From Affinundibacterium seohonense (GTDB taxonomy: Bacteria > Pseudomonadota > Gammaproteobacteria > Burkholderiales > Burkholderiaceae_D), in assembly GCF_014284305.1 (NCBI RefSeq), contig NZ_JACOFW010000021.1, positions 1 through 64,000 on the forward strand: a stretch of 64,000 nucleotides of DNA, written 5' to 3'. The notes beneath the pieces are model-generated. The model was given only the letters and a program-made list of their open reading frames with translations. It was not told where the DNA came from and ran no database searches. The position numbers and the translations under genes were made by a program. Numbering within the stretch: the stretch's first letter is position 1; every line of letters begins with the position of its first letter. Positions 1 through 64,000 of this stretch are shown here, one piece after another.

Positions 1-1
1 T

Positions 2-124
2 CAACGACTACTCGTCGCTGGAAAACCAAAGATGATCGCTATCATTGCCTGCATGAGGAAACTTCTTTCTTTGGCCTTCGCTATTTTAAAATCCAAGATC
101 CCATTTAATCCAGAATTCGCTTGA
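2..124 (+). CDS. IS110-family transposase, C-terminal fragment (cut by window edge)
   Basis: The open frame entering from the left edge encodes about 40 residues ending at TGA 122-124. It contains RLLVAGKPKMIAIIACMRKL, which matches the conserved C-terminal end of IS110/IS1111-type DEDD transposases (pattern LLxAGKPKKVAxxAxMRKLL). Only this tail is visible, so whether the element is intact cannot be judged. The neighbouring minus-strand gene ends at 150, so the right end of the element probably lies between about 124 and 150. IS110 elements often lack clear terminal inverted repeats and I see none here. Family call from sequence; activity unknown. Confidence 0.7.
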   Translation, partial: QRLLVAGKPKMIAIIACMRKLLSLAFAILKSKIPFNPEFA

Positions 125-149
125 CGGGCGAGACAGTATCTACATGGCT

Positions 150-866
150 TTAGCGTTCTTTCTTGGAAACCTTGACCGTAAAAACCAACGGAATATGGTC
201 GCTAAACTTTAGCCACTCTTGCGGCGAAAATATCTCGACTAAATTTTCATTACATTCAAACATATCATTAGTCGCAAATGCGTAATCTATGTGATATGGC
301 TTTTCTAGTTCTTTCTGAAGAAAAAAAGTAGGTCTTGTTTCTTCTCCTTGAAGTTCACCGGTAAAGCGGTGATAGAGGCTACTCATATTGACATGCTCCA
401 ACTCACGAACCACATCACTATGATTCCACCATCTATCCCAGACGTCCCATATTTTATTACTGTTAAAGTCACCACAAAGAATCGTTGGTTCAGCAAACCT
501 TGACTTATGCAATGTCAAATATTTCCAAAGTTGTCCGATATATCCAAATGTTGGAGAGTTCGCCTGTTTCGTCCAAACACCTACTAAATTGAACGAGTTA
601 TTTATTCGAACAGGCAAGAATAATTCTAAATTATCACTCGCCCAATCTAAGCTTTTTAAGTTAATTTGCTGATTCGCGAAAATCGCCAAGCCTCGATTCT
701 TGTTTGTCCCCACCCATCGATAATTCGTTGCCCATTCTTTAAATTCACCTATGACGAACTCTGGATTTTCACACTCCTGAATAATGTAAATATCGGCACG
801 AATTTTCTCGATCTCTCGAAATTTCTTTCTAAATGCACCATTACAATTCCATGTCACAATTTTCAT
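150..866 (-). CDS. Endonuclease/exonuclease/phosphatase (EEP) family protein
   Basis: A 238-residue protein with the EEP fold signature in order: TWNCNG at the N-terminus (Asn), QECE near residue 31 (metal-binding Glu), CGDFNSN in the middle and SDHIPLVF near the C-terminus (catalytic Asp-His). The family cleaves phosphodiester bonds in DNA or RNA, or phosphates in lipids and inositols; the substrate here cannot be told. There is no signal peptide, so it is probably cytoplasmic. The start is supported by GGAAGTGAT just upstream. It stands alone between an IS110 remnant and hrpA, so it may be accessory. Family confident, role unknown. Confidence 0.8.
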   Translation of the reverse strand: MKIVTWNCNGAFRKKFREIEKIRADIYIIQECENPEFVIGEFKEWATNYRWVGTNKNRGLAIFANQQINLKSLDWASDNLELFLPVRINNSFNLVGVWTKQANSPTFGYIGQLWKYLTLHKSRFAEPTILCGDFNSNKIWDVWDRWWNHSDVVRELEHVNMSSLYHRFTGELQGEETRPTFFLQKELEKPYHIDYAFATNDMFECNENLVEIFSPQEWLKFSDHIPLVFTVKVSKKER

Positions 867-927
867 ATCACTTCCGATATCGTCATTATTGAACGCAGGT
901 GAACTTCTCCAGCAACATTACTCCAAT

Positions 928-3900
928 CTACCGCAACAAACTCTCCCAAACCTTCTGCAAACGCTTAACCGACACTGGCATAGGCGTCTTCAATTCCTGA
1001 GCAAACAAAGACACGCGCAGCTCTTCTAATAACCAGCGAAATTCAATCAATTTAGGGTCAGCATCCACTCCCGATTTCCGCGGCGTGCGTTGCCACGGCT
1101 GGGCGACGCTGTTCCAGTCCGCGAGTAATTTCGCATCTCGCGTTGGATCCGCACGTAGTTTATCCATGCGTACGGTGATCGCTTTGAGATAGCGTGGATA
1201 ATGCGCTAACTGTGCGAAATCGACTTCGGCGATAAAGCGTTTGGTGACTAAATTTTGCAGTTGCTGTTGCATATCTGCCGCTGCCTGCGCATGGGCTTTG
1301 AGGCCTTGTAGCTTTTTCGGCAGGCTGTAGTATTCGGCCAAAATTAAGCCTGCTAAACGGGCGATTTCGTTGGCTAATAAATTAAGTCTGGCCTTGCCTT
1401 CATCGCGGCGTTTGTTGAATTCGCCTGAATTCTTCGGCAGCGGCGATTGCATGAAGGCGCGATCTAAAGCGGTTGTAACGATCTGCTCACGTAACTCTTC
1501 TTGGGACCCTAAGGACATAAATTGCATGCCCATTTGCTGTAAACCTGGGATGTTTTTTTCTAAGAACTTGACTTGCTCTTTCATCTGTAAGGCGAACAGA
1601 CGACGTAGGCCTGCGTGATGAACACGCGCGGCTTCGTCGGGGTCATCGAAGACTTCGATGTGGCAATGCGTTTGTTTGTCGACTAGGGCTGGGTAACCGA
1701 TTAGGGTTTGTTTGCCTTGTTGGACTTCTAATAATTCTGGGAGTTCGTCAAATGTCCAGGCTGTTAAGTTTTCTTGTTGGATTGCTGGGGCTTTTGTTTC
1801 TGCTTTGCCGACCTGTTTCGCTGAACTTGACGACGCTGGAATCCCGCTTTCGCGGGAATGACGGTTAACATAGGATTCGGTTGCTGATGATTTAGAGCTA
1901 TCTAACAATGCTAATTTATCCGCACTAGCAATCTTCTGAAAACTCTCACGCGCTTGTGATCCAAACTCGGCGCGTAGTGTGGCGAGGTTGCGGCCCATTT
2001 CTAGTTGGCGTCCGTGTTCATCGATGATTTTGAAATTCATCGTGAGATGCGCTGGAAGCAATTCAAATTTGAAATCGGTGCTCAAACACTGTAAGCCTTT
2101 TTGCTCGCGGATATCGGCGATTAGGGTTTCTAAGAAATTACCTCGGCCGAATTCATTACGTTCACAGAATCCCGCAGCGTAATCGGGCAGCGGTACGCAA
2201 TGGCGGCGGATTTTTTGGGGCAATGATTTAATCAGCAACTGTACTTTTTCTTTGACCATGCCCGGCACTAACCACTCGCAACGATCACTTGATACTTGAT
2301 TCAGAGAGAACAAAGGTATCCACAGCGTGACGCCATCACGCGGACTGCCAGGTTCAAAGTGATATGACAGTTGCAAACCCACGCCTGAGACTTGCATAGT
2401 CTTAGGAAACACATCAGTGGTAATACCCGCCGCTTCGTGGCGCATTAACTCATCTTTGTTCAGATAGAGTAATTTAGGATTGCCCTTGGTCGCTTCTTTA
2501 TGCCATTGCTCAAACAAGACTGCGTTATACACGTCTTGAGGTAAATGCTTGTCGTAAAACGCCGCGATCAAATGATCGTCGACCAGCACGTCTTGCCGAC
2601 GTGATTTGTGTTCGATGTTTTCAATTTCGCGTATCAGTTTTTGGTTGAAGGCCAAGAACGGCGCGCGGGTATCGAAGTCACCTTCAACTAGTGCATCGCG
2701 AATGAATATCTCACGCGCTTCTTTAGGATGCGTTAAGCCATACTGTATGCGTCTCTGGCTGTACACGACTAAGCCGTATAAAGTTGCTCGTTCAAAGCCC
2801 GAAACTTGACCAGTACGTTTCTCCCAGCGTGGTTCGCCGTAGGACTTTTTGAGTAAATGCCCGCCGACTTTTTCTAGCCATTCGGGTTGTATCTGTGCGA
2901 GGCAGCGACCATACAAGCGAGTGGTGTCGACCAGCTCCGCAGCCATGAGCCATTTACCCGCTTTTTTCGCTAAGTAGGAACCAGGCCAAATATAAAACTT
3001 AATAGCGCGTGCGCCTAAGTAATGTGAATCCTCTTCCGATTTGAATCCGATATTGCCGAGCAAACCTGTCAATAAGGCTAAGTGCAATTGTTCATACGTC
3101 GCTGGCGCTTCGTTGATACGCCAGCCCTGCTCTTTCACGATGGTGAGCAATTGCGAATGAACCTCGCGCCATTCACGTAGACGCATTTGACTTAGGAAAT
3201 TGCTGCGACAATTGTCTTGTAATTGACGATTGGTTTTTTTGTGCTCAATCGCATCTTCAAACCATTTCCAGATTTTGAGATAGGACGTGAATTCTGATTT
3301 TTCATCAGCGAATTTTTTGTGTGCTAAATCGGCTGGAGTCTGCGCATCCATCGGACGATCGCGTGGATCTTGTACCGATAAGGCTGCTGCAATAATCAAG
3401 ACTTCACTCAAAGCCTGATTATCACGTGCGGCCAAAATCATGCGGCCTACGCGCGGATCCAAAGGCAATTTTGCGAGCTCTTTTCCGACCGCGGTCAATT
3501 GATTGCTGTCATCCATCGCGCCCAACTCTTGCAAGAGTTGATAGCCATCAGCAATGGCACGACCTGGTGGTGGTTCGATAAATGGGAAACTCTCAACATC
3601 CGTCAGGCGCAAAGACTTCATCCGCAAAATAACGGCGGCTAAAGACGAACGCAGAATTTCGGGTTCGGTAAATGCCGTGCGTTGTTTGAATTCTTGCTCA
3701 TCGTAGAGACGAATACACACACCAGCCGCGACACGACCGCAACGACCAGCACGTTGATTCGCTGCGGATTGGGCGATCGCTTCGATTTGTAATTGCTCGA
3801 CTTTATTTTTATAGCTATAGCGCTTCACGCGCGCCAAACCGGCATCGACGACGTAACGTATGCCTGGCACGGTCAAGGAAGTTTCGGCAACATTGGTCGC

Positions 3901-5037
3901 TAAGACGATACGACGCGCATTCGAAATCTTGAAGACTCGTTCTTGCTCTTGGGCTGATAAACGTGCGAACAAAGGCAAAATTTCTACATGCGGTGGATGA
4001 TGCTTACGTAGAGCTTCTGCTGCATCTCGGATTTCACGTTCACCTGGCAAAAACACCAGCACATCACCTGAACCTAGACGACATAATTCATCCACAGCAT
4101 CCGTGATCGCGACCATCAGATCACGTTCTTTATCTTTTTCATCCGCTTGAATTGGGCGATAACGTACTTCGACCGGATACAAACGTCCCGATACTTCAAT
4201 CACAGGCGCGGCTTTACCGTTCTCACCAAAGTGATTCGCAAAGCGTTGTGCGTCAATCGTCGCGGAGGTGATGATGACTTTGAGATCCCGACGCTTAGGC
4301 AATATCTGTTTCAAGTAGCCGAGCAAGAAATCAATATTCAAACTACGTTCATGCGCTTCATCGATGATGATGGTGTCGTATTGGCGTAAGAGCGGATCGG
4401 TCTGTGTTTCAGCCAGCAAAATACCGTCGGTCATCAGCTTGACCGAGGCACCTTTGGTCAAGGTATCCGTAAAGCGAACCTTAAAACCGACGTGCTCGCC
4501 CAATGGAGAATTCAATTCTTGCGCGATACGCTTCGCCGTCGATGAGGCAGCGATACGACGTGGTTGCGTATGACCGATCAAGCCTTTTTGACCGCGTCCT
4601 AGTTCCAAGCAGATTTTGGGTAATTGTGTGGTTTTACCTGAACCAGTTTCACCGCAGACGATGATGACCTGATTTTTCTTCAATGCCTCGGCGATTTCAT
4701 CGCGCCTGCCTGAAACGGGCAATTCTTCAGGATAAGTGATTACAGGCGGCGGGTTACGGAATGGCAGCGCAGGCTCGGGTCGAGTTTCTGGCTTTTGCTT
4801 AGGTTTTTGCTGGCCCACTGAAGACTTGGAGTCAGATCTAGAGTGGGCTTCATTTACCGGTTTACTAGCATTTTCATTACGACTTTGCTGCATCGTCGTC
4901 GCACCAGATTTTTCCTTTTTGGGAAAATTAGTCGGTTTAACTTGTTGTTGGGCTGCTTGTCGCAGGCTGTCACGCAAAGCCTTCAAGTCTGGAGGCATTT
5001 TTTTTGGCGATTTTTGGGGAGTTTTATTATCAGACAT
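928..5037 (-). CDS. hrpA: ATP-dependent RNA helicase HrpA (DEAH box)
   Basis: DEAH-box helicase of about 1369 residues, a normal length for HrpA. Motif I GETGSGKTTQ, motif II DEAHERS, motif III SAT and motif VI QRAGRCGR are all present, followed by the HA2/OB region and the long C-terminal DUF3418-type domain. HrpA unwinds RNA and in E. coli has been linked to rescue of stalled ribosomes. I place the start at the ATG encoding MSDNKTPQ (5035-5037); an in-frame ATG at 5118 would overlap argA by 57 bp. The N-terminal ~80 residues are a low-complexity basic linker. A REP-like element at 1834-1864 is translated in frame as RHSRESGIP. No Shine-Dalgarno precedes the chosen start. Confidence 0.95.
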   Translation of the reverse strand: MSDNKTPQKSPKKMPPDLKALRDSLRQAAQQQVKPTNFPKKEKSGATTMQQSRNENASKPVNEAHSRSDSKSSVGQQKPKQKPETRPEPALPFRNPPPVITYPEELPVSGRRDEIAEALKKNQVIIVCGETGSGKTTQLPKICLELGRGQKGLIGHTQPRRIAASSTAKRIAQELNSPLGEHVGFKVRFTDTLTKGASVKLMTDGILLAETQTDPLLRQYDTIIIDEAHERSLNIDFLLGYLKQILPKRRDLKVIITSATIDAQRFANHFGENGKAAPVIEVSGRLYPVEVRYRPIQADEKDKERDLMVAITDAVDELCRLGSGDVLVFLPGEREIRDAAEALRKHHPPHVEILPLFARLSAQEQERVFKISNARRIVLATNVAETSLTVPGIRYVVDAGLARVKRYSYKNKVEQLQIEAIAQSAANQRAGRCGRVAAGVCIRLYDEQEFKQRTAFTEPEILRSSLAAVILRMKSLRLTDVESFPFIEPPPGRAIADGYQLLQELGAMDDSNQLTAVGKELAKLPLDPRVGRMILAARDNQALSEVLIIAAALSVQDPRDRPMDAQTPADLAHKKFADEKSEFTSYLKIWKWFEDAIEHKKTNRQLQDNCRSNFLSQMRLREWREVHSQLLTIVKEQGWRINEAPATYEQLHLALLTGLLGNIGFKSEEDSHYLGARAIKFYIWPGSYLAKKAGKWLMAAELVDTTRLYGRCLAQIQPEWLEKVGGHLLKKSYGEPRWEKRTGQVSGFERATLYGLVVYSQRRIQYGLTHPKEAREIFIRDALVEGDFDTRAPFLAFNQKLIREIENIEHKSRRQDVLVDDHLIAAFYDKHLPQDVYNAVLFEQWHKEATKGNPKLLYLNKDELMRHEAAGITTDVFPKTMQVSGVGLQLSYHFEPGSPRDGVTLWIPLFSLNQVSSDRCEWLVPGMVKEKVQLLIKSLPQKIRRHCVPLPDYAAGFCERNEFGRGNFLETLIADIREQKGLQCLSTDFKFELLPAHLTMNFKIIDEHGRQLEMGRNLATLRAEFGSQARESFQKIASADKLALLDSSKSSATESYVNRHSRESGIPASSSSAKQVGKAETKAPAIQQENLTAWTFDELPELLEVQQGKQTLIGYPALVDKQTHCHIEVFDDPDEAARVHHAGLRRLFALQMKEQVKFLEKNIPGLQQMGMQFMSLGSQEELREQIVTTALDRAFMQSPLPKNSGEFNKRRDEGKARLNLLANEIARLAGLILAEYYSLPKKLQGLKAHAQAAADMQQQLQNLVTKRFIAEVDFAQLAHYPRYLKAITVRMDKLRADPTRDAKLLADWNSVAQPWQRTPRKSGVDADPKLIEFRWLLEELRVSLFAQELKTPMPVSVKRLQKVWESLLR
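1834..1864. repeat. REP-like hairpin inside hrpA
   Basis: On the minus strand this reads GTCATTCCCGCGAAAGCGGG followed by ATTCC, an imperfect hairpin of the widespread 'TCATTCCCGCG..CGGGAATCC' type. It is translated within hrpA as RHSRESGIP, a peptide known to recur where such elements enter coding frames. It lies in a Ser/Ala-rich linker, which probably explains tolerance. Related sequences occur at 17799-17839, 24195-24330 and 24391-24526. Confidence 0.7.
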
Positions 5038-5047
5038 AGCGGACGCG

Positions 5048-5055
5048 ATTATAAT
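5048..5055. promoter_or_regulatory. Palindromic ATTATAAT shared by the hrpA and argA starts
   Basis: The 24-bp gap between the two divergent start codons contains ATTATAAT, which gives a TATAAT -10 hexamer on both strands (5050-5055 for argA, 5048-5053 on the minus strand for hrpA). For argA a -35-like TTATCA sits 17 bp upstream at 5027-5032. Transcription from these would begin at or within a few bases of each start codon. Neither gene has a Shine-Dalgarno. Leaderless or near-leaderless transcripts are an inference. Confidence 0.4.
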
Positions 5056-5061
5056 CCGTCC

Positions 5062-6372
5062 ATGGAAAATTCTGTTCAATTCGTTCACTGGCTGCGCTCC
5101 GTCGCGCCGTATATTCATGCCTTCCGTGGAAAGACCTTTGTGGTCGCGTTTCCGGGGGAACTCGTGGTGGCCGGCGCCCTGCCCGTTTTGGCGCAGGATT
5201 TATCGCTCCTCCATGCCCTAGGAATCAAAATCGTGATCGTGCATGGCTCGCGTCCACAAGTTGCCGAGCAACTAGCACTGCGTAATGTTGAAGGCCGTTT
5301 TCATAATGGCTTACGTATCACCGACACGGCGGCGCTTGAATGCTCCAAAGAAGCTGCGGGTGAATTGCGTTTGGATATTGAGGCCGCATTTAGTCAAGGT
5401 CTTCCAAATACGCCTATGGCACATGCGGCGATCCGAATTATTTCTGGCAATTTCGTCACTGCAAAACCGATAGGCATTGTCGATGGCGTCGATTTACAAT
5501 TGACCGGAACGACCCGTAAAGTTGCGTACGATACCATTGATCGTATTTTAGATGCTGGCAGCTTGGTTTTATTGTCTCCGCTAGGTTTTTCACCAACGGG
5601 CGAAGCATTCAATTTGACGATGGAAGACGTTGCTGTATCCGCGGCGACGGCACTGCGCGCAGACAAATTAATTTTCATCTCTGAAACACCAATGATGGTC
5701 GATCAGGACGGCGATGAAATTCGTGAGCTATCGTACAAACAAGCTGAGTTTGAATTAGAAAAAAAATATCTTCCTTCTGACTCGGCCTTCTATTTGGAAC
5801 ATGCGGTCAAAGCTTCCCGTGGCGGCGTGCCCCGTATCCATATCGTGCCGTATAAAATTGACGGCTCCGCCTTGTTAGAACTGTTCACACACGATGGCGT
5901 CGGCACCATGATTTCCACTGAAAATCTGGAAAGTTTGCGCGAAGCAACGATTGAAGATGTCGGCGGCATTATTAAGCTAATCGAGCCTTTAGAAGCTGAC
6001 GGTACTTTGGTCAAACGTGGTCGTGAATTAATCGAACGCGAAATTAATTATTTCTCGGTGATTGAACATGATGGCGTGATCTTCGGCTGTGCGGCACTTT
6101 ATCCTTTCCCATTCGACAAAATGGGTGAAATGGCGTGCTTAACGGTGAATCCAGATGTACAAAGCCAAGGTGATGGCGAGAGAATTCTCAAACATATGGA
6201 AAAACGTGCACGTCGTGCGGGCTTTCACTCTTTATTTGTCTTAACGACACGCACAGCCCACTGGTTTCTCAAACGCGGCTTCGTGCAAGCGAGCGTTGAC
6301 GATCTACCAAAAGACCGCCAAAAAATGTATAACTGGCAGCGTAAATCCTTGGTTTTGATCAAGCAGCTTTGA
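5062..6372 (+). CDS. argA: Amino-acid N-acetyltransferase (N-acetylglutamate synthase)
   Basis: A 436-residue enzyme that acetylates glutamate with acetyl-CoA, the first step of arginine synthesis. Residues ~25-280 form an amino-acid-kinase-like domain (IVIVHGSRPQ, LLSPLGFSPTGE) and residues ~290-436 a GNAT domain (EMACLTVNPDVQSQGDGERI, acetyl-CoA loop region). This two-domain layout matches classical ArgA. The start ATG at 5062 encodes MENSVQFVHWLRS, typical of the family; longer in-frame starts would run into hrpA. Divergent from hrpA, followed after 98 bp by yggX. Feedback inhibition by arginine through the kinase-like domain is known for the family. Confidence 0.95.
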   Translation: MENSVQFVHWLRSVAPYIHAFRGKTFVVAFPGELVVAGALPVLAQDLSLLHALGIKIVIVHGSRPQVAEQLALRNVEGRFHNGLRITDTAALECSKEAAGELRLDIEAAFSQGLPNTPMAHAAIRIISGNFVTAKPIGIVDGVDLQLTGTTRKVAYDTIDRILDAGSLVLLSPLGFSPTGEAFNLTMEDVAVSAATALRADKLIFISETPMMVDQDGDEIRELSYKQAEFELEKKYLPSDSAFYLEHAVKASRGGVPRIHIVPYKIDGSALLELFTHDGVGTMISTENLESLREATIEDVGGIIKLIEPLEADGTLVKRGRELIEREINYFSVIEHDGVIFGCAALYPFPFDKMGEMACLTVNPDVQSQGDGERILKHMEKRARRAGFHSLFVLTTRTAHWFLKRGFVQASVDDLPKDRQKMYNWQRKSLVLIKQL

Positions 6373-6385
6373 TGCTAGCTTACAC

Positions 6386-6410
6386 TTGAATGGGGATTCA
6401 AACGTATAAT
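6386..6410 (+). promoter_or_regulatory. Putative yggX promoter with inverted repeat
   Basis: A perfect inverted repeat TTGAAT-GGGG-ATTCAA (6386-6401) directly abuts a -10-like TATAAT (6405-6410), about 60 bp before the yggX start. An operator in this position could block RNA polymerase. The binding factor is unknown; E. coli yggX responds to SoxS, but this does not look like a SoxS box. Confidence 0.4.
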
Positions 6411-6470
6411 CACGATTGATAAGTATCCGTTGTCACCCCAGAATTTTGAATTATTGAAGGAGTACCGATT

Positions 6471-6743
6471 ATGGCTCGCATGGTCCACTGTATTAAATTA
6501 GACAAAGAAGCTGAAGGCTTAGATTTTCCAACATATCCAGGCGAACTGGGCAAGAAAATTTACGAGAGTGTTTCGAAAGAAGCTTGGGCTGCATGGTTAA
6601 AACATCAAACTATGTTAGTCAATGAAAACCGTTTGAATCTCGCAGACACCCGTGCTCGTAAATATTTGGCGACGCAAATGGAAAAACACTTCTTCGGCGA
6701 CGGTGCCGATGCAGCACAAGGTTATGTGCCACCAAGTGAGTAA
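6471..6743 (+). CDS. yggX: Fe(2+)-trafficking protein YggX
   Basis: A 90-residue cytosolic protein starting [19 protein letters not shown], a nearly diagnostic N-terminus with the conserved Cys7, and ending with the usual EKHFFG...GYVPP tail. YggX helps protect or repair iron-sulfur clusters and limits iron-driven oxidative damage; its exact biochemistry is debated. A strong ribosome site (GAAGGAG) lies 8 bases before the ATG. It is monocistronic: promoter-like sequence upstream and a terminator directly downstream. Full length for the family. Confidence 0.95.
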
Positions 6744-6775
6744 GAATCAACAAGTGGCTTTCTCCAATGTAAAGT

Positions 6776-6809
6776 AAAAAAAGCGACCCAATCCATGGTC
6801 GCTTTTTTT
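6776..6809 (+). terminator. Rho-independent terminator after yggX
   Basis: Stem GCGACC (6783-6788) pairs with GGTCGC (6797-6802), extended by A/T pairs, and is followed by seven T residues. Confidence 0.85.
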
Positions 6810-7182
6810 ATTGTGTTCCCTCTGAAATGAGACCGAATTCGGCTTCATAAATCCCAATTAAGCTAATCGCTGCCTCCGTAGAAGTTGGCCTTACAGCGGC
6901 GGCTAATGTCACACCTCTAGAATGTGGTTTTTATGGCGTATTGTAGTTAATACCTTGCTCGATCGTGAAATAGATACCAAAACGAAAGTCTATCAACGAA
7001 GCACTTATCTACGGAATGCATGAGCCAGTAACAGAGAACCAAGCAGAACTCCGTGGAAGCAGACGTAGCGCCATTTGTCTCACTGTGCACTCACATCAGA
7101 GCAAAAATAACAAAATTTGACGTACACTGATGTGAAAATATAGCGGATCAATTCATCTTTATCCACTTAAGGAATTTGTTCC
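6810..7182. other. Intergenic region, no gene seen
   Basis: About 370 bp between the yggX terminator and the HPt-HD-GYP gene. I find no convincing reading frame, RNA or repeat. The last 60 bp must hold the promoter and ribosome site (TTAAGGAA before 7183) of the next gene. Confidence 0.5.
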
Positions 7183-8295
7183 ATGAACGACTACGACAAG
7201 CAAGAAGCATTAGTGTGCCCGGAGTTCCTAGCGATGGAACACACAATTATTGATGATTTTGTCTCTTGCACTAGAGAGAGTTGTGCTGAAACGGAAACCT
7301 GTGTCAAAGCCTTAGACCGAGGGGCTGGGCATGATTTTATCCATCGCTTATTCCGCGCTCTGCATTCACTAAAAGGTAATTGCCAGATGGTGGGTTTAAC
7401 GCCGTTCACTGAGCCTTGACACAAAGTCGAGGATATTGTCGCCAGAATTCGCTCATTGGCTATTCCGTATACTCCCGCCGTAGGCGAATTTTTGCTACTA
7501 GCGACCGACGAGATCGAAGATTTGTTGTCAGAGTTAATCAACACTAGGCAAGCAAACAACTCTCGTCGACTGCTGCTGTGCCGTGTCAGTGAAAATTTGC
7601 TACGAGAACTGACGCCAAGCAATGTCGATGCTGAATTTCAACAAGCCATTACTTTACTCGACAAAAAAGAGCGCAGCACAAGCTCCAACTACAAGACAAA
7701 AAAAGTATTACTTGAAGTTCCCCCCGATCTTGAATTCATGTGCAATCTATCCGGACACATTGATAATCTCAGCATCTATAGAAAAAATCGCAGTGATCAA
7801 GTGGTGCAAATGACAGAGCAATTAAATCAAGCCATGGGTTTACCGGTTGATCCAGTCCAACTACAGGCCGCATCATTAATGCACGATGTTGGCATGAGCT
7901 TTATTCCGCATAATATTTTCAACAAAGAAGGCGCTCTGTCGAAAGAAGAAACTCGCAAGATCCAAGAACATGTTGTGATTGGCAGTCAGTTTTTATTACG
8001 CTTTGGTGGTTGGGACGAAGCGGCGCGGATGGTATTAGATCATCACGAACGCTACGATGGTTCAGGCTATCCAAATGGCGTAAGCGGTCAACAGATTCAC
8101 CAAGGCGCCAGAATGTTATCCATAGTCGATACCTTTTGCTCTATCACCACTGAACGTTCAGACCGTACCTTTAAGAAAAGCTTGCTCAGCGCGATTTCCG
8201 AAATTAATGCCAATAGTGACACGCAGTTTGATCCCGAGATGGTGCAGGTTTTTAACGACGTCGTCCGAAAAATCATGATGAAGCCAAATCCATAA
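7183..8295 (+). pseudogene. HPt-HD-GYP signalling protein interrupted by in-frame TGA
   Basis: Two open segments in the same frame, 7183-7416 and 7420-8295, are separated only by TGA at 7417-7419. The first encodes a histidine phosphotransfer domain (HSLKGN, the phospho-His motif), the second finishes that domain (HKVEDIVARIRS) and continues into an HD-GYP domain (LMHDVGM, EHVVIGSQ, DHHERYDGSGYPNG). Joined, they would make 370 residues. HD-GYP enzymes degrade cyclic di-GMP and HPt domains relay phosphate from histidine kinases. The stop lies where a Leu-like residue is expected. It is followed by C, a context known to be comparatively leaky. AAGGAA precedes the first ATG. Recent point mutation, readthrough or a base-call error are all possible; no catalytic residue appears lost. 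Confidence 0.75.
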
Positions 8296-8365
8296 ATAGA
8301 GACTTCCTGCTTGAACTTTCAATGTCTTAGACAAGTATACGGACGTTTGTCAGGCTCCATCACTC

Positions 8366-8410
8366 AAAAAAAACGGCGTCCATTTGATTAGCAATAGACG
8401 CCGCTTTTTC
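8366..8410. terminator. Bidirectional terminator between HD-GYP gene and S10 peptidase
   Basis: CGGCGTC (8374-8380) pairs with GACGCCG (8397-8403); an A-run precedes and a T-run follows, so the hairpin can terminate transcription from either side of this convergent gene pair. Confidence 0.8.
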
Positions 8411-8472
8411 AACGCATTTATTCAACTCGTTTATTCAACTCACTTAACTAAGTCATTTGCTTAAATCCGAAT

Positions 8473-10026
8473 TTAATACTTAGCAGCCTGACCAGCGGCT
8501 GGCGTTGCTTTTTTAATGAACTCACGGATGTGTTCATTGGAAGTCGCCAAGTCTTCTGAACGTAGATACATCATATGACCACTGCGATAGCCTTTAAACT
8601 CCATGCGATCTTTCATCTTGCCGCTGGGATCGACTTGCCACATCGTATATTTGGCATCAAAGTAATTCGTCGCGCCATCATAATATCCAGATTGCACCAT
8701 CAGACGCATATAGGGATTTTCTGCCATCGCTAAACGCAAGTTTTCGCCAGTATTGTCATTGCTACTGTCCCAAGGATGAACGGGGCCAAACATGTTGTAT
8801 TTCACATCGGTCTTATACTTCAACACATCACGCAGATAATGATTAATCGCAGGCGTGAAGGAATGCAACCACGACGTCAACTCCGCATTGTAGTCGGGTC
8901 CACTGCCCGCTTCTTTACGATCAATACCCAGATAACGTGAGTCTAGTCGCCCCACTGTTTGTCCACGACTACGTAGCAATTCCTTCCAAAAATACGCTGG
9001 CGGCATGGCTAAATTGTGTTGCAAGATCACAGACTCAGAGACACCAGCGTATCGCGCCACTTTCGAGGCAATATGTTGACGTTGAACTGGGTCGATAAAG
9101 CCACCTTTTGACAACGCCGGAATGAAGTCATTTAGCGTGAAATTTTCGACTTCTGCCAAAACCTCATTTAAATCGCGCTTCTGCAAATCGGCAGGCAAAA
9201 CTTTGTGATGCCAGGCGGTCGCTGCATAGTAAGGTAAGCTCAATGCGTCGTTGACTGGGCCATCGCGCTTAATCCCTAAACCCGTCGGCGAGACCAAGAT
9301 CACACCATTTAAATACATCCAATGATTATTTTGCAGTTCTTTCGCCAAACCAGAAACGCGTGTGGTTCCGTAGCTTTCGCCAATTAAATATTTCGGTGAA
9401 TTCCAACGACTATGACGTGACACAAAGGTGTTGAGCCACTCAGCTAAATATGCGATGTCCGCATTCACGCCGAAAAACTGCGCTCGATCTGCTTTGGGGT
9501 CAAGGATGCGAGAAAAGCCGGTATTCACAGGGTCGATATACACGATATCAGCCACATCTAAAATCGAATGTGGATTATCGCGCACACCGTAGGGCTGTAC
9601 CGGATACCCTTCGTCGTCAATGTTGAGCATTTTAGGGCCAGTGTAGGCAACGTGCATCCACACCGATGCGGAACCAGGTCCACCATTAAATGAGATCACC
9701 AGTGGTCGCTTGTCCTTTTGACTAACATCACTACGCTGATAGTAGGTATAAAACAAAGAGGCAATTACTTTGCCATCTTTATCCCACACTGGCTGGGTGC
9801 CTGCGGTCGCCTTATAAGGAACAGCCTTACCTTTAATATTCACCTGCCCATTAGAATGTACCGCTGATTCAGCAGGCAAAATTCTTTCGTTTGCAATACT
9901 TGCGGACTTGGCCTTGTCATTCGGTGCTGGATTCGGTGTTGGCGTGACTGCGCTAGTTGTCTCTTGGGCATAAGCTTGGGTGAGGCAAAAGGCCATGCTT
10001 GCCAGTAAAAATTTTGTCGTTTTCAT
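8473..10026 (-). CDS. Secreted serine carboxypeptidase-like S10 family peptidase
   Basis: A 517-residue protein with an N-terminal signal peptide (about residues 1-20, ending AYAQ). The S10 fold is shown by SFNGGPGSASVWMH (oxyanion-hole region), the nucleophile motif IGESYGTTR and a late GHMMYL carrying the catalytic His. Bacterial S10 proteins are thought to release C-terminal residues from peptides outside the cytoplasm; the substrate is unknown. AAGGAAA lies about 10 bases before the ATG. It is monocistronic, bounded by a terminator downstream and a divergent small gene upstream. Family assignment is firm, physiological role open. Confidence 0.88.
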   Translation of the reverse strand: MKTTKFLLASMAFCLTQAYAQETTSAVTPTPNPAPNDKAKSASIANERILPAESAVHSNGQVNIKGKAVPYKATAGTQPVWDKDGKVIASLFYTYYQRSDVSQKDKRPLVISFNGGPGSASVWMHVAYTGPKMLNIDDEGYPVQPYGVRDNPHSILDVADIVYIDPVNTGFSRILDPKADRAQFFGVNADIAYLAEWLNTFVSRHSRWNSPKYLIGESYGTTRVSGLAKELQNNHWMYLNGVILVSPTGLGIKRDGPVNDALSLPYYAATAWHHKVLPADLQKRDLNEVLAEVENFTLNDFIPALSKGGFIDPVQRQHIASKVARYAGVSESVILQHNLAMPPAYFWKELLRSRGQTVGRLDSRYLGIDRKEAGSGPDYNAELTSWLHSFTPAINHYLRDVLKYKTDVKYNMFGPVHPWDSSNDNTGENLRLAMAENPYMRLMVQSGYYDGATNYFDAKYTMWQVDPSGKMKDRMEFKGYRSGHMMYLRSEDLATSNEHIREFIKKATPAAGQAAKY

Positions 10027-10256
10027 CGTCTCGAATTTCCTTTGTCGTTATTATGCTTAACTGCTAATTTATACATTATGGATCTAAAGAATTAATACGA
10101 ATCTCTTTTAAGATCCTGCGGTTGGAAGGGAAATCCCTAAGAAAGTTCCCGACTTCCCATTCTTTTACTACCGTTCAAATACGCACATAGCGCCAAACGA
10201 ACTGTCGATATGCGTATAATCTCGAACAATCTAGACTGATCAGGAAACGAATTCAT

Positions 10257-10601
10257 ATGAGCAATAGTACAGATATAGAAATCTGCGGTGCCTTCAAAGC
10301 CACTGATGCCAACGGCAAAGAACACGCCATCAAAGGTATTCGCATTTATGACGAAGGCTATGGAATTATTGATGTCTTTGTCGATTTTGCGGCAAACATG
10401 GAAGCGGGTAGTTTTCGCGACACGGTTTTAATCCAACAAATCCTCACGCGTTTGCGTAGTGTTGGGTATGTGGGGCCAGATTTTTTCGCGACCGATCCAA
10501 CTTTACAAGAGCGTAAAATGATCGTCTTAGAAGCACCCGAAGAGTTTTGCCAATTTGCGAAGACCAAAGGATGGAAAAATTTGGCGGAAGAATTTGAGTA
10601 A
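10257..10601 (+). CDS. Conserved hypothetical protein, 114 aa
   Basis: A 114-residue acidic, soluble protein with no signal peptide or membrane segment. I do not recognise the family. The start is supported by AGGAAACG nine bases before the ATG and the gene ends at a perfect terminator, so it looks genuinely expressed as a single gene. It is divergent from the S10 peptidase and convergent with the DyP operon. Codon use looks like that of its neighbours. Function unknown. Confidence 0.7.
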   Translation: MSNSTDIEICGAFKATDANGKEHAIKGIRIYDEGYGIIDVFVDFAANMEAGSFRDTVLIQQILTRLRSVGYVGPDFFATDPTLQERKMIVLEAPEEFCQFAKTKGWKNLAEEFE

Positions 10602-10612
10602 GATTGTAAAAG

Positions 10613-10640
10613 AAAAAGCGCAGATGATACTGCGCTTTTT
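10613..10640. terminator. Bidirectional terminator (small gene / DyP operon)
   Basis: A perfect 11-bp stem, AAAAAGCGCAG (10613-10623) with CTGCGCTTTTT (10630-10640), and a 6-base loop. It serves the + gene ending at 10601 and the minus-strand DyP operon ending at 10660. Confidence 0.88.
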
Positions 10641-10659
10641 GCTATAGGTAACACACCGA

Positions 10660-12222
10660 TTATGTCGGATCCACCACACCCATCGCTATCATACGTAGTG
10701 CCGTCAAACTAGGAATAAAGAAATATTCCCCACCGCGCGTTTCCACCAAGCGTGGAATCTTGCTCAAGAAATACGGAGCCTGATCGCTGTCTGGATCTAC
10801 CTGCAAGACTGCCTTACTAGGAAATTGTTCATCAGTACTATGATTGCCTAGCAAGATTTCCTTATCACTGCCAGCCTGAAAATCATTGCCGTAGTTAATC
10901 CATTGTTGCTGCACGAATTCAAATTGACGATTGATATCGGCGTTGAGCATCATAATGACGATGCCGTGATTGCCGTCATCACGGGTACGATCTTTCACCT
11001 GGCCATATGGTAGACCGCGACGCAGTAATCGACGACGATTCGTCAATGCACCAGGTGTATCAAATGCACCTTCATTAAAGATCATACTTCCAGGTTTTGT
11101 GCCTTTCACCATTTCCAGCGAAGCGCGTGGATTAATGCGGCGGATGTGTGAACTGAATGGACATTTTGCGCCACTCATATCCTCATCATAGGTAAAGTCA
11201 CTAAGCATTTTGTCTTTACCTTTGTCGTCAGCGCCCATGAAAGCCATATCAAATTTTGCTTTGCTTTCAGTGTCTGGCGCTTTTACCAAAGGTGCACCAT
11301 TGTCACGCCAGCGACCAACAAATTTCGCTGCCAATAGCTCTTTACCACCTGGATATTTTTTGCCGTGTTCTTCCAAATAAGCATCAAAGGTCGCCACGTT
11401 TTCATGCAATTTTCGGTAAACCATATAGGTACCATTGCGAGACAGCAAAACTGGTTGTGGCGCGGGTGGATATTCATGGGCTTCATCGATATGACCAAGC
11501 AGAAATTCCCCCGTTGCTAACGGCGCCCAACTACCGTCCTCCATTTGTTTGCCACGGCCATGCACGTTCAAATCATAATTTGGCGTGCCTTCAAAGACTG
11601 GATCACCAATGCCGTCGGTATAACCAAAATGCTCTTTAGAGGTCGGCCGGCCATTCTCCATGACCACATTCACATCTTGATAGTCAAATAGCTCGCCATC
11701 CTCACCTAGATGACCACCAAGAATAACGACGCCATCTTGGTAGTCTGCCACCACAGCTTTGAGCCAAGCATAGCTCTCTTCCAGCAGCGCGGGCAGGCGC
11801 GCATTCAGTGAAATGAAGATATGCACATCTTGCTCCCGCGTTTCGCGATTTCCCGCCCAAATTGGATCCCAATTATCCGGTGCACTTGGCCCATCGTCTC
11901 CTAGGATATCGCGTCGATCTTTCATCCCGGCGACGAATTCATGCGAGAAACCAATCAAGGAAGAACGAGGCAAATCGAGCTCTTTTAATCCTTGGTAGGC
12001 AAAAGCAATATTGACAGTCCAATTTGGTTGTTTAATCTGCCCTGGACCATCACCCCACTCCACCGAGGACGTCACACGTTTAGTGACCGCGCCGACAAAG
12101 GCACGTCCTTTGGCAGAATCACGAATATTTAAAAAGACATAGCGCGCTACCGGATACCCAAAACGCCCATATGCGCGAATCACATTACCTTGAATGTCAG
12201 TCAAATCTAATTGTTTAGTCAC
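10660..12222 (-). CDS. DyP-type heme peroxidase
   Basis: A 520-residue dye-decolourising peroxidase. The GxxDG signature appears as FGYTDGIGDPVFEG, the proximal heme-ligand region as SHIRRINPR (His near residue 357) and the conserved late motif as RRLLRRGLPYG. DyP enzymes use hydrogen peroxide to oxidise varied substrates with heme. No signal peptide is visible, so it is cytoplasmic or encapsulated. The start is a GTG (12220-12222) preceded by AGGTGATACT. It is the last gene of a three-gene operon with two unknown paralogous proteins, 12 bp after the second. It is longer than compact DyPs; extra length lies between the GxxDG and proximal-His regions. Confidence 0.9.
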   Translation of the reverse strand: MTKQLDLTDIQGNVIRAYGRFGYPVARYVFLNIRDSAKGRAFVGAVTKRVTSSVEWGDGPGQIKQPNWTVNIAFAYQGLKELDLPRSSLIGFSHEFVAGMKDRRDILGDDGPSAPDNWDPIWAGNRETREQDVHIFISLNARLPALLEESYAWLKAVVADYQDGVVILGGHLGEDGELFDYQDVNVVMENGRPTSKEHFGYTDGIGDPVFEGTPNYDLNVHGRGKQMEDGSWAPLATGEFLLGHIDEAHEYPPAPQPVLLSRNGTYMVYRKLHENVATFDAYLEEHGKKYPGGKELLAAKFVGRWRDNGAPLVKAPDTESKAKFDMAFMGADDKGKDKMLSDFTYDEDMSGAKCPFSSHIRRINPRASLEMVKGTKPGSMIFNEGAFDTPGALTNRRRLLRRGLPYGQVKDRTRDDGNHGIVIMMLNADINRQFEFVQQQWINYGNDFQAGSDKEILLGNHSTDEQFPSKAVLQVDPDSDQAPYFLSKIPRLVETRGGEYFFIPSLTALRMIAMGVVDPT

Positions 12223-12234
12223 AGTATCACCTGA

Positions 12235-12936
12235 TTAAAGTCGGTATTTACCAGCAGCCCAAGTCGGCGCGGTGAGATTGGTCGGAGCGACACGTTGCAT
12301 GAACGCTTGCAGATTAATCTTGATCGTTGCGGCGTCTAAACCTTGATTATCTATCGTGAATTTTGCAAGTTCCTGTTTCAAGTACAAGGCCTTTAATTGC
12401 TCTTCTAATGGCTCATCATTAGAGCCATTAAAAAACAAAGACGCGGGCAACTGGCACTGTTTCATATAGCGAATAAAAGAATCCGCATCCCGCACTTTTT
12501 CGAAGCCATAGCAATGATGCCAAAGCTCCTTCACGCGATCGCTGATGGCATTCCACATACCCCGTAAATAACCATCCAAATCGCCGTTTTCACCACCATG
12601 AAAATTACTAGAAAAAACTAAATACCGATTTTTTAAATGGTCTTCTCTCGGCACTGTATTTCTTCTGATCGAATCAGGAACTGCCGGTAGGAAATCACTA
12701 AACGTATCCGGAGCACCGCCCGTCGGTTGTGATTCCGTGTACACATCATCGAGTACAAAAAACCGGCAGAGGTAAGTCTGCGGCACTTTGGCCATTGGAC
12801 TATTCTCTTCAAAATTCCACTTTTGTAGATGGTCACGGATCACGTCTGCATAAGCAATTTCATCTTGCGTATAGCCGCTCTTGATCGGCGACAAAATCGT
12901 TAAGGCATAAGCGCGACCACTGATATTACCCGCCAT
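12235..12936 (-). CDS. Unknown protein of the DyP operon (paralogue of its upstream neighbour)
   Basis: A 233-residue protein I cannot assign to a named family. Its N-terminus (NISGRAYALTILSPIK) and central block (YLVFSSNFHGG..DGYLRGM) match the upstream gene product (NIAGKAYSMNVITPIR; YMLFFSNFNGS..QYVDSF), so the two are distant paralogues. A later block, SFIRYM..LFFNGSND, also corresponds to NYIRYN..AYPLAASND. There is no signal peptide. AAGGAG sits 6 bases before the ATG. The gene overlaps the upstream gene by 11 bp and is followed 12 bp later by the DyP gene, implying translational coupling and a shared job with the peroxidase. That link is inference from context. Confidence 0.8.
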   Translation of the reverse strand: MAGNISGRAYALTILSPIKSGYTQDEIAYADVIRDHLQKWNFEENSPMAKVPQTYLCRFFVLDDVYTESQPTGGAPDTFSDFLPAVPDSIRRNTVPREDHLKNRYLVFSSNFHGGENGDLDGYLRGMWNAISDRVKELWHHCYGFEKVRDADSFIRYMKQCQLPASLFFNGSNDEPLEEQLKALYLKQELAKFTIDNQGLDAATIKINLQAFMQRVAPTNLTAPTWAAGKYRL

Positions 12937-13648
12937 GTTGTTCTCCTTGCGTTGGCTTGCCTATGTTGCGTTCTAACAGTGCCTTTTCTGCGATTTCTTT
13001 TTTCAAGCGCCCATCATGCCAACGCTGACGACGTTCGACTTGATAGGCAGACATACTGATAATCGGCGTCGGATGCATTTCCCCCAAATCGTGCTGCAAG
13101 CCACGTACCAAGGCGTTATAGCGTTTCATAAAGTCGTCATCACTTGCGTCTAAAGGCTGCTTCTGAAAAGCGATCAAAGCGTCCTTCACAGCTTTAGCGC
13201 TCTTGATATCATTCGATGCCGCCAGCGGATAGGCGTTGTAGTAATGAATCGTTTCGATCTGGTTGTAACGGATGTAGTTGTGAAACGGTGTCAATGGTAC
13301 TGATTTCGGATAACGAATATTCCACTTCCAAAACAAGTCGAGTCCACCGGGAATCGCAAAGGTGAACGAGTCTACATATTGATCCCAGCTGCCATTAAAG
13401 TTACTAAAAAACAGCATGTAAGAGTAATTCAATTCCTCTTTTGGTTGCTTGGGGTCTAAGTGTGGAAACTTATCTCTACCAATAATCACCCAACGCGCAT
13501 AATGAATTAACGACAGCGTAATCAAGCCACGCAAAGTCGATGGTTTCTTTAAAGCGATCCAGAAGATTAATTTATTCAGCCATGTTGTGTACCACCGAAT
13601 TGGCGTAATCACATTCATGGAATAAGCCTTACCTGCAATATTCGACAT
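12926..13648 (-). CDS. Unknown protein, first gene of the DyP operon
   Basis: A 240-residue protein, start at the ATG encoding MSNIAGKAYS; the very strong AAGGAGG lies 8 bases upstream, inside a longer but unlikely reading frame starting at 13666. It shares N-terminal and central motifs with the next gene (see that entry). A hydrophobic stretch near residues 24-60 (WLNKLIFWIALKK...LSLIHYARWVIIG) could associate with membrane but is not a clean transmembrane segment. The C-terminal third is charged and helical. No family recognised. Its leading position suggests the operon promoter lies between 13649 and about 13900. Confidence 0.78.
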   Translation of the reverse strand: MSNIAGKAYSMNVITPIRWYTTWLNKLIFWIALKKPSTLRGLITLSLIHYARWVIIGRDKFPHLDPKQPKEELNYSYMLFFSNFNGSWDQYVDSFTFAIPGGLDLFWKWNIRYPKSVPLTPFHNYIRYNQIETIHYYNAYPLAASNDIKSAKAVKDALIAFQKQPLDASDDDFMKRYNALVRGLQHDLGEMHPTPIISMSAYQVERRQRWHDGRLKKEIAEKALLERNIGKPTQGEQHGG

Positions 13649-13951
13649 GCTCTCCCTCCTTTTCAATTTCGATTATCAATACAAACTAAAAATCAAGCTA
13701 AGTTCCCAACAAACCGTATCATTTTTACTTACTAATAGGGCAAGAGTTTCCTATCTAGGCTTAATAAAGTCAATTGCCTAAAAACTTATTTCTTTATTCG
13801 TCGCTTTTAGGAACAGACTCAAGGATTTCTAGCTCCTCTAAGCAAATTGAATGCCACCTCGGACGATAGATCGTCAATCACAATGCTAATCATTAAGGAA
13901 GACATAAATCACTTATATCTAGTGGCAATACTTAAACTCATTCTCAATTTT

Positions 13952-13973
13952 TATGTAAAGGACACTTGACATA
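13952..13973. promoter_or_regulatory. Operator-like inverted repeat 1 (XRE pair)
   Basis: TATGTAAAG-GACA-CTTGACATA: 9-bp arms with 8 of 9 matching as an inverted repeat, 4-bp centre. First of a series of similar sites spaced about 40 bp apart upstream of the membrane protein/XRE operon. Confidence 0.6.
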
Positions 13974-13990
13974 AATTTTCAATCGTTTAC

Positions 13991-14012
13991 TATGTCAATC
14001 ATGCTTTACACA
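13991..14012. promoter_or_regulatory. Operator-like inverted repeat 2 (XRE pair)
   Basis: TATGTCAAT-CATG-CTTTACACA, the same 9-4-9 layout as site 1, starting 39 bp after it. A weaker third site with one good half (CATGTAAAG, 14031-14039) begins 40 bp further on. Confidence 0.5.
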
Positions 14013-14088
14013 GCAAAGACGTTTTTTGAACATGTAAAGTAAGCTGATGAGCATGGCATGGTCTCGCCCTGCTTTTTTTATGCGACCA

Positions 14089-14110
14089 TATGTCAAGTAC
14101 GCTTTACATG
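14089..14110. promoter_or_regulatory. Operator-like inverted repeat 4 (XRE pair)
   Basis: TATGTCAAG-TACG-CTTTACATG, 9-4-9 layout with the same consensus (TATGTNAAG / CTTNACATA), 27 bp before the start codon of the membrane protein gene. Binding here would block transcription or early elongation. Confidence 0.6.
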
Positions 14111-14136
14111 CAATTTCACAAAGTCAAGGAATTTTT

Positions 14137-14553
14137 ATGTTTAATAATGAATATTCAAAAAAAGACAAAATCAATGCAAAGAAATACGGCAACGAGCTAG
14201 GAATCAGCCTCGTGATTTATATGATTGTCCTGTTTGGCTCCATTGCGATCGCAAAGCCAATGGAAAACAGCTGGCTGCGAACCTTGATCGTGTTAACACC
14301 AACGCTCCCTTTCCTCGGCGCATTTTGGGCAATCATTCGTCATTTTCGACGCATGGACGAATACATGCGGGTGTGGGTATTAGAAGTCATTGCCCTCGCT
14401 GGCGGCATCACCGCGCTCTTTAGTTTTAGCTATGGCTTTTTAGAAGGCATGGACTATCCCAAACTCAGCGGTTTCATCATTTATGGCATCTTTATGACAA
14501 GCTGGTTTCTGATCACACTCGTGCGTAAATTCATTTTGGAGCGTGAACAATGA
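14137..14553 (+). CDS. Multi-pass membrane protein paired with XRE regulator
   Basis: A 138-residue protein starting MFNNEYSKKDKINAKKYGNE (AAGGAAT six bases upstream; a longer frame from 14047 has no ribosome site and covers an operator). After a charged N-terminus it has about four hydrophobic segments: ~25-43 (LVIYMIVLFGSIAIA), ~50-70, ~85-103 and ~112-130. Genes of this kind commonly sit directly before a small helix-turn-helix gene, and here the stop overlaps the next start (ATGA). The role of such pairs is unknown. The upstream inverted repeats suggest autoregulation by the partner. Confidence 0.75.
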   Translation: MFNNEYSKKDKINAKKYGNELGISLVIYMIVLFGSIAIAKPMENSWLRTLIVLTPTLPFLGAFWAIIRHFRRMDEYMRVWVLEVIALAGGITALFSFSYGFLEGMDYPKLSGFIIYGIFMTSWFLITLVRKFILEREQ

Positions 14554-14741
14554 GAAATATCGTCAAAGAACTACGCACAGAAAAAGAATGGAGTCAGGCG
14601 ACCTTGGCTGATCACTTGGAAGTATCACGCCAAACCGTCAACGCGATTGAAACCGGTCGCTATGATCCCAGCTTGCCGCTGGCATTCACCATTAGCAAAT
14701 TATTTGGTAAGCCAATAGAGAAAATATTTTTTGTGGAGTAG
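14550..14741 (+). CDS. Small XRE-family helix-turn-helix regulator
   Basis: A 63-residue protein consisting of one HTH_XRE domain: ELRTEKEWSQATLADHLEVS and RQTVNAIETGRYDPSLPLAF are the classic helix 2/3 region, and the tail KIFGKPIEKIFF-like ending (LFGKPIEKIFFVE) is typical of YozG-type short regulators. Its start overlaps the stop of the membrane protein gene by 4 bp, so the two are co-translated. It is the obvious candidate to bind the 9-4-9 inverted repeats upstream of the operon; that is inference. Confidence 0.88.
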   Translation: MRNIVKELRTEKEWSQATLADHLEVSRQTVNAIETGRYDPSLPLAFTISKLFGKPIEKIFFVE

Positions 14742-15035
14742 ACAAAATTTCTCCTGAATTAAAAATTGGTGCTAAACCTACTCAAAGCAGCGTTGTGACT
14801 TTCACGCCACTCTGTTTTGAGTATTCTTTTGTATAAATTCCAAAACGCATCTCAAACATTGAAATACTCATGATGTCCAATCGCCGCAGAATTACCAGCG
14901 GCAACAGTATGGTCGCCGCAAAATTTTGCGCACTAGATAGCCATGATCATGAAGACACTTTTGAGTAAAATTAAGTGGCCAATGAAAAAGTGCAGAAACG
15001 TGGGCAATCGATCAGCGATGTCAATACGCGCAGCT
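14742..15035. other. Intergenic region, no gene seen
   Basis: Just under 300 bp with no convincing reading frame or terminator. Its borders are the end of the XRE gene and the end of the putative lipoprotein gene on the other strand. Confidence 0.4.
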
Positions 15036-15422
15036 TCAAATACCAATTTTTTGGGTGACTTTCGCACCAATTATTTTCACAGAAAATGACCTACCGACGA
15101 ATATCTCTCGCATCCTCTTTACAATTTTTGTGTCGCCGTCGTCAGAATTGAGGATAAATTCGACATTAAAAGTTCGTTTAGACTCGTCCTCATTTAAAGA
15201 TACCGTTGAACTAGTGCTGTACTCACCAACACCTTTCAATTTTTCTTCCAAATCATGTCGAATTTGAAGTTGTTGTTCCAAACTCGTACCAGGATCAAAT
15301 GGCTCTTCCCATGTCAATATCAGACGCGCAGGCTCTCGGTTTACTGAGTATTGAATGCCATCACAGGCAAATAAACTCAAAAGCAAAATTAGGAATAAAA
15401 ATCGAGAGAGGTATATGTGCAT
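15036..15422 (-). CDS. Putative small lipoprotein, unknown function
   Basis: From the internal ATG (15420-15422) the product is 128 residues: a hydrophobic leader (MHIYLSRFLFLILLLSLFAC) ends in a Cys that could be a lipobox, although Phe at -2 is unusual. The rest is soluble and rich in charged residues. I do not recognise the family. A longer frame begins at 15500 and overlaps the TonB fragment by 17 bp. No clear ribosome site supports either start. It lies downstream of a decayed receptor gene and may itself be poorly expressed. Confidence 0.45.
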   Translation of the reverse strand: MHIYLSRFLFLILLLSLFACDGIQYSVNREPARLILTWEEPFDPGTSLEQQLQIRHDLEEKLKGVGEYSTSSTVSLNEDESKRTFNVEFILNSDDGDTKIVKRMREIFVGRSFSVKIIGAKVTQKIGI

Positions 15423-15483
15423 AGCTGTGTCTGACGAATTGTGTAATTGACGAATCAAAAAGTCATAATATCGTATGCACAAC

Positions 15484-16163
15484 TCAAAAACCATACTCAA
15501 AATTCAACCTCACCAAGCGATAAGGCCTCTGAGTATCGATCCTCGTGGTGATGAATTCCCTCTCATAAAACTCAAAACCAGTGGCATAAGCTCGTTTCAG
15601 CACATTATCTATACTGAGACGTAGTTGCGTCTTTTTATCAAACTTCCAAAGACCATACATATCGAGATTGGTTTGCGCTTGATGTAATTCACGTTGACTC
15701 AAATTCACCAATAAAGGATTGCCATCGCGATAGCGCAGACTCGCACCGAGGCTCAAAGGAAAATCTTTGGCGGTGTAGTCAATCGTCGAATTTGCTGTCA
15801 ACGATATTGGAGTGAGTCGATTATCTGGTTTTGGCAAATTCGACATCGTCGTCCAGCTTTTAGCTACGGAGAAACTCACATTCAGATCTGGTGCCGCAGC
15901 GATAAATCGCTTCAATGGAAACTGAGTATCCAAGCTAACAGTTTTACTAAACGCTTCACCAGCATTCACAAACTGTCGCCACCACTCATCGCCAATTTTT
16001 GTGAGATCTTGCCTGTGCAAATCGTCTATCTTGCGAATAACTGAGCGCACGTTGTAGTTCCACTTATCAGAGCCATTATGTTCATACGCTGCTTCGATTG
16101 ACCACGCCAATTCAGGTCTGAGGCTGGGGCTAGCAAGGGGGTTAGGATTTTCTAACAAGTAGG
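15484..16163 (-). pseudogene. TonB-dependent receptor, C-terminal remnant
   Basis: About 225 residues matching only the last part of an outer-membrane TonB-dependent receptor: NPNPLASPSLRPELAWSIE, then beta-strand repeats, FVNAGEAFSKTVSLDTQFPL, and ending LVRLNFEYGF with the terminal Phe typical of beta-barrels. The signal peptide, plug and most of the barrel are missing. Homology begins about 16155, immediately after the aqpZ terminator; the open frame runs on to 16200 only by reading through that hairpin (IHQRPWWIFF). The 5' part was therefore deleted and the break point placed behind aqpZ. Not expected to be functional. Confidence 0.8.
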
Positions 16164-16164
16164 C

Positions 16165-16195
16165 AAAAAAAATCCACCAAGGCCGCTGGTGGATT
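16165..16195 (-). terminator. aqpZ terminator
   Basis: On the minus strand AATCCACCA (16187-16195) pairs with TGGTGGATT (16171-16179) and is followed by a T-run (16165-16172 as A on +). Located about 50 bp after the aqpZ stop. Confidence 0.85.
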
Positions 16196-16246
16196 TTCAT
16201 TGCCGTTCAAACGGTGTCGTTTAAAAACAAGTTTAGCTCTGAGGAC

Positions 16247-16939
16247 TCATTTTTCGTCAGAGGCACCGATAAATCGATAGACCGTTGCACCCAATACAGC
16301 ACCGACGATAGGTGCTACCCAAAACAACCATAATTGCGCGACCGCCCAATCACCGACGAACAGTGCAACGGCTGTGCTTCGAGCAGGATTCACAGACGTA
16401 TTGGTAACAGGAATACTGATCAGATGAATCAAGGTCAGGCATAAGCCAATCGCAATTGGTGCAAAGCCAGCTTGAGCGCGCTTGTCAGTCGAACCCAAAA
16501 TCACAATCAAGAAAAACATCGTTAACACAATCTCAATCAACAATGCAGCCATCATGGTATAGCCACCTGGCGAATGTTCCGCAAAGCCATTTGAGGCAAA
16601 GCCTTTGCTGGCATCAAACCCGACAGTACCACTAGCGATCAAAAACAAAATCGCGGCACCAATGAAGCCACCCGCCACCTGCGCAACGATGTAAGGCAAT
16701 AATTTACTTGCTGGAAAACGCCCGCCGACCCACAAACCGATCGATACCGCTGGGTTCAAATGACATCCTGAAATATGCCCAATCGCATAGGCCATCGTCA
16801 TTACCGTTAAACCAAAGGCCAAAGACACACCCGCAAAACCAATTCCTAATCCTGGAAAACCCGCCGCTAAAACGGCGCTGCCACAGCCACCAAAAACTAA
16901 CCAAAACGTTCCAAAAAATTCCGCACCATATTGTTTCAT
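16247..16939 (-). CDS. aqpZ: Aquaporin Z
   Basis: A 230-residue inner-membrane water channel. Both NPA motifs are present (HLNPAVSIG and SVNPARSTA), the second with the conserved Arg of the selectivity filter, along with the diagnostic openings [19 protein letters not shown] and [13 protein letters not shown]. Six membrane helices are expected. I chose the second of two adjacent ATGs (16937-16939) because GGAG is then 7 bases upstream. Single gene with its own terminator. It moves water, and in some bacteria small neutral solutes. Confidence 0.95.
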
Positions 16940-16972
16940 CATATTTCTCCGCTGTTGTATCGAGATCATCAC

Positions 16973-17411
16973 AAAATTTCAAATTCAGGTTCAAGCCAAG
17001 AATCAAACTAAGAAAGAAATGGCGGTAGCAAATCAATCGCTAGCGCCCTTCAGATCAGACAAAAAGTTTCCTGGCTTATACACACACTTTTTGCAGTTCA
17101 AAGAGATTAAGGTAATATTTAAATTACACTTATCATCAATTAAAAATAACTAAGGCATCTTGAAACACAAATGATTTCTGGTCAAGTCAATGAATACGGA
17201 TTTAACAATAATTCGCTTTCGCCTCACAATTGGCTAGACGATGGACTCTTATGCGTGGTCCTTCAAAAAGTGACATACATCAAGAGAACACTTCGAAACT
17301 GCAGCTTCTCCTCGCCCCTGCCGCCAATCCGCTATAGGCTTATTGCCGCTACCCGCGATAACGCAATACCAACTATAAACAATGTTTCCTAACGTATTTA
17401 AGAGGCTTACT
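16973..17411. other. Intergenic region between aqpZ and DUF2249 gene
   Basis: About 440 bp, AT-rich, holding the divergent promoters of both neighbours. A short palindromic element GTAAT-ATTTAA-ATTAC lies near 17112-17127. Nothing else identified. Confidence 0.4.
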
Positions 17412-17675
17412 ATGTCACATGATTGCTCACTCCCCCACACTGACGCTGGCACCTATGCTTTTGATGCAAGAGGTGTCGCCAAACGATTTCGTCATGCCGC
17501 AATTTTTGGGGCATTGTCAGCTCTGATGCCGGGAGAAATTATGCGATTTTGCAATGACCACGATCCCCTTCCTTTGTTAAATCAGATCGGTGAACATTTT
17601 GGTGACAAAATCAAAATGGCTTACATCTCACGCGAGCCTGGCGAGATTGTGATTGATTTTTCAGTGACTTCATAA
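17412..17675 (+). CDS. DUF2249 domain protein
   Basis: An 87-residue soluble protein from the ATG at 17412 (AGAGG eight bases upstream). FDARGVAKRFRHAAIFGALS, LMPGEIMRFCNDHDPLPLLNQI and the C-terminal EPGEIVIDF follow the DUF2249 pattern (D.R ... L..GE.l.l..dhdP.pLl). Such domains often accompany hemerythrin-like, nitric-oxide- or denitrification-related proteins and resemble the TusA/SirA fold. No such partner is adjacent here. The role is unknown. Confidence 0.75.
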   Translation: MSHDCSLPHTDAGTYAFDARGVAKRFRHAAIFGALSALMPGEIMRFCNDHDPLPLLNQIGEHFGDKIKMAYISREPGEIVIDFSVTS

Positions 17676-17798
17676 ACTGAGGAGTGACCACAAAGTCACT
17701 CCGACCGATTCGAGGTACCTACCCACCGTTGATGATGTTGATGCGAAGGTCTAAACAGGTGTGACGTGCATTGAAGAAGTCGCAGAGGATTTTACAAT

Positions 17799-17839
17799 CG
17801 CCGTCATTCCTGCATGCTGGCAGCAGGAATCTTACGGCG
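17799..17839. repeat. REP-like hairpin
   Basis: CGCCGTCATTCCTGC and GCAGGAATCTTACGGCG form an imperfect hairpin around a 9-base loop. The inner arms match the TCATTCCTGC/GCAGGAAT cores of the 24.2-24.5 kb repeats. Confidence 0.6.
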
Positions 17840-17933
17840 AGTATCTGTGTTGCATCCAACTCTTGTTAAAACACAGCATAAATAAAACCTTCTCTGGATA
17901 ATTCAAATCGCAACGCAAGTCAAAGCGATGTGA

Positions 17934-18428
17934 TCAAATCTCTGCGGCTTGCAAGCTAACTTCCTTCGTACCGTTTGCCACCCATTGGCTCCCAAGTTGC
18001 TTAAAGCCGAACTTATCGTGAAACGCTTTTGAAGCAGGATTTGGGGGTTGAATATTATATTCGCAGGTAATGGCACTGATTCCTTGCGTCTGGGCAAAAG
18101 CAAATAAATCCTGATATAACAAACTGCCAATTTTCAGACCGAAAAACGCGCTAGAAACAACGATACGATCAACATAAACAAATGTTGGAAACCTAGCTGC
18201 AAACCATTCATAGTTCGCATTCTCATACGCAGCATGGTCACGAAACGCCAATAAAAAAGCCGCTACCGTATCGTCGACCACCGCCACTTTAAGATAGCAA
18301 GCCATACTCGACAACAACTGCAAACGCGACTCATCCATCGCACTAGTCTGCTGAACTTCCACCTCATTTAACGCGACGATAGACACGAAATCGTCTGGCC
18401 TTGCGTCACGAATCAGCACTTGTGTCAT
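17934..18428 (-). CDS. GNAT-family N-acetyltransferase
   Basis: A 164-residue protein with a single GNAT fold: MTQVLIRDARPDDF is the typical first strand-helix, YVDRIVVSSAFFGLKIGSLL is the acetyl-CoA-binding region (less glycine-rich than usual), and NPASKAFHDKFGFKQLG is motif B. Substrate unknown. I start at the second ATG (18426-18428), 8 bases after AGGAGAG; a start 6 bp earlier is possible. GNAT genes are frequent integron cargo and the array ends some 500 bp upstream, but no attC core flanks this gene. Confidence 0.8.
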   Translation of the reverse strand: MTQVLIRDARPDDFVSIVALNEVEVQQTSAMDESRLQLLSSMACYLKVAVVDDTVAAFLLAFRDHAAYENANYEWFAARFPTFVYVDRIVVSSAFFGLKIGSLLYQDLFAFAQTQGISAITCEYNIQPPNPASKAFHDKFGFKQLGSQWVANGTKEVSLQAAEI

Positions 18429-18434
18429 CTTCAT

Positions 18435-18934
18435 CTCTCCTAAAATTTACATCGATATTAATCGTCAAATCTGTGTAAAGGATTCTAACTGAGAACACAA
18501 TGAGACCATTGGGCAACTGCGGATAAATCAGTAGTCGACGGCAAACAATCACGTTGCCGCCAAGACTGATCATGATTTGTGCTTATTGCGGTGGTATGAA
18601 ACGTATCCTACAAACGCGAATCGAATCTCGATATCGTCCCAATGCCAAGAATTTATTTATTTCAGATGTGGTTCCTACCAACAAGGCGATCATCACGTAA
18701 GTGTTCTAGTCCCCCAAAAAAACCGTAGAAGGATGGCCAGATAAACTCGTCTTTACATTAAGAAAAACCAGTCAATAGGAGGTAAAGGTGAAGTGAGGAA
18801 ATCACCAGAAAAACGACGTGAATTTCAAACTCAGATAGAACTCACCAAAGTCAAAGCAGCGACATTCCATCCAACCGTGTACGGAAGCAAAGGCCATTTG
18901 CATAAGCCAACGCCAAACACATACAATTAAATCG
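18435..18934. other. Region beyond the last integron cassette
   Basis: About 500 bp between the GNAT gene and the degenerate terminal attC. No confident gene. One small frame (18793-18930) with a perfect ribosome site is listed separately. A 42-codon frame at 18572-18700 has one CxxC pair but no ribosome site. Confidence 0.4.
18793..18930 (+). CDS. Possible small ORF with strong ribosome site
   Basis: A 45-codon frame starting with GTG at 18793, ten bases after a perfect AGGAGG (18777-18782). The product is basic and hydrophilic and matches nothing I know. It runs opposite to the cassettes and ends 4 bp before the last attC-like core. It could be an unrelated remnant at the end of the array. 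Low confidence. Confidence 0.25.
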   Translation: MRKSPEKRREFQTQIELTKVKAATFHPTVYGSKGHLHKPTPNTYN

Positions 18935-19000
18935 GACTAGCACAACAAACAGCTCAGATCGTGGCCGCTTTGCGTCACGATCTAAGCTCACTCGCTAGGC
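18935..19000 (-). other. attC-like site 3, degenerate cores
   Basis: Directly after the third cassette gene, the minus strand reads GCCTAGC ... GCTAGTC about 66 bp apart. The inner arms AGCTTAGATCGTG and CACGATCTGAGCT are complementary except for one base, giving the hairpin of an attC. Both core sites deviate from RYYYAAC/GTTRRRY (AG for AA in the first), so recombination is probably weakened. This marks the last visible cassette. Confidence 0.6.
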
Positions 19001-19007
19001 CGCATGT

Positions 19008-19358
19008 CTATTTCATCCATTCTGGTTTTCGCGTGCCACGGCAGAATCGTTTGGTATCAGCTTTGTCTTTCGGTTCAATATGCTCATCCAGTTCAGTGAG
19101 CTTTTTCATGATTCTTGGATTGGCGCGATACTTCTTCTTCAGAGTAGCAAGCTTTGAGTCAGTACCCGAGCAAGACTGGCAGATCGCCCAGTTGATGTCG
19201 GCTTGACGCTCTTCATCGTACCCATACTCGCCGCGCCAGTGATCGCACGATTCGCGCTGCTCAAGAAAGGTAGAAACATCCTTTGGTAGCGCCGACGACG
19301 CGGCCCCCGCGGTGTGGTAGGGCAACACAACCAATAGGATGAGGAAGAGGCTCTTCAT
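19008..19358 (-). CDS. Integron cassette 3 gene: secreted protein of unknown function
   Basis: A 116-residue protein with a signal peptide (MKSLFLILLVVLPYHTAGAA) and a mature region with four Cys residues (ESCDHW, ICQSCSG, RFCRG). No family recognised. It begins 9 bases after the cassette boundary core (TTAGGC CGCAA ATG) and ends just before attC-like site 3, the arrangement expected of an integron gene cassette. There is no dedicated promoter, so expression would depend on read-through from upstream cassettes. Confidence 0.7.
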   Translation of the reverse strand: MKSLFLILLVVLPYHTAGAASSALPKDVSTFLEQRESCDHWRGEYGYDEERQADINWAICQSCSGTDSKLATLKKKYRANPRIMKKLTELDEHIEPKDKADTKRFCRGTRKPEWMK

Positions 19359-19363
19359 TTGCG

Positions 19364-19618
19364 GCCTAACGTAAAAATGAACGGCGGGAAGCGTCGGGAT
19401 CGATTGGCAAGTTAAACATCATTTTGCTGGCGTCACAAATTTTAATCGCCACCAAAAAGTAAAGAGCTGCAAAACTAAGCTCCGATGGACCTTTCCATGG
19501 CTGCGCTTAGTCTCACCGTCAAACGGGACGTTAACGTTGATTTGAAAGGCGCGCGCGCCGATCAATAAGTTTTAGAAAAACGCATGTTCGCGCGTCATTT
19601 TCGAAAGTCATGTTAGGG
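19364..19618 (-). other. Candidate long attC of cassette 2 (about 255 bp)
   Basis: The minus strand runs from CCCTAAC (19612-19618 on +), overlapping the stop of cassette gene 2, to GTTAGGC (19364-19370). The ends are complementary beyond the cores (AAAATGACGCGCGAA against AAAATGAACGGCGGGAA read from the other end), and an inner hairpin ACTAAGC...GCTTAGT lies near the middle. Known attC sites are usually under 150 bp, so this may be an attC enlarged by insertion or a cassette with a long non-coding tail. An alternative inner core GTTTAAC (19410-19416) would give a 53-bp site but with poor arm pairing. Confidence 0.5.
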
Positions 19619-19957
19619 GTTAGCTAGTAATTTTGCATAGATTGCCATTCGCTCTTCTTCGGTTTGTGCGCTATCCCACCGATTAAGCAAGCTAAAGAAG
19701 TACAGCCTCTCGTTCATTGTCATACGCCCAATTCCGTGAATCGCTTTATCTCGAAACTGAGACCACAAACCGTAGATTTTTTTGTGTTCCATTTCACTTT
19801 CGATCCATGTATAACCGATGAAACGCTCGACGATGACCTCAAGTTCTTCGGTATTCTTCTCATCGTCTTTCCAGTTAGATAGCAAGACTGCGAGTTTCAA
19901 CACGACTGGATCGCTAGACGTTCGACTTATTGCGGCGACCAATGCATCAAGATCCAT
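19613..19957 (-). CDS. Integron cassette 2 gene: unknown protein
   Basis: A 114-residue soluble, acidic, mostly helical protein of unknown family. Its ATG lies 9 bases inside the cassette boundary (GTTAGGGG TTTCA ATG), where AGGGG can act as ribosome site, and its stop codon lies inside the first core of the next attC (CCCCTAAC). Both are hallmarks of integron cassettes. Orientation is away from intI, as required for expression from the attI-proximal promoter. Confidence 0.72.
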   Translation of the reverse strand: MDLDALVAAISRTSSDPVVLKLAVLLSNWKDDEKNTEELEVIVERFIGYTWIESEMEHKKIYGLWSQFRDKAIHGIGRMTMNERLYFFSLLNRWDSAQTEEERMAIYAKLLANP

Positions 19958-19963
19958 TGAAAC

Positions 19964-20032
19964 CCCTAACGTTTGCGGTAAGCGGACAAGCCAGCGGAGC
20001 TGGCGCAGGTCCGCTTGACCAATAGGTTAGGC
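19964..20032 (-). other. attC recombination site of cassette 1
   Basis: A canonical 69-bp attC. On the minus strand it opens with GCCTAAC (20026-20032), continues with GGTCAAGCGGACC, GCGCCAGC and the complementary GCTGGC and GTCCGCTTACC, and closes with GTTAGGG (19964-19970). This is the R''-L''...L'-R' layout bound by IntI as a folded bottom strand. Confidence 0.9.
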
Positions 20033-20518
20033 CGCATTGTTTGACGCACGCAACGATGTGGCGAGCGCTGTAAGAGCCTTGCGTGCTGCCTGCGCCACCA
20101 AAAAATCCCTTACGACCAACACCCAGACGAAGCCTACCAGCAGCGCTCCGAACGAAAAGGCGAAGGGATACAACCAAGACGATTGGCGCATGCTCCAGGC
20201 GCCGCCCAAAAAGAAGGGTATGAACACAAAGGATAGGGCGCTAATAAAAAGTAGCGCCACCGAGCGCTCCCAGAAATAGGGAACGAGTACCTTTTTGCTT
20301 GAGTGATCAAGCCAGCCGTAAATGTGCCGCCAACGATCCTGCCCGGGCATAGCGAGCGTGATCTCCGTGTTTGCCTTCGGACATAGATGTCCAAAAGCTC
20401 GCGCTTGGGAAACTGTCGCGTAGCTTGACGAGAACCCAAACTCTGTGAACTGTCCGCGCTGGCTCGAAATGTGCGAAACGTTCGAAACGGCGGTTAACAA
20501 TAGCGGCTGAAGATGCAT
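20027..20518 (-). CDS. Integron cassette 1 gene: membrane protein of unknown function
   Basis: A 163-residue protein with two hydrophobic segments around residues 88-106 (LLFISALSFVFIPFFLGG) and 117-137 (PFAFSFGALLVGFVWVLVV). No family recognised. The start ATG is 10 bases inside the attI/cassette boundary (TTAGGCAGC ATG) and the stop TAA is part of the attC core GCCTAAC. It is the cassette nearest attI and so the best placed to be transcribed from the candidate Pc promoter. Confidence 0.72.
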   Translation of the reverse strand: MHLQPLLLTAVSNVSHISSQRGQFTEFGFSSSYATVSQARAFGHLCPKANTEITLAMPGQDRWRHIYGWLDHSSKKVLVPYFWERSVALLFISALSFVFIPFFLGGAWSMRQSSWLYPFAFSFGALLVGFVWVLVVRDFLVAQAARKALTALATSLRASNNAA

Positions 20519-20521
20519 GCT

Positions 20522-20528
20522 GCCTAAC
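20522..20528 (-). other. attI-type core site
   Basis: GTTAGGC on the minus strand, at the junction between the intI upstream region and cassette 1. By analogy with known integrons, strand exchange falls between the first G and T (20527/20528). The full attI extends toward intI; accessory IntI-binding repeats were not resolved. Confidence 0.75.
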
Positions 20529-20551
20529 GTGATTTAATTTTACAAAATGAA

Positions 20552-20580
20552 AAGATACCCGAACATCAAAAAAAAGACAA
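20552..20580 (-). promoter_or_regulatory. Candidate cassette promoter Pc
   Basis: On the minus strand, -35 TTGTCT (20575-20580), 17-bp spacer, -10 TATCTT (20552-20557), pointing into cassette 1. Position inside the attI region and direction are those of a Pc promoter. Match to consensus is moderate. Confidence 0.5.
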
Positions 20581-20595
20581 TTTGTTTCTTTACGC

Positions 20596-20648
20596 TTGCA
20601 AGCCGCATGGATGCTGGTTATATTTCAATATACTGATTAAATATACAG
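20596..20648 (+). promoter_or_regulatory. intI promoter with LexA-type SOS box
   Basis: -35 TTGCAA (20596-20601), 17-bp spacer, -10 TATATT (20619-20624), then CTGATTAAATATACAG (20633-20648), which fits the LexA box CTG-N10-CAG with an AT-rich centre. The box lies over the expected transcription start, 10 bp before the intI ATG. SOS control of integrase genes by LexA is established in other integrons. Confidence 0.7.
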
Positions 20649-20658
20649 TTACAACCAA

Positions 20659-21651
20659 ATGGACAAAAACATCAATCCACCAAAACCAAAATTGCTTGAT
20701 CAGATGCGTGATCGTTTGCGGTACAAGCATTACAGTTTATCGACTGAAAAGGTCTACCTATATTGGTGTCGCTTCTACATTCGTTGGTCTGGGATGCGTC
20801 ATCCACTAGAAATGGGATCACCGGAAATTGAAGCTTTTTTGACTATGCTAGTCTCGGTTCGGCATGTCTCTGCAGCGACCCATAAGCAAGCCTTGAGTGC
20901 AATATTATTTTTATACAAAGAAGTACTTCAGATCGATCTACCTTGGATGCAGCAAATTGGTCGCCCAAAAACCGAACAAAGACTACCGACCGTATTAACA
21001 GCATTGGAAGTGCAGTCTGTATTGCGCAATTTAGAAGTGATCAATGCGGAACACGCACTCTTTGCTAAACTTTTATATGGCACAGGTATGCGAATTATGG
21101 AAGCCGCCCGACTACGAATAAAGGATATCGAATTTGACCGATCAGCCATCATCATTCGTGAGGGAAAAGGTGCCAAAGATCGTGTGGTCATGCTACCTGA
21201 AAGTCTCCGTGTCGATTTAATGGCGCAAGTCGCTCGCTGCAAACTGCGCTGGCAATCAGACACCGAACAACAAATGAGTGGTGTGGAAATGCCGTTTGCC
21301 TTGGATATAAAATATCCGCGAGCTGGGCATAGCTTGGCTTGGTTTTGGGTGTTTCCGCAGCATGTTTTTTCGACCGATCCGCGCAGCGGTATCATTCGAC
21401 GGCACCACCTTTTTCCACAAACATTTCGACGGGCATTTACGGCGGCTCTCAAGCAATCAGGAATTCATAAACCTGCTAGCCCACATACTTTGCGCCATTG
21501 CTTTGCAACTCATCTTCTACAATCAGGTTGCGATATTCGTACTGTTCAAGACTTATTAGGGCATGCAGATGTCAGTACAACGATGATTTACACCCATGTT
21601 TTAAAAATCGCTGGCGGAGTGCGCAGTCCGCTCGACAGTCTCGACAAATAG
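20659..21651 (+). CDS. intI: Integron integrase IntI (tyrosine recombinase)
   Basis: A 330-residue tyrosine recombinase with the full catalytic set: Arg in GTGMRI, Lys in [20 protein letters not shown] and the Tyr of MIYTH. It is an integron integrase, not a phage one, because it carries the IntI-specific insertion between the two catalytic regions ([33 protein letters not shown]) and the typical ends ([22 protein letters not shown]). It recombines attI with attC sites of gene cassettes. The gene diverges from the cassettes across attI, the usual geometry. No frame disruption, so likely functional. The ribosome site before the ATG is weak. Confidence 0.95.
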
Positions 21652-21777
21652 TGCTTTTGTGCTTCAATCCCAAGACAAATACATTCAAATAAAGAAACAT
21701 TCGAGCTTCAAAAAACACCGAACATCTCAGCTAAGCCCCTGATTTTTAAAATAAAACCGCTATTTTCAACTTTCTTC

Positions 21778-21807
21778 CTTGAAAAAGCCCTACCCCGCCC
21801 ATATAAT
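21778..21807 (+). promoter_or_regulatory. groESL promoter 1 (sigma32-type overlapping sigma70-type)
   Basis: CTTGAAA (21778-21784), 13-bp spacer, CCCATAT (21798-21804) fits the heat-shock sigma32 consensus. The same stretch contains TTGAAA, 17 bp, TATAAT (21802-21807), a strong sigma70 promoter. Both would start just inside the CIRCE element. Confidence 0.8.
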
Positions 21808-21833
21808 TAGCACTCAGCGAAAGAGAGTGCTAA
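21807..21833. promoter_or_regulatory. CIRCE operator (HrcA)
   Basis: TTAGCACTC (21807-21815), 9-bp spacer, GAGTGCTAA (21825-21833): an exact match to the CIRCE consensus. HrcA repressor binding here controls groESL. Confidence 0.97.
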
Positions 21834-21885
21834 CAATCAAATCAGCATTTTCTTTTGGCAACATATTCCCGTGTGGAATTGAGGG

Positions 21886-21914
21886 CTTGAAAATGGCTTG
21901 TGCAGCACCCATAT
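21886..21914 (+). promoter_or_regulatory. groESL promoter 2 (sigma32-type)
   Basis: CTTGAAA (21886-21892), 15-bp spacer, CCCATAT (21908-21914). It lies downstream of CIRCE and so would escape a simple promoter-overlap block. Confidence 0.6.
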
Positions 21915-22014
21915 AATGGGCTTGATAGCATTGAGCGCAAAACAATTAAGCTCACATTTTTGCAATCTTGTTTACTTTGGTAATTTTACTTTTGTAATTT
22001 TTTTAGGAGTTAGT

Positions 22015-22305
22015 ATGAATCTTCGTCCCCTGCACGATCGCATTATCGTTAAACGTTTGGATCAAGAAACAAAAACAGCATCCGGTATCGTTTTGCCTGA
22101 CGCAGCAGCAGAGAAACCAGATCAAGGTGAAGTACTGGCTGTCGGTAACGGCAAAGTATTGGAAAACGGCACAGTGCGCGCTTTAGAAGTTAAAGTCGGC
22201 GACCGCGTGTTGTTCGGCAAATATTCTGGTCAAGCTGTCAAAGTTGACGGCAATGAAGTCTTGGTAATGCGCGAAGAAGACGTTTTCGCGATTGTTCAGA
22301 AGTAA
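22015..22305 (+). CDS. groES: Co-chaperonin GroES
   Basis: A 96-residue 10-kDa chaperonin starting [19 protein letters not shown], with the mobile loop ([20 protein letters not shown]) that docks on GroEL and the closing [14 protein letters not shown]. It forms the heptameric lid of the folding chamber. The ATG at 22015 has TTAGGAG upstream; longer frames are not real. First gene of groES-groL, 43 bp before groL. Confidence 0.98.
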
Positions 22306-22309
22306 TTGA

Positions 22310-23998
<1,689 letters not shown>

Positions 23999-24096
23999 TT
24001 TTGCCCGCATGCATTGAGCAGAAAGTCTGTTCAATGCATCATGCAATTTGTTCGCACAAGCAGTAAATGTAATACACACTACACACACAAAAGAGA

Positions 24097-24129
24097 AAGC
24101 CTCGTTACTTCGGTAACGAGGCTTTTTTA
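24097..24129 (+). terminator. groESL terminator
   Basis: Perfect stem AAGCCTCGTTAC / GTAACGAGGCTT closed by a TTCG tetraloop (24109-24112), followed by a T-run. Confidence 0.95.
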
Positions 24130-24194
24130 TTGCTGATAAATTCAAAATTTTGGAAAGCCTAAATTTCGATAGTGAGTCATTCCAGCGAAGGCGG

Positions 24195-24330
24195 ATTAGC
24201 ATCGCTCCTGCGTAGGCTGGAGTCCAGCGACTTTGCTTAGGCAACGAACGGCACTAGATTCCTGCCTTCGCAGGAATGACAAGCTGTGCTGTTGCTTCTC
24301 GTTTCGCCTTTTTTCATGAGGTCAGAAGAC
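24195..24330. repeat. 136-bp direct repeat, copy A
   Basis: Starts ATTAG..TCGCTCCTGCGTAGGC and ends at GTCAGAAGAC; the same sequence recurs with about 15% differences at 24391-24526. Internal hairpins CTCCTGCGTAGGCTGGAG and ATTCCTGCCTTCGCAGGAAT belong to the dispersed TCATTCC repeat family. Confidence 0.8.
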
Positions 24331-24390
24331 GCTTCTCTATAAGGATCAAGCGGTCTTCAAGGCACACGAGTCGAATAAACAGTAAAAACA

Positions 24391-24526
24391 ATTAGGGTCG
24401 CTCCTGCGTAGGCAGGAGCCCAGCGACTTTGCTCAGACAACGAACGACGCTAGATTCCTGCCTGCGCAGGAATGACATACTGTGCTGTTGTTTCGCTTTC
24501 ATCCTTCATTCATGATGTCAAAAGAC
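24391..24526. repeat. 136-bp direct repeat, copy B
   Basis: Second copy, beginning ATTAGGGTCGCTCCTGCG and ending TCAAAAGAC. Internal hairpin ATTCCTGCCTGCGCAGGAAT. The 60 bp between the copies is unrelated. No gene lies between groL and the RND operon. Confidence 0.8.
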
Positions 24527-24604
24527 TGTTGGAGATTCCTATCCGTAGACACAGAACACCAAACTGAATTCAACACTTAAAGGCAAATACATTCATCCAA
24601 AACC

Positions 24605-27600
24605 TCAACGATGCTTCCCTTTCCCAAGCAGACGTTTAATCCAATGTTCAAAATCATCAACGTAGGTAAACACCGCTGGCACAACTAACAAACTCAATAG
24701 CGTCGAGGTAATCAATCCACCAATCACGGCAATGGCCATTGGCGAGCGGAAACTAGGATCAGCGCCCCAGCCTAATGCTAGCGGCATCATGCCAGCACCC
24801 ATGGCAATGGTGGTCATGATGATCGGACGGCTACGTTTGTGGCAGGCATCGACTAAGGCGGCAAATCGATCCATGCCAGCACTACGCGCAATAATCGCGT
24901 AATCAACCAGCAAGATCGAATTTTTGGTGACGATCCCCATCAGCATAATCAAACCGATCATCGACGGCATTGACAGCGCACGTCCGGTAATCAGCAAGGC
25001 GACAAAGGCACCACCAATACTGAGCGGTAATGCGGCGAGAATCGTAACGGGTTGCAAGAAATCTTTAAATAACAAAACCAAGACACCGTAGATACACAAG
25101 ACACCGATCAACATAGCAATACCAAAACTGGCGAACAAGGCAGCCATTTCTTGGGCATCCCCCAACTCGGCAATACTGACCGATGGTGGCAGATTTTTCA
25201 TAGTCGGTAATGCGCGCGCCTCTTCGTTAACTTCGCCCAATTGACGCCCACCTAACTCCACGTCGAGAGTCACGTTACGGCTGCGATTAAGTCGATCAAT
25301 TTGGGCTGGGCCCGAATCCATGGAGACCGTTGCGACACTACCGATCATCACTGGACCATGACGCCCCGGAACGGTTAATCGCTCAATGGCTGTTAAATCG
25401 GCCCTGACCTCATCCGGCAGTTTTACTCGAATCGGTACCTGACGTTGCGCCAAATTCATTTTCGATAGTGCCATATCGTAATCGCCAGCCGTTGCTACAC
25501 GCACCGTTTCACCGATACTTTCAGCGGTAACACCAAGGTCTGCGGCTTTGGCCAAATCTGGTTTGACGATAATTTCTGGACGGACTAATGACGCACTGGA
25601 GCTGACATTACCGATCCCTTTCAGGCTACGCAATTCACGTTCGACTTGACGTGCTGTTTCTAACAGCGCAACTGGGTCTTCGCTCTTTAATACCAGCTGT
25701 AATTTCACGCCAGTATCAAGTGGGCCGACTGAGAACTTTGCACCAGAAATGTCATTCATTTTGCTGCGAATCACATTATCCAAATCTGTCATCGCTTCTT
25801 TTCTGTCATTTCTGTGCACAGCTGTCACGGTCAATACCGCACGCCGCGCTTCTGCAGCCGCTCCAGGTGCAAAAGCATCGCCACTAGAACCGCCACCGAT
25901 AGAGCTAAATACGCCAGTGATTCCTTTCACCGACATGATGGCGAGACGTGCTTGTTCGGCAATTGTGCTGGTTTCTGCTAGGGTGCTTCCAGGTGGAAGT
26001 TCAATGTTCACCTGCGTTTGCGCGCGATCTGATGGAGGCACAAAACCTGTCGGTAACAAACCGACCAATCCTATCGATGCCATAAAAAAGGCCGCAGCAG
26101 AAATGATCGTGATCAGGCGATGGCGCAAACACCATTGCATAGTCGCCATATAACGCTGCATCATCCAACCGTCAGGTTTATCGTGAATATTGCCGGCTGC
26201 ATCTTTCTTTGGTGCTTTCAAAATATAAGCGGCCATCATCGGCGTGAGCAAACGTGCCACCACCAACGAAGCGAGAATCGCAATCACGGCCGTCCAACCA
26301 AATTGTTTAAAGAAGAGTCCAGGTACACCGCCCATAAATGCCGTCGGTAAAAATACGGCGACTAAGGCAAAGGTGGTGGCAATGACCGCCATCCCGATTT
26401 CATCAGCGGCTTCAGTCGCCGCCTCCATCGGTGTTTTGCCCATCTGTAAATGGCGCGCAATATTCTCGATTTCGACAATGGCATCATCGACCAAAACACC
26501 GACTACTAACGCCAGGGACAAGAGTGTCACGGTATTTAAGGTATAGCCGAAATACTGTAATCCTAAAAATGTTGGAATCACAGACAAAGGTAAAGCCGCT
26601 GCCGCCACTAAGGTCGAACGCCAATCGCGCAAGAACCACCACACCACCAAAATCGCCAGCAAAGCACCTTCGTAGAGGAGCTCCATCGAGCCATTGAAGT
26701 TTTCCTCTACGGGTTGGGCGTTATCAATTGCATGTTTGAATAAATACTTGGGATTATTTCTTTGCAGCTCAGTGATGGCCGTTCGAGTCCCCTTGGCAAC
26801 ATCCACCTCCGATGCGCCCTTGGTGCGGAAGATTTCAAATCCGACCACCGATTTCCCATTATAAGTAGCGCGAGAACGTGGTTCACTCACAGTGTCTAAC
26901 ACTTGGGCCACTTGATCCAAACGAATATGACGTCCATCCGGCAAAGGGATATCCATGTTTGCCAATTCTTCGGCCGTTTTGACCGTGGCGATCGTACGCA
27001 CAGCTTGCTCTGCACCACTGACGTCACCGCGCCCGCCAGGCGCTTCTTTTTGCACAATTTTTAGACGTCGCGAAACATCCACTGCAGAGACATTCAAGGC
27101 CGCCATTTTGTTGGCGTCCAATTCCACTCGCACTTCACGATTAACCCCGCCCATACGTTTAACGGCACCCACACCCGGCACACTGCGCAAACGTTTAGAT
27201 ACAGTGTTATCGACGAACCAGCTCAAGTCTTGTTCGTCGGGCGTGGTGTTATCGCCAGCGACGCTGGGATTGTCTTTTGCTGGCGGTGCCGCTTCGATGG
27301 TGTAAGTCAAAATGACACGTCCGGCGGTCGACATTTTTGTCACCGTCGGATCGCGCATTTCGCTCGGCAAATCCGCCCGCACGGTTGCCACGGCGTCACG
27401 GACTTCATTCACGGCATCGGACAAAACCTTTTCGAGGATGAACTCAACTGTGACGGAAACATTGCCATCTAAGACTTTGGTGTAGACATTTTTTACACCT
27501 TGCAAACTAGCTACGGCATCTTCAATCTTGCGTGCAACTTCCGTTTCTAACTGGGCGGGAGCGGCACCAGGCAAACTGGCATTGACCGTCACCAAAGGTA

Positions 27601-27724
27601 GTTCAATATCAGGAAAATCCTGCACAATGGTGCTACGGAAAGACAAAATCCCTGCCAGACTCAGCAAGGCAAACAACATGATTGCTGGGATGGGATTTTT
27701 GATCGAGAGCGTGGAAAAATTCAT
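24605..27724 (-). CDS. RND efflux transporter, inner-membrane subunit
   Basis: A 1039-residue HAE1/AcrB-like pump. The N-terminus (IKNPIPAIMLFALLSLAGI) is the first membrane helix, the proton-relay Asp pair is in TM4 (VVGVLVDDAIVEIENI), and the two large periplasmic loops and twelve helices fit the family length. It exports drugs, detergents or metabolites using the proton gradient, joined to the outer membrane through an adaptor and a TolC-like channel. Third gene after tetR and the adaptor, 9 bp behind it. No outer-membrane channel gene is in the operon. Substrate not deducible. Confidence 0.93.
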   Translation of the reverse strand: MNFSTLSIKNPIPAIMLFALLSLAGILSFRSTIVQDFPDIELPLVTVNASLPGAAPAQLETEVARKIEDAVASLQGVKNVYTKVLDGNVSVTVEFILEKVLSDAVNEVRDAVATVRADLPSEMRDPTVTKMSTAGRVILTYTIEAAPPAKDNPSVAGDNTTPDEQDLSWFVDNTVSKRLRSVPGVGAVKRMGGVNREVRVELDANKMAALNVSAVDVSRRLKIVQKEAPGGRGDVSGAEQAVRTIATVKTAEELANMDIPLPDGRHIRLDQVAQVLDTVSEPRSRATYNGKSVVGFEIFRTKGASEVDVAKGTRTAITELQRNNPKYLFKHAIDNAQPVEENFNGSMELLYEGALLAILVVWWFLRDWRSTLVAAAALPLSVIPTFLGLQYFGYTLNTVTLLSLALVVGVLVDDAIVEIENIARHLQMGKTPMEAATEAADEIGMAVIATTFALVAVFLPTAFMGGVPGLFFKQFGWTAVIAILASLVVARLLTPMMAAYILKAPKKDAAGNIHDKPDGWMMQRYMATMQWCLRHRLITIISAAAFFMASIGLVGLLPTGFVPPSDRAQTQVNIELPPGSTLAETSTIAEQARLAIMSVKGITGVFSSIGGGSSGDAFAPGAAAEARRAVLTVTAVHRNDRKEAMTDLDNVIRSKMNDISGAKFSVGPLDTGVKLQLVLKSEDPVALLETARQVERELRSLKGIGNVSSSASLVRPEIIVKPDLAKAADLGVTAESIGETVRVATAGDYDMALSKMNLAQRQVPIRVKLPDEVRADLTAIERLTVPGRHGPVMIGSVATVSMDSGPAQIDRLNRSRNVTLDVELGGRQLGEVNEEARALPTMKNLPPSVSIAELGDAQEMAALFASFGIAMLIGVLCIYGVLVLLFKDFLQPVTILAALPLSIGGAFVALLITGRALSMPSMIGLIMLMGIVTKNSILLVDYAIIARSAGMDRFAALVDACHKRSRPIIMTTIAMGAGMMPLALGWGADPSFRSPMAIAVIGGLITSTLLSLLVVPAVFTYVDDFEHWIKRLLGKGKHR

Positions 27725-27733
27725 AGTCCGCCT

Positions 27734-28921
27734 CTATTTCTTTGTCGCAGGAACTGGATTGGCAGTTGGTGTGATGGGTGCGGCCACCAATTTCACCAGA
27801 TCACCATCATTCAAAAAGCCGACCCCACTTGCAGCGATTTGCGTACCCGCGTTAATGCCGCCGAGGATCTCAATTTGTTCTGCACCATTGACTTGCATAC
27901 GACGCCCTGTTTGCACTTTAACCTGGGTCACACGCTGATCAGGATTGAGTTTGAACACATAGCTAAAGCCATCACGCACCACTACGGCTTGTTGGGGAAT
28001 CGTCATCGCAGCAGAGCTTCCGAGCATAAACTCGCCTCGGGCGAACATACCTGGTTTAAATGCGTTACTGAGTTTTTTGTCTTTGGCTGGCAAGAGATCG
28101 ACATACACCAAACCAATGCGATTATTGACATCAACGGTCGGTGCAACCATGCGAACTTTAGCCTGCGCCTGTTCCCCATTGGGCGCAATCACGGTGACGG
28201 ACATGCCGCTAGCGATTTTACTCAAGTCTGCGGAAGTGACTTCAGCGCGCCACTCCAGACGTCCTTGACGTATCAGTCGAAATAGTTCAGCACCATTACC
28301 AACGACCGCTCCCACCGTCGCGGTACGTGCAGAGATAATGCCTGCGTCAGGTGCCAGAACTTGCGTGTATTTCAAACGAATTTGCTGCACATCGAGGCTC
28401 GCTTTAGCTGCAGCAACTCGGGCTTTCGCAGTTTGTTCTGCGGTTAGATATTGGCCAATCTGTTGTTTGCTAATCGCACCACTTGCTTGCAGTCCGCGGG
28501 CTCGGTCGGCGTTCGTGACAGCCTCAACCGCGGTCGCTTCTGCTTCAAGCAATGCGGCTTTTGCCTGCGCCACATCGGCATTAACTGCCTCGCTGGCAAA
28601 ACGTGCCAAGACCTGTCCTCGATTGACTACATCACCGACATTGACTAAAACCTCCGCAATTCGCAAGCCGCTGGACTCGGAGCCAATGATGGCTTCCTGC
28701 CAAGCGGCTAGGCTACCGTTTGCGGTTAGTTTGGTCGCCATTTGCGCTTGGCCAACCTGTGTCGCCGTCACTGTCAACGAGGGCTTTGCACTGGCACTGA
28801 CCGCCTTGGCGTTGGCACTAGCAGCGTTCTGCGCCTTTGCTGGTGCGATTACCGACATAAAGACTAGTACTAACAACGGTAATGGTATTGATATCGTTTT
28901 CATCGTAACCTCTTTCATCAA
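27734..28921 (-). CDS. RND efflux periplasmic adaptor (MFP) subunit
   Basis: A 395-residue membrane-fusion protein with an N-terminal export signal (about residues 9-30, ending APAKAQ), a barrel-sandwich/lipoyl-like half (ESSGLRIAEVLVNVGDVVNR), a helical hairpin rich in Ala and Glu (~105-170), the second half (VLAPDAGIISARTATVGAVV) and C-terminal beta-barrel. It bridges the RND pump and an outer-membrane channel. The in-frame ATG at the MKTISIPLP position (7 residues in) is an alternative start. It lies between the TetR gene (16 bp) and the pump gene (9 bp). Confidence 0.9.
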   Translation of the reverse strand: MMKEVTMKTISIPLPLLVLVFMSVIAPAKAQNAASANAKAVSASAKPSLTVTATQVGQAQMATKLTANGSLAAWQEAIIGSESSGLRIAEVLVNVGDVVNRGQVLARFASEAVNADVAQAKAALLEAEATAVEAVTNADRARGLQASGAISKQQIGQYLTAEQTAKARVAAAKASLDVQQIRLKYTQVLAPDAGIISARTATVGAVVGNGAELFRLIRQGRLEWRAEVTSADLSKIASGMSVTVIAPNGEQAQAKVRMVAPTVDVNNRIGLVYVDLLPAKDKKLSNAFKPGMFARGEFMLGSSAAMTIPQQAVVVRDGFSYVFKLNPDQRVTQVKVQTGRRMQVNGAEQIEILGGINAGTQIAASGVGFLNDGDLVKLVAAPITPTANPVPATKK

Positions 28922-28937
28922 TTTAATTTATCAATCT

Positions 28938-29678
28938 TTACGTGGATGCACTGAGTCGACGCTGTCGCTCTTGCTCACACATGCACAGGGCGTATTCAAC
29001 CAAACGTGAAGCGTAGTCATCGATGGCTTTTTCTTTGGTAATCAAAGATGGACGCACAGCAAAAATCACGTCACTGCTCACCATCAAGGTCAGTGCTAAA
29101 CCTGAGAGTGCGAAGGCTAGTCGATGTAAATCATCATCTTCGCGTTTCACATCTAAATGTTTAGCGAGAAATTTGACCAGCGCTTTATGGGCGGGCTTAA
29201 TTTGATGATCGATTTCTTCCATCCACAGCCCTGTCGGTTCTAGCATTTCGCGGATATGAAGTTTCATACAGTTTTGCGCAAGCTCACCATGTTTGAAGCT
29301 GTCGACAAAGGTTTGTATCAGAAGTTCGATCCCGCCACGCAGACTCAAGTCGGCTTGCAAAAATTGGCTGGGATGAATAGTTGGATTGCAGCGGGGATCA
29401 TTAAAAACAGTGCGGTACAAATTTGCTTTATCACCAAAGTAGTAACTAATGGCGGAAATATTTACTTGTGCCGCTAATGCAATCTCACGTGTGGACGTGG
29501 AAGCAAAACCTTTTTCGGCGAATAACTTTAAGGCACAAGTGAGCAAGCGTTCCCGGGCTTCTTGACCGTCGATGCGTTGAACTTTTTCCGCAGTCGGCTT
29601 TTTAGGAATCGCACCACTGTGCTTCGCCTTTTCGCTCACTGTTGTCGAGTCTATTGTCTTCGATGTGCTTTTTTTCAT
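28938..29678 (-). CDS. TetR/AcrR-family repressor with CecR-like C-terminus
   Basis: A 246-residue regulator. The N-terminal ~45 residues are a charged extension; then the HTH domain (RERLLTCALKLFAEKGFAST, TREIALAAQVNISAISYYFG). The C-terminal half (MLEPTGLWMEEIDHQIKP) fits the DUF1956/CecR type. I start at the ATG encoding MKKSTSK, 8 bases after AGGA; the ATG 9 bp upstream overlaps that site. It heads the efflux operon and probably represses it through the palindrome at 29701-29716. Confidence 0.88.
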   Translation of the reverse strand: MKKSTSKTIDSTTVSEKAKHSGAIPKKPTAEKVQRIDGQEARERLLTCALKLFAEKGFASTSTREIALAAQVNISAISYYFGDKANLYRTVFNDPRCNPTIHPSQFLQADLSLRGGIELLIQTFVDSFKHGELAQNCMKLHIREMLEPTGLWMEEIDHQIKPAHKALVKFLAKHLDVKREDDDLHRLAFALSGLALTLMVSSDVIFAVRPSLITKEKAIDDYASRLVEYALCMCEQERQRRLSAST

Positions 29679-29700
29679 GTTGCGCATCCTAGCATATAAA

Positions 29701-29716
29701 TCAAACGATTGTTTGA
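29701..29716. promoter_or_regulatory. Likely TetR operator
   Basis: TCAAAC-GATT-GTTTGA, perfect 6-bp arms, 22 bp before the tetR start codon. Position and size suit autoregulation of the tetR-MFP-RND operon. Confidence 0.65.
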
Positions 29717-29756
29717 CTTAGTGATAGAGGGCACATTATTGAAAAGTCTTAGGGAC

Positions 29757-30704
29757 TCAATTCATGTGATCTCTCGCTCTCTCAAGTCGCGCGGCATTTA
29801 ACATGGTAAATGCCACAAGCATAACGACGAGCACCACAATCCAGCGCACATAATCGAGTGGCAGTGACTTCACAATATAAGCAGCTAACAAAACCGCTGG
29901 CACCCCACCAATCGCCAAACCGAGTGCAGCTGATGGTAGATATTTTTGATTGCGGATAAAACCCAAACTACTAATCGGCATCAAAAATGCACACGATCCC
30001 ATCATGATAGGAAAGGCCGCCAAAGGGCTCATACCAAGCAAACTCACTAAGATCATGCAAGGTGCGTAGAGTCCAATTCCCAACGGCATTAACAGACCCA
30101 AAATAAAGTTACCAGCCACGCCAACCCACCACTTCCAGCCAGTCAGTTGCAAAGCATCCAAGCCCGCAGGCAATAAGCCTAGCAAGGAACAGAGCATAAT
30201 CAAGGCCGCGACCAAGAGAGCGATCCCCATTCCGAGACGAATCTGAACCCGCGGTAGCCTACCAACAACCGAAGTACCTAACCAAGCGCCTGATCCTGCC
30301 GCCAAGATCATCGGCAGTAAGGTTGCTGGCGCCACATCAACAATCTGAATAAAGATCAAAGCTTGGGTAATCGTCCCTAGGGTGTGACCAACATTTAAGG
30401 TACCCGGGATTAACTCATCAGGAACCAGTTTGCCAATTCGAAAAAAAGCAGTACTGGGCGCAAAAGAACCAATACCCAAGGTATCAAAAAAATCCGTAAT
30501 AGCGCCGATCAGAATTTCAACTGGTCTTGGCCAATGCCATTCAACACCAGCTCGTCGCATTGCATACAGGCGCTTCGCCCAGGTCAATATAAAGAACAGC
30601 GCAAGGACAGCAAAGGTACTCAATAATCCCAAACTCAAATCACGGCTTTGCATATTGCAACCACTTAATAATAAAGTCGCGGGAAAAAGGTAGATAAGTT
30701 TCAT
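29757..30704 (-). CDS. TSUP (TauE/SafE) family membrane permease
   Basis: A 315-residue polytopic protein starting MKLIYLFPATLLLSGC (AGGA five bases upstream; the frame from 30743 is longer but unsupported). Around eight hydrophobic segments and the two TSUP repeats can be seen (GAITDFFDTLGIGSFAPSTA, GNFILGLLMPLGIGLYAPCM). TSUP members move anions such as sulfite, sulfonates or sulfoacetate, or are untested; the substrate is unknown. Single gene, upstream of tetR on the same strand but not clearly in its operon. Confidence 0.8.
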   Translation of the reverse strand: MKLIYLFPATLLLSGCNMQSRDLSLGLLSTFAVLALFFILTWAKRLYAMRRAGVEWHWPRPVEILIGAITDFFDTLGIGSFAPSTAFFRIGKLVPDELIPGTLNVGHTLGTITQALIFIQIVDVAPATLLPMILAAGSGAWLGTSVVGRLPRVQIRLGMGIALLVAALIMLCSLLGLLPAGLDALQLTGWKWWVGVAGNFILGLLMPLGIGLYAPCMILVSLLGMSPLAAFPIMMGSCAFLMPISSLGFIRNQKYLPSAALGLAIGGVPAVLLAAYIVKSLPLDYVRWIVVLVVMLVAFTMLNAARLERARDHMN

Positions 30705-30895
30705 TTCCATCCTGTCGGTTGTAAAAGAATTGAAAAGTCGCACGCAAACATTGATATATTTAAAAAATATGTACTAGTATCCCCGCGGATCATGCATTCG
30801 ACAAGTTCTTTTTTAAGACTGGATATTTTCCAACAAAAACCAGCAAAAATACGAGTAGAATCAACCCCGTTAGCAGCCGCCCATGCTCATCTATC

Positions 30896-33346
30896 GTGAA
30901 TCCGCTGATCCACAATCATTCTAAACGCCAGCTACTACAGCGCCTCACCTTAGGCTTGGTCTTACTCAGCTTATTGGCGCTGTATGCCAATGAACATTGG
31001 ATGAAACGTTATCTCACCATTGATCTGCATTCCAGCTCAAATGTATCGGTGATTGATGATCGTCGCCAAGGCGGCAAGAGCATCGCGCGTCTCTCCAAGA
31101 CGACTAACAATGTGCGCCTTGATTGCGACATCATCCCGGGATATCAATGGCCATTTTGCGAACTCGCAATCGAGTTGGGTAATGATGTCACTGGCATCAA
31201 TCTGAATCAATTTGATAGCTTACGCTTAAAGCTTCACAGCGAGGGACCGGAGAAAGACAATCCAGTAAGAGTGTTTTTAAGGAATTTCAATCCTGCCTAT
31301 TCCGTCGCCGACTCTGCCGCGACTTTGAAACCACATGAAATCGTGTACGACCCGCAAAAAAATGCCGCGGCAGTCGAATTTCAGCTCAGTCAATTCATGG
31401 TCGCTTCATGGTGGACCCAAGAAAACCCGACCAGCATAGAGCATCTTGGTCCGCAATTAGATCGTGTGCTCGCCATCAGTTTCACCACAGGAGGCAACGT
31501 CACGCCAGGCAAACATAGCATTACAGTTGAGTCGGCAGAATTTGTTGGATTGTGGATTTCGACTGAAAACTTCCGGCTTGGACTCATTTTTTTCTGGCTG
31601 GCGATTATTCTCGCCTATCTGGCGTGGGAATGGCGTGAGTCCAAACAAGAATTGCGGGAATCAGATCGCCTTAAAAAAGCCTTGGAGAAAAATAATGAAG
31701 AATTAGAGTCAAAGGTAGAGGAACGCACCCGTGCCTTAGCGGCAAGTAATTCTAGATTAATCGACACCCTCCAAAACCTAGAAGGAACCCGCTACGAATT
31801 AGTCGAGAATGAAAAGAACGCAGCACTTGGCGCACTCGTTTCCGGTGTTGCGCACGAACTCAACACGCCAATCGGGAATGCGCTGCTAGTGAGCAGTACA
31901 CTCTCCGATAAAGTGAGAGAATTGGAAACCATCAGTGAATCACAACTGACTCGCAAAGCACTCCGAGATTTTTTTGCAGATGCGAATCAAGGCACAGTGA
32001 TGCTGCAAGAAAATCTGGAACGCGCCGCGACTTTAATCAGCAGTTTTAAGCAACTATCAGCAGATCAACATTCTGAGCAGAGGCGGCAATTTCGACTACT
32101 TGATGTAGTTGAAGAAACCCAATTGGCAATGAATCCGCGCATTCGCCAGACATCCCATGTGCTAGCTATCGATATTCCACCAGAGCTAATAATGGATGCC
32201 TTCCCAGGCCCTTTAAGTCAGATTTTTATCAACTTCATCAACAACTCTTTATTGCATGCCTTCGAGAATATTCCCCAAGGCCACATGCTATTGAGCGCAA
32301 GAGCGTTGGACAATGACATGGTCGAGATCAAGTTCAGTGATGACGGCAATGGCATTCCCGCGAGTGTACTTCGTCGTGTTTTTGAACCCTTCTTCACCAC
32401 CAAATTAGGTAAAGGCGGTAGCGGGCTTGGCATGCATTTAGCCCATACCGTGGTAACGCAAATTTTCGGTGGAAAAATTGACATTGAATCTTTACCGGGT
32501 GAAGGTACCAGCATTCGTTTATTGCTGCCTTTAATTGCCCCCAAAGATAATCCATACGTATTCAAATTGGGAGTGCCCAAAGACGTTCTGGAAGACTACC
32601 AATCCTTCTTAGGCGATCGCAAACTTGAACAAGTATCAGATTTTTCGGGAGAACATAGCCGCCGCGACGTCGTTGAACTGGCTTTTTTTATTCGGGCATT
32701 CAACACCACTTTGACAAGCCATCCCTATGAGTTAGTTGCGGTTGATAGCTATGCTAATGGTCTGGAGCAATTACGCACATCGAGCATCGCTGCCCTTGCT
32801 ACCACGTGCTGGCAATCCGACTTGCTTGCTTATGCCGAAGAAATTAGCATGTCAGATGCGATGATCGCCGATGGTCAATCGGTGGTGGGCATTTATACGG
32901 ATCCGCACAATCAAATCGCTTTACGCTGCAAATCGCTAGACGACTTTAGACAGCTGCGTTTGGTATCAAATCGTGATTGGAGCGCAGATTGGAATACATT
33001 GACAGAACTAGGAATTAGTCATTGCGTCGATGTCAAAACATGGCGACAAATGCTGTACATGGTTAGCAGCGGCGAAGTCGACGCCCTCCTTGCACCGTTT
33101 GCGACCCATCATGAGATGGCAATTGAACTAGATGATTGCCAGTTGGTTCCCGTGCCAGGTTTGCGCATCGCGCTGCATGGTTCACGTCATTTTGCTTGTG
33201 GAAAGTGCGCCCATTCGAACCTGCTCGCTGAAGCAATTTTTCCTGAACTTAAACGCTACATTGATGATGGCAGCTTTGCCAAAGCATTGCGTGAATGCGG
33301 ATTTATCAATACAGAGACGGCGGATTGGATTGTTTTGAATCCTTAA
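30896..33346 (+). CDS. Membrane sensor histidine kinase with C-terminal periplasmic-binding-protein-like domain
   Basis: An 816-residue kinase. TM1 ~13-31; a ~190-residue periplasmic beta-rich domain; TM2 ~225-243; coiled coil ~245-285; a HisKA-like region with phospho-His in SGVAHELNTPIGN (about residue 319); HATPase ~430-547 (NFINNSLLHAFE, DDGNGIP, FTTKLGKGGSGLGMHLAH). After the kinase comes ~260 residues resembling a type-2 solute-binding fold (VVGIYTDPHNQIAL, DDFRQLRLVSNRDW, VSSGEVDALLAPF). Such domains normally precede the membrane segment and face the periplasm; here no further helix is seen, so it should be cytoplasmic. No response regulator is adjacent. GTG start (30896-30898) uncertain, with no clear ribosome site. 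Confidence 0.82.
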   Translation: MNPLIHNHSKRQLLQRLTLGLVLLSLLALYANEHWMKRYLTIDLHSSSNVSVIDDRRQGGKSIARLSKTTNNVRLDCDIIPGYQWPFCELAIELGNDVTGINLNQFDSLRLKLHSEGPEKDNPVRVFLRNFNPAYSVADSAATLKPHEIVYDPQKNAAAVEFQLSQFMVASWWTQENPTSIEHLGPQLDRVLAISFTTGGNVTPGKHSITVESAEFVGLWISTENFRLGLIFFWLAIILAYLAWEWRESKQELRESDRLKKALEKNNEELESKVEERTRALAASNSRLIDTLQNLEGTRYELVENEKNAALGALVSGVAHELNTPIGNALLVSSTLSDKVRELETISESQLTRKALRDFFADANQGTVMLQENLERAATLISSFKQLSADQHSEQRRQFRLLDVVEETQLAMNPRIRQTSHVLAIDIPPELIMDAFPGPLSQIFINFINNSLLHAFENIPQGHMLLSARALDNDMVEIKFSDDGNGIPASVLRRVFEPFFTTKLGKGGSGLGMHLAHTVVTQIFGGKIDIESLPGEGTSIRLLLPLIAPKDNPYVFKLGVPKDVLEDYQSFLGDRKLEQVSDFSGEHSRRDVVELAFFIRAFNTTLTSHPYELVAVDSYANGLEQLRTSSIAALATTCWQSDLLAYAEEISMSDAMIADGQSVVGIYTDPHNQIALRCKSLDDFRQLRLVSNRDWSADWNTLTELGISHCVDVKTWRQMLYMVSSGEVDALLAPFATHHEMAIELDDCQLVPVPGLRIALHGSRHFACGKCAHSNLLAEAIFPELKRYIDDGSFAKALRECGFINTETADWIVLNP

Positions 33347-33414
33347 CTTGATTTAAGCAACATAGCAAACAACGCTTGCTAAAAACAACCAAAAATTCGA
33401 CGGGAACTTGGTGT

Positions 33415-34029
33415 CTAGTCACCAACCAATTCGCAGCTCGCGCCATTACAAGCTTCCGACTTTAAGTTAAACAGTTTGTAGATATGGCAGCCCGCACAAT
33501 AAGAAAACGCTGACTCCATCCAAGTAAACAATACGCATACGGCACAAATTAATTGCGTATTCAGCCCATTCCTACCAGTCCAAAATAGGAAGGCGACAAC
33601 ACCAGACAGTATCACCCCGATCGTCCATGCGAAACGTTTTGGCATCGCGGAAACCCATTCAGGTTGCATATTCAAAACGCGCTGACTAATCCACGCAGAG
33701 ATCAACATCGTTGGGGAATACTGCACGCCAACAAAGACTCTCAACACAAAATCAAAAAAAGAATACGTCGCAAATAAGGTAATTGGCAGAAATAACCCAT
33801 AGAAGAAAGCAAGACAAAATACCCAAATTGCCGCCATCATCGTCAATCCAGCAGATGCTCTGACTGCGCGCTCATCAACAACACCTTGGTTTAAAAACAC
33901 GGCTTCAGAAATCGCATTCGCCAAATGTGGATCTTTATTAAAAACATCAAGTTCGTAAATCTTCCCAGCATATTTCACCAACTGCTTTTGGTAACCATAA
34001 TTCGCCAAGGTATAAAAATGTTTGATCAT
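33415..34029 (-). CDS. DUF4395 membrane protein
   Basis: A 204-residue protein with a soluble N-terminus (~1-60, EAVFLNQGVVDERAVRASAG) and four hydrophobic segments between residues 62 and 175, ending in a Cys-containing tail (SYCAGCHIYKLF, EACNGASCEL). The layout and the R-x-F-x-G...SP-x-x-L motif (DFVLRVFVGVQYSPTMLIS) match DUF4395. Some relatives occur near thiol or sulfur-trafficking genes; function unproven. It is convergent with the sensor kinase gene, 68 bp away. Confidence 0.75.
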   Translation of the reverse strand: MIKHFYTLANYGYQKQLVKYAGKIYELDVFNKDPHLANAISEAVFLNQGVVDERAVRASAGLTMMAAIWVFCLAFFYGLFLPITLFATYSFFDFVLRVFVGVQYSPTMLISAWISQRVLNMQPEWVSAMPKRFAWTIGVILSGVVAFLFWTGRNGLNTQLICAVCVLFTWMESAFSYCAGCHIYKLFNLKSEACNGASCELVGD

Positions 34030-34172
34030 GATCGCGCCCTATTCACATTGTTCAGTCTAGCAAACACAGTGAGCATTCCTACTCATCTTATTTGCATAAA
34101 GAATTATCACTTGTACTGATATTCAATTTCTAAATGAAGCGGAATTGTACAATCGCCATTTACATTTTGTCT

Positions 34173-34206
34173 AAAAAAAACCCTGATACCAAAAGAAGTA
34201 TCAGGG
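34173..34206 (-). terminator. Terminator of the pyruvate dehydrogenase operon
   Basis: On the minus strand CCCTGATAC pairs with GTATCAGGG (34198-34206 and 34181-34189) and is followed by an eight-base T-run. About 100 bp after the lpdA stop. Confidence 0.88.
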
Positions 34207-34303
34207 ATTCTCTACCAATGCATGAGCCCTAAAATCATGAGCACTAAAACATAGCTTTCAGTTTAATTTCGATAGCGTGCCCATGTAACTCTATTGGTGC
34301 AGA

Positions 34304-36406
34304 CTATTTTTTTCGTTGAGGTGGCAAGTCTGTACACACACCTTTGTACACCTCAGCAGCCATTCCCATAGACTCACCCAAAGTCGGATGTGGATGTATT
34401 GTTTTACCGATATCAACAGCGTCCGCACCCATTTCGATTGCGACTGCCAATTCACCAATCATGTCACCGGCATGTGTTCCGACAATGCCACCACCGATAA
34501 TTCGCTTGTTCTCAGCATCAAAGATTAACTTAGTGAATCCTTCTGCGCGACCATTCGCCACAGCGCGTCCTGAAGCCGCCCATGGGAACACACCCTTCTC
34601 GATTGCTAAGCCTTTGGCTTTCGCCTCATCTTCGGTTACGCCTACCCAAGCGACTTCTGGATCGGTGTAAGCAACAGATGGAATCACGGTCGCGTCAAAA
34701 TAAGCTTTATGACCCGCCGCGGCTTCTGCAGCCACATGGGCTTCATGTACAGCTTTGTGTGCTAGCATAGGCTGACCAACCAAATCACCAATGGCAAAAA
34801 TATGCGGTACGTTGGTGCGCATTTGCTTATCAACATTGATGAAACCGCGATCAGTCACGATCACGCCCGCTTTGTCTGCAGCGATTTTTTTGCCGTTAGG
34901 GCTACGTCCAACAGCCACCAAGACCAAATCATAGATTTGCGCCGCTGGAGCTGTGGCGCCTGCTTCCGCCGCTTCGAAAGTCACTTTGATACCTTCTGGA
35001 AGTGCTTCAACACCGACTGTCTTGGTCTTGGTCATGATGTTATCGAAGCGTTTCTCATTATGCTTCTGCCAGACTTTGACCATGTCGCGATCAGCGCCCT
35101 GCATCAAACCATCCATCATTTCAACCACATCAATGCGCGCACCGAGTGTTGAATACACGGTTGCCATTTCCAAACCAATGATGCCACCACCGATGACTAA
35201 CATGCGCTTTGGAATTTGACGCAATTCCAATGCACCAGTGCTGTCGACAATACGTGGATCTTCCGGTACGAATGGCAATTTCACGACGCTAGAGCCGGCC
35301 GCAATAACCGCTTGTTTGAACTGTACAACTTTCTTGCTTCCATCGCTTGCCGTCACTTCTAAATGGTAAGGGCTAAGGAATTGACCGAGACCTTGCAACA
35401 CATTGACTTTACGTGCTTTCGCCATGCCGGTTAAGCCTGTCGTCATCTTCTTCACGACGCCATCTTTGTGCGCACGTAAAGCGTCGAGATCGATTTGTGG
35501 TTTTGCAAAAGTGACGCCATGACCAGACATGCTCGCTGTCTCATCAATCACTGCAGCGACATGCAACAAAGCTTTGGATGGGATACAGCCGACATTCAGA
35601 CAGACACCGCCTAAAGTCGCATAGCGCTCGACCAAAACCACATTCATGCCAAGATCTGCAGCACGGAAAGCAGCGGAGTAACCGCCAGGACCCGCGCCCA
35701 AAACCATCATGTCGCATTCCACATCGATCGCACCGCTGTATCCGGATGCAGCTGGTGCTGCAATCGTTGGTGTTGCTGGTGCAGTCTGTGCTGGAGCCGC
35801 AGGAGCCGCTACAACACTAGCCGTTGCGCCAACACCTTCGACCAAGACTAACAAACTACCTTCGGCAACTTTATCGCCGACTTTAACTTTAATTTCTTTC
35901 ACCACACCAGCGTGGCTGGATGGAATTTCCATGCTGGCTTTGTCCGATTCGACTGTGATCAAAGATTGATCAACTTTGACGGTGTCGCCGACTTTGACCA
36001 TTAATTCGATGACTTCAACTTCTTTGAAATCGCCAATGTCTGGCACTTTCACTTCAACGATACCAACCACGGCTGGTGCGCTGACGACCGGTGCTGCTGG
36101 AGCCGATGGCGCAGGCGCAGCAGCCGCTGGTGCAGCAGGGGCAGATGTTGTAACGGCAGCAGAACTTGCTGCACCTTCGAGCACGACGACTAAACTACCT
36201 TCTGCAACTTTATCACCGACTTTTACTTTGATTTCTTTCACGACGCCAGCGTGACTGGATGGGATCTCCATACTGGCTTTGTCTGACTCAACTGTGATCA
36301 AAGATTGATCGACCTTAATCGTATCACCGACTTTGACCATGACTTCAATAATTTCAACCTCTTTGAAATCACCGATATCCGGGACTTTGACTTCAATAGC
36401 ACTCAT
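34304..36406 (-). CDS. lpdA: Dihydrolipoyl dehydrogenase (E3) with two N-terminal lipoyl domains
   Basis: A 700-residue protein. Two lipoyl domains (residues ~2-76 and ~113-188), each with the lipoylation motif [13 protein letters not shown], are joined by Ala/Pro-rich linkers to a normal E3 flavoprotein. The E3 part has the FAD fold ([17 protein letters not shown]), the redox disulfide [13 protein letters not shown], the NAD fold ([12 protein letters not shown]) and the catalytic [10 protein letters not shown]3 reoxidises dihydrolipoamide in the pyruvate dehydrogenase complex. E3 with one such domain is known in betaproteobacteria; two is notable. Start at [14 protein letters not shown] with GGAG upstream; the longer frame from 36487 reads through the intergenic repeat. 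Last gene of aceE-aceF-lpdA. Confidence 0.95.
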
Positions 36407-36430
36407 AGTATTTGCTCCGATTTTATTCTT

Positions 36431-36507
36431 CGTAGGGTGGGCATTTGCCCACCGCTTTTCGTCAAAATTTACCCTACGCGTGGGCACAAAACCGTGCCCA
36501 CCCTACG
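36431..36507. repeat. Nested inverted repeat between aceF and lpdA
   Basis: Outer arms CGTAGGGTGGGCA (36431-36443) and TGCCCACCCTACG (36495-36507). Inner hairpins GGTGGGCA/TGCCCACC and GTGGGCAC/GTGCCCAC lie within. It fills most of the 107-bp intergenic spacer of a co-transcribed pair, so it will be a strong RNA structure. Confidence 0.85.
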
Positions 36508-36513
36508 CTTTTC

Positions 36514-37830
36514 TTAAAGCATCGTCTTACGCAAATCAGCGAGAACATCCGCCAGATATGCAGTGAATTTTGCCGCCATCGCGCCATCAATCACGCGGTG
36601 ATCATAGGACAAGGACAAAGGCAACATCAAACGCGGTACGAATTGTTTACCGTCCCACACTGGCTTCATTGAAGATTTAGACAGACCGAGAATGGCGACT
36701 TCAGGTGCATTGATGATCGGTGTAAAAGCAGTACCGCCAATGCCGCCCAGAGAAGAAATCGTGAAGGTCGCACCTTGCATGTCGGCAGGTTTCAATTTGC
36801 CGTCACGAGCCTGGGCGGATAACTCGCCCATTTCTGTAGCGATTTGTGACAAGGTTTTTTGATCGGCGTTTTTGATGACCGGCACCACCAAACCATTCGG
36901 CGTATCTGCCGCGAAACCGATGTTGTAATATTGCTTCAAAATCAGGTTTTCGCCTGTCGCATCCAGAGACGCATTAAAAGCTTTGAACTTCTTCAAAGCG
37001 GCTACGCTAGCTTTGATCACGAATGCCAACATCGTCAATTTCACACCAGATTTCGCCAAGGCATCGTTCGATGATTTACGGAAATCTTCGAGACCTGTGA
37101 TATCCGCTTCGTCAAATTGCGTGACGTGTGGAATCATCACCCAGTTACGATGCAAATTCGGACCGCTGAGTTTTTTGATGCGGGACAATGGCAATAATTC
37201 AGTTGTGCCGAACTTACTGAAATCCAATGAAGGCCACGGCAAGAGATTCATACCTGAGCCACTACCGTTGGTGTTGGCTGCAGCAACTGGTGCATTGGCA
37301 GCGCCCGCCACCACACCCTTCACGTAATTTTGTACGTCTTGTTGAGTGATGCGACCTTTAGGTGCGGTGCCTGGTACTTTACTCAAATCGACACCGAGCT
37401 CACGTGCGAATTTGCGAATGGACGGTGAAGCGTGTGCTTTGCCTGCAGCTGCCGTGGCAACGCCTGCAATCGCTGGCGCCGCAACTGCTGGAACCGGAGC
37501 AACAACAGGGGCTGGGGCTGCAGCAGGCACTGAAGCCGGAGCCGCCGCAGGAGCTGGTGCGGCTGCAAGTGGAGCGGACGCTGCAGCAGCGCTATCGGCT
37601 TCAACAATCACGACCAAGGAACCCAAAGCAACTTTATCGCCCACTTTGACTTTAATTTCTTTCACGACACCCGCGTGGCTTGATGGAATTTCCATACTCG
37701 CCTTATCGGATTCCACAGTGATCAATGACTGATCAACTTTGATCGTATCGCCGACTTTTACCATCAACTCAATCACTTCAACTTCTTTGAAATCGCCGAT
37801 ATCCGGGACTTTGACTTCTACTGTACTCAT
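36514..37830 (-). CDS. aceF: Dihydrolipoamide acetyltransferase (E2 of pyruvate dehydrogenase)
   Basis: A 438-residue E2: one lipoyl domain (~2-76, lipoyl-Lys in [10 protein letters not shown]), an Ala/Pro-rich linker, a peripheral-subunit-binding domain ([20 protein letters not shown]) and the acetyltransferase core with the catalytic [10 protein letters not shown] near the C-terminus. It transfers acetyl groups from lipoyl to CoA and forms the core of the complex. Many proteobacterial E2 proteins carry two or three lipoyl domains; this one has one, while the adjacent E3 carries two. GGAG precedes the ATG. Second gene of the operon. Confidence 0.96.
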
Positions 37831-37852
37831 AATGTTTGCTCCACTATTTCAG

Positions 37853-37901
37853 GTAGGGTGCGCCGTGCGCACCTCGGTTTGGTGCGCACGGCGCACCCTA
37901 C
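37853..37901. repeat. Perfect 21-bp inverted repeat between aceE and aceF
   Basis: GTAGGGTGCGCCGTGCGCAC(C) at 37853-37873 pairs exactly with 37881-37901 around a 7-base loop (TCGGTTT). No T-run follows on the minus strand, so it is a stem-loop element and not a typical terminator. It shares its GTAGGGTG start with the aceF-lpdA element. Confidence 0.9.
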
Positions 37902-37933
37902 TTTGCTATTCTTTAAAATCGCATCAACAATAA

Positions 37934-40627
37934 TTACACAGTCACCGGATTAGGTTTATTCGGATTGATGCCATATTTCTCAATCGCTTGCGCCACAACA
38001 GAAGCAGAAATTGCACCTTCGTCCGCCAAAGTTTTCAATGCAGCGATCGCCACAAAATAGCGATTCACTTCAAAGAACTCACGCAATTTTGCACGACTAT
38101 CAGAACGACCAAAACCATCAGTTCCCAAAACTTTATAGCTACGATCTTTAGGAATAAATGCACGGACTTGTTCTGCGTAAGTACGCATGTAATCGGTGGC
38201 AACCACGATAGGGCCCGCAGTATCTTTCAGGCATTCAGCAATGTAAGGAACGCGTGGCGTATCGGTTGGATGCAACATATTCCAACGCTCAGCGTCTTGA
38301 CCATCACGCGCCAATAATGTGAAGGAAGGTGCGGACCAAATATCAGCCGCGATGCCCCAGTCGTTCATCAACAAATCAGCAGCAGCAATCACTTCACGCA
38401 GGATCGTACCTGAACCTAACAACTGCACGCGGTGTTTCGTTTGTGCTTCTGATTTCTTGAAGGAGTACAGACCTTTGATAATGCCCTCTTCTTGACCCGC
38501 TACCAAGCCTGGATGTGCGTAGTTCTCATTCATCACAGTGATGTAGTAGAACACGTCTTCTTGGTTAGTAACCATACGACGCAAACCATCATGAATGATG
38601 ACTGCAACTTCATGCGCAAATGTCGGATCGTAAGGAACGCAGTTAGGAATCGTCGATGCCATCACATGGCTGTGACCATCTTCATGCTGCAAACCTTCGC
38701 CGTTCAATGTCGTACGACCGGCTGTTCCGCCGATCAAGAAACCACGTGCACGCATATCGGCTGCGGCCCAGGCCAAGTCACCGATACGTTGCAGACCGAA
38801 CATGGAGTAGTAAGTGTAGAACGGCACCATCACGCGATTATTGGTCGAGTAGGAAGTCGCCGCAGCGATCCATGAACTCATACCACCGGCTTCATTGATA
38901 CCTTCTTGCAAAATCTGACCGGCTTTATCTTCGCGGTAGTACATCACCTGATCTTTATCGACAGGCTCATACAATTGACCAACTTGACTGAAAATACCGA
39001 TTTGGCGGAACAAACCTTCCATACCGAAAGTACGGGATTCGTCGACCATAATAGGCACAACGCGTTGACCGAGACTGCTATCACGCAGCAAGGATGTCAA
39101 AACACGCACATAAGACGCTGTCGTGGAAATTTCGCGGCCTTCTGCGGTTGGTTCCAACATTGCTTGGAACGCAGACAATGGCGGCACCGTCAGCATTTCA
39201 TCAGCTTGTTGACGACGTTGTGGCAAGTAACCGCCAAGTGCTGCACGGCGCTCTTGCAGGTACTTCATTTCTGGCGTGTCGTCAGCAGGTTTGAAGAATG
39301 GGATTGCAGGTAAATGTTCGTCGGCGATCGGCAATTGGAAACGGTCGCGCAAAGCTTTAATTGCTTCATCATCCAATTTCTTCGTATTGTGCGCTGTATT
39401 ACGCGCTTCACCGGATTTACCGAAGCCAAAACCTTTAATACTTTTCGCCAAAATAACTGTCGGTTGATCGACGCTTTCTTGTGCTACTTTAAATGCTGCG
39501 TAAATCTTATGTGGGTCATGACCACCACGAGTCAAACGCCAGATATCGTCATCTGACATGTGCGCTACCATCGCCAAAGTACGTGGATCTTTGCCGAAGA
39601 AATTAGCACGAACATAGGCACCATCCTTAGCTTTGTAATTCTGATATTCACCATCAACGGTTTCCATCATGATCTTACGCAAAGCACCTTCTTTATCCTT
39701 CGCCAACAACTCATCCCAGCCTGAGCCCCAGATCACTTTGACTACGTTCCAGCCAGCACCACGGAAATCTGACTCGAGTTCTTGAATAATCTTGCCGTTG
39801 CCGCGTACTGGGCCATCGAGACGTTGCAAATTGCAGTTAACCACCATCACCAAGTTATTCAACTTCTCACGGCCTGCCATACCAATTGCGCCCATGGATT
39901 CTGGCTCGTCCATTTCACCATCGCCACAGAAAGCCCAAACCTTACGCTTTTCAGTATCAGCGATACCGCGTGCATGTAAATACTTCAGGAAACGTGCTTG
40001 ATAGATCGCCATCAGTGGACCAAGACCCATCGATACCGTTGGGAATTGCCAAAAATCTGGCATCAATTTTGGATGTGGGTAAGAAGACAAACCTTTACCA
40101 TCAACTTCGCGACGGAAGTGAATCAACTGATCTTCGCTCAAGCGACCTTCAAGAAAAGCGCGAGCATAAATACCAGGAGATGAGTGACCTTGGATGTAAA
40201 GCAAATCACCGCCGTGCTCTGCTGTTGGCGCGTGCCAGAAATGATTAAAACCGATACCGAGCATATTCGCCAAAGACGCGAAACTAGACAAGTGACCGCC
40301 GAGGTCGCCATCAAGACGATTCGCTTTGACCACCATCGCCATCGCATTCCAACGCATATAAGAGCGCAGGCGTTCTTCGATTTCCAAATTGCCTGGGCAA
40401 TGTGCGCCTTTATCAGCAGGAATCGTATTTACATAAGCTGTATTGCTAGAGAACGGGATATTCGCGCCACGACGACGCGCCAGATCCATCATGCGTTCCA
40501 TCAAATAATGCGCGCGATCCGGACCTTCCGTATCGATCACTGACTCTAAAGCGTCGAGCCACTCATTGGTCTCGATCACATCAGGGTCATTCACGGCTTG
40601 CGCCAAAATTTGGTCTATTTGTGACAT
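37934..40627 (-). CDS. aceE: Pyruvate dehydrogenase E1 component (homodimeric type)
   Basis: An 897-residue thiamine-diphosphate enzyme that decarboxylates pyruvate and acetylates lipoyl groups on E2. The ThDP/Mg motif is FCGDGEMDEPES...NCNLQRLDGPV, and the homodimeric alpha form is shown by the long single chain (GHSSPGIYARAFLEGRL; FGMEGLFRQIGIFS). Length is normal. ACGAGGAGACC precedes the ATG. First gene of aceE-aceF-lpdA; the 740-bp region upstream holds its promoter. Confidence 0.97.
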   Translation of the reverse strand: MSQIDQILAQAVNDPDVIETNEWLDALESVIDTEGPDRAHYLMERMMDLARRRGANIPFSSNTAYVNTIPADKGAHCPGNLEIEERLRSYMRWNAMAMVVKANRLDGDLGGHLSSFASLANMLGIGFNHFWHAPTAEHGGDLLYIQGHSSPGIYARAFLEGRLSEDQLIHFRREVDGKGLSSYPHPKLMPDFWQFPTVSMGLGPLMAIYQARFLKYLHARGIADTEKRKVWAFCGDGEMDEPESMGAIGMAGREKLNNLVMVVNCNLQRLDGPVRGNGKIIQELESDFRGAGWNVVKVIWGSGWDELLAKDKEGALRKIMMETVDGEYQNYKAKDGAYVRANFFGKDPRTLAMVAHMSDDDIWRLTRGGHDPHKIYAAFKVAQESVDQPTVILAKSIKGFGFGKSGEARNTAHNTKKLDDEAIKALRDRFQLPIADEHLPAIPFFKPADDTPEMKYLQERRAALGGYLPQRRQQADEMLTVPPLSAFQAMLEPTAEGREISTTASYVRVLTSLLRDSSLGQRVVPIMVDESRTFGMEGLFRQIGIFSQVGQLYEPVDKDQVMYYREDKAGQILQEGINEAGGMSSWIAAATSYSTNNRVMVPFYTYYSMFGLQRIGDLAWAAADMRARGFLIGGTAGRTTLNGEGLQHEDGHSHVMASTIPNCVPYDPTFAHEVAVIIHDGLRRMVTNQEDVFYYITVMNENYAHPGLVAGQEEGIIKGLYSFKKSEAQTKHRVQLLGSGTILREVIAAADLLMNDWGIAADIWSAPSFTLLARDGQDAERWNMLHPTDTPRVPYIAECLKDTAGPIVVATDYMRTYAEQVRAFIPKDRSYKVLGTDGFGRSDSRAKLREFFEVNRYFVAIAALKTLADEGAISASVVAQAIEKYGINPNKPNPVTV

Positions 40628-41367
40628 ACGGTCTCCTCGTTAATTAATCTTAAATTCGCAATTGACATTCGTCATCTACATTAGCTGAATTCACCTGTAT
40701 TCATTGCTACTTTTTCATTATTTTAGACGGCAGCATTTTTACATTGCTTCGTCACTTTGCGTCAATTTTCTAGCTTGTCTGAAATACGCCAAAAGCTCAA
40801 TGAATTTTAGGTCTGAATTTTAAAACTGAAGCATTCTAACAGCAGTTTTCGCAAATTTCAAATTACGATATGTGATTTCATAATGTGATATTTGTGTCGC
40901 AGCGCAACATACGCAACCGCTGTCTTTTTACTATTTTTTTAGAAAATACGGCTCGATTTTTACTTGAGTCAATCGCGCATTGACAGCAAGAAAATTGACA
41001 TAAGATTGACATTGCTGCAATCGATCACTGATAAAACACGTTCAAAAGAGGATCAAAACCGGGCATTTTTTGTATGCCGTTTTCTTGCGCGATAAAATTT
41101 GAATCTCGCACGCCACTGACAAGCACCCGCTTCCAAGCTTATTCCATATAAATTAATTAAAGACTGAAATACCGAAAGTAAAAGCTGAACCGTGAGCATT
41201 GCACTGGTTTTTCAGGCGATTGAACAGGTTTTTAGCTGCAATTCCGAATGAAAAAGCCCACCATCCTTTATAATCACGCCTTACCCTTTCTTTGCAATCT
41301 TGGCTCAACTGAAGTTAACTAGTAAGCAATTAACCTCATTCCCAGCCACTTTTCCGAGTCCAATATC
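40628..41367. other. Long divergent intergenic region, aceE / folD
   Basis: About 740 bp, AT-rich, with promoters for both sides. Visible elements: two ATGTGAT copies near 40870-40889, three TTGACA hexamers in + orientation at 40980-40985, 40995-41000 and 41006-41011, and a small hairpin GGCAT/ATGCC (41062-41078) followed by TTTTC. No protein frame is convincing. An unannotated small RNA or a long folD leader is possible. Confidence 0.45.
41006..41034 (+). promoter_or_regulatory. Candidate sigma70 promoter upstream of folD
   Basis: TTGACA (41006-41011), exactly 17 bp, TGATAA (41029-41034). It would start near 41041, about 330 nt before folD. A small hairpin follows about 20 nt later. Confidence 0.4.
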
Positions 41368-42213
41368 ATGACGGCACAAATCATTAGCGGCACCCAACTT
41401 TCTCAACAAATTCGTGAAGACGTCACAAAGCGCGCTGCTGCATTAACAGCACAGGGCAAACAACCTGGATTGGCCGTGATTTTGGTCGGTGAAAATCCCG
41501 CGTCTCAAGTGTATGTGCGTAACAAGGTCAAAGCTTGCGAAGATTGCGGCTTTTATTCCGTCCTCGAAAAATACGATGCCGACTTGAGCGAAGCGACTTT
41601 ATTAGCGCACATAGAGCGCTTAAATAAAGACTCTAAGATCAACGGTATTTTGGTGCAATTGCCTTTGCCCGCACATATCAACGCCAACAAAGTAATCGAA
41701 GCGATTGCGGCTGAAAAAGACGTTGATGGTTTTCATATCAGCAACGCTGGCTTGCTGATGACAGGACAACCTTTATTCCGTCCTTGCACGCCATATGGCG
41801 TGATGAAGATGTTGGAGTCCATCGACTATCCAGTACGAGGCGCGAATGCCGTTGTCGTTGGTGCTTCTAATATTGTTGGTAAACCACAAGCGATGTTGCT
41901 CTTGCAAGCTGGCGCCACCGTCACCATATGTAATTCCAAGACACGTGATTTAGGTGCACATACCCGCAACGCCGACATCCTTGTTGTAGCTACTGGCAAA
42001 CGTAATATTGTGACCGCAGACATGGTCAAACCGGGCGCTGTGGTACTCGATGTCGGCATGAACCGCGATGATGAAGGCAAATTGTGTGGTGATGTGGATT
42101 ACGCGAATGTCAAAGAAGTGGCTAGCTACATTACGCCAGTACCAGGCGGCGTTGGTCCGATGACCATCACGATGTTATTAGTCAACACGATAGAAGCTGC
42201 CGAAAGAACTTAA
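41368..42213 (+). CDS. folD: Bifunctional methylene-THF dehydrogenase/methenyl-THF cyclohydrolase
   Basis: A 281-residue cytosolic enzyme interconverting 5,10-methylene- and 10-formyl-tetrahydrofolate. Catalytic motif [13 protein letters not shown] (Tyr, Lys), [12 protein letters not shown] and the NADP-binding [17 protein letters not shown], plus the C-terminal [10 protein letters not shown], are all present. Full length. It is followed 4 bp later by prlC, suggesting co-transcription. Confidence 0.97.
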
Positions 42214-42217
42214 TAAG

Positions 42218-44317
42218 ATGACCGACACGATGACTCCATTCACGATCCAACCGATGACCCAAGCAAATCCCCTGCTCGACTTCAGCGACCTGCCCCACTT
42301 TGACCAAATCACGCCGGAGCATGTGAGTCCAGCAATTGATGCGTTATTGACCGAGTGTCGTCAGGTTGTGACGCAATTGGAGGGCCCTATAGCGGACATT
42401 CATTGGGACAATTTTGTCACGCCGCTAGAGACGGTGACTGAACAACTTGGGCGCGCTTGGGGCATCGTTAGTCATCTTAATTCGGTACGCGACACCCCAG
42501 AACTGCGTGCGGTCTACAATGAAAACCAACCTAAGGTCACCGAGTTCTGGACCGAGCTAGGTCAAAATCTGCATTTATTTCAGCATTACAAAGAACTTAA
42601 TGCGAGCCCCGACTATGCAAACTTAAGTCCTGCCCGCAAAAAAATCATCAGCAATGCCTTGCGCGATTTCAAACTTGGCGGCGCAGAGCTAGCAGACGAC
42701 AAAAAGAAACGTTACGCTGAAGTACAAGAGAAGCTAGCTGCCCTGTCGACAAAATTCTCTGAAAATGTTTTAGATGCAACCAATGATTACAAATTACTGG
42801 TCACCGATGTTGCGGAATTAAAGGGTCTGCCAGAAGAGGTTCTGCAAGCTGCGCAAAACGCGGCAGAACAAGATGGCAAAACCGGTTACCAATTCAGTTT
42901 GCATTTCCCGTCGTATTTTCCGCTTTTACAATACGCCGAAAATCGCAGCGTGCGCGAAACCATTTATCGCGCCAATGCCACCAAGGCTTCTGAATTAGGT
43001 GGTCATCCTGAATGGGATAACACAAGCATCATCGACGAATTATTAAGCCTCCGCCAAGAAGAAGCTGAATTACTCGGGTACCAGAATTTCGCGGAAGTAT
43101 CTTTGCTGCCCAAGATGGCTGAAAGCGCAACGCAGGTCGAAAGTTTCTTACTCGACTTAGCACTCAAAGCCAAACCATATGCAGAAAAAGATCTGGTCGA
43201 ACTACGTCAATTCGCCCAAGAACAATTTGGCATCGCCGATTTACAGGCTTGGGACACGACCTTTGTTTCAGAAAAGTTACGTGAACAACGTTATGCATTT
43301 TCAGAACAAGAAGTGAAACAATTCTTCCCAGAACACAAAGTGGTCGCTGGCTTATTTAATGTCATCCAAACGCTATTCGCGGTTGATATCAAAACAGATA
43401 GCGCCGCGACTTGGCATCCCGACGTAAAGTTCTATCGCGTGGAACGCGAAGGCGAATTAGTCGGTCATTTTTATGTGGATCTATATGCACGCGCCGCCAA
43501 ACAAGGTGGTGCATGGATGGATGACGCCCGCGCACGTTGTCGCAAGGCACACGGCATTCAAACGCCCGTGGTCTATTTAACCTGCAATTTCAATGCCCCG
43601 GTCGTTGTTGATGGCGTCACTAAACCCGCCACGTTCACCCACGATGAAGTGATCACGCTATTCCATGAATTTGGACATGGTCTGCATCAATTGCTGACAA
43701 AAGTCGAAGACATTTCCGTCTCTGGCATCTCGGGTGTCGAATGGGATGCCGTGGAATTGCCATCACAGTTTATGGAAAATTTCTGTTGGGAATGGGATGT
43801 ATTACAGCAAATGACTGCGCATGTTGATAGCGGTGAACAGTTACCGCGCGTACTTTACGACAAAATGATCGCAGCCAAGAATTTCCAATCTGGTTTGCAA
43901 ACATTGCGCCAAGTCGAGTTTGCTTTATTTGACATGCGCCTGCACAGTGCTAACCCTTCCACGACGAAACACAGCGTGGCAGAAACTCTGCAACAAGTGA
44001 GAGACCAAGTCGCCGCGATTCAACCGCCCGCATTTAATCGCTTCCAGCATTCGTTTAGTCATATTTTTGCAGGCGGATACGCCGCTGGTTATTTCAGTTA
44101 TAAGTGGGCAGAAGTTTTATCGGCGGATGCCTACAGTGCATTTGAAGAAGCGGCAAAGAACGAAGGTAGTAGCTTGTCGCGTGGCGTCGGCAAGGCTTTT
44201 CAAACTGAGATTTTGGAAATGGGAGGCTCCCGCCCTGCACTCGATTCCTTTGTTGCATTTCGCGGCAGAAAGCCTGCCATTGATGCCTTATTGCGCCATA
44301 ATGGTATGAATCAATAA
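42218..44317 (+). CDS. prlC: Oligopeptidase A (M3 zinc metallopeptidase)
   Basis: A 699-residue cytosolic oligopeptidase. The zinc site HEFGHGLHQLL with downstream Glu (SGVEWDAVELPSQFMENF) is the M3A signature. It degrades peptides, including cleaved signal peptides, after ATP-dependent proteases. The start at 42218 lies 4 bp after folD; an internal Met at position 13 (MTQANPLLDF) resembles the start in relatives and is an alternative. Followed by the glutaredoxin-like gene. Confidence 0.95.
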   Translation: MTDTMTPFTIQPMTQANPLLDFSDLPHFDQITPEHVSPAIDALLTECRQVVTQLEGPIADIHWDNFVTPLETVTEQLGRAWGIVSHLNSVRDTPELRAVYNENQPKVTEFWTELGQNLHLFQHYKELNASPDYANLSPARKKIISNALRDFKLGGAELADDKKKRYAEVQEKLAALSTKFSENVLDATNDYKLLVTDVAELKGLPEEVLQAAQNAAEQDGKTGYQFSLHFPSYFPLLQYAENRSVRETIYRANATKASELGGHPEWDNTSIIDELLSLRQEEAELLGYQNFAEVSLLPKMAESATQVESFLLDLALKAKPYAEKDLVELRQFAQEQFGIADLQAWDTTFVSEKLREQRYAFSEQEVKQFFPEHKVVAGLFNVIQTLFAVDIKTDSAATWHPDVKFYRVEREGELVGHFYVDLYARAAKQGGAWMDDARARCRKAHGIQTPVVYLTCNFNAPVVVDGVTKPATFTHDEVITLFHEFGHGLHQLLTKVEDISVSGISGVEWDAVELPSQFMENFCWEWDVLQQMTAHVDSGEQLPRVLYDKMIAAKNFQSGLQTLRQVEFALFDMRLHSANPSTTKHSVAETLQQVRDQVAAIQPPAFNRFQHSFSHIFAGGYAAGYFSYKWAEVLSADAYSAFEEAAKNEGSSLSRGVGKAFQTEILEMGGSRPALDSFVAFRGRKPAIDALLRHNGMNQ

Positions 44318-44341
44318 CATATTCTCTTGGAGATTAAAGAC

Positions 44342-44980
44342 ATGTTCGCCTCAATGCAAAAGACTCGAAGCTCACTTTTACTTTGCGCCCTCATATCTGG
44401 AATCGTTGGCATGTTTGTACAAATTGCACCTGCACAAGCGCAAATGCACAAATGGGTCGATGCCAATGGCAAGATTGTATACAGCGATACACCACCGCCA
44501 GCGAATGCAAAAAAACTCGGAACGAAAGCGATAGAAAGCAGCGCTAGTATTTCCAATGTGCGACTGCCATTCGAATTGGCAGCGGCGGTTGCCAAAAATC
44601 CCGTCACGATTTACACAGCAAAAAACTGCGTGGTCTGCAATGAAGCACGCAGTTTACTGAAACAAAGCGGCATTCCTTTTTTTGAAAAGACGATCGATTC
44701 GAAAGAAGATGTGGAAAAACTCAAACAAGTCAGTGGCGATACCAATATCCCTTTCATGTTGATCAACAAGTCAAAATTCTCAGGCTTCCAAGCGATTGAC
44801 TGGCGCAATGCCTTAACTGCAGCCGGCTACCCAGAAACCAATATGCTTCCCAAAGAGTATCGCTATCCTGAGCCGGAACCTGCGGCACCACCGGTCCTTG
44901 ATGCCTCTAAACCGGTTGATAACACACCCAAGCCAGCGCTTCGCCCGCAGTCGACATCGCCAACTGGCATTCGTTTTTGA
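44342..44980 (+). CDS. Exported DUF4124-glutaredoxin fusion protein
   Basis: A 212-residue protein with a signal peptide (~1-33, ending APAQAQ), a DUF4124 domain (HKWVDANGKIVYSDTPPP) and a glutaredoxin-like domain whose active site is AKNCVVCNEAR and whose cis-Pro region is NIPFMLINKSKFSGF. The C-terminal 45 residues are Pro-rich. A thiol-disulfide role in the cell envelope is likely. TTGGAG lies 9 bases before the ATG at 44342. It sits between prlC and holC, close enough to share their transcript. Confidence 0.85.
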   Translation: MFASMQKTRSSLLLCALISGIVGMFVQIAPAQAQMHKWVDANGKIVYSDTPPPANAKKLGTKAIESSASISNVRLPFELAAAVAKNPVTIYTAKNCVVCNEARSLLKQSGIPFFEKTIDSKEDVEKLKQVSGDTNIPFMLINKSKFSGFQAIDWRNALTAAGYPETNMLPKEYRYPEPEPAAPPVLDASKPVDNTPKPALRPQSTSPTGIRF

Positions 44981-44989
44981 TCGTTTTCT

Positions 44990-45415
44990 ATGACCAGAGT
45001 TGATTTCCACAGTCAGGTTCAAGACAAAATTAATTACAGTTGCCGTTTGATCCGTAAGGCACGCGTGGCGAATTGTCAGATCCTTATTCTCAGCGAGAAT
45101 GCCGACCAAGCAGACGAGTTAGATCAAGCCCTTTGGCGTTTTTCGCCGGTCGATTTTTTGCCGCATGTGATGTTGAGCGATCCACTCTCCGCGCATACGC
45201 CGATAATCATCACCACGGATCTCAATGCACCTTTTCCGCATCACGATCTATTGATTAATCTCAGTCAACGATTTCCGGAAAATTTTAGCCAATTTAATCG
45301 CGTAATCGAAGTCGTTTCACAGCATGAGGATGATGCCAATTCAGGACGACAACGATTTCGCATGTATCAACAGCAAAGTATAAAACCTTCACATATTGTG
45401 GCGAGTACCTCATGA
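44990..45415 (+). CDS. holC: DNA polymerase III subunit chi
   Basis: A 141-residue protein typical of HolC: MTRVDFHSQVQDKINYSCRL, an ADELDQALWRFSPVDFLPH core and PIIITTDLN. Chi links the clamp loader to single-strand-binding protein. It overlaps the next gene by 4 bp, an arrangement common in Burkholderiales. Confidence 0.92.
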   Translation: MTRVDFHSQVQDKINYSCRLIRKARVANCQILILSENADQADELDQALWRFSPVDFLPHVMLSDPLSAHTPIIITTDLNAPFPHHDLLINLSQRFPENFSQFNRVIEVVSQHEDDANSGRQRFRMYQQQSIKPSHIVASTS

Positions 45416-45903
45416 ATACACAAATCGATGAAAGCATCCCAGTACTAACCGAAATCATCGCCTCGCCAGATGGCAATCTGACTAGCGCTAAAGTGAAGCC
45501 ATCAGAACCACATTTCCCTTTATCATCGCCGAGTAGCGGCACGCCAACCATTTCTAACAAGCCTCTCAACGCAGCCATCGTCGCGGCACAAGAAGTGCTA
45601 GCACAGCCCGTGCTATTTGACAGCGAAACGGAAGATCAAAAAGCGGCAAGCATCAGCGCGGAAGATTGGAAAGCGTTAGAACTCACAGTGCGAGAAAACG
45701 TACTGCGTCAAGTTTTATCTCGCGTCGACTTTGTCCTCGAACACAGAGTCAGCGACAGCTTGGCAGAGGTGTTGCAAAATGCAGTAGATCGTTTGGCTGA
45801 TGATATTCGTGCTGGGCTACGACACAGCATCGAAGAAGTGGTGACACGCGCAGTGACACAAGAATTAAGTAAGATCAAAAGTAGTCATCGTACTACATCA
45901 TAA
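45412..45903 (+). CDS. DUF2486 family protein
   Basis: A 163-residue protein. The N-terminus (DESIPVLTEI) and the helical C-terminal half (LRQVLSRVDFVLEHRVSDSL, LADDIRAGLRHSIEEVVTRA) fit DUF2486, a Burkholderiales family encoded directly after holC. The middle is low-complexity Ser/Pro. Function unknown; a link to the replication machinery is inferred only from the constant neighbourhood. Convergent with the Lrp gene, 8 bp away. Confidence 0.8.
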   Translation: MNTQIDESIPVLTEIIASPDGNLTSAKVKPSEPHFPLSSPSSGTPTISNKPLNAAIVAAQEVLAQPVLFDSETEDQKAASISAEDWKALELTVRENVLRQVLSRVDFVLEHRVSDSLAEVLQNAVDRLADDIRAGLRHSIEEVVTRAVTQELSKIKSSHRTTS

Positions 45904-45911
45904 ACCGTTAA

Positions 45912-46421
45912 TTATCGGCCTACCCTGACATTCAACTCAGGGGCTTTTTCATCAAAGGCAATGCGAGTAGAAAACTTGGCGCGCTTCATTGGAAAACGTG
46001 AATGAAAATGCCTAACATTGCCTGAGCCTGAGATCGCCCGGCGCACAAACTGATAATATGCTTCCATGTCAACCACGTGGATTACCAGAAAATAGTCGAT
46101 CTCTCCCGATACAAAATAGCACTGCATCACTTCAGGCTCATGATTCATGCATGCCTCGAAATCACGCATATGCTCATCTGATTGATTTTGCAAAGAAATT
46201 TCTAAAAAAGCCAACATACCAAAACCGAGAGAAAACGGATCCACCATGGCGACGTCGGCACTAATTACACCAGCATCACGCAAAGTCTTAATTCTTCGCA
46301 GACATGTCGGCTGTGAGATGTGTAATTTCTCAGCCAGCACTCGGGTCGGCGTTTGATTATCCTTTTGCAGCATATTGAGCAGCTTACGATCAACTTTATC
46401 GAGTGTGTGAAATTTAGGCAT
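45912..46421 (-). CDS. Lrp/AsnC-family transcriptional regulator
   Basis: A 169-residue regulator with an N-terminal HTH (KVDRKLLNMLQKDNQTPTRV, LHISQPTCLRRIKTLRDAGV) and a C-terminal RAM/AsnC domain (EVMQCYFVSGEIDYFLVIHV). Such proteins sense amino acids. The target is unclear; no amino-acid gene is adjacent. The sequence ends in a longer tail than minimal Lrp. Confidence 0.9.
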   Translation of the reverse strand: MPKFHTLDKVDRKLLNMLQKDNQTPTRVLAEKLHISQPTCLRRIKTLRDAGVISADVAMVDPFSLGFGMLAFLEISLQNQSDEHMRDFEACMNHEPEVMQCYFVSGEIDYFLVIHVVDMEAYYQFVRRAISGSGNVRHFHSRFPMKRAKFSTRIAFDEKAPELNVRVGR

Positions 46422-46472
46422 ATTTAGGAAAAAATACGAAAAACATGAAGTGCTGAAGATCTAGCTTAAATA

Positions 46473-46500
46473 AAAAAAAGCCCGGTCTTCACCGAGCTTT
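46473..46500 (-). terminator. Terminator downstream of the cytochrome c gene
   Basis: On the minus strand AAAGCTCGGT...ACCGGGCTTT with a GAAG loop and an eight-base T-run, 18 bp after the cytochrome stop. Confidence 0.85.
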
Positions 46501-46517
46501 CCATTGAGAATCAAAAA

Positions 46518-46826
46518 TTATTTAACACTCAATATCCATTTAACCAATGTTTTCGCATCTGCCTCTGACACTTGAGCATTCGCTGGCATTGGAATTGCAC
46601 CCCAAACACCACTACCGCCCTTCAACACTTTAGTCACCAAAATTGCTTCTGCTTTTTTATCACCAGCATACTTTTTCGCAACGTCCCTAAAAGCAGGACC
46701 GACCAACTTAGCATCAACGCTATGGCAAGCCATACAATTTTTAGATTTTGCCAAATCTGAATTTGCCATTGCAGAACCAGATACAACAATCGACAAACTA
46801 GCAGCCAACGTTAACAATGTTTTCAT
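46518..46826 (-). CDS. Class I c-type cytochrome (c551/c552-like)
   Basis: A 102-residue periplasmic protein with a signal peptide (~1-21, ending GSAMA), the heme-binding NCMACH and an axial Met in IPMPAN near the C-terminus, flanked by the usual KVLKGGSGVWG. It carries electrons, probably to a terminal oxidase or a peroxidase. GGAG precedes the ATG at 46824-46826; a TTG one codon upstream is unlikely. Single gene with its own terminator. Confidence 0.93.
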   Translation of the reverse strand: MKTLLTLAASLSIVVSGSAMANSDLAKSKNCMACHSVDAKLVGPAFRDVAKKYAGDKKAEAILVTKVLKGGSGVWGAIPMPANAQVSEADAKTLVKWILSVK

Positions 46827-46997
46827 CAAGAATCTCCAGTTAAAAAATCAATCGTGGTATTTTACCGCTTTTTCCATGATACTGATGTGTCCAACGTGAT
46901 TCAATTCTGCTTCGTTGACCACTACAGCAACTATTCCTATGATAAAGTTTTGTAGTCTTCCCATTTCAACATCTTTATCCAATCGCCTACCGATACT

Positions 46998-47225
46998 ATG
47001 AAACTTCTGATCCTCGTTTTGCTCGCATATGGAATGAAATTACTTGAATTAAGCTTCATGGAGAATATCTCATGGTGGTGGATCAATGGCTTGGGACTGG
47101 CCGCTTTCTTATGGTTTGAATTTTTTGAACGCATGCTGGGTCTGGACAAACGTAAAGACGAAATGCTGCACGAAAAAATGCGCAAAGAAAGACTTAAACG
47201 TGATTTCAAAAATAACAGAAAATAA
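46998..47225 (+). CDS. Small Trp-rich membrane protein (TIGR04438-like)
   Basis: A 75-residue protein with two hydrophobic segments (MKLLILVLLAYGMKLLEL; SWWWINGLGLAAFLWFEFF) and a strongly charged C-terminal tail (KRKDEMLHEKMRKERLKRDF). The WWW motif and layout match the small Trp-rich family of betaproteobacteria. Function unknown. An antisense frame of similar size exists but has no such pattern. Confidence 0.75.
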   Translation: MKLLILVLLAYGMKLLELSFMENISWWWINGLGLAAFLWFEFFERMLGLDKRKDEMLHEKMRKERLKRDFKNNRK

Positions 47226-47287
47226 GACCAACATCAATCTGTTTCGATTTCATCAACCTCTAGCTGCTTTCATCTTTAACCGTCCTC

Positions 47288-48181
47288 ATGCAAATCGAAT
47301 TGCGGCAATTGCGCTACTTTGTCGCCGTTGCAGAAGAACTTCATTTTGGTCGTGCTGCACAAAAACTGCACATGACGCAACCACCGTTATCGCAAGCAAT
47401 TCAAGGCTTGGAAGCAGAATTAGGCACGGCACTTTTTCATCGAACCACACGCCAAATTCAATTAAGCGCTGCCGGTCTAGTTTTATTACCAGAAGCCAAG
47501 CGCCTGCTGGCACAAGCCGAGTTGCTACCAGCGATGGCGCAGAGAGCTGCCGCTGGCGCGATAGGACAACTGCGTTTGGCGTTCGTCTCAATTGCCGATT
47601 ACAGCATCTTACCTCCGGCATTACGCCGCTTTCGCCAGCACTATCATAGTGTCAAGATAGAATTACACGAGGCGACGAGTGATCGGCAACTTGATCTGCT
47701 AGAAAATGATGAGATCGATCTCGCTCTACTCATCCCGCCCATTCCAGATCGCCTAACTACTTTACTCAACTATCGTAAAATCCGCAGCGAAAATTTGATC
47801 TTGGCATTACCGGATGGTTTGGAAAGCCGACCCATGGCAGAACAATTAAGTACCTATAAAGATTTGCCATTAATACTTTTTCCGCGCAAAATTGCGCCTG
47901 CTTTACACGACACCATTTTGGGCTGCTTTCGTGAAGCTGGCTTAACGCCAGTGATCGCGCAAGAGGCGATACAAATGCAAACAATTATTGCCTTGGTATC
48001 TGCCAATATGGGAATGGCGCTAGTACCAGAATCGGTCGCCAATTTACAGCGTGCTGGTGTGCACTATCAAACGCTGGAATTATCACAGTCCATGCAGTAT
48101 TGCGTTGAATTAGGGATCGCCTGGCGTCGAGATACCCATTCACCCGTTATTCAAGCTTTTTTAGACCTTTTAGAAGAATAA
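47288..48181 (+). CDS. LysR-family transcriptional regulator
   Basis: A 297-residue LysR protein: winged HTH (ELRQLRYFVAVAEELHFGRA, QPPLSQAIQGLEAELGTALF) and a periplasmic-binding-like effector domain. BenM/CatR-like sequence style suggests an aromatic or small-acid inducer, but that is a guess. It reads in the same direction as lgt, 4 bp before it, which is unusual for LysR genes and suggests co-transcription. Confidence 0.92.
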   Translation: MQIELRQLRYFVAVAEELHFGRAAQKLHMTQPPLSQAIQGLEAELGTALFHRTTRQIQLSAAGLVLLPEAKRLLAQAELLPAMAQRAAAGAIGQLRLAFVSIADYSILPPALRRFRQHYHSVKIELHEATSDRQLDLLENDEIDLALLIPPIPDRLTTLLNYRKIRSENLILALPDGLESRPMAEQLSTYKDLPLILFPRKIAPALHDTILGCFREAGLTPVIAQEAIQMQTIIALVSANMGMALVPESVANLQRAGVHYQTLELSQSMQYCVELGIAWRRDTHSPVIQAFLDLLEE

Positions 48182-48185
48182 ACTC

Positions 48186-49052
48186 ATGTTGGATCATCCT
48201 AATTTTAATCCTGTCGCGCTCGATCTCGGCTTCTTCAAAATCCATTGGTACGGCATCATGTATCTGATCGCGTTCGCACAATTCATCTTATTAGGTCGTT
48301 TGCGCCTAAGGATGCCACACGTGGCAGCACTTGGTTGGACCAAGGAGCATATCGACGACATGCTTTTTTATGGCGTACTCGGCGTCATTATTGGTGGTCG
48401 CATGGGCGAAGTGATTTTTTATCAGCCTATGTATTTCCTACAAAATCCTTTAGAGATTTTTATGGTCTGGAAAGGCGGCATGTCCTTTCACGGTGGGTTT
48501 CTCGGTGTCTTAATTGCGATGTCCTTGTGGGCGCGCCACGCAAAAATGCCACTGGCGCATGTGTATGACTTTATCGCACCCTTAGTACCCCTTGGTTACG
48601 CGGCAGGCCGTTTCGGTAATTTCATCAACCACGAATTGCCAGGCCGCGCGGCGTCTGCCGAACTTCCTTGGTCTATGAATTGGCCAGGGATTGCCTACCC
48701 AGTTCATCCATCACCCCTTTATCAAATGTTGGTCGATGGTGTATTACTGTTTATCATCGTCTGGCTATTTGCTCGCAAAGCACGACCAGCACTGGCAGTC
48801 GGTGCAGTATTTGTGATGCTATATGGCTGCGCCCGCTTCTTTACTGAATACTTCCGCACACCGGATTATGAAGTGAATTTTATTGGCATGACGATCTCGG
48901 CTGGACAAATGCTGTCGTTGCCGATGATTTTAGTCGGCGCTTTATTGCTATGGTTAGCCTATGCGGGCAAATTCACCCCAGTACAAACATCACCTGCCCC
49001 GGCAAGCAAAACCAAGACATCGAGTTCAAAAACCAAAAAACAAAAAAAATAA
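48186..49052 (+). CDS. lgt: Prolipoprotein diacylglyceryl transferase
   Basis: A 288-residue inner-membrane enzyme that attaches diacylglycerol to the Cys of lipoprotein precursors. Seven helices, the HGGFLG-type motif (MSFHGGFLGVL) and the signature GRFGNFINHELPGR are present, as is HPSPLYQ. The C-terminal ~20 residues are a Lys/Ser/Thr-rich tail. Full length. Located between LysR and enoyl-CoA hydratase genes. Confidence 0.97.
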   Translation: MLDHPNFNPVALDLGFFKIHWYGIMYLIAFAQFILLGRLRLRMPHVAALGWTKEHIDDMLFYGVLGVIIGGRMGEVIFYQPMYFLQNPLEIFMVWKGGMSFHGGFLGVLIAMSLWARHAKMPLAHVYDFIAPLVPLGYAAGRFGNFINHELPGRAASAELPWSMNWPGIAYPVHPSPLYQMLVDGVLLFIIVWLFARKARPALAVGAVFVMLYGCARFFTEYFRTPDYEVNFIGMTISAGQMLSLPMILVGALLLWLAYAGKFTPVQTSPAPASKTKTSSSKTKKQKK

Positions 49053-49076
49053 ACCCGTACAAGAGGAGACAGCCAG

Positions 49077-49850
49077 ATGGACAATATTCGCTGCGAAATA
49101 GAAGGCAATATCGCCTTTGTTACAATATCCAATCCAGACCGACTCAATGCGCTAAATATGGCGATGTGGAATGCGCTGACCACGCACTTCACAACGCTGC
49201 ATCAGAATGACGATCTACGTTGCATTATCATCCGCGGTGACGGCGGTAATTTTGCTGCTGGGGCTGATGTACAAGAATTTGCCACCGTACGCAATACACT
49301 AGCCGACGGTATGCGTTATCACAATCAAGTGATTGCAGCATCTTTAAAAGCGATCAGCGAATGCCAGCATCCGGTGATTGCCGCAATTGAAGGTGTGTGC
49401 GTGGGTGGAGGTCTAGAAATTGCGATTTCCTGTGATATTCGTATCGCCTCACCCGGCTCGCGTTTTGGCATTCCCATTAACAAACTAGGTTTCCCTTTAG
49501 CACCAAAAGAGCTGCAAAGCTTATTGGGCTTAGTGGGCAAAGCTGTTGCTTCTGAAATATTACTAGAAGGTCGCATACTAAATGCTATCGAAGCCAAGCA
49601 AAAAGGATTGGTGCAACGACTTTCTGACGATATTCCAGCTGAAGCACTCGAAACCGCACAAAGAATCGCGCTCGGCGCCCCACTAGCGGCTCGTTTGAAT
49701 AAAAAATTTATTCGTCGCCTCAGCTTTGTACCAGAACGTCTCAACGATGAAGAACAACTTGAAGCCTTCTCGTTTCTACAAACCGAAGACTATCAAGAAG
49801 GCGTACTCGGCTTCTTAGCCAAAAAAGTTCCCGTTTTCACTGGTAAATAA
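49077..49850 (+). CDS. Enoyl-CoA hydratase/isomerase family protein
   Basis: A 257-residue crotonase-fold enzyme. The oxyanion-hole motifs GDGGNFAAGADVQEF and EGVCVGGGLEIAISCDIRIA are clear. The position of the usual second catalytic Glu is less certain, so hydratase versus isomerase cannot be fixed. AGAGGAG precedes the ATG. It is followed 16 bp later by a malonyl-CoA synthetase-like gene, suggesting a small acyl-CoA operon. Confidence 0.9.
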   Translation: MDNIRCEIEGNIAFVTISNPDRLNALNMAMWNALTTHFTTLHQNDDLRCIIIRGDGGNFAAGADVQEFATVRNTLADGMRYHNQVIAASLKAISECQHPVIAAIEGVCVGGGLEIAISCDIRIASPGSRFGIPINKLGFPLAPKELQSLLGLVGKAVASEILLEGRILNAIEAKQKGLVQRLSDDIPAEALETAQRIALGAPLAARLNKKFIRRLSFVPERLNDEEQLEAFSFLQTEDYQEGVLGFLAKKVPVFTGK

Positions 49851-49866
49851 TAACGATGTTCTTGAT

Positions 49867-51384
49867 ATGAATGCCAATCTCTACGCTCTATTCGCAAGTC
49901 ATTTTCCAGACGATCAATCACGCTGCTGCATAGAAACACACGATAGTCGATTTTACAGTTGGTCAGATATAGAACGCGCCAGCGCCATGCTGGCCAACCT
50001 GCTGTGTAGCCTAGAGCTAAGTGCCGATGCGCGGATTGCCGTGCAAGTGGAAAAATCCCCTGAAGCCTTGATTCTCTATCTGGCAACCCTACGCGCCGGC
50101 TATGTTTTCCTACCTTTAAATACAGCCTACCAACACGCAGAAATCAGCTATTTCATCCAAGATGCGGCACCCGAAGTCGTAGTGTGTTCGCCGCAAAATT
50201 TTGGTTGGGTTTCACAAATTGCGTTTCAAGCTGGTAGCAAGCATGTCTTCACCTTGGATGCGCCTGCGCAAGGAAATAATCGCGGCAGTCTGTTGGATAG
50301 AGCCAGCGCCATGTCAGATCAATTTGAGACTGTGCAAAGTCAAACCAATGATTTAGCGGCGATTTTGTACACATCGGGCACAACGGGGCGCAGTAAAGGT
50401 GCAATGCTCACGCACGAAAATTTGTCCTCAAATGCGCTCGTATTAAGAGAAGCATGGGGATGGTGCGAGGGAGATGTCTTGCTACACGCCCTGCCCTTAT
50501 TTCATGTTCATGGCTTATTTGTCGCATCGCATGGTGCCTTGCTAAACGGTAGCAAAATGATTTTTCTGCCGAAGTTCGATGCAGATCAAGTCCTCCACTA
50601 TTTGCCGCAATCAACGGTGATGATGGGCGTCCCAACCTACTATGTGAGGCTGCTGCAAGATGCGCGCTTAGACCAAGCACTGTGTAGCAAAATGCGTTTG
50701 TTTATTTCCGGCTCAGCACCATTATTGACCGACACTTTCAATGACTTTCAACAACGCACGGGTCATACGATTTTGGAACGCTATGGTATGAGCGAGACGA
50801 CCATGTTGACTTCCAACCCTTATGTTGGTGAGCGCAAAGGCGGCACGGTGGGTCTAGCGCTTTCCGGAGTCAGCGTGCGTGTGGTGAACTCGCAAGGAGA
50901 AATATGCAGCGCCAGCGACATCGGTGACATCCAAGTCAAAGGTCCGAATGTATTTAACGGCTATTGGAACATGCCAGAAAAAACCGCCGAAGAATTTACC
51001 GAAGATGGCTACTTCCGCACGGGCGATGTTGGCAAGTTTGATCAAGATGGCTATTTGAGTATCGTTGGACGCAGCAAAGATTTGATTATCTCCGGTGGCT
51101 ACAACGTCTACCCAAAAGAAATCGAAAGCGTCATCGACGACATGCCAGAAGTGGCTGAGTCTGCCGTCATCGGTTTAGCCCACCCCGACTTTGGCGAAGC
51201 CGTTTGTGCAGTGATTGTGCTAAAACAGCATGCGCAATTAGATGCGTCAATGCTCATCACTCGTCTAAAATCACAAATTGCTAATTTCAAAGTGCCTAAG
51301 CAAGTTTTTTTTGTGAGCGAGCTGCCGAGAAATACCATGGGTAAAGTGCAAAAAAATAGTCTCAGGCAGCAGTTCCAAAATTAA
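49867..51384 (+). CDS. AMP-dependent acyl-CoA synthetase, malonyl-CoA synthetase-like
   Basis: A 505-residue adenylate-forming ligase: P-loop YTSGTTGRSKGAMLTHENL, the core LERYGMSETTM, DIQVKGPNVFNGYWNMPEKT, and C-terminal RTGDVG...GRSKDLIISGGYNVYP with the catalytic Lys in NTMGKVQKNSL. Overall it resembles MatB, which makes malonyl-CoA from malonate. Substrate is an inference from similarity. It is probably co-transcribed with the preceding enoyl-CoA hydratase gene. Confidence 0.88.
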   Translation: MNANLYALFASHFPDDQSRCCIETHDSRFYSWSDIERASAMLANLLCSLELSADARIAVQVEKSPEALILYLATLRAGYVFLPLNTAYQHAEISYFIQDAAPEVVVCSPQNFGWVSQIAFQAGSKHVFTLDAPAQGNNRGSLLDRASAMSDQFETVQSQTNDLAAILYTSGTTGRSKGAMLTHENLSSNALVLREAWGWCEGDVLLHALPLFHVHGLFVASHGALLNGSKMIFLPKFDADQVLHYLPQSTVMMGVPTYYVRLLQDARLDQALCSKMRLFISGSAPLLTDTFNDFQQRTGHTILERYGMSETTMLTSNPYVGERKGGTVGLALSGVSVRVVNSQGEICSASDIGDIQVKGPNVFNGYWNMPEKTAEEFTEDGYFRTGDVGKFDQDGYLSIVGRSKDLIISGGYNVYPKEIESVIDDMPEVAESAVIGLAHPDFGEAVCAVIVLKQHAQLDASMLITRLKSQIANFKVPKQVFFVSELPRNTMGKVQKNSLRQQFQN

Positions 51385-51412
51385 TTTTAAGACGCCTCAC
51401 AAAAACCAAACA

Positions 51413-51871
51413 TCACGCCTTATCCAAAAGTTTCAGTACGGCCGTCCATTCCGATGCAGTCACGGGAGTAATCGACAGACGACTCCCTTTCTGCAACACC
51501 ACCATAGTCGCTAAATCCTCATTAGCCCGCATTTCTGCGAGACTCAACACTCGCGTTTTGCGAATCGCCTTCACATCCACCAACATCCAGCGCGGATTTT
51601 CTGGCGTCGATTTTGGATCGTAATAATGACTCTTCGCATCAAACTGCGTCGCATCGGGATACGGTGTGCTAGCGACCTCCGCAATGCCAACCACACCGGG
51701 TTCATCGCAGCTAGAGTGATAAAACAAAACCCCATCACCCAGCTGCATTTGATCACGCATAAAATTACGCGCTTGATAATTACGCACACCAAACCAAGGC
51801 GTAGCACCAAGACGCAAAGCGTCATCGATACTGACTTCGCTGGGTTCTGATTTCATTAGCCAGTATTTCAT
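51413..51871 (-). CDS. EVE domain protein
   Basis: A 152-residue protein consisting of one EVE domain (related to PUA/YTH): KYWLMKSEPSEVSIDDALRL, WFGVRNYQARNFMRDQMQLG, DGVLFYHSS and GVVGIAEVAS. EVE domains are thought to recognise modified bases in nucleic acids. Full length for the widespread stand-alone type. Convergent with the ligase gene. Confidence 0.92.
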   Translation of the reverse strand: MKYWLMKSEPSEVSIDDALRLGATPWFGVRNYQARNFMRDQMQLGDGVLFYHSSCDEPGVVGIAEVASTPYPDATQFDAKSHYYDPKSTPENPRWMLVDVKAIRKTRVLSLAEMRANEDLATMVVLQKGSRLSITPVTASEWTAVLKLLDKA

Positions 51872-51902
51872 TTGATCACCTCAATTTAGCCTAGATTCAA
51901 AT

Positions 51903-53732
51903 CTAAACATTACAGCCATAGCGATTTAACTTTACGCACACTCGATTCAATGCTTCATTTGCTTCCAAATGTCCCAGAGTTTGGGCATTGCGATACCAAT
52001 TCGCTGCCATTTCAAGATCCTGTGTAACTCCATATTTAGCAAACTCAAATACTTCTGCATAAAGAAATTGAGATTTTGGATCACCGTTCTCCGCCACTAT
52101 CTTTAGCCAATCTAAACCTTTCTGCAGATTCACTTTCTTTCCAAACTTACCTTCAAGATAAACTGAAGACAAAGTACCTTGGGCTAAATGATTTCCTTTC
52201 ATTGCGGCTGATTCATACAATTCAAATGCCTCTCTATGATTCACTGGAACTCCGTCACCGCGTTCGTACTTGATTGCTAAATTATATATCGCAGCAGCAT
52301 TGCCAAACTCTGCGGATCGTCGATACCAATACAAAGCTTTCGTCACATCTTTTTCGACACCAATGCCTTCATCAAAATGAAGTGCAACAGCAAGCCAAGC
52401 TTCGGGCATTCCAGCCTCTGCGGCTCCAAACCAGAGCCTATGTGCAGAAGCAGGATCGTAATGCTTTGATTTCTCATTCTGGTAAATTCGAGCCAATCCA
52501 ATATCACCTTCTAAGGATCCATTATCTGAAGCCAGCTTAAAGTATCGAAGTGCTTCATCTTCATTTTTGCTAAAGCCGTCCTTACCTTCGAGAAATCGGA
52601 TCGCTTGAATAACCAAATTAGCCGACGACGCATCTGTCGATATGATTTGCGTGTTCGAACTATCTTTTGATGGATGAGTGCCCGAAGAGTCTAACATTAT
52701 GATACCAATCGACATCACCAAAACAAAAATACAAAAAGCGATTGCGGCCGACCAATCGTTATTTTCGAAAAAATTATTGAGAGCTTTTCGACTCAACTTC
52801 GGCGGCTGGAAAAACTTATACTCCTCAGCCCGTTTATGCCAAGTTTGCAAATTCTCATACTTCGTCACCATCGCCAACCAAGTCGGATAATTGCTCAACA
52901 TCTCATCGATAAAATAAATATTCTCACGCAAAAATTGTTTGGTTGGTGGCGCATCATTTCTAGCGAGGCGTATCAAGCCAACTTGTCGGTTGGTGCGTGC
53001 CTCTTCTTGCAAATTGAATGCACTCATTTCATCGACAGCTCGATCAAGGTAATACCCAAAGTCGTGAAATCTCAATATTCTATGTTTGTCTTGATGCCAG
53101 CCAAAACACTTGACTGCAGCACCAAACAAATCGCCATTGCCCGTCTGCCAGCCTTGCGCTAAGCGCTCGGCGATCAGCCATTCAAACAAATCACGGATTT
53201 CAACATTAATCAAACGCTCATCATCGAGATACATGCGCAACAAAAACTCCGTCTGACCGACTTCTTCTGCTTTCTCACCAAGATGATGGAGAAACTCCAT
53301 GAAAATATTGCGGGCAATATCGATTGCATAAACGACCTGCTCTTCTCCATTTTCTACAGCACTGGAAGTTGGCTCTTGCGAAACATGCTCCGTCGATGCT
53401 ACGTTCTTCGAGTCTACGTAAGTATCAGCAATGACATCATCCTCCTTAGAGGTGGCGACATTCGACTCGCTGTTCACATGAGCAGAAGTAGAGTCCAAAT
53501 CCGTCGATTGCTCACCCTCTGCATTCTGCTCCGCAACATACTGTTCGCGCCAATCTTTACTGCGCGCCCAAGCTAAGGCACGTTCATAATCCTCACGCAG
53601 ACTCTGAAATCCTTCGAGATCATTGTCCTGATCAATTTGTTTTAATGCCTTGGCATAGGCGCGTTTTATCGTGCGTTCATCGGCGTCTTGATCAATCTGA
53701 TGATCAATAAAAAAAGAAGGTATATCAAACAT
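51903..53732 (-). CDS. J-like domain and Sel1-repeat membrane protein (partner of HscC-type Hsp70)
   Basis: A 609-residue protein. The N-terminus (ADERTIKRAYAKALKQIDQD, EGFQSLREDYERALAW) has the helix II/III pattern of a J domain but no HPD motif; DND stands in its place. A low-complexity acidic region follows (~70-130), then a helical region, a membrane segment near residues 335-352 (AIAFCIFVLVMSIGIIML) and at least five Sel1/TPR-like repeats (ALRYFKLASDNGS, ALYWYRRSAEFGN, AFELYESAAMKGN). It lies 14 bp behind the Hsp70 gene, like the hscC-djlB/djlC cluster of E. coli. It probably targets that Hsp70 to the membrane. Confidence 0.85.
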   Translation of the reverse strand: MFDIPSFFIDHQIDQDADERTIKRAYAKALKQIDQDNDLEGFQSLREDYERALAWARSKDWREQYVAEQNAEGEQSTDLDSTSAHVNSESNVATSKEDDVIADTYVDSKNVASTEHVSQEPTSSAVENGEEQVVYAIDIARNIFMEFLHHLGEKAEEVGQTEFLLRMYLDDERLINVEIRDLFEWLIAERLAQGWQTGNGDLFGAAVKCFGWHQDKHRILRFHDFGYYLDRAVDEMSAFNLQEEARTNRQVGLIRLARNDAPPTKQFLRENIYFIDEMLSNYPTWLAMVTKYENLQTWHKRAEEYKFFQPPKLSRKALNNFFENNDWSAAIAFCIFVLVMSIGIIMLDSSGTHPSKDSSNTQIISTDASSANLVIQAIRFLEGKDGFSKNEDEALRYFKLASDNGSLEGDIGLARIYQNEKSKHYDPASAHRLWFGAAEAGMPEAWLAVALHFDEGIGVEKDVTKALYWYRRSAEFGNAAAIYNLAIKYERGDGVPVNHREAFELYESAAMKGNHLAQGTLSSVYLEGKFGKKVNLQKGLDWLKIVAENGDPKSQFLYAEVFEFAKYGVTQDLEMAANWYRNAQTLGHLEANEALNRVCVKLNRYGCNV

Positions 53733-53746
53733 ATTGCGATCTTTGA

Positions 53747-55465
53747 TTATTCAGTAAAATCGGGATGCAGCACGACATCTTGTTCAATTTGATCAAGCGC
53801 TTCGGAAAATTGCTTTTGCGCCGGTGTAATCAGCTTAGGATTTTGTGTTTCGATCACGCGTTCAAACTCCGCAATCTGATGACTCAGCCAATCACGTGCC
53901 TCGCCTTTCAATTGTTGATACACGCGATCTGCACGCGCCAACAAAGTTCGAACTTCGAGCGCATCACGTGGATGCATTTTCAATTTTTCCAATTCAACCA
54001 GACGCTTAGCGATCTCATCCTCGGTGAGTAAACCGGGATTACCTTGAATGAGCATCTTTTGCACTTGTTGCGTGCGAATAACGGTTGCCTGCACTTCCAA
54101 CAAGCCATTTACATCATAAGTGAAGCGTACATCGACACCGTTTTGATCGCGTGGTAAAGGCTCCAAATTTATTTCCAATGAGCCCAATAAAATATTATCT
54201 TTAACGAGGCGTGATTCGCCTTGGTAAATATCAAGCTGCAATAACTTTTGATTGTCTTCAATCGGATAATATTGCGCTACGCGACTGATAGGCACTGTAC
54301 TATTTCTCTCTATGATCGGTGAAAAGTGTCCACTAACATTTTTGTTATTCGCCAAACGCATTGCCACTTCCACACCTAAAGAATACGGCGCAACATCCGT
54401 CATCACCACTTCATCAAGTGCAGCATCTTTCATCTTTAAACCAGCCTGAACCGCAGCGCCCATCGCCACCACTTCATCAGGATTAATCTCGCTGGCAGGA
54501 AAACGTCCGAACATCAAAGTCACCAAACGCTTCACAATCGGCATACGAGTTGCGCCACCAGCCAACACAATACTGTCGAGCTGATTACTGCGTCGATTGG
54601 TATCACGTAATGCACGTTCGACTGGTTCACGGAGACGCTTGATCAGTGGCGCAGCTAATTTCGACAAGCTTTCTTCATCAAATTCAAGTTCCAGAAGTGC
54701 ATCCGTGGTCTGCACTTCCATCTTGGCTTTTTCTTCGGAGGAGAGATCGCGTTTCGCCTTCTCTGCGGCCGCGAACAGTTGTTGCATAAAGCGAGGATCG
54801 TTACGTACTTTGGTCGGAAATGCGTGCTTTTCAATAAAGGCATCGACCATGATCTTAGTGATGTCTTCACCACCCAAATAATTATCCCCAGCAGAGGCCC
54901 GCACTTCCATCACGCCATCGAACATCTCCAAAATCGAGACATCAAACGTGCCACCGCCCAAATCAAAAACCAGAAAGCGACATTCGTCTTTGAACTCATG
55001 CATGCCATAAGCCAAAGCGGCTGCGGTTGGTTCATTCACCAAGCGCTCGACTTTTAAACCAGCGAGTTGTCCCGCAGTGCGCGTCGCTTTACGTTGCGCA
55101 TCAGAAAAATACGCGGGAACCGTGATCACCGCTTCTGTGACAGTTTCACCTAAAAAAGCCTCGGCATCTGCCTTTAAACTTTTGAGAACAAAAGACGACA
55201 ACTCTTCCGCACGAAACTCGCGCTTGCCTAATTTGATTTTTTTGTCGCTCCCCATATAGCGTTTGAACACAGCTGCGGTCAATTCAGGGTGCGTTTGTAA
55301 GCGCTCTTTCGCGGCGCGTCCAACCAAAATACTGCCATCTTCATCGACACTCACACAAGACGGCGTCAAGGTATCGCCCAGACTATTGGGTATCAATTGC
55401 GACTTCCCATCCCGCCAGATCGCTACCAAGCTATTGGTCGTACCCAAATCAATGCCGATTATCAT
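53747..55465 (-). CDS. hscC: HscC-type Hsp70 chaperone
   Basis: A 572-residue Hsp70 starting MIIGIDLGTTNSLVA (AGGTAGG upstream; the frame from 55489 is 8 residues longer). Phosphate loops LVFDLGGGTFDVSIL and VLAGGATRMP are intact and the C-terminal substrate domain is short, as in HscC (Hsc62). Main DnaK proteins are about 640 residues with a longer lid. In E. coli HscC works with special J proteins, and a J-like gene follows here. Confidence 0.9.
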   Translation of the reverse strand: MIIGIDLGTTNSLVAIWRDGKSQLIPNSLGDTLTPSCVSVDEDGSILVGRAAKERLQTHPELTAAVFKRYMGSDKKIKLGKREFRAEELSSFVLKSLKADAEAFLGETVTEAVITVPAYFSDAQRKATRTAGQLAGLKVERLVNEPTAAALAYGMHEFKDECRFLVFDLGGGTFDVSILEMFDGVMEVRASAGDNYLGGEDITKIMVDAFIEKHAFPTKVRNDPRFMQQLFAAAEKAKRDLSSEEKAKMEVQTTDALLELEFDEESLSKLAAPLIKRLREPVERALRDTNRRSNQLDSIVLAGGATRMPIVKRLVTLMFGRFPASEINPDEVVAMGAAVQAGLKMKDAALDEVVMTDVAPYSLGVEVAMRLANNKNVSGHFSPIIERNSTVPISRVAQYYPIEDNQKLLQLDIYQGESRLVKDNILLGSLEINLEPLPRDQNGVDVRFTYDVNGLLEVQATVIRTQQVQKMLIQGNPGLLTEDEIAKRLVELEKLKMHPRDALEVRTLLARADRVYQQLKGEARDWLSHQIAEFERVIETQNPKLITPAQKQFSEALDQIEQDVVLHPDFTE

Positions 55466-55870
55466 GCTGCCTACCTTTATTCTGAGCAAAAAAATAAGTG
55501 CACACTATCTTTCGCTGCAGATATTGTGCACTTGCTATTCACGTGTTGACGAATTTGAAGCATTGTAAAAGGATTCAGATTGCTTGACAATTTTTACATA
55601 TCACGACGAGGGACATTTGCATGTTTAGCAGGCTTACTTTTTTCACGAATAATTTCCTAGCGATGGGATGTTTTTACCAGATCAAAGCAACATGACTCAA
55701 TTCGAAAGATCTAGGCTAATCCAAAACATGAATGAAGAACAAGAAATCAATTCACTCATACAAATTCGTTCTTTTTAAAACAAAATTTGTTTTCATTAAA
55801 ACGAAATGCTATAGTTCCACATCAATTCCTTTTTGGTATTTTGATCCTCTTTCGAATCAGGAGTACATCA
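55466..55870. other. Divergent intergenic region, hscC / RES-Xre
   Basis: About 400 bp, AT-rich. It contains the promoters of both units and the palindrome described at 55777-55793. No gene seen. Confidence 0.45.
55777..55793. promoter_or_regulatory. Palindrome upstream of the Xre antitoxin gene
   Basis: AAAACAAA-A-TTTGTTTT, perfect 8-bp arms, about 80 bp before the antitoxin start. A related half (AAAACGAAAT) follows at 55798. Candidate operator for autoregulation by the antitoxin. Confidence 0.5.
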
Positions 55871-56275
55871 ATGTCAACCTTACTACGCCATCCAGAACCG
55901 CACATTCCCGCCTCCGAAGATCGTGGCGCTTTGGCAAAGATGGTGATGACGCTAATGGATCACTGGCAATTATCAACCGAAGATCAAGCGGCTTTGTTGG
56001 GCATTGCTGCTAGTAATCGCGCGACTCTGACGCGTTATCGTAAAGGGGAAGCGATAGGCACTAATCGTGATCAATATGAACGAGTCGGTCATCTGCTCGG
56101 CATTCACAAAAATTTGCGACTTCTCTTCCCACAAAACCGTGAGCTGGCTTATTGCTGGATGACGACCCGTAATCGTGCTTTCGATAATCTGTCGCCAGTA
56201 CAGGTTGTGCGGGAATGGGGATTTACTGGGCTGTTGATGGTGCGCTCTTATCTTGATCGTGCTCGTGGCGTTTAG
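55871..56275 (+). CDS. Xre/MbcA/ParS-type antitoxin
   Basis: A 134-residue protein with an N-terminal HTH-like part ([20 protein letters not shown]) and the C-terminal MbcA/ParS/Xre domain ([40 protein letters not shown]). It should neutralise the RES toxin encoded 54 bp downstream and repress the operon. The start at [10 protein letters not shown] has AGGAG ten bases upstream. Confidence 0.9.
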
Positions 56276-56329
56276 TTTTTTCGTCCGTCGCCACTGCATT
56301 TCATCGACACCATCTAACTCTCTCCGCAC

Positions 56330-57043
56330 ATGCAATCTCTATTTTCCAAAGTCAAACTGCAAGATGTTCATGAAAACGTCTTTCGGAATATCGTCTCCCT
56401 CCAAGTTTCACAAGACCTGTTCGACGACTTAAGTGATAGCCCAGAAGATTGGGCATTGGCGCAAAAAGTCGAGGATGAAGTAAAGCCACCGACATTCGTA
56501 TCCGCCACACCGATCATCCACCGACCATTCGAAGACGCACATTGGTTTAATGCAATCACCTGGCCTTTTCAACATTGGCAGGCAAGTCGTTATTCTGATG
56601 GGCAATTTGGCGTTTGGTACGGTGCCGAATCGATAGCAACCACCGCATATGAAACAGCTTATCACTGGTATTTCGGCTTATTGGCGGACGCGGGTTTTCA
56701 AGAGAAGGATGTGCGAGTGGAACGCAAGGTTTACACCGTCGCTTGCGATGCAGCGCTACTCGATTTACGCCCTTTCCACAAAAGCCAAGCTGGACTGATG
56801 CACAAGACTGACTATAGCTACACCCAAGCGATAGGCACGCGATTACATCGTGAAGGACATCCGGGATTAATCACACACTCAGTGCGCAATCCATCCGGTC
56901 ATTGCTATGTGATCTTGAATCCAAATGTGTTATCTCATCCGCACCACTGCTGTCACTTATCTTATCGCCTTGATGGCGATGTCATTTATGTTGAAAAAAA
57001 GGTGGGGGATAACTGGTTGAAGATTGCGATTTCTGGTTTGTGA
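56330..57043 (+). CDS. RES-domain toxin (NAD+ phosphorylase family)
   Basis: A 237-residue RES protein: the conserved Arg in ASRYSDGQFGVWYGAES, the Glu in TTAYETAYHW and the Ser in THSVRNP give the R-E-S set. RES toxins deplete NAD+ (some by phosphorolysis) and halt growth. It is 54 bp behind its antitoxin, the usual gene order. About 60 residues longer at the N-terminus than the minimal domain. Confidence 0.9.
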   Translation: MQSLFSKVKLQDVHENVFRNIVSLQVSQDLFDDLSDSPEDWALAQKVEDEVKPPTFVSATPIIHRPFEDAHWFNAITWPFQHWQASRYSDGQFGVWYGAESIATTAYETAYHWYFGLLADAGFQEKDVRVERKVYTVACDAALLDLRPFHKSQAGLMHKTDYSYTQAIGTRLHREGHPGLITHSVRNPSGHCYVILNPNVLSHPHHCCHLSYRLDGDVIYVEKKVGDNWLKIAISGL

Positions 57044-57251
57044 CAAATCTTTTATTAGTCAAAGTTAAGTATCAAAAACCAGACCTACCGTGACTCTGTA
57101 AGTGTAAGCAAAACAGAGAGACAGTTTTCCATCCCAACTTCACTGTCGATAAATGCAAAGCGAGGTGATTTGCAACTTCGATCAATATTGAGTTCTTGAT
57201 GGATTCACATTCATTGCACAACAATCAGATTTACGTCCGCCAAAATATCAT

Positions 57252-57383
57252 TTAACAAAACACATAGCGATTCGCCAAATCAACAACGAACTCCGGCTGC
57301 AGATACGCAAAAAAAACCAGCGCAAAAATCGCTGCGATCGCAAACACGATCAGAAATTGACGAGTTGTAGAAGTGAATTTCAT
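57252..57383 (-). CDS. 43-residue single-span membrane protein
   Basis: MKFTSTTRQF, a hydrophobic span (LIVFAIAAIFALVFFAYL), then QPEFVVDLANRYVFC. It begins 10 bp after the stop of the MFS transporter gene on the same strand, so it is probably translated from that mRNA. The upstream ribosome site is weak (TTTAAG). No known family, but QPEFV-type short membrane proteins after MFS genes may be conserved in the order; this is from memory and unverified. Confidence 0.5.
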   Translation of the reverse strand: MKFTSTTRQFLIVFAIAAIFALVFFAYLQPEFVVDLANRYVFC

Positions 57384-57393
57384 CTTAAAGTCA

Positions 57394-58626
57394 TTAGACA
57401 GCAAGCGGCAATTTCGCATCGCGCTGTATCGCTGCTTCATTGATAGGCAAATTAATCAAAGTGGCAAAGATTCCCAAGCCAATCACAATCAACCAGACCG
57501 CATCATAATTCCCATTTTTGGTGTACATATAACCGCCCAACCACGCTCCGATAAAGCTGCCTAACTGGTGTGAGAAGAAAACGAAACCCGATAGCATGGA
57601 CAAATATTTCAAACCAAAAATTCCAGCAATCACACCATTGGTCAGCGGTACCGTGGACAGCCACAAAACACCCATTGCTGCGGCGAACACATACACGCTG
57701 TAGCTACTCAAAGGTGCCAAAACAAATAAAGCGATCACGATGCTACGGCTGAGATAAATGCTGGACAACAGATAACGTTTAGGGAATAAGCCGCCTAATC
57801 TGCCTGCACCATAAGAGCCAAAAATATTAAATAAACCAATCAATGACAAAGCAATGACGGCGACACTAGGATCAACGATACCTTTGTCTTTCAAATACGC
57901 TGGCATATTCATACCGATAAATACCAATTGAAATCCGCACACAAAATAACCCGCTAACAACAGTAAAAATGGTTTGTGGGCAAATGCCTCGCGTACGGCT
58001 TCCATCGTGCTTTGTTGAGGGCCTGTATCAGCCTCACGCGGTGGCTCGCGTAATTTCCATGCCATGGGCAGCATGACAATCAACATCAAAGCTGCCAATA
58101 CATAAAGTGCGTTTTGCCAACCAGCATGTTGGATCAATTGCTGATCGACTGGCATCATGAAAAACTGACCGAACGAACTCGCCGCGGATGACATACCAAA
58201 AGCCCAAGAACGCTTGGCTTCGGGTGCGGTGCGACCGATTAGACCACTGACTGCACCAAAGGTCGTACATGCCAATGCCGCACCGATCAACACACCAGAG
58301 CCGGCGATGAAAGCAAATGGATGCTTGACTAGCGCCATCCAAACCAAGCCTAACGCGAACAAAATCGCACCCAACACAATTACTTTTGCCGTACCCAATT
58401 TGTCTGCGGCCATGCCTGCAAACGGCCCAAATACACCCCACATTAAATTCTGAATCGCAATCGCCATTGAAAAAGTTTCACGAGTCCATTGGTGTTCTAG
58501 TGAAATTGGTTGCAACCAAAATCCAAAGCCGTGACGTACGCCCATTGATAGAGTAAGTACAAAACCTGTCGCTAACAGGACGGTCGTTAAGTCTGGTGCG
58601 AGACGGGGGCGAATTGACGTGGTCAT
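57394..58626 (-). CDS. MFS transporter
   Basis: A 410-residue permease with twelve predicted helices. GVRHGFGFWLQPISLEHQW at helix 1, the loop-2/3 motif (GMAADKLGTAKVIVLG) and a similar loop 8/9 motif (GAGRLGGLFPKRYLL) identify the major facilitator superfamily, nearest in style to oxalate/formate-antiporter-like or monocarboxylate carriers. Substrate not deducible. Followed by a tiny membrane protein gene. Confidence 0.9.
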   Translation of the reverse strand: MTTSIRPRLAPDLTTVLLATGFVLTLSMGVRHGFGFWLQPISLEHQWTRETFSMAIAIQNLMWGVFGPFAGMAADKLGTAKVIVLGAILFALGLVWMALVKHPFAFIAGSGVLIGAALACTTFGAVSGLIGRTAPEAKRSWAFGMSSAASSFGQFFMMPVDQQLIQHAGWQNALYVLAALMLIVMLPMAWKLREPPREADTGPQQSTMEAVREAFAHKPFLLLLAGYFVCGFQLVFIGMNMPAYLKDKGIVDPSVAVIALSLIGLFNIFGSYGAGRLGGLFPKRYLLSSIYLSRSIVIALFVLAPLSSYSVYVFAAAMGVLWLSTVPLTNGVIAGIFGLKYLSMLSGFVFFSHQLGSFIGAWLGGYMYTKNGNYDAVWLIVIGLGIFATLINLPINEAAIQRDAKLPLAV

Positions 58627-58729
58627 CGAATACTTTCATGTCAAAACCAAATCGCAAGATATTGGCTTTGCGTTAAACGGAAACGACGATTATAGTGAAA
58701 AACTCAGTTTCGCTCCCGGCAGCGCCAAT

Positions 58730-59239
58730 TTATGACAAAGATAGCCACAAATTATCCCAATCCTCCCCCTGAAAAGCGCCCTCGCGTTTGAACACTAATT
58801 GATGCTGCTTATTGAGGACAAAGTGAGTTGGCGTAGTGTTGATTATGCCAAAATTGTCTTTATGGGCAGGATCGTTACGCCAGACACTGGGAAACCGTTG
58901 TGATTTGGGATAAGCCAGAGTCGTGACTTCATTATATTCATCGAGCTCTTTTTTATTTTTATCGATATTCACACCGAGCAGGATGAATTTTTTATTGCTG
59001 TTACCGACATAAAACTCGCGCATCAGTTTCAAGTCATTGGTACAAACCGGGCAATCAAAAGTAAAAAAACTGACCAATACTGTCTTACCCGCATAATCTT
59101 TCAATTGGACTTTTTTGCCACTAACGTCCGTACCTAGTAGGTTATAAGACAGAGCTTTACCCTCGTTCGCTGCCAGCACGCTGCCAGATAAAGCCAGACT
59201 AGACACTGCCACTGACTGTAAAAAATCTCTTCTGTTCAT
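58730..59239 (-). CDS. Exported thioredoxin-fold (TlpA/AhpC-like) protein
   Basis: A 169-residue protein with an RR-containing signal (MNRRDFLQSVAVSSLALSGS; Tat-like) and a thioredoxin fold with active site TFDCPVCTN (CPVC). KTVLVSFFTFDCPVC and TPTHFVLNKQHQLVFKREG place it among TlpA/ResA-like reductases. It probably acts in envelope thiol chemistry. Single gene. Confidence 0.82.
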   Translation of the reverse strand: MNRRDFLQSVAVSSLALSGSVLAANEGKALSYNLLGTDVSGKKVQLKDYAGKTVLVSFFTFDCPVCTNDLKLMREFYVGNSNKKFILLGVNIDKNKKELDEYNEVTTLAYPKSQRFPSVWRNDPAHKDNFGIINTTPTHFVLNKQHQLVFKREGAFQGEDWDNLWLSLS

Positions 59240-59284
59240 GATGACCTTCCTTTGTGGGTAAGCACTTCAACAATTAGCGACAAA

Positions 59285-59890
59285 CTACAACTCAGTTTTG
59301 GCAAGCATTAACTTCCTTTGCTGCACTACATAGTCAAGCAGATCCGGAAAAAAGTCTATAAAGCCTTGTTCCAAGACCTCATAACTCGAACATAAATCCA
59401 ACGACGTCTGCTGTAGCAATTCGGCATTACGGGATAAACGACTTGAAACACGATGAATGGCGATTTCGACACCAGAAAAGTCAGCATACGATCCCAACCA
59501 GTCTTGTTCTATCATGCGAGGAACCGCATAGGCTAGGGTCGGCGGAAATTGGTCTCTTCGCTTTGATAAAGATTGATAAAAACCAGCAATAAAGTCGCTT
59601 ACATCCCCATCTGAATAACGAGTCCAATGCTTGATTAACACATGGTCATAAAAAATATCCAACGCGATACCTGCAAACCGGCGCCGCGGCGCAGCGAATA
59701 AACTACGGGCATGTTGAATAATAGGATGCTGATCAGTAAAGCTATCGACTTTACGATGCAATAGAATTTCTTGTGCGATGGGCAAAGCAAACTTTGAAGC
59801 ACCATCCATTTTGACAAAATCGCCGAGCAAAGCACCAAACATGGCATCGTCGCTATGGCTTGCCAAATAGATATGTGCCAGATAATTCAT
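59285..59890 (-). CDS. acpH: Acyl carrier protein phosphodiesterase
   Basis: A 201-residue protein beginning MNYLAHIYLA and containing GALLGDFVKM, LHRKVDSFTDQHP and AGIALDIFYDHVLIKHW, the HD-like metal-binding pattern of AcpH, which removes 4'-phosphopantetheine from ACP. Full length. It lies 62 bp downstream of the cobalamin genes on the same strand but has no functional tie to them. Confidence 0.9.
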   Translation of the reverse strand: MNYLAHIYLASHSDDAMFGALLGDFVKMDGASKFALPIAQEILLHRKVDSFTDQHPIIQHARSLFAAPRRRFAGIALDIFYDHVLIKHWTRYSDGDVSDFIAGFYQSLSKRRDQFPPTLAYAVPRMIEQDWLGSYADFSGVEIAIHRVSSRLSRNAELLQQTSLDLCSSYEVLEQGFIDFFPDLLDYVVQQRKLMLAKTEL

Positions 59891-59952
59891 AAACGCTCAA
59901 ATAAAGTTCGGTCTTGTATTGTAGCGAATTACGCTGTACCCAACTACGCTGC

Positions 59953-60552
59953 TTATTCAAGCATGTAAGTTTCACTACACCCAAACCCAGCAACTGTTGC
60001 TGGCCATTGCGATGCCGAGCTGATCGTCTCATTTCCAGTCTCAAGATAATACCGCAGAGCCCGCATGACACCCGCATGTGTCACGCAAAGAATTTGCTGA
60101 CTGTGCTGAGTCGCTTGCGTATTCACTTCCAATGTAGCCCGCATATCACGATAAAAATCGATCACTCGTGTCAATACCTGCTGACAGCTCTCCATTCCGC
60201 CAAATTGATAGTCGGGGAAATTTTCTATCCAGCTATCATATTCAGCCTTGGGAATGTCATTCCAGGCATGGCCTTCCCAACACCCAAAATTCATTTCTCG
60301 CAAACGCGGATCGGCTATCAAGGGCGTTTGCAAAAAATGCGAATGAATCGCATCAGTCAATTGTCGCGCTCGCTGCAAATCCGAAGTGTAGATCATATCG
60401 GGCGTCACTCCCCGTGCGCTCATGCGGTCCAGTATAGTCTGTGCATCTTGCGCGTTAGCATTGACTTCAGCACTGACATCAAGATGCCCATAACAAACGC
60501 CACTTTCTATCAAAGGTCGCGCATGACGTAGTAAACACAGCGTATGCGCCAT
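59953..60552 (-). CDS. cobC: Alpha-ribazole phosphatase-like histidine phosphatase
   Basis: A 199-residue histidine-phosphatase-fold enzyme: LLRHARPLIESGVCYG (RHA in place of the common RHG), YTSDLQRARQLTD, EMNFGCWEGHAW and CVTHAGVMRAL. Removal of the phosphate from alpha-ribazole phosphate is inferred from its place 3 bp behind cobS. Start at the ATG 60550-60552, overlapping nothing. Confidence 0.88.
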   Translation of the reverse strand: MAHTLCLLRHARPLIESGVCYGHLDVSAEVNANAQDAQTILDRMSARGVTPDMIYTSDLQRARQLTDAIHSHFLQTPLIADPRLREMNFGCWEGHAWNDIPKAEYDSWIENFPDYQFGGMESCQQVLTRVIDFYRDMRATLEVNTQATQHSQQILCVTHAGVMRALRYYLETGNETISSASQWPATVAGFGCSETYMLE

Positions 60553-60555
60553 CAA

Positions 60556-61350
60556 TCAAGCCCACGCTAAAAGTACGCCGAAATAAAATGCCAACTCACT
60601 CACCTGCTGAGTCGCCCCCAAAGCATCGCCCGTAAATCCTTGAATGCGACGTGATAAGAATCGATACATCCAACAAGTAGCAAATAATGCCCCGACAGTT
60701 CCTGTTACCCATAGTCGACTTGGATGCCAGTACACAATCAGCGCGAATGCAGATATGCACCAAAGCGCAGCGACCAATAAGGTTGGATAATCAATCGCAT
60801 CCGCCAGCGGTTTGGATTTTGACTGCGGTGTGTCGCCAACATGCGGTAAATTCCTGATGATCAACAACGGCATCGTGCGCGAAACAACATGCGCCAAAAA
60901 TATCGTCATTAGGCATACTGGTATGTTTAACTGCCCCAACAAACTGAGCAAAGCAAACTTAGTCGATAAGGCTAAAATCAAAGCCACCGCACCGTAAGTA
61001 CCGATGCGCGAATCCTTCATGATTTCTAAAGATTTTTCGCGACTAACGTGACCGCCTAGTCCATCGGCCAAATCGGCCAGACCGTCTTCGTGAAAGGCAC
61101 CGGTCAACATCACACTAAAAACAGTACTCAACACAACGGCAATAAACACCGTTGCGGCCTGTTGCGGCAATAAAGCGTGCACGCCCCAAAAACAACATGC
61201 CGTCAAGCTGCCCACCAGCCAACCTATCCCCGGAAAGTGCCCAGCACTAGCACGCAACATGGTAGGACTATAGCCTACCCACGTCGCTAATTTTCCGGTG
61301 ACGGGAATGCGGGTAAAAAACTGTAGCGCCAATAAGTAATGTCGAATCAT
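60556..61350 (-). CDS. cobS: Adenosylcobinamide-GDP ribazoletransferase (cobalamin synthase)
   Basis: A 264-residue membrane protein with the CobS motifs FFTRIPVTG near the start and GAFHEDGLADLADGLGG, followed by MKDSRIGTYGAVALIL. It joins adenosylcobinamide-GDP to alpha-ribazole in the final steps of B12 synthesis. Sits between cobT (12 bp) and cobC (3 bp). Confidence 0.96.
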   Translation of the reverse strand: MIRHYLLALQFFTRIPVTGKLATWVGYSPTMLRASAGHFPGIGWLVGSLTACCFWGVHALLPQQAATVFIAVVLSTVFSVMLTGAFHEDGLADLADGLGGHVSREKSLEIMKDSRIGTYGAVALILALSTKFALLSLLGQLNIPVCLMTIFLAHVVSRTMPLLIIRNLPHVGDTPQSKSKPLADAIDYPTLLVAALWCISAFALIVYWHPSRLWVTGTVGALFATCWMYRFLSRRIQGFTGDALGATQQVSELAFYFGVLLAWA

Positions 61351-61362
61351 GATTGGGCAATC

Positions 61363-62409
61363 CTATTCATTTCGCGCCACACCAGCACTTTCAAAACTCG
61401 CCATATCACACAAAATGTCACTAGCCGATTGTAATAAAGGCCATGCCAAGGCTGCGCCAGAACCTTCACCTAAGCGCAAGCCTAAATCCAAGAGCGCAGT
61501 CGCTTGCAATGTGTCCAGCATTAAGCGATGTCCACTTTCGGCGGAGCGATGCGCATATATGCAACGTTGCTGCACTTTCGGCGCCAGACGCGTTGCCACC
61601 AACACGGCAGAACTAGCAATAAATCCGTCAACGACGATCACACGATTATCGATCGCGGCCTGCAACACGATGCCGACTAACGTGGCGATTTCAAAGCCAC
61701 CCAGACAAGCTAAGGCTTCTAATGGTGTCGTCGCACTTGCATGGCGTTTTAACACTAAACGCAGTGTCTCTACTTTTCTGGCAATCGCAAAATGATCGAG
61801 TCCCGTACCTGCACCCGTGCAATCAGCAATATCTAGGTCGCCTAAACGTGCCAGCAGCAAAGCCGCTGCGGAGGTATTACCGATACCCATTTCACCTAAT
61901 AAAACCACATTCCCTGGCAAGCTCTTTACAATCTCGCGCCCATGATTCATCGCTTGCTGACATTGTTCCTCGCTCATTGCTGGTTCTTTCAGACTGTCTA
62001 CTGTGCCGTACCCGACCTTGCGGATAATCAAACCTAGACGCGGGGCGAAGTCGTGATTCACACCGCAATCAATGACGTTCAAGGCAATCCCGTGTTGACG
62101 CGCCAACACACTCACTGCTGCGCCACCCGCTAGAAAATTTTCCACCATCTGCCAAGTCACGTCACTAGGAAAAGCCGACACACCATGTTTGACGATGCCA
62201 TGATCACCAGCGCACACTAACATCTGCGCCTGTGTCAAACGTGGTGACTCTGTGCCCAAGATCAATCCTAGTTGTATGGCAAGTTGCTCAATTCGGCCAA
62301 GTGAACCTAGCGGTTTCGTTTTGTTGTTAATTTTATGTTGCAGACGCGCCAGCAATTCTGGATTTTGCAAATCCGCCATCGCAAACCATGCTTCATTTAC
62401 TACGTTCAT
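61363..62409 (-). CDS. cobT: Nicotinate-nucleotide-dimethylbenzimidazole phosphoribosyltransferase
   Basis: A 348-residue enzyme making alpha-ribazole phosphate. KTKPLGSLGRIE, VCAGDHGIVKHGVSAFP and the signature LLGEMGIGNTSAAALL are characteristic, and the catalytic Glu near the C-terminus is in LGEGSGAALAW. Full length. Third visible gene of the cobalamin operon. Confidence 0.97.
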   Translation of the reverse strand: MNVVNEAWFAMADLQNPELLARLQHKINNKTKPLGSLGRIEQLAIQLGLILGTESPRLTQAQMLVCAGDHGIVKHGVSAFPSDVTWQMVENFLAGGAAVSVLARQHGIALNVIDCGVNHDFAPRLGLIIRKVGYGTVDSLKEPAMSEEQCQQAMNHGREIVKSLPGNVVLLGEMGIGNTSAAALLLARLGDLDIADCTGAGTGLDHFAIARKVETLRLVLKRHASATTPLEALACLGGFEIATLVGIVLQAAIDNRVIVVDGFIASSAVLVATRLAPKVQQRCIYAHRSAESGHRLMLDTLQATALLDLGLRLGEGSGAALAWPLLQSASDILCDMASFESAGVARNE

Positions 62410-62440
62410 ACTGAACCTTTACTTAATCAAAAAAGAAAAT

Positions 62441-63529
62441 TTAAAAATGCGGTGAATACTGTTTCACTGCACGATGAAAAGCATCTTGCATAGGTGGAGA
62501 TAACACGCGCATTCGGAAACAGGCATCCAGTCCAAACGAACCGGCATGCCGCAACTTAATACCCTGCGCGCGCATCGCATGTAAAAAATCGGTACGATGT
62601 TCTTGAATTTTTCTGCTTGGTGTGACGCAGAAAAAATTCGTATCACTTGGTTCGATCTGCCACCCCAAATCCGCGCACAAGGCAATTTGCCTTTGCTTCC
62701 ACTCGCGTAAGGTTTCCAGACTTTTCAATAACCAATTCTGTACTGATGGCAAAGTCCATGCGCTTAACATTGTCACCGCATGACTACCCAGCGGCCATGA
62801 GGCTGCCATCTGTTCCAATTCCTGCTGCCAAACTTCTGCTTGTAAAGGTGCGATCACATAAGCACCGCGAATTCCCGTTAATCCCAGTGCCTTATTTGGG
62901 GTAAATAATTGCCAGCAAGCGTCACGTTGCTGTGAACTCAAACTGGCACTACCTGATAAGCGCAATGGCTGATATGCGCAATCGAGTACCAACTGCGCTT
63001 TGTCAGACTTCGCCATAATCATCTGCGCTAAGCCAGCTTGATTTTGTCCCAATGGACTGCCTGGCTCACAAGCCCAGATCAAGTCTGCAGCGCGAAAATC
63101 TTCGACTACATTCAGTCCAGCAGCCCGTCCGGCTAATACATAATCACCATAACTATGGGGCGGTATCCAAACGTTTTTTTGAGACGGCGCTAGTCGCCCT
63201 CGTTGGTCAATCTGCCCCACCAACATGGACATCCGAAAAATGAATTCACTCGCGCTGGCAGCGAACATGAGGCGCTGTGGTGACACCTGATGCCATGCTG
63301 CCAGTGCGTTGCGCAAGCTGTGATAGTCAGGATCAGGATAACTGGCACAATCACTTAAACGAATCTGCGTCAGCACTTCAGGACATGGACCTAGCGCATT
63401 GCTATTGGTCGAAAAATCGTAAGCTGGCTTCCCTAAAGTATCAGTACCACCATGCATGCGCGATGCTGGTCGCTCACTTTTATGCAAGCGCATTGGCGGC
63501 TGTTGTGGCAGGCGTTTTACAGTCAACAT
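62441..63529 (-). CDS. cobD: Threonine-phosphate decarboxylase (cobalamin biosynthesis)
   Basis: A 362-residue fold-type I PLP enzyme resembling histidinol-phosphate aminotransferase: HGGTDTLGKPAYDFSTN, the FAASASEFIFRMS region and the PLP-Lys in LFTPNKALGLTGIRGAYVI. It supplies aminopropanol phosphate for the nucleotide loop (called CobD in Salmonella, CobC in Pseudomonas denitrificans naming). Start MLTVKRLP at 63529. Lies 21 bp behind cbiB. Confidence 0.93.
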   Translation of the reverse strand: MLTVKRLPQQPPMRLHKSERPASRMHGGTDTLGKPAYDFSTNSNALGPCPEVLTQIRLSDCASYPDPDYHSLRNALAAWHQVSPQRLMFAASASEFIFRMSMLVGQIDQRGRLAPSQKNVWIPPHSYGDYVLAGRAAGLNVVEDFRAADLIWACEPGSPLGQNQAGLAQMIMAKSDKAQLVLDCAYQPLRLSGSASLSSQQRDACWQLFTPNKALGLTGIRGAYVIAPLQAEVWQQELEQMAASWPLGSHAVTMLSAWTLPSVQNWLLKSLETLREWKQRQIALCADLGWQIEPSDTNFFCVTPSRKIQEHRTDFLHAMRAQGIKLRHAGSFGLDACFRMRVLSPPMQDAFHRAVKQYSPHF

Positions 63530-63550
63530 AGTTTGATTTCTTCCAAAAAT

Positions 63551-64000
63551 TCAATACCAAGCACTTAGCAGTAACAACACACCGACACAAAGAAACCATA
63601 CGCAAATCGCTCGTTCACACAATTGCACAGCTAGGTCAATGTGCTGGTGATCGACTTCCAAACCCTTGGCATGCAAAACGTAGACGCCAGGTTTTGAGAG
63701 CCGTATATTTAAGAGCAATGCCATCGCCCCCATAGGCCAGCCACCATTTGGTGACGTGGTGACACCCGCTTCTCGCCATAGCTGACAGTTCGGCATTCTG
63801 GCTACGCTCAAGTACATCATGAATGCTGTGAGTCGCGCGCCAGGCCAAGATAAAATATCATCTGCATGCGCCGCCCACTTGCCAGCCCAAGTCCACACCC
63901 GACCACCACGCTCACCGCGATAGCCCCACATCGCATCCGCAGTATTCGCAAATCGATAAAGCAAAACGCCAGGCAAGCCAGCCAAGACAAACCAAAACAA
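63551..64000 (-). CDS. cbiB: Adenosylcobinamide-phosphate synthase, C-terminal part (cut by window edge)
   Basis: The last 149 residues of CbiB (CobD in Pseudomonas naming), entering from the right edge. RFANTADAMWGYRGERGGRV and AHADDILSWPGARLTAFMMY are typical, as is the late membrane segment. It attaches aminopropanol phosphate to cobyrate. The true start is outside the window. First visible gene of cbiB-cobD-cobT-cobS-cobC; any B12 riboswitch would lie upstream, beyond the edge. Confidence 0.93.
   Translation of the reverse strand: MFWFVLAGLPGVLLYRFANTADAMWGYRGERGGRVWTWAGKWAAHADDILSWPGARLTAFMMYLSVARMPNCQLWREAGVTTSPNGGWPMGAMALLLNIRLSKPGVYVLHAKGLEVDHQHIDLAVQLCERAICVWFLCVGVLLLLSAWY

Follow-up and report, generated by a model that had tools for sequence, protein, structure and literature searches.

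The 64,000-nucleotide stretch of DNA analysed here (the window) carries an integron beside groESL. As listed in Table 1, an integrase gene (intI) on the forward strand adjoins an attI/Pc element, from which a short cassette array runs on the reverse strand.

Table 1. Features of the integron in the window (positions are those of the window; R1 and R2 are covariance models of attC).
Feature	Position	Strand	Basis or remark
intI, integron integrase, 330 aa	20659..21651	+	family profiles, structure relative, tree
LexA-type box CTGTATATTTAATCAG, intI promoter region	20633..20648		pattern match; function predicted
attI/Pc element, ~150 bp, repeated across genome and genus	20525..20674	-	dispersed copies, conservation edges
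putative cassette promoter Pc (TTGTCT, 17 bp, TATCTT)	20552..20580	-	pattern match within conserved block; activity predicted
attI core GTTAGGC	20522..20528	-	pattern; conservation boundary
cassette 1: ORF 20027-20518 (163 aa, hydrophobic stretches by eye) and attC1	19970..20527	-	shared with G016
attC1, 69 bp	19964..20032	-	E 5e-12 with R1 (53.9 bits); 4e-11 with R2
cassette 2: ORF 19613-19957 (114 aa) and attC2	19535..19969	-	ORF list, R2
attC2, 90 bp	19529..19618	-	E 0.0017 with R2; not found by R1 at E up to 10; genus repeat family
cassette 3, probable, no ORF of at least 60 aa on the cassette strand	19370..19534	-	flanked by two attC
attC3, 54 bp	19364..19417	-	E 0.0017 with R1; 2.7e-4 with R2
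cassette 4: ORF 19008-19358 (116 aa, signal-peptide-like start by eye) and attC4	18943..19369	-	ORF list, pattern
attC4, both cores changed (GCCTAGC / GCTAGTC)	18935..19000	-	by eye
sequence shared with another cassette contig	18558..18935	-	18558-19000 82% identical to G000:C105:8314-8765

The initial annotation had read an intact IntI-type integrase gene at this place and had raised the question of a grouping with phage or XerC/D recombinases. The encoded protein exceeded the curated cut-offs of the family profiles NF011946 (455 vs 435 bits) and TIGR02249 (434.8 vs 265), and the solved structure closest to it by sequence was the integron integrase IntI4 (2a3v, E 1e-77). It carries R145, H276, R279, H302 and Y311, which we take to be the catalytic residues. 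In a tree built with Xer rows and without phage integrases (rows L019, L020 and L039_9071 were left out), IntI was placed with integron integrases and apart from the four Xer rows with a support of 100/100. Its clade comprised Undibacterium-type and Herminiimonas integrases, and clinical class 1-type rows stood apart. Judged by its sequence, the IntI of the window is a true integron integrase.

An alignment of 43 copies of the attI/Pc element (three linked to intI and 40 others, part of the latter having been checked for intI remnants) revealed that conservation ended at -149 and at the core, which bore out the attI-type core seen by the initial annotation. The intI-linked attI of the genome of the window (G000), G009 and G014 ended in AAATTAAATCACGTTA. 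Among the 40 copies not linked to intI, an exact end of the AAATTAAATCACGTTA type (A or G at one place) was found in 15, AAATTA in 36 and a GTT core in 30, the other 10 having no GTT at this place; an ORF of at least 60 aa began near the core in 32 of the 40, a count made without a chance control. The LexA-type pattern CTG-N10-CAG occurred in all three intI-linked copies but in only two of the 40 others. Wherever intI or a remnant of it was present, the element ran on into it. The groESL intI or intI fragment of G002, G008 and G023 has a different attI type. An upstream hairpin or terminator was considered as a regular component and was rejected (z < -2 in just two of eight elements tested). 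One copy carried the 3′ end of asnS, suggesting that this copy arose by ordinary duplication; no mechanism that would have duplicated the element in general was found in the sequence.

Two covariance models were employed for attC, taking over from a first scanner that was too strict and then noisy (13 matches vs a mean of six in shuffles). R1 was trained on 12 attC, all from other genera, and carries one wrong base pair (7-62 for 7-63) that is right in R2, the training of which was partly on arrays of G000, G002, G032 and G061. At E up to 10, R1 gave only four matches in the window, namely attC1, attC3, the opposite strand of attC1 (E 0.014) and one at E 4.9. Thus the canonical 69-bp attC that had been proposed was confirmed by covariance model, and two further attC were detected, attC3 by both models and attC2 by R2 only. 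attC2 belongs to an 81–87% DNA repeat present in at least nine genomes of the genus, including two further copies in G000. attC4 had no match with R1 or R2; its homologue with intact cores was found in the same genome (G000:C105:8705-8765). The array had been described as three cassettes, but there are probably four, because a stretch without an ORF (cassette 3) lies between two attC. The cassette ORFs all run in one direction, divergent from intI.

Cassette 1 with its attC1 was found as a 564-bp sequence of 99.5% identity in another species (G016:C57:689-1252), with ends coinciding with the cassette ends. A search with this cassette alone gave nothing in the plasmid set (E 1e-5), and among viral contigs no relative was confirmed. 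The three cargo proteins of the window reached no family above cut-off in Pfam, NCBIfam, PADLOC or PHROGs and gave weak matches only, in keeping with the earlier description of these products as unrecognised. No Rfam family reached its gathering score in the window and four related loci.

These features supported a complete sedentary chromosomal integron, as the initial annotation had proposed: the family of intI, the attC and an attI beside intI were all found, and the place at groES was kept. Five related genomes (G002, G008, G016, G032 and G061) likewise have intI upstream of groES, and beside groESL an intI fragment with attC was found in G023 and G060 and attC without intI in G030. No transposition genes were noticed next to intI on inspection of the window ORF list by eye. 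That earlier reading is incomplete: the attI of the window has copies elsewhere, and most attC of the genome (14 of 16 at E ≤ 0.05) lie outside the window.

In a sample of 43 genomes of the genus (taken as Undibacterium), the element was matched at E ≤ 0.001 in 32, with up to 19 copies each; 19 were detected in G000. Of 116 genomes sampled from the family, 20 matched at E ≤ 0.01, comprising five of the genus and 15 outside it, the latter with mostly weak matches and with many copies (nine) in G103 only. Dispersed copies were also present in G014 and G015, the genomes of which are finished or almost so. By tblastn, IntI was absent at nine of 10 loci (13 of 14 elements) of G000, a check made on elements other than C77, C80, C84 and C131:174569 (four of the 19); at 20 loci of other genomes it was absent at 13, present as a remnant at six and intact at one. 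A 5′ remnant of intI lay beside six tested copies (two in G024 and one each in G028, G027, G010 and G012), and some copies bearing attC adjoined such a remnant (G010:C1 and G027:C5:162311). Several element-rich genomes had no intact intI, with none over cut-off in G033, G027, G010, G029 and G030 and fragments only in G023. On contig C105 of G000, another tyrosine-recombinase-like stretch (34–45% to IntI) was located ~3.7 kb from the attI/Pc element of that contig.

The orphan elements (~150 bp) lay 5′ of a cassette ORF, with attC at its 3′ end where found. Among 62 elements of five genomes, 30 of 46 attC were situated within 5 kb downstream of an element on the same strand and none on the opposite strand, with 0.38 expected. 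When the three loci of G000 with an intact intI, which together hold six attC, were set aside, the count was 28 of 40, and in the four genomes absent from model training the proportion was 24 of 30. With the independent model R1, four of 12 attC of G000 at E ≤ 1 were associated with elements, three of these at orphans, and in seven more genomes at least 17 of 33 attC outside intI-locus arrays were so associated. Counted by element, model-supported attC within 3 kb were found at only 21 of the 62 and at none of the other 41, the attC model not having reached every orphan array. Contigs C55 and C153 of G000 each carried two attC and no IntI by tblastn, the make-up of a CALIN (two or more attC with no intI nearby). 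Lack of attI is no part of the formal definition of a CALIN, but the usual picture has a single attI beside intI; against this picture, the orphan arrays were headed by an attI/Pc module.

Two loci held the element with differing cassettes in several genomes: the dsbD locus in G000, G008 and G030, where homology between G000 and G008 stopped at the core, and the VOC-patatin locus in G000, G002, G008, G030 and G032. In G013 and G015 the dsbD side was matched with no element among the matches listed, and the spacer had diverged too far for the left end of an insertion to be located. Sharing within one genome was also detected. In G023 the groESL array and the orphan array C92 had a cassette in common (495 bp at 99.2%), and in G030 the groESL array and the cassette at the orphan attI by dsbD shared 814 bp at 93.6%, the shared cassettes being joined at the GTT core. 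Both cases came from genomes with intI missing or broken. The near identity of the two copies in G023 indicates that this cassette has probably moved recently between the groESL and orphan arrays.

The best explanation of these results is a distributed integron, a reading we hold to be quite likely, in which the window is the integrase-bearing node and the dispersed attI/Pc copies are docking sites. IntI, with a LexA-type box in its promoter region, would recombine the attC of cassettes into the adjacent attI behind Pc, and the attI/Pc modules lacking intI would serve as docking sites round the chromosome, many with a short array of their own and some at loci shared between species. The cognate IntI probably acts in trans on orphan attI. 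It is also reasonably probable that one intI under SOS-type control serves up to ~20 dispersed attI/Pc sites in trans, so that many cassettes at once would occupy a first position close to a promoter; Pc is predicted from its sequence to fire at each orphan. In this genus, gene capture seems to take place at many sites rather than at one. Counting against the distributed reading are the 41 elements with no model-supported attC within 3 kb, the 10 copies with no GTT at the core, and the fact that both cases of cassette sharing lie in genomes with intI missing or broken, one of them (G023) with another attI type at groESL. Because the element-rich genomes named above have no intact intI, their arrays may now be stranded. 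Some docking sites hold defence-like genes. On contig C55 the first genes after the orphan attI are a two-gene Thoeris pair, and the orphan attI at the dsbD locus is followed by a nuclease-like gene; such genes at docking sites suggest that these sites may serve the swapping of phage defence.

The orphan arrays might instead be CALINs accompanying an ordinary sedentary integron, leftovers of separate intI losses with no present docking function. The 5′ remnants at six tested copies and the element-rich genomes without intact intI are in line with this, and CALINs have been proposed as degraded integrons in the available part of PMC9024848. However, a common left edge ~149 bp before the core and a LexA-type box in only two of 40 copies point to multiplication of a unit without intI and not to many deletions, the loci common to several species hold differing cassettes, and the 99.2% identical cassette of G023 argues for recent movement. 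We therefore regard such an origin of the arrays as rather unlikely, though it keeps some weight.

Being short and dispersed, and having no GTT at the core in 10 of the 40 non-intI-linked copies, the element could also be taken for a MITE-like repeat bearing a promoter, with no link to recombination, co-opted upstream of intI and intergenic by chance. This is very improbable, since it ends on the right at the GTT core, the starting point of cassettes, its same-strand association with attC is far over chance, it extends into intI where the gene or a remnant exists, and a junction between one orphan core and its cassette recurs in another array. Recent horizontal acquisition of a mobile integron of the class 1-like kind is scarcely credible as an account of the integron in the window: cassette 1 has recently moved between species, but IntI falls in the Undibacterium-type/Herminiimonas clade away from clinical class 1-type rows, several species have intI upstream of groES, and the ORF list, inspected by eye, gave no transposition gene beside intI.

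The proposed distributed integron resembles several known systems in part. The available text of PMC12444791 describes in Xanthomonas an ilvD integron with intI at a fixed place, unknown cassettes, decay of intI in some lineages and additional cassette arrays at other, conserved loci. Its CALINs are attC clusters without intI, for which that text mentions no attI head, whereas many arrays here have their own attI/Pc. CALINs in the available part of PMC9024848 are likewise cassette arrays without a neighbouring integrase, and differ from those here, which carry the attI/Pc module. In class 1 and 2 integrons, cassettes of the delta-attI type (PMC12901181, as far as available) also have an attI away from intI that is recombined by IntI; there a partial attI replaces the 3′ attC within a mobile integron, whereas the arrays here are separate and chromosomal and are headed at their 5′ end by an entire attI/Pc module. 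Secondary attG sites, in the available parts of PMC12901181 and PMC12444791, similarly receive cassettes at many chromosomal places off intI but diverge from classical att sites in sequence and structure, whereas each docking site here is a copy homologous to attI and carries a putative promoter.

According to the available part of PMC9024848, integrons typically have one attI beside intI. Expression is then likely for no more than the first few cassettes. The same source notes that attI outside class 1 has been little described and goes undetected by IntegronFinder; attI heads like those here would therefore be missed. Since present tools do not search for such attI, the arrays of a distributed integron would be classed as CALIN debris. 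If attI and its promoter have been multiplied round the chromosome, a single expressed front position would no longer be the limit and, if this is true, some of the arrays without intI that other bacteria carry may be functioning outposts rather than debris.

The integron described in the initial annotation was present in the window at the positions given there (see table; G, C and L numbers denote genomes, their contigs and extracted loci, G000 being the window's own genome). In a profile search its integrase scored above the curated thresholds of the two integron integrase models, and its best match among solved structures was the integron integrase IntI4. In a 60-row tree four Xer rows split from the integron integrases, including this one, at 100/100, and its nearest relatives were the integrases of G009, G014, a Herminiimonas contig, G002 and G008. 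An attC covariance model (R1), built solely from twelve attC of other genera (one pair mistyped), recovered two sites, including the attC predicted from the initial annotation. A second model (R2, 95 matches), taking in other arrays of G000 and the genus with the window excluded, gained a third, which recurs as a DNA repeat with 81–87% identity in nine genus genomes among the matches listed. A putative fourth attC with altered cores was missed by both models; its homologue on C105 keeps intact cores. The cassette integron itself thus stood, and its count of three cassettes was revised: because of these further attC sites there are probably four, one without an ORF. Protein family searches assigned no family to the window's three cassette proteins. 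A separate 238-aa ORF matched an outer-membrane beta-barrel family over the family's C-terminal part alone (profile positions 211–408 of 408) and is perhaps a broken receptor gene.

Features of the window integron and of related loci
Feature	Location	Evidence or remark
IntI	window 20659-21651 (+)	profile search
attI/Pc module	window 20525-20674 (-)	
attC	window 19964-20032 (-)	R1, E 5e-12
attC	window 19364-19417 (-)	R1, E 0.0017
attC	window 19529-19618	R2, E 0.0017
Putative attC	window 18935-19000	
Outer-membrane beta-barrel match	window 15484-16200	
Integron integrase	G000:C99:16543-17484 (L119)	over cut-off
Integron integrase	G000:C87:231610-232551 (L120)	over cut-off
asnS 3' end/terminator + element	L121:2725-3121 and L147:6203-6599	sequence comparison
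Thoeris pair behind orphan attI	L122:8145-9549 (G000:C55)	ThsA start codon overlaps attI core GTTATG
LexA-like-box segment	L191:4425-4626 (G002), L119:8743-8944 (G000:C99), also L154, L179	behind attI or attC

The window integron is sedentary, with probable activity in the recent past. An intI also lies 5' of groES in G002, G008, G016, G032 and G061; upstream of groES, G023 and G060 hold an intI fragment with attC, and G030 holds attC without intI. Cassette 1 with attC1 recurred in G016 over 564 bp at 99.5% identity, the match starting at the core and ending within the next core, with unrelated flanks; the G016 copy is preceded by the attC of another cassette rather than by an attI. Because the cassette is 99.5% identical from core to core and the groEL-region DNA of the two genomes 89%, sequence comparison points to just a single cassette having passed recently between the G000 and G016 lineages.

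When the attI region was used as a query against its own genome (4.87 Mb, 163 contigs), many additional places were found. The repeat unit (the element) starts near intI codon 4, takes in the promoter of that gene and a putative cassette promoter (Pc), and ends at the attI core. An alignment of 43 copies, three intI-linked and 40 others, revealed a sharp onset of conservation 149 bp before the core and an end at the core. Among the 40, AAATTA ahead of the core was kept in 36, the GTT core in 30 and the full AAATTAAATC(A/G)CGTTA end in 15; a LexA-type box was present in all three intI-linked copies but in only two of the 40 others. At E ≤ 0.001 a sequence model of the element had matches in 32 of the 43 genus genomes (19 in G000, 18 each in G033 and G023, 13 each in G027, G030 and G008). 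In a family sample 20 of 116 genomes matched at E ≤ 0.01, five of them belonging to the genus; outside it, many elements (nine; L220–L225) were found only in G103, of another genus of the family, most other matches being weak. Copies were spread along the finished or nearly finished chromosomes of G014 (2 contigs) and G015 (1 contig), so an assembly artefact was ruled out as the source of the dispersal. By tblastn, no IntI was found at nine of ten tested G000 loci (14 elements), and the tenth, on C105, showed a distant tyrosine-recombinase-like stretch. At 20 element loci of other genomes, 13 had none, six a remnant (two in G024, one each in G028, G027, G010 and G012) and one an intact gene.

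Many of these copies without adjoining intI (orphans) head cassette arrays. In nine annotated arrays an ORF usually lay just behind the element, with an attC past the ORF in many of them; an ORF of ≥60 aa starts near the core in 32 of the 40 copies, a figure without chance control. Across G000, G033, G027, G010 and G029 (62 elements), 30 of the 46 genome-wide attC sit ≤5 kb downstream of an element on the same strand (0.38 expected) and none within 5 kb on the opposite strand; the figure is 28 of 40 once six attC belonging to the loci with intact intI (C78, C99 and C87) are set aside. The four genomes that contributed nothing to the attC model gave 24/30 (G027 13/13, G033 5/6, G010 4/9, G029 2/2) and G000 6/16, two of the six being the window's own. 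With the independent model R1, four of twelve G000 attC at E ≤ 1 were element-associated, three at orphans. In seven further genomes, counting elements among the matches listed and excluding intI-locus arrays, at least 17 of 33 attC were element-associated; 1 of all 43 attC lay on the opposite strand. Conversely, only 21 of the 62 elements in the five genomes had such an attC within 3 kb.

Some of these loci (genes named by eye) are common to several genomes and carry differing cassettes. Downstream of a dsbD-like gene the element occurs in G000, G008 and G030; G000–G008 homology passes through it, halts at the core, beyond which the cassettes differ, and picks up again in an acetate kinase-like gene. 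A VOC (glyoxalase-like)/patatin-like interval holds one to four copies in G000, G002, G008, G030 and G032. Some of its cassette proteins are common to G008, G030 and G032 at 89–99% and others are not; among 36 proteins compared from the genomes other than G002, the four of G000 had no match among the others.

Cassettes were also shared between groESL and orphan arrays. The G023 groESL array has a 495-bp cassette with 99.2% identity to one in an orphan array on C92, and the G030 groESL array shares an 814-bp cassette (93.6%) with the orphan array at dsbD, where it comes immediately after the attI. In both genomes, homology runs from one GTT core to the next with unrelated flanks, the strongest evidence suggesting that the same recombination system covers the orphan arrays. 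Since intI is now missing or fragmented in both genomes, this movement is a past event there; the attI of the G023 groESL array is of another type. An intact intI adjoins an orphan-type attI in G000, G009 and G014; those of G002, G008, G000 C99 and G000 C87 have attI sequences other than this type. The C99 and C87 integrases are 90% identical to each other (DNA, 1.1 kb), and their integrons carry their own attI type and attC, giving three integrons in G000.

As to cargo, the first cassette of the C55 orphan encodes the Thoeris pair ThsA and ThsB (4e-45 and 5e-15), a nuclease-like gene comes first at the G000 dsbD orphan, and PDC-S31, a candidate defence family, occurs in G030 and G025, likewise in orphan arrays; the ten array proteins scanned for defence families were hand-picked, so they support no claim of enrichment. 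A segment of ~200 bp or longer with a LexA-like box, starting at a GTT core or its expected place, occurs in G002, G000 C99, G028 and G024 (98.5% identity between the first two). It had no match in an Rfam search and is perhaps an ORF-less cassette bearing an SOS-type promoter.

According to the portions consulted of the IntegronFinder 2.0 paper (PMC9024848), integrons typically have one attI near the integrase, non-class-1 attI escape detection, and CALINs are put forward as degraded integrons. Likewise in excerpt, Xanthomonas CALINs at conserved loci (PMC12444791) and Delta-attI-type cassettes (PMC12901181) are described. In the open-licence literature (Undibacterium integrons; orphan, multiple or additional attI; CALIN with attI), no title on dispersed attI-headed arrays was found among the matches listed; a report elsewhere is possible.

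The C105 copy, at least, probably arose through duplication including flanking DNA, because it is accompanied by the 3' part of asnS (named by eye) with its terminator, an arrangement shared with the C83 copy (398-bp unit, 89%). In G103, independent spread of the module may have occurred, since three copies (C44, C54 and C73) have a common longer unit of ~330 bp with a differing left part. The parts, their order, their boundaries and the sharing of cassettes were observed directly. In the mechanism we propose, DNA damage would induce IntI, which would cut out cassettes and place them at any attI copy, and the Pc on every attI copy would lead to expression of that copy's first cassette.
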